A model generated the notes under the pieces. That model had not been told where the DNA came from and searched no databases. It was given only the letters and a program-made list of their open reading frames with translations. The position numbers were made by a program, and so were the translations under genes. 10,044 bases of DNA from Entrophospora sp. SA101 (taxonomy: Eukaryota > Glomeromycota > Glomeromycetes > Entrophosporales > Entrophosporaceae): positions 10,180 through 20,223 of the forward strand of contig CAUDNR010001034.1 of assembly GCA_958430865.1 (NCBI GenBank). Direction: 5' to 3'. This document shows positions 1 to 10,044 of the stretch, piece after piece (position 1 is the first letter of the stretch; each line of letters starts with the position of its first letter).

Positions 1-43
1 GGAAGGTCTTGGCTTCAAATACACGATTTATTTTTGGGTGTTG

Positions 44-117
44 CATTTCCATTTTTGGAGAATTTGAAAATCTACACGACCAATAAAAAGTTGTGGGACT
101 AAGTGATTTGCACTGTA
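44..117 (-). mobile_element. Terminal end of a Tc1/mariner-like element (element extends left, outside window)
   Basis: On the minus strand, reading leftward from 117, the sequence is TA followed by CAGTGCAAATCACTTAG, then a block shared almost exactly with 9969-10041. TA plus CAGTG is the usual terminus of Tc1/mariner elements, which duplicate TA. The CAGTG end faces the window interior, so the element body lies left of position 44. Core identity with the right-hand copy is complete over about 24 bases (TAGTCCCACAAC... to ...TTGGTC), and an ATGGAAATG-type block recurs further in. No transposase is visible here. Family assignment rests on the terminus only. Confidence 0.6.
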
Positions 118-138
118 TATATGAATTCAATTTGTAAA

Positions 139-1236
139 ATGTTTCGTTTCCTTGTAAATTCAATTATGTCTGTTTTTAAAGGAAAAAAATTTGAATTGGA
201 AATTAAAAATTTGCTGAACAAATATAGAATAAATCTTGTGAGAACAGAGTGAGTATTTTTTTGCTCACTAAGTAATTGTCGAATTATTATATATCTGAAG
301 TTACGCTGCTACTAGGATTTAAATGAAAAGAAATTGAAAGCGCTTCGTGGCCACAACTTGTGAAAGTTACCAGTTGGGTAACCAGACCTGATGTATGGTG
401 GACGACCTGTTTGTGAACGTTCTTTCTTTCATCCGAAAAGCTGCTGGCTGCAGTGTCAGAGCTGTAGTGAATAGGATATATGAAAAAATTTAAAAGCTCA
501 TCATGGCCATAACTTGTGGATAACTTGTTACGAACGTTTATCTTGCTTCTTGATAATGATGAAACAATACTTATTTTTATATATGTATATATATTTGTTT
601 TTTAGGTCCTCCAGAGATAGCGGAGTTGATTTGTTGGGAGCATTTGTTCACGAGGATGAAAAATATGTCTTGGTTGTTCAGTGCAAGGTAAATATGTTAT
701 TTAATATGTGTGTATTATTAAATATATTTTTAATATATGTATGTATTATTAAATATATTTTTTAATTTATAGCATGCAAAATCCTTTCCTCATGTTGTTC
801 GTGATTTAAGAGGTGTTATGGCTATATACCAGATTATACATCAATTGGTATTTTAGTCGTTAATTCCGAACATGACATTAGTAATCGAATGAGAGAAGAA
901 GCTAGGTTAGCATCATCTAATATCATCATATCAGATGAAATTAGCATATATGATGATTTAACTCGCTTTCTTGTATATCTTAAACAACAAAAAGCTCTCA
1001 GACATTTAAGAGAAAAAGAGGCATTGAGGAAAGAGATAGGAGAAGACATGGAGAAAGAATTGTTGAAGAAAATGATGGATGAGTTGAGGGAGATGTATAT
1101 AGAACTAAAGAGGATGCATTTAGAAGAAAGAAAATTAATTTTAGATCAGGGGAAACGAATTGATTTTTTATTTTTATATAATTTTATTTTTTTATTTATT
1201 ATATTAATTATATTATTATTTATATTTTACAAATAA
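139..1236 (+). pseudogene. Mrr-type restriction endonuclease-like protein, three exons, one frameshift
   Basis: Exon 1 is 139-248 (ATG at 139, starting MFRFLVNS) and ends at a GTGAGT donor (249). Exon 2 is 606-687 after a TTTTTTAG acceptor. Exon 3 starts at 773 after an 85-bp GTAAAT...TATAG intron (688-772). The joins preserve frame (RTE-SSRDSGVDLLG, then VVQCK-HAKSFP). This gives the Mrr PD-(D/E)xK layout: a helix with a conserved Glu (KFELEIKNLL), an R-T turn, GVD with the first catalytic Asp (codon 628-630), then Q-x-K (679-687). Catalytic residues appear intact. Exon 3 loses frame at about 829, where one C seems missing (IY|PDYTSIGILVVNSEHD), and then runs to TAA at 1234 through a charged coiled-coil tail. 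The N-terminus is short, hydrophobic and basic, so mitochondrial targeting is possible. Mrr-like proteins are known in arbuscular mycorrhizal fungi; the family call is confident, the function here is inferred. The last 28 residues are an AT-rich hydrophobic stretch of doubtful reality. Confidence 0.75.
322..540 (+). repeat. Two degenerate direct repeat copies inside the first intron of the Mrr-like gene
   Basis: The 357-bp first intron (249-605) is about four times longer than the other introns here and is GC-richer in its middle. Two related segments occur: 322-362 (ATGAAAAGAAATTGAAAGCG...GGCCACAACTTGTG) and 478-518 (ATGAAAAAATTTAAAAGCTC...GGCCATAACTTGTG). After each comes a second match, TGTGAACGTTCTTTCTTTC (about 411-430) and TACGAACGTTTATCTTGCTTC (about 529-549). 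The first copy also holds a GTTACC/GGTAAC hairpin at 366-382. This looks like an inserted repeat; its family is unknown to me. Confidence 0.5.
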
Positions 1237-1585
1237 ATTATATATATATATATACAAAATTAATTAATGAATTTTATTATTGAAGTTTTATTAGGTTTAA
1301 TAATTTAAAAAAATGTTAGAGGCATTGACGAAAGAGATAGAAGAAGACATGGAGAAAGAATTGTTGAAGAAAATGATGGATGAGTTAAGGAGATGTATAT
1401 AGAACAAAAGAGGATGCATTTAGAACAAAGGAAATTAATTTTAGATCAGGGGAAATGAAATGATTTTTTTTTATATATATTTTTATTATTATCCAAATAA
1501 ATTTTATATATATATATATATTTTTACAAAATTAATTAATGAATTTTATTATTGAATTTTTATTAGGTTTAATAAAAAAATGTTA
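1019..1585 (+). repeat. Tandem duplication, period about 301 bp, of the Mrr-like gene tail
   Basis: Unit 1 (about 1018-1318) and unit 2 (1319-1585) start with the same GAGGCATTGA[G/C]GAAAGAGATAG and stay highly similar through the coding tail, the (TA)n tract, and the AATTAATGAATTTTATTATTGA segment to AAAAAAATGTTA. Offset from GCATTG to GCATTG is 301 bases (1021 to 1322). Unit 2 has lost a G in GAGTTAAGGAGATG, which brings a TAG soon after, and its AT tract is shorter. Unit 2 therefore encodes nothing complete and fills most of the gap between the Mrr-like gene and the piggyBac relic. Confidence 0.9.
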
Positions 1586-1599
1586 AACGATTTAATTTA

Positions 1600-3015
1600 T
1601 TATAATTCTAATGTATGGAAATCTGTAAAACAATTTCTATTATCCTTGAAACATAGTGTAACTTTACATAAACTGCAGTAAACTACAGATTTTAATTCAT
1701 TACTTGAAGATTTCCCTTCTTCTTTTTGCCTTTTGTATCAGCACCACACAAAAGTTTTTCTCTTATCCATTTCAGGAAAATGTCTACCAAGCCTTAATCT
1801 TTCTGTAGGTAAAGCAAGATTACTTGTTGTTATGTAAATTGCTCTATCATTTCTTGAAGTTCTTGAAGTACTTCTTGAAGTACTTCTTGATTTACTTCTT
1901 GAACTTCTAATATTAATATCATTTTTTTCATCCAAACCAGAATTAATTAAATCCCAAGCCAAGTTTATTCTAAAATCTTTGTGATCCAAATCTCCATTGC
2001 AATTTTTATGAATTAAGTAACAATTAACAATTACAGTATCTAGTAACCAAAAGAACATCGGTATCCAAGTTCTCCTGGCTGTCAATTGAGTAGCATAATA
2101 ACCACGTAATTGATCAGCTATGTCTACACCACCCATATGAGCATTGTAATCATCTATTACTTTTGGAATTGGGAGAGATTTTTTAACTGCATTTCCAAAT
2201 ACTTGTCTGACTTTTGCTGCATTTGTACTTGTGATCCTTGGACAACGACGTATTTTTTCTACTCTATTTTCTGCACCAGTAATTTCATGGATTGTAGTCA
2301 ACATTGTTACTGGGCCATTGTCCATCCACAAAATTGATAATACATCATCCACAACAACTCCACTAAGTGTGTCCCAATCTAATTTTTTATCAGTCTTCAG
2401 AACATTTGGAAATTTGGAAGAATTTTTACGTACAGTACCACATGCACCAATTTTTTTTTCACTTAAATAATTAAATAAATTTATGCTACTAAAATAGTTG
2501 TCCATATAAATGTTAAAAGATTTACCAATTGGCAATTCTTTTAATAAATGATAAACTTCACATCCTGTTAGACTCACTCCTGGTATATTTTGAATAAATG
2601 AATTCTTTTTAATTCTTGATGTGAACATAAAATTATATGTATACCCTGCATCACACAAAGCAAATACTTTATATCCTTCAGGAGTAGGTTTATTTTTCAT
2701 TCTAATAGTATGAGGACTTCTACCAGAAAATCTAATAATCATTTCATCAACTGATAAATTTGAGGAAGGAAGGTAATATTTCATGCAACTATTTAAAATA
2801 GATGATGCAAGTGGTTCGATTTTGTGATACCATGGAGTATTTTCTTGAATGTTTTCAGTTGGATCTGAGACATGAAAATATCTTTTAATTTGCTCGAATT
2901 TGATTAAAGACATGTATTCAGTAATTTTATGTTGTGGATATTTATCAGAAGTTTTCCAATAATCTCTCATTGATGGTACAAAAAAATTTACGATTTTTTC
3001 CCAATTGCATGACTT
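1600..3015 (-). pseudogene. piggyBac-type transposase (DDE_Tnp_1_7), N-terminally truncated, one nonsense codon
   Basis: The frame is open from 3015 (stop at 3016-3018) down to TGA at 1738-1740; the first ATG is 2970. Numbered from that Met, the catalytic aspartates are D75 (NLSVDEM), D157 (IYMDNYFSS) and D283 with D286 (MGGVDIADQ), the piggyBac DDD arrangement. After the TGA the same frame continues 45 codons to TAA at 1600-1602 and encodes the typical C-terminal Cys-rich finger: CVWC-like (FVWC) before the stop, then YCSLC, LCF, NC and DFH after it. The TGA sits where CGA (Arg) would be expected, so it looks like one C-to-T change. An S/R repeat (about residues 354-376) comes from a 12-bp microsatellite at 1851-1906. 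About 100 N-terminal residues are missing upstream of KSCNWEKIVNFFVPS. Tryptophans are TGG, so the standard code applies. Not functional as it stands. Confidence 0.9.
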
Positions 3016-3195
3016 TTAAAGAAAGTTATACGAAAACCACAAGGACAACACCCGAAAATTTTTTTACATGCCAATCGGCTGAATCTCAAAGATCATTTTC
3101 GTATTAGGAAGTGATACCCTCAAAAAAAATTTTTTATAACAGAAAAAAAATTTCGGCTATCAATAGCCGAAAAACCGTTTAAGGGATAGTTATGA
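3016..3195. repeat. Non-coding transposon edge with perfect hairpin and TTAA
   Basis: No coding frame is visible between the piggyBac and DUF7869 relics. The strip holds homopolymer-rich DNA and a perfect 9-bp stem with a 4-base loop at 3151-3172 (TTTCGGCTA, TCAA, TAGCCGAAA). TTAA lies at 3179-3182. Reading inward from this TTAA on the minus strand gives TTAAACGGTTTTT; reading inward from TTAA at 1583-1586 on the plus strand gives TTAAACGATTTAA. A TTAAACGRTTT pair bracketing the piggyBac gene could mark the element ends (target TTAA), but the repeat is only 7 bases and lacks the usual CCC start, so boundaries are tentative. Confidence 0.4.
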
Positions 3196-4022
3196 TTGAG
3201 CCCAAATGTTCATGTACCACATTCTGATCAGCAAGTAAGTAAAATTTATTACCTTAGTCCATGTAAAGTTCATTTATTTGGTATTCAAGATGAAGCAGTA
3301 AGGGAACAAATTAATTATGTTCTTAATGAAGATGAAATTATAGGAAAAGGTCCTAATGGCACTCTTAGTATGATTTTTGATGGAATTAAGAAATTGAATA
3401 AAGGTGAAAAACATTTAAAGATTACTTGTGATAATGCAGGTGGACAAAATAAAATAACACCACTATTTGGTTTTATTTATATTTGGTAATTTGTGGTTAT
3501 TATGAAAGTGTTGAATTGAACTTCATGATTGCTGGACACACTAAATTTAAATGTGATGGCAATTTTGGGTTGATTAAAAAACTCTACAGAAGAACAAGAG
3601 TAGATTGTTTGGATCATGTGGTTGAGGTGGTAAAAAAGTCTAGTCCAGCAGGATTGAGTAGAGCTCAATGTTATGAAGGTGGAAAAGGTTTTCAATATTT
3701 AGATATTAAAGCAATTTTGGGAATTTATTTCAAGAAATTACCAAGTATACAAAAATATCAACATTTTCTTTTTGAAGCATCTAACCTTGGTGTGGTCAAA
3801 GTTCAAGAAGTTGCTAATGGACCTTTTACTGAATTCAATTTATTGAAAACCAAGAAATCAGATATTTTTGAAGAGATTAAAACTTTATCTATTTTAGTAT
3901 TAACACCTCCTCCTTTGGATTACAAAAGACAAGAATATCTTTATCATAATATTCACCCATTTGTGAAAGATGAATACAAAAATATTACTTGTCCAAGACC
4001 ATTCTATACCAGAAGTGAATAA
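3196..4022 (+). pseudogene. DUF7869-type transposon protein, C-terminal part, one frameshift
   Basis: The first part (3196-3454) carries NVHVPHSDQQV, KVHLFGIQDEA, Q-INYVLNEDE, GKGPNGTLS and ITCDNAGGQNK. The second part (frame from about 3453 to TAA at 4020-4022) carries NNTTIWFYLYLVICGYY, GHTKFKCDGNFGLIKK and LTPPPLDYKRQEYLYHNI. These blocks in this order are what I know from DUF7869 proteins of eukaryotic transposons (DNC.GQNKN, then GHTK..D..FG.IK), thought to be an RNase H-like DDE core. The two frames join if one A is restored in the A-run at 3451-3454 (GGQNK|NNTT). The N-terminal half is absent; the match begins abruptly just right of the hairpin strip. TAA is the stop. No zinc-finger N-terminus and no terminal repeats were found nearby. 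Confidence 0.75.
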
Positions 4023-4223
4023 AATATTTAGAACAAAAACACCTTCATCACTTCCTTGCTGTTATCAAGTTTTAATAAATTTAATCTTTTGACAAATATT
4101 GTTAGTTTTAAAGTAAAAGATACTAAAATAATTTATATACTTAATATGCACTCATAAAAAGGATATAAGTATATTAGTATATTAAAAGAGCAAATAAATA
4201 AAACAAATAAAAAAAAGAAAATC
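4023..4223. other. AT-rich intergenic stretch; probable junction between fungal and code-4 DNA
   Basis: Between the DUF7869 stop and the first TGA=Trp gene is about 200 bp of AT-rich DNA with no ORF. A bacterial-like promoter could be read as TTGTTA (about 4100) and TACTAAAAT about 17 bases on, but such matches are common by chance in this composition. No ribosome-binding site is convincing before ATG 4224 (only A-rich sequence). If the following block is inserted DNA, its left junction should lie here; no target duplication is visible. Confidence 0.4.
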
Positions 4224-5211
4224 ATGGTAAATATTATAGAATCGCAACAAGTCAATAAAGAATTGCTAAGTCAGATTGCTGATTTAGAAAAACAATTAGC
4301 AGATAATGATCAAGGAAGAGAACAAGGAATCCCCAGAAAAGAAATAATCTTAACCAAAGAAGAAATAAGAAAAGCAGTTGGTAATTTAGATAGGAATCTA
4401 GAGGAGAAATGTGTAAGGGAAATTCAAGATTATTTTGAATACCAATCTTTTGCATTAGAACACTTAAAAGACAAAAAGTTTAAGGTATCCTATATTCGTC
4501 TTATTTACTTACATAAATCTACACTTTATTCTTGAATAGAACTTGACAAAGAAGCTAAGGGTTTAAGAATAGAGAACAACGAATTAAGTCAACAAAAGTG
4601 AGAATATGAGGAGAAAATAAAAGAATTGAACAAGTATAAAGAGCAAATTGAAGAATTAGAAACAAAACTTACAGAAACCTTGTCAGTTTGACATAAGGAA
4701 CAAGAAGAAATCGATGATATTTCTTGAGATGAGCAAATTCATAACTGAGACTTAGGAGAGTTAAAAGAATTAAAAAGTAGAAATAGGGGAAAATTTAAAT
4801 AAAATTATTTTCACAGCTATTGAAAAACTATATCAAACTTCTAAAGACCTAGCTGAGGCAATTAATACAGTTGAAGAATGAAAAAACTGACAAAAAGATC
4901 TTTTGAATGATGAAATCAAACAAAAATCACTAATGCTACAAAAATCTGATAAAATGCTTGAAGAGGAGGTAACAAAAAATACAAAACCACAAGAGGAGTC
5001 AGAAGAGAAATCAAAAATGTTAGCAAGAGGTGAGGAAAGAGAGGAAGAACTAAATAGACAACTTTATTTAGAAAGAAAACCCTTGCCTGCTTTACCTAAA
5101 AAATGAAATACTTTCCAAAAATTAGGTTCAAGAATTAAGACCAATTTCCAAAAATTTCAACACTTGATGGAAAATAAAAAACATCAAGTTGAGAATTTAC
5201 CACTTGAATAG
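4224..5211 (+). pseudogene. Coiled-coil protein in TGA=Trp code (gene A), one frameshift
   Basis: Read with TGA as Trp, the frame from ATG 4224 stays open through TGA codons at 4533, 4599, 4689, 4725 and 4746. It shifts by one base in the A-run at 4772-4776 (LKELK|VEIGENLNK), then continues through TGA at 4879, 4888 and 5104 to TAG at 5209-5211. That is about 328 residues with eight TGA and no TGG codon. The protein is mostly charged coiled coil (ELETKLTETL, KEQIEELETK, EEEVTKNTK), with a proline-containing LERKPLPALPKKW segment near the C-terminus and a basic tail. There is no signal peptide and no membrane segment. It lies 31 bp upstream of gene B on the same strand, like a bacterial operon, and shares an EEWxxWQKxxLL motif with it. 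I do not recognise a named family. Code-4 Mollicutes-related origin is inferred from codon use, composition and context. Confidence 0.7.
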
Positions 5212-5242
5212 AAGTAAAAGTTAATTAGTTTATTTTACTATT

Positions 5243-6225
5243 ATGAGAGAATTTCTTTACACTATTTTGGAGTTAGAAGAATGACATAGCAGTAATTCTA
5301 CTTGTGTTTTTTGCTCTGGTTTGAAAAAGGCAGTTTGTCAAATAAGAACACGAAGCAAGGCAATTGGCAAAATGATTGAAAGTGATAAGGCTTGTGAAAG
5401 TTGTAAAGAAAAGTTTGAAAATGATGAATTGCCTAAATGTAGTTGTGGAAGATTAAAGACTAGATACACTTGTGATTGTAAAGAAGAAGAGAATAAAAAA
5501 GAACTCCCTCTATTACTTCATCAAAACAGGGGAATGGCATTTTTTTACGTACGACAAATAAATTCTTTACAAGAACAACTAACTAGACCAAAGAGGCACT
5601 AGAAGTTGAAAGAGAAGAAGTAGCTAAGTTTCAGGAAAAATCTGAGGAGTGAGGCAAATGACAAAAACAAGAGTTGTTAGATAAGATTAAACAACAAGAA
5701 GCAGAAATTATTAAATTGACTCAGAAAATTGAACAATTGAAAACTTTAACCCCTCAAGAGTTAGTCAATAAGTTAAATGCTTATGAGACAGAGAATGAGA
5801 AATTAAAGAACCAGTTAGAACAATTACAACAGAATGGTCAATTAACTGCACAAATTGAAATTAAAGAAACTAAGAAATGACCTTGATTGAAAATAAGAAA
5901 GTAATTTAAAGAATATTGAGGAAGTATTTTCCTCTAATATAAATGAAATTCATTCCAACTGTCTTTTAGATAAAGTTAAAGAAAATATCCTGGCTTTTGA
6001 TATCTTATTATGATATCCAACATAATGAAAAGGCAGCTACATTATTACTGATAAAAATAAGATTTACATTCTTTCTGATTACAAATGTAACTATAGCACT
6101 ACTGGATCTAGTATCTATCATGTTAAAATTACTGTCTCTGACTTAAAGATGAAGATTTTGCCAAAGTTGCTGATGAATATAAAAACAATCCTATTTGATT
6201 ATGAATAGCCCATATAACTTTTTAA
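5243..6225 (+). pseudogene. Cys-rich finger plus coiled-coil protein in TGA=Trp code (gene B), several lesions
   Basis: ATG 5243 opens MREFLYTILELEEWHSS with TGA (5282) as Trp, followed by cysteine pairs CVFC, C-x11 or so, CESC, CSC and CDC up to about residue 82, a probable zinc-binding finger. A coiled coil follows (about residues 105-210, IKQQEAEIIKLTQKIEQL), then a less charged C-terminal domain (IYILSDYKCNYSTTGSSIYH ... NNPIWLWIAHITF) ending in TAA 6223-6225. TGA codons are at 5282, 5650, 5659, 5878, 5884, 6011, 6026, 6196 and 6202; no TGG. Lesions: one base missing near 5587, one extra A near 5896, TAA at 6023-6025, one A missing near 6147. Reading across them gives about 327 residues, almost the length of gene A. 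Function unknown. The C-terminal frame is convincing because Trp-coding TGAs recur in it, but the joins at 5896 and 6147 are my inference. Confidence 0.62.
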
Positions 6226-6290
6226 TTGCTATGATCTATGTTGTTAAAAGAATTAAAAGAAAAAAATAAATCAATATTATAACAATGAGG

Positions 6291-6557
6291 TTATTTTCCT
6301 TCTAAGGGTTTCTGCTTTTTGTTAGGTAATAATACACTTTCATTTTGCTTTCTTTTCTTAACATTTATTATTTTTCTTTCCTCTTGGTAAATTTCATAGG
6401 TAATCCTTTCTTTATCCAAATATATTTGCAAGGATTTAGTATCTTCTAATTTAAAAATATAAGGAGCAATTTTTTCACCTTGTTCCTTCTTCAAAATACT
6501 TTTAATGGTGCTATAATTCTTTGGTTCCATAGTAGATCTGATGTAAATTAGCTTCAT
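6291..6557 (-). CDS. Hypothetical protein, 88 residues, basic C-terminus
   Basis: ATG at 6557, TAA at 6291-6293. It converges on gene B, 65 bp away. The protein starts MKLIYIRSTMEPKNYSTIKS and is lysine/glutamate rich, with a very basic tail (VKKRKQ, PNKKQK). It contains no Trp, so it does not test the genetic code. Composition resembles genes A and B (AT-rich codons, Lys/Glu/Ile bias), and it may belong to the same inserted block, but it could equally be a chance ORF in AT-rich DNA. No recognisable ribosome-binding site or promoter; no domain that I can name. Confidence 0.4.
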   Translation of the reverse strand: MKLIYIRSTMEPKNYSTIKSILKKEQGEKIAPYIFKLEDTKSLQIYLDKERITYEIYQEERKIINVKKRKQNESVLLPNKKQKPLEGK

Positions 6558-6666
6558 ATTAACTATTTTTATATAGAGGTAATTCTATATATCACTTAAG
6601 ATAACAAAATGGAATATTATAAAACTATTAATTATAATCACATTATGAAATGACTAAATTTTGATC
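6558..6666. other. AT-rich spacer, probable right junction of the code-4 block
   Basis: This 109-bp gap holds no ORF or RNA gene that I can see. If the block from about 4.1 kb is integrated foreign DNA, its right junction lies between the gene B stop (6225) and the MITE at 6667, with 6558-6666 the likely place if the small minus-strand ORF belongs to the block. Confidence 0.3.
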
Positions 6667-6967
6667 CCTGAAATTCTTGGTATTACGAATGTTCACTTTG
6701 TCTGGTTTTGTTGCAGCATGCCCCGTATTATAGTTGAATATAAATAATAATATTATTATATTTTTCATAATATTATATCAAAATTATTAATAAAATATTA
6801 ATGCTAAAATAGAATCGTCAACCACATTACCTTTTAAACATGCATTATTAAAGAAAGCATTACTTTTAAGAATAAATAAAAATAAATTTTCAATAAAAAA
6901 ATTATATATGGGACATACTGCAACAAAACCAAACAAAGTGAACATTGAAATTACCAAGAATTTCAGG
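6667..6967. mobile_element. MITE, 301 bp, with 58-bp terminal inverted repeats
   Basis: 6667-6724 and the reverse complement of 6910-6967 match at 51 of 58 positions by my count. Both begin CCTGAAATTCTTGGTA and share ATGTTCACTTTGT and TGGTTTTGTTGCAG. The 185-bp interior is almost pure A/T with no ORF. TGAT occurs just outside both ends (6662-6665 and 6968-6971), with one extra C on the left, which could be a 4-bp target duplication. The superfamily is not clear. A further copy of the inner motif (ACTAGACAAAGTGAACAT) lies at about 7049-7066 in the orientation of the right repeat. Confidence 0.75.
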
Positions 6968-7162
6968 TGATTATAAAATTTGTTCTTTTCTTGGGATTGC
7001 CTCTAGACAAAAGTAAAGATGGTTCTGCACCAGTTGCAAAATTCAAAACTAGACAAAGTGAACATTTGTATATACACCAAAGAAGGACCTCAGGCCAAAA
7101 GGAAATTTGTTTGCAGTTAAAAATAAGTTTAATTAATTTAGAGGATTTTTTTTTTTTTTTTA
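6968..7162. other. Non-coding spacer with a partial MITE-like motif and a long T run
   Basis: No supported gene. The strip carries AAAACTAGACAAAGTGAACA at about 7046-7065, close to the right repeat of the preceding MITE, which suggests a remnant of a related element. A run of 16 T follows at about 7146-7161, next to the RING gene stop. Short ORFs exist on both strands but show no codon or domain signal. Confidence 0.35.
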
Positions 7163-7819
7163 CTAAAAATAAATTCTGAAACATGATTCTATTCTTGCCT
7201 GACAGATCACACAATAATCAACTTTTTGAGCACATTTTTCACAAGCTACTAAATGATGGCAGGGAGAAAAGCAATGCGTCAAATTGTCTTCCAAACAAAT
7301 TTTGCATCGTAATATTTGATCCTTTAGCTCATCATTTTCTTCGCTAAGTGATTCAGTTCAGGGTTGGCAAATGTGCGATCCATTGATGGTCCATTAGTGT
7401 AACACTTTAACCATTATTAATGGCAATGGACCAGTCCAAAATCCATCTGTTCTCAATAGACCAGTCAATTTGCCAACCCTGATTCAGTTATGTCCATTTC
7501 TTCACACAATTTTTTTTTTTAGAGATTTAATATGATCTTTTAAGTTAATTATTTCTTGCCCAAGGTTCTCTATTACTCGATTTAAATCTTCGGGTCTCTT
7601 ATCATCAGCAAAAAAATTTCTAAATTCATCAAAATATTGTTCTACTGCGGGAGAACTTCTCAATAACTTCATTATCAGATTAATTTTTGCTGGGGTCGTC
7701 AATTCAAGATCATTCTCTTCTTTTAGATAAATAAAAGTTTTTCATGTGTCTTTTCCCATTTTTTACGCTTTTCTTTATCAAATATAGATAAAAAACATCA
7801 TACCTTTATTTGAAATCAT
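7163..7819 (-). pseudogene. Coiled-coil plus C-terminal RING-finger protein, split by a hAT MITE
   Basis: A gene model on the minus strand starts at ATG 7819-7817 (MISNK). It has an 84-bp intron (7803-7720, GTATGA to AAAAG) that joins in frame to EENDLELTTPAK, then a helical region (SSPAVEQYFDEFRNFF) and a coiled coil (LGQEIINLKDHIKSLKKK). An 11-base A/T run at 7510-7520 is one base too long for the frame to continue (LCEEMDITE). A 123-bp MITE plus one 8-bp duplication then interrupts. Beyond it the frame resumes exactly (SLSEENDELKD) into a RING-HC finger: CKIC, SPCHH, ACEKC, YCVIC. The spacing is C-x2-C-x11-C-x-H-x3-C-x2-C-x6-C-x2-C, as in IAP/MDM2-like short RING domains of E3 ubiquitin ligases. 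It ends RIYF, TAG at 7163. About 146 residues before damage. The RING call is firm; the first exon and intron are inferred from frame and splice signals. Confidence 0.72.
7351..7489. mobile_element. hAT-type MITE (123 bp) with 8-bp target site duplication
   Basis: The element is 7359-7481, with perfect 14-bp terminal inverted repeats CAGGGTTGGCAAAT and ATTTGCCAACCCTG. It is flanked by identical 8-mers ATTCAGTT at 7351-7358 and 7482-7489. CAGGG termini with an 8-bp duplication are diagnostic of the hAT superfamily. Subterminal imperfect inverted repeats (TGGTCCATT near 7387, AATGGACCA near 7425) strengthen the palindromic structure. It has no coding capacity. It interrupts the RING-finger gene, and removing element plus one duplication restores the gene's frame. 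Confidence 0.95.
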
Positions 7820-8018
7820 TGTCTATTTTGATTCTTTTATTGCCTTCCTTCCTAGGAATAACAGTCGCATTAATAATTAGATGTGAACCACTCTTTTAAT
7901 AATTAACTAGAGTAACGACAAGTGGTGGCCTGACGATCTTATATGTATCTATTACTATGTAAAAAATTCCCTGGTTGATAAATAATTTTTCAATAAATTA
8001 TCACATGATGGATTTTAG
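7820..8018. other. AT-rich spacer between RING gene and pogo element
   Basis: The spacer lies 5' of the RING gene on the minus strand and left of the pogo terminal repeat, so it should hold the RING gene promoter. I see no clear core promoter element, ORF or RNA gene in it. Confidence 0.3.
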
Positions 8019-8051
8019 TTATATCCCACTTTAGTTATACAAGTCACTCCA

Positions 8052-8196
8052 ATTATAATGACATTCGTTATAATGACAATCTTGTTATAATAATAATAAT
8101 AATGACATTTTTTTAAAAACCAAATTTATAAATACAAATTTACGCCTGTTATAATGACACTCACTATTTATCCCGTTATACTAGTATAATGACATA
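8052..8196 (+). repeat. Subterminal array of GTTATAATGACA-type repeats
   Basis: The motif TTATAATGACA occurs at about 8053, 8068 and 8149, with expanded or altered versions at about 8084 (an AAT microsatellite lies inside the unit) and 8174 (GTTATACTAGTATAATGACA). An inverted, diverged trace (TATATGACATTTTTTGTTTATAACGG) is present near the right end. Repeats of this type just inside pogo/Tigger ends commonly serve as transposase binding sites; that role is inferred here. Confidence 0.6.
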
Positions 8197-8347
8197 ATTT
8201 GTCAAAAATAATTTTTTTAATTATAGAATTTATAACAAGAGAACCGATCAAAAACATTTGATATAACAATAAAACGTTGATTAGTATGACTAATTGGTTA
8301 ATTAGACAATGAATTATTAAAAATTAAAATTAAATTTTGTTTTAAAA

Positions 8348-9782
8348 ATGACTTCAACCTCTGCTGCACCTTTATCCAAAAAAAGATGTTCTTTAAGTGC
8401 TTTGCAAAAAAAAAGAACCATGTAAGCATGCTAAAAATGATCCTAGCTTAACTCAAGATAAATTAGCCAAAGATTTTGAAATTGGTCGAAGCACAGTTTC
8501 AGTAATTTTACCAGAATCAAACAAATGGCTTCCTGTTGATGAAACTGTTTCAACTTCTCAATTTAAAAAGAATCAGCAAGCAAATTGGCCACAATTAGAA
8601 GAAACTTTAGCAATTTGGTTTGATGAAGCTATAAAAAAACATAACCTTACAATTTCAGCAGATATTCTTAAAACAAAAGCTCAAGACCTAGTTGAACTTA
8701 TGAAAATAAATGATTTTAAAGGTAGTGATGGATGGCTCTCTTGTTTTAAAAATCGACATCATATTTATTCAGTAACTAGACAAGGTGAATCAGCACCTGC
8801 TCCAATTGAACTATTACCACAATATTGTGAAGAGCTTCAAGTAATTCTGAAAGATTATGATCCTAATAACATTTATAATTGTGACGAAACTGCACTATTC
8901 TGGTAACTTGAACCATCAAAGACTTTAGCTCATGGTGAAATATCTGGTACAAAACAATCCAAAGCGAGAGTTTCTATTATGCTAGCATGTAATTCTAAAG
9001 GTGAAAAACTTAAACCATTACTAATACATAAGTATGAAAATCCTCATGCTATTAGAGGAATGGATAAGGCCGAACTTCCAGTATATTATTTCAGTAAATT
9101 CAATGAACAAATGAAAAAAGTGAAAAAAAAAATTATTATGTTACTTGACAATGCATCATCACATGTAGGGGATTTAAATATGTCAAACGTTAAACTTCAT
9201 TTTTTTCCTATCAATACCACAGCTCACCTCCAACCTCTTGATGTTGGAATAACTTGGTTGTTTAAGTGTCATTATAAAAAGCTTCTTTGTCAAAATCGTG
9301 TCGAAATGTATGATCTTTATAAATTAACAAGAAATAAAGAATGTATTTTGGGAGAATGTTAAATGCGAAACTATTGTTCACACTCTTGGGAGAAAGTTGG
9401 CATTTTACCAAAAGATGATTTAGATAATTATATTATTATGAAAATAGTGAGGATAATGTTGAATTAGTTGCAAAACATAATGAATGAATATTATGAAGAA
9501 ACAATAACAACTGAAGACTACATTAATTGTGATAGCACTTATGAAATTGAAGCAATGCCTGGATTAGAAGAAATTATTGCTGTTGTTTTAAATAAAGAAG
9601 AGAAGGAGGAGGAGGAGGAGGAGGAAAATATTATTCATATTAATACTAACGATGCATTGAAAAATTGCATAAACCTTCTTACTTATATACAACAAGAACA
9701 AGTACCAAAGTTTATAATGGAGGATCGCTTATTAGATAGTTTACAAGAATTAATGAGTCAGAGTTTTAGAGAGGCTAAATAA
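8348..9782 (+). pseudogene. pogo/Tigger-like transposase (CENP-B-type HTH plus DDE_1), multiply broken
   Basis: ATG 8348 opens MTSTSAAPLSKKRCSLSAL. A 9-A run at 8406-8414 is one base too long, and the frame resumes as EPCKHAKNDPSLTQDKLA with an HTH (IGRSTVSVIL). The second, Tc5/CENP-B HTH follows (IWFDEAIKKHNLTIS ... GWLSCFKNRH). DDE signature: NCDETALFW (first Asp), MLLDNASSH (second), HLQPLDVGI (third). TAA at 8904-8906 sits directly after TALFW, where the family has Lys. Between LPVYYFS and KFNEQMKK the usual segment of 15-20 residues is missing in frame. After LYKLTRNKE (about 9340) the frame flips (WENVKCETIVH, then SWEKVGILPKDD, then a glutamate-run tail to TAA 9780-9782). A (GGA)n microsatellite at about 9605-9626 makes the Glu run. 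Clearly dead; the family is confident. Confidence 0.88.
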
Positions 9783-9893
9783 GTTAATAATTAATAAAAA
9801 AAATATTATGATAATAATTCTCACGTGACTTTTATATGACATTTTTTGTTTATAACGGGCGTGACTTGTATCTCAAAAAAAAATGGGGATATA

Positions 9894-9968
9894 AACGATC
9901 AACCATTGTGACCAGCCCCAATAATTTATATTTGGTGCTTTCCCTATTGCGGAGTAGATTTCTTATAT
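9894..9968. other. Short spacer between pogo element and right Tc1/mariner-like end
   Basis: About 75 bp without ORF or RNA signal. It separates the two mobile elements and shows no matching target duplication with the left flank of the pogo element beyond the TA dinucleotides. Confidence 0.3.
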
Positions 9969-10041
9969 ATAGTGCAGGACACCTAGTCCCACAACTTTTT
10001 ATTGGTCTTGTATATCCTTTAGTATACCAGAAATGGAAATG
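9969..10041 (+). mobile_element. Terminal end of a Tc1/mariner-like element (element extends right, outside window)
   Basis: TATAGTGCAGGACACCTAG opens a stretch matching the reverse complement of 44-117, including an identical run from TAGTCCCACAAC to ATTGGTC and a final ATGGAAATG. The terminus faces left, so the element body continues past the window end. It has lost the leading C of CAGTG. The two copies flank the window in opposite orientations as separate elements of one family. Confidence 0.6.
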
Positions 10042-10044
10042 TAA

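Follow-up and report, generated by a model that had tools for sequence, protein, structure and literature searches.

The stretch of DNA analyzed here (the window) comprises the final 10,044 bases of contig C904, which is 20,223 bases long and begins with 10,179 N. The contig belongs to the Entrophospora sp. SA101 assembly, which consists of 2123 contigs with a total length of 101.3 Mb. The block at positions 4224-6225 contains 17 in-frame TGA codons (8 + 9) and not a single in-frame TGG when the frameshifts are bridged; this direct count agrees with the initial annotation, in which the block was described as two consecutive genes that remain open only if TGA is a sense codon. Frames open under the Mollicutes code (code 4) are indeed present, and the longest forward one within 4200-6300 spans 200 codons, a length reached in none of 1000 dinucleotide shuffles (mean 87.1, maximum 179), but genes A and B are both broken and are followed by a third broken gene (Table 1). 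This copy is degraded, given the frameshifts near 4800 and 5600 and the TAA at 6023. The left flank, previously taken for a separate fungal transposon with TGG as the only tryptophan codon, turns out to be the transposase gene of the same element, which does use TGA in other copies; the Trp codon at the point of truncation of the transposase is TTG in the window copy and TGA in most of the copies.

Table 1. Features of the window that belong to the transposon family
Feature	Positions	Strand	Basis
Transposon copy, left-truncated, with cargo genes and right end	3186-6724	+	blastn against 20 loci
3' part of predicted DDE-type transposase (DUF7869), two frames, frameshift near 3483	3196-4022	+	Pfam PF25273, 1.7e-7; tblastn, codon table
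Gene A, coiled coil, 8 TGA; frameshift near 4800 (TAA at 4800-4802, another frame thereafter); pieces 4224-4802 (5 TGA) and 4801-5211 (3 TGA)	4224-5211	+	
Gene B, Cys-rich head and coiled coil, 5 TGA; broken near 5600 (TAG at 5600-5602; natural stop at 5902-5904); pieces 5243-5602 (1 TGA) and 5605-5904 (4 TGA)	5243-5904	+	Model of a relative
Third cargo gene, remnant; 4 TGA (6011, 6026, 6196, 6202), one TAA (6023-6025), one frameshift	5906-6222	+	Some copies only
Small reverse ORF, 88 amino acids, no TGA	6291-6557	-	Conserved along with the element
Element right end	6641-6724	+	
Right end of a second copy in reverse orientation, rest missing	6896-6985	-	50 bases at 90%

Elsewhere in the window, a piggyBac-type ORF (PF13843; 1600-2970, minus strand) stops at a TGA, and the readthrough frame yields a Cys-rich tail that resembles the piggyBac C-terminal domain; this TGA may be a plain nonsense mutation. 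A 56-base inverted repeat (86%; 70-128 versus 9957-10015), which also matches one end of locus L021, lies near both ends of the window and perhaps represents the ends of a larger element. Directly to the left of the transposon copy, there is a separate dispersed repeat (3012-3181) that is present in loci L011 and L019 as well.

The TGA-containing block is the cargo end of a dispersed family of DNA transposons of about 3.7-4.1 kb. The search with protein A yields 33 places in the same assembly, the block DNA has at least 66 matches (473 first-look candidates, 40 scored), and the transposase has at least 77 (1643 candidates, 74 scored). In the blastn comparison with the ∼10-kb loci around the block matches, homology to the window starts at 3186 in 8 of the 20 loci, whereas at the other side, 15 of the 19 right-end matches outside the window stop exactly at base 6724; furthermore, the copies in loci L016 and L019 align end to end over ∼3.7 kb at 85%. 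Dispersed copies with common ends, as expected of a cut-and-paste element, are therefore present, judging from the right end and from the L016/L019 alignment. As for terminal inverted repeats, a ACAAAGTGAACAT-like motif is found near the right end and the provisional left end of the element; a possible 8-base target-site duplication is seen in L019 only. The gene order in the copies is DUF7869 transposase, gene A, gene B, small reverse ORF and right end, and the junction between the transposase and the cargo (spanned by window 3462-5150) recurs on contig C1896 at 97% and is carried by diverged copies too. The DNA of the small reverse ORF is kept in most of the 20 loci, with code-4 frames in L016, L019 and L027. 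Two cargo types, exemplified by L019 and L027, can be distinguished, and the gene A of the window has matches to both. Many of the copies carry truncations or breaks. A one-off insert is rejected by the repetition of the block across the assembly, and the earlier interpretation of the block as a single endobacterial fragment of 2-2.5 kb does not survive in the face of this repetition, the common right end and the presence of the element's own transposase; nor is the block a counterpart of nuclear mitochondrial inserts, as had been proposed, being neither limited to one or a few copies nor devoid of mobility genes. The claim of decay holds for the window copy, but full-length transposase frames are kept in other copies.

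The transposase can be assigned by profile comparison to the DDE-type DUF7869 group: the L027 protein matches PF25273 at 1.5e-17 (64.2 bits, with a cut-off of 26), and the window piece at 31.5 bits. The L027 transposase is a single frame of 588 codons, in which codons 218 and 314 are TGA and codons 91, 139 and 405 are TGG. The sequence search retrieved 148 proteins, and among the best 120 of these, the closest named relatives come from Ambispora leptoticha, Gigaspora rosea, Diversispora eburnea and Geosiphon pyriformis, whereas one, P0029 (I3273_02745), is annotated in a metagenome-assembled genome (MAG) of Candidatus Moeniiplasma glomeromycotorum. P0029 is a truncated gene product of 329 amino acids, 54% identical to the element's transposase, and is known from its protein annotation rather than from DNA, codons or neighbours. 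In a tree of 107 rows, with SH-aLRT as the only measure of support, P0029, on a long branch, is the sister to the 15-row clade that includes the window transposase (support 99), and Rhizophagus-type proteins come next (98). One same-clade fungal annotation sits on a 1.19 Mb contig, and the Ambispora model P0012 seems, by eye, to fuse the transposase with a gene A-like part. Standard-code DUF7869 relatives are abundant in the same assembly; no relatives were detected in GTDB contigs and none in IMG/VR. Three transposase copies in the assembly, on contigs C28, C1489 and C1972, have 6 TGA as their only stop codons; they show 48% identity to P0029 and perhaps represent a second code-4 lineage.

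Gene A, which contains 10-12 TGA in better copies, has a sole database relative, P0001. Gene B is a member of a very large family, with at least 467 relatives in public sequence data, found for the most part on short contigs (1-3 kb); the best 120 of the 467 (P0122-P0241) are all unnamed or have generic names, and labels like ribosomal protein L29 appear to be spurious. The WxW tail of gene B is kept in 17 of the 20 relatives that were read, and two, P0162 and P0175, end just short of a Trp site. The model of a gene B relative combines a small beta-alpha head, rich in Cys, with a long helix and has no PDB match at E 0.001, and comparison with Pfam gives weak coiled-coil matches alone. The stretches aligned in the 20 loci do not include the third cargo gene; 95% matches to it are located on contigs C2041, C1295, C1057, C608 and C204.

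The reading of TGA as tryptophan, proposed in the initial annotation, is borne out by the codon comparison. Among the 265 distinct codons in Trp columns (five reference genes, 24 sources), 200 are TGA, 33 TGG, one TAG, one TAA and 30 are other codons; by this criterion, the genes of the element follow the Mollicutes code (table 4). The TGA/TGG ratio at these columns is 27/20 in the transposase, 128/1 in gene A and 45/12 in gene B, so that the possibility that the cargo never uses TGG is ruled out. Neither random decay nor RIP-like mutation is accepted as the origin of the TGA codons: the step from TGG to TAG ought to be roughly as easy as that from TGG to TGA, yet a single TAG stands against the 200 TGA. 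Both transposase TGA sites, 218 and 314, coincide with Trp of relatives: residue 218 is Trp in the aligned fungal and animal relatives, whereas at residue 314, Rhizophagus-type proteins have Trp but P0034, P0050 and P0074 have Phe. Residue 314 is missing from all eight aligned proteins of the clade with fungal names, as though the gene models skipped a TGA, the codon at this site being deduced from the protein models rather than from the DNA. Among the at least 77 transposase matches, which jointly contain 240 TGA, 86 TAA and 25 TAG, 39 are free of TAA and TAG, and 8 of these are full length (580 amino acids or more) and open only with TGA as a sense codon. Of the 122 listed matches to P0029, 85 cover its residue 50. 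Among these, 61 show 47% identity or more, with 60 containing TGA and 36 containing TGA alone; the 22 that show 43% or less include 12 free of stops, four that contain TGA and two that contain TGA alone (two matches at 44% were left out of the count).

Comparison of the copies under code 4 points to past purifying selection on the element genes. Relative to L027, the transposase has a dN/dS of 0.13-0.37, and the values for genes A and B are 0.19-0.60 and 0.11-0.35, respectively; relative to L019, gene A has a dN/dS of 0.34-1.14 and gene B, where defined, of 0.16-0.38. The low values hold between copies at dS of about 0.4, with the proviso that copies were selected by similarity, which biases the sample toward intact ones. 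Private changes in single copies stand at 0.38 of the neutral expectation in the transposase, at 0.66 in gene A and at 0.37 in gene B, with few stops; for shared changes, the corresponding values are 0.17, 1.22 (L027 type) and 0.37. Gene A is a weak case for constraint because its dN/dS reaches 1.14 and its shared-change ratio is 1.22.

The setting of the element is fungal, in agreement with the initial annotation. Eight of the 10 standard-code flank ORFs match Pfam at E 0.01 or better, and six exceed the curated cut-off, namely, a P4-ATPase, a kinase, a DNA polymerase B exonuclease, TLDc with BACK, and Tc5-type and Tc1/Tc3-type transposases, with a second kinase and PUA below the cut-off; the C1896 copy has an F-box gene nearby. 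Code-4 ORFs of at least 110 codons cover 0-48% of the flanks in 16 element loci, at GC 0.26-0.31, and code-4 ORFs cover 95% and nearly 100% of the bacterial controls L034 and L035, at GC 0.32; from this coverage and the fungal domains, a bacterial nature of the element-bearing contigs was rejected for those that were read. Mycoplasma-type bacterial contigs are also present in the same assembly: nine long synthetase matches, which contain 7-15 TGA but are free of TAA and TAG, map to eight contigs, TGA-containing integrases occur on bacterial contigs as well, and the three full-length bacterial 16S matches (C1138, C293 and C923) probably represent several endobacterial types. Among the matches listed, which involve 158 contigs, no element copy is on any of the 24 contigs classed as bacterial. 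The tRNA scan, in which 16 of 69 pattern matches were folded and the pattern of which can miss genes, identified a TCA-anticodon tRNA on the bacterial contig C792 (labeled SeC by ARAGORN under the bacterial code). In a search of the window and 22 loci, no tRNA gene was found in the vicinity of the element.

These observations could be accommodated by a scenario in which a fungal-type DNA transposon, adapted to the code of an endobacterium, is translated there and inserts into the fungal nucleus; we regard the chances of this explanation as even. The element would derive from fungal standard-code elements, to which its transposase is closest, and would have entered the mycoplasma-related endobacterium of the fungus, where drift to the bacterial code would have converted TGG to TGA, partially in the transposase and almost completely in gene A. 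Translation, we infer, would take place in the bacterium, with UGA read by a tRNA with the anticodon UCA, and the element DNA, along with the transposase, would reach the fungal nuclei, where discrete units would be inserted repeatedly by the element's own enzyme. A mycoplasma-type endobacterium as the likely source of the code was part of the initial annotation and is in accord with the TGA-rich bacterial contigs in the assembly and the relative in the Moeniiplasma MAG. The data show the code, the gene order, the high copy number, the common right end, the fungal surroundings and the past purifying selection under code 4, whereas the site of translation and the path of DNA and transposase into the nucleus are proposed. 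Several observations speak against the scenario: among the matches listed, no copy is on a contig classed as bacterial, P0029 is truncated and on a long branch, GTDB contigs yield no relatives, and constraint on gene A is weak in part of the comparisons. The stronger version of this scenario, a living cross-domain transposon with master copies translated in the endobacterium and new copies still inserting into the nuclei of several genera of arbuscular mycorrhizal fungi, falls somewhat short of an even chance.

Alternatively, the master copies could be nuclear, with the fungus itself decoding UGA as Trp via a suppressor tRNA or efficient readthrough; the element would then be a nuclear transposon read by a rule of its own. 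The location of all copies found among the matches listed on contigs not classed as bacterial, the constraint still apparent in private changes (0.37-0.66 of neutral) and the interchangeability of TGA and TGG in the transposase are compatible with this possibility, which is a serious if unlikely one: weak readthrough is hard to envisage because the 10-12 TGA of gene A are too many, the only TCA-anticodon tRNA found among the 16 folded pattern matches is bacterial, and the standard-code DUF7869 copies in the assembly mostly lack TGA, with two of 22 containing TGA alone. It appears rather improbable that the nucleus captured an old code-4 element a single time and that standard-code transposases acting in trans have since multiplied it as a passenger with dead frames; such relatives are abundant and many copies of the element are damaged, but eight contigs keep full-length TGA-only transposases, dN/dS between diverged copies is low, and private changes are below neutral.

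Fungal mitochondria likewise read TGA as Trp, so that the mitochondrion, or its plasmid or virus, might be the code-4 home, but this is very unlikely given the annotated Moeniiplasma relative and the lack of anything mitochondrial beside the element copies that were read, an observation that covers their flanks rather than mitochondrial contigs. A chimera of fungal and bacterial contigs deserves attention in an assembly that does mix the two, and endobacterial sequence is reported in 19 of 389 Mucoromycota assemblies (PMC11423566), where false positives are ascribed to a possible movement of fungal genes into endobacteria or to contamination. Such a chimera, an objection anticipated in the initial annotation, is highly improbable because the transposase-cargo junction recurs, shared at 97% by C904 and C1896 and present in diverged copies too; same-clade transposases are, moreover, annotated in four other fungal genera, in one case on a megabase-size contig. 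The original reading, a single decaying endobacterial fragment in the nucleus, is compatible with TGA as Trp and with the fungal flanks but can hardly be entertained in view of the many copies with a common gene order and right end and their own transposase.

If the preferred explanation, with the endobacterium as the site of translation, is correct, a DNA transposon of eukaryotic type has passed into an endosymbiotic bacterium, adopted its code and seeds the host nucleus in large numbers, leaving a sequence-readable record of the traffic between the bacterium and its fungal host and providing a means of testing how DNA leaves an endosymbiont; for a living cross-domain transposon, the genetic code would record which partner reads the element. 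If, instead, the fungus reads UGA as Trp, a new nuclear decoding rule would be implied. Fungal annotations already seem to contain genes of the element as broken models, as in the eight aligned proteins without the TGA-site residue. The literature search found no report of a nuclear transposon family in an endosymbiont's code, and DUF7869 was not found in the literature searched.

Among known systems, the DUF7869 protein P0024 of Rhizophagus irregularis (PF25273) is 39% identical to the element's transposase over 95% of the length and shares the conserved Trp at 218 and 314. Standard-code DUF7869 genes of fungi and animals are without TGA, whereas the element has TGA at Trp sites and a code-4 cargo. 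The Moeniiplasma protein P0029, from which the element differs in sequence and in length, has Trp at all three sites that it covers and is the sister of the element clade. Similarity to DDE-type integrases and transposases, such as retroviral integrase and mariner Mos1, is limited to about 10% sequence identity, with no Foldseek match at E 0.001 or better. Wolbachia inserts and NUMTs are pieces of chromosomes without mobility genes of their own; the element resembles these nuclear inserts of endosymbiont and organelle DNA in that endosymbiont-type DNA resides within the host nucleus but differs in being a many-copy transposon.
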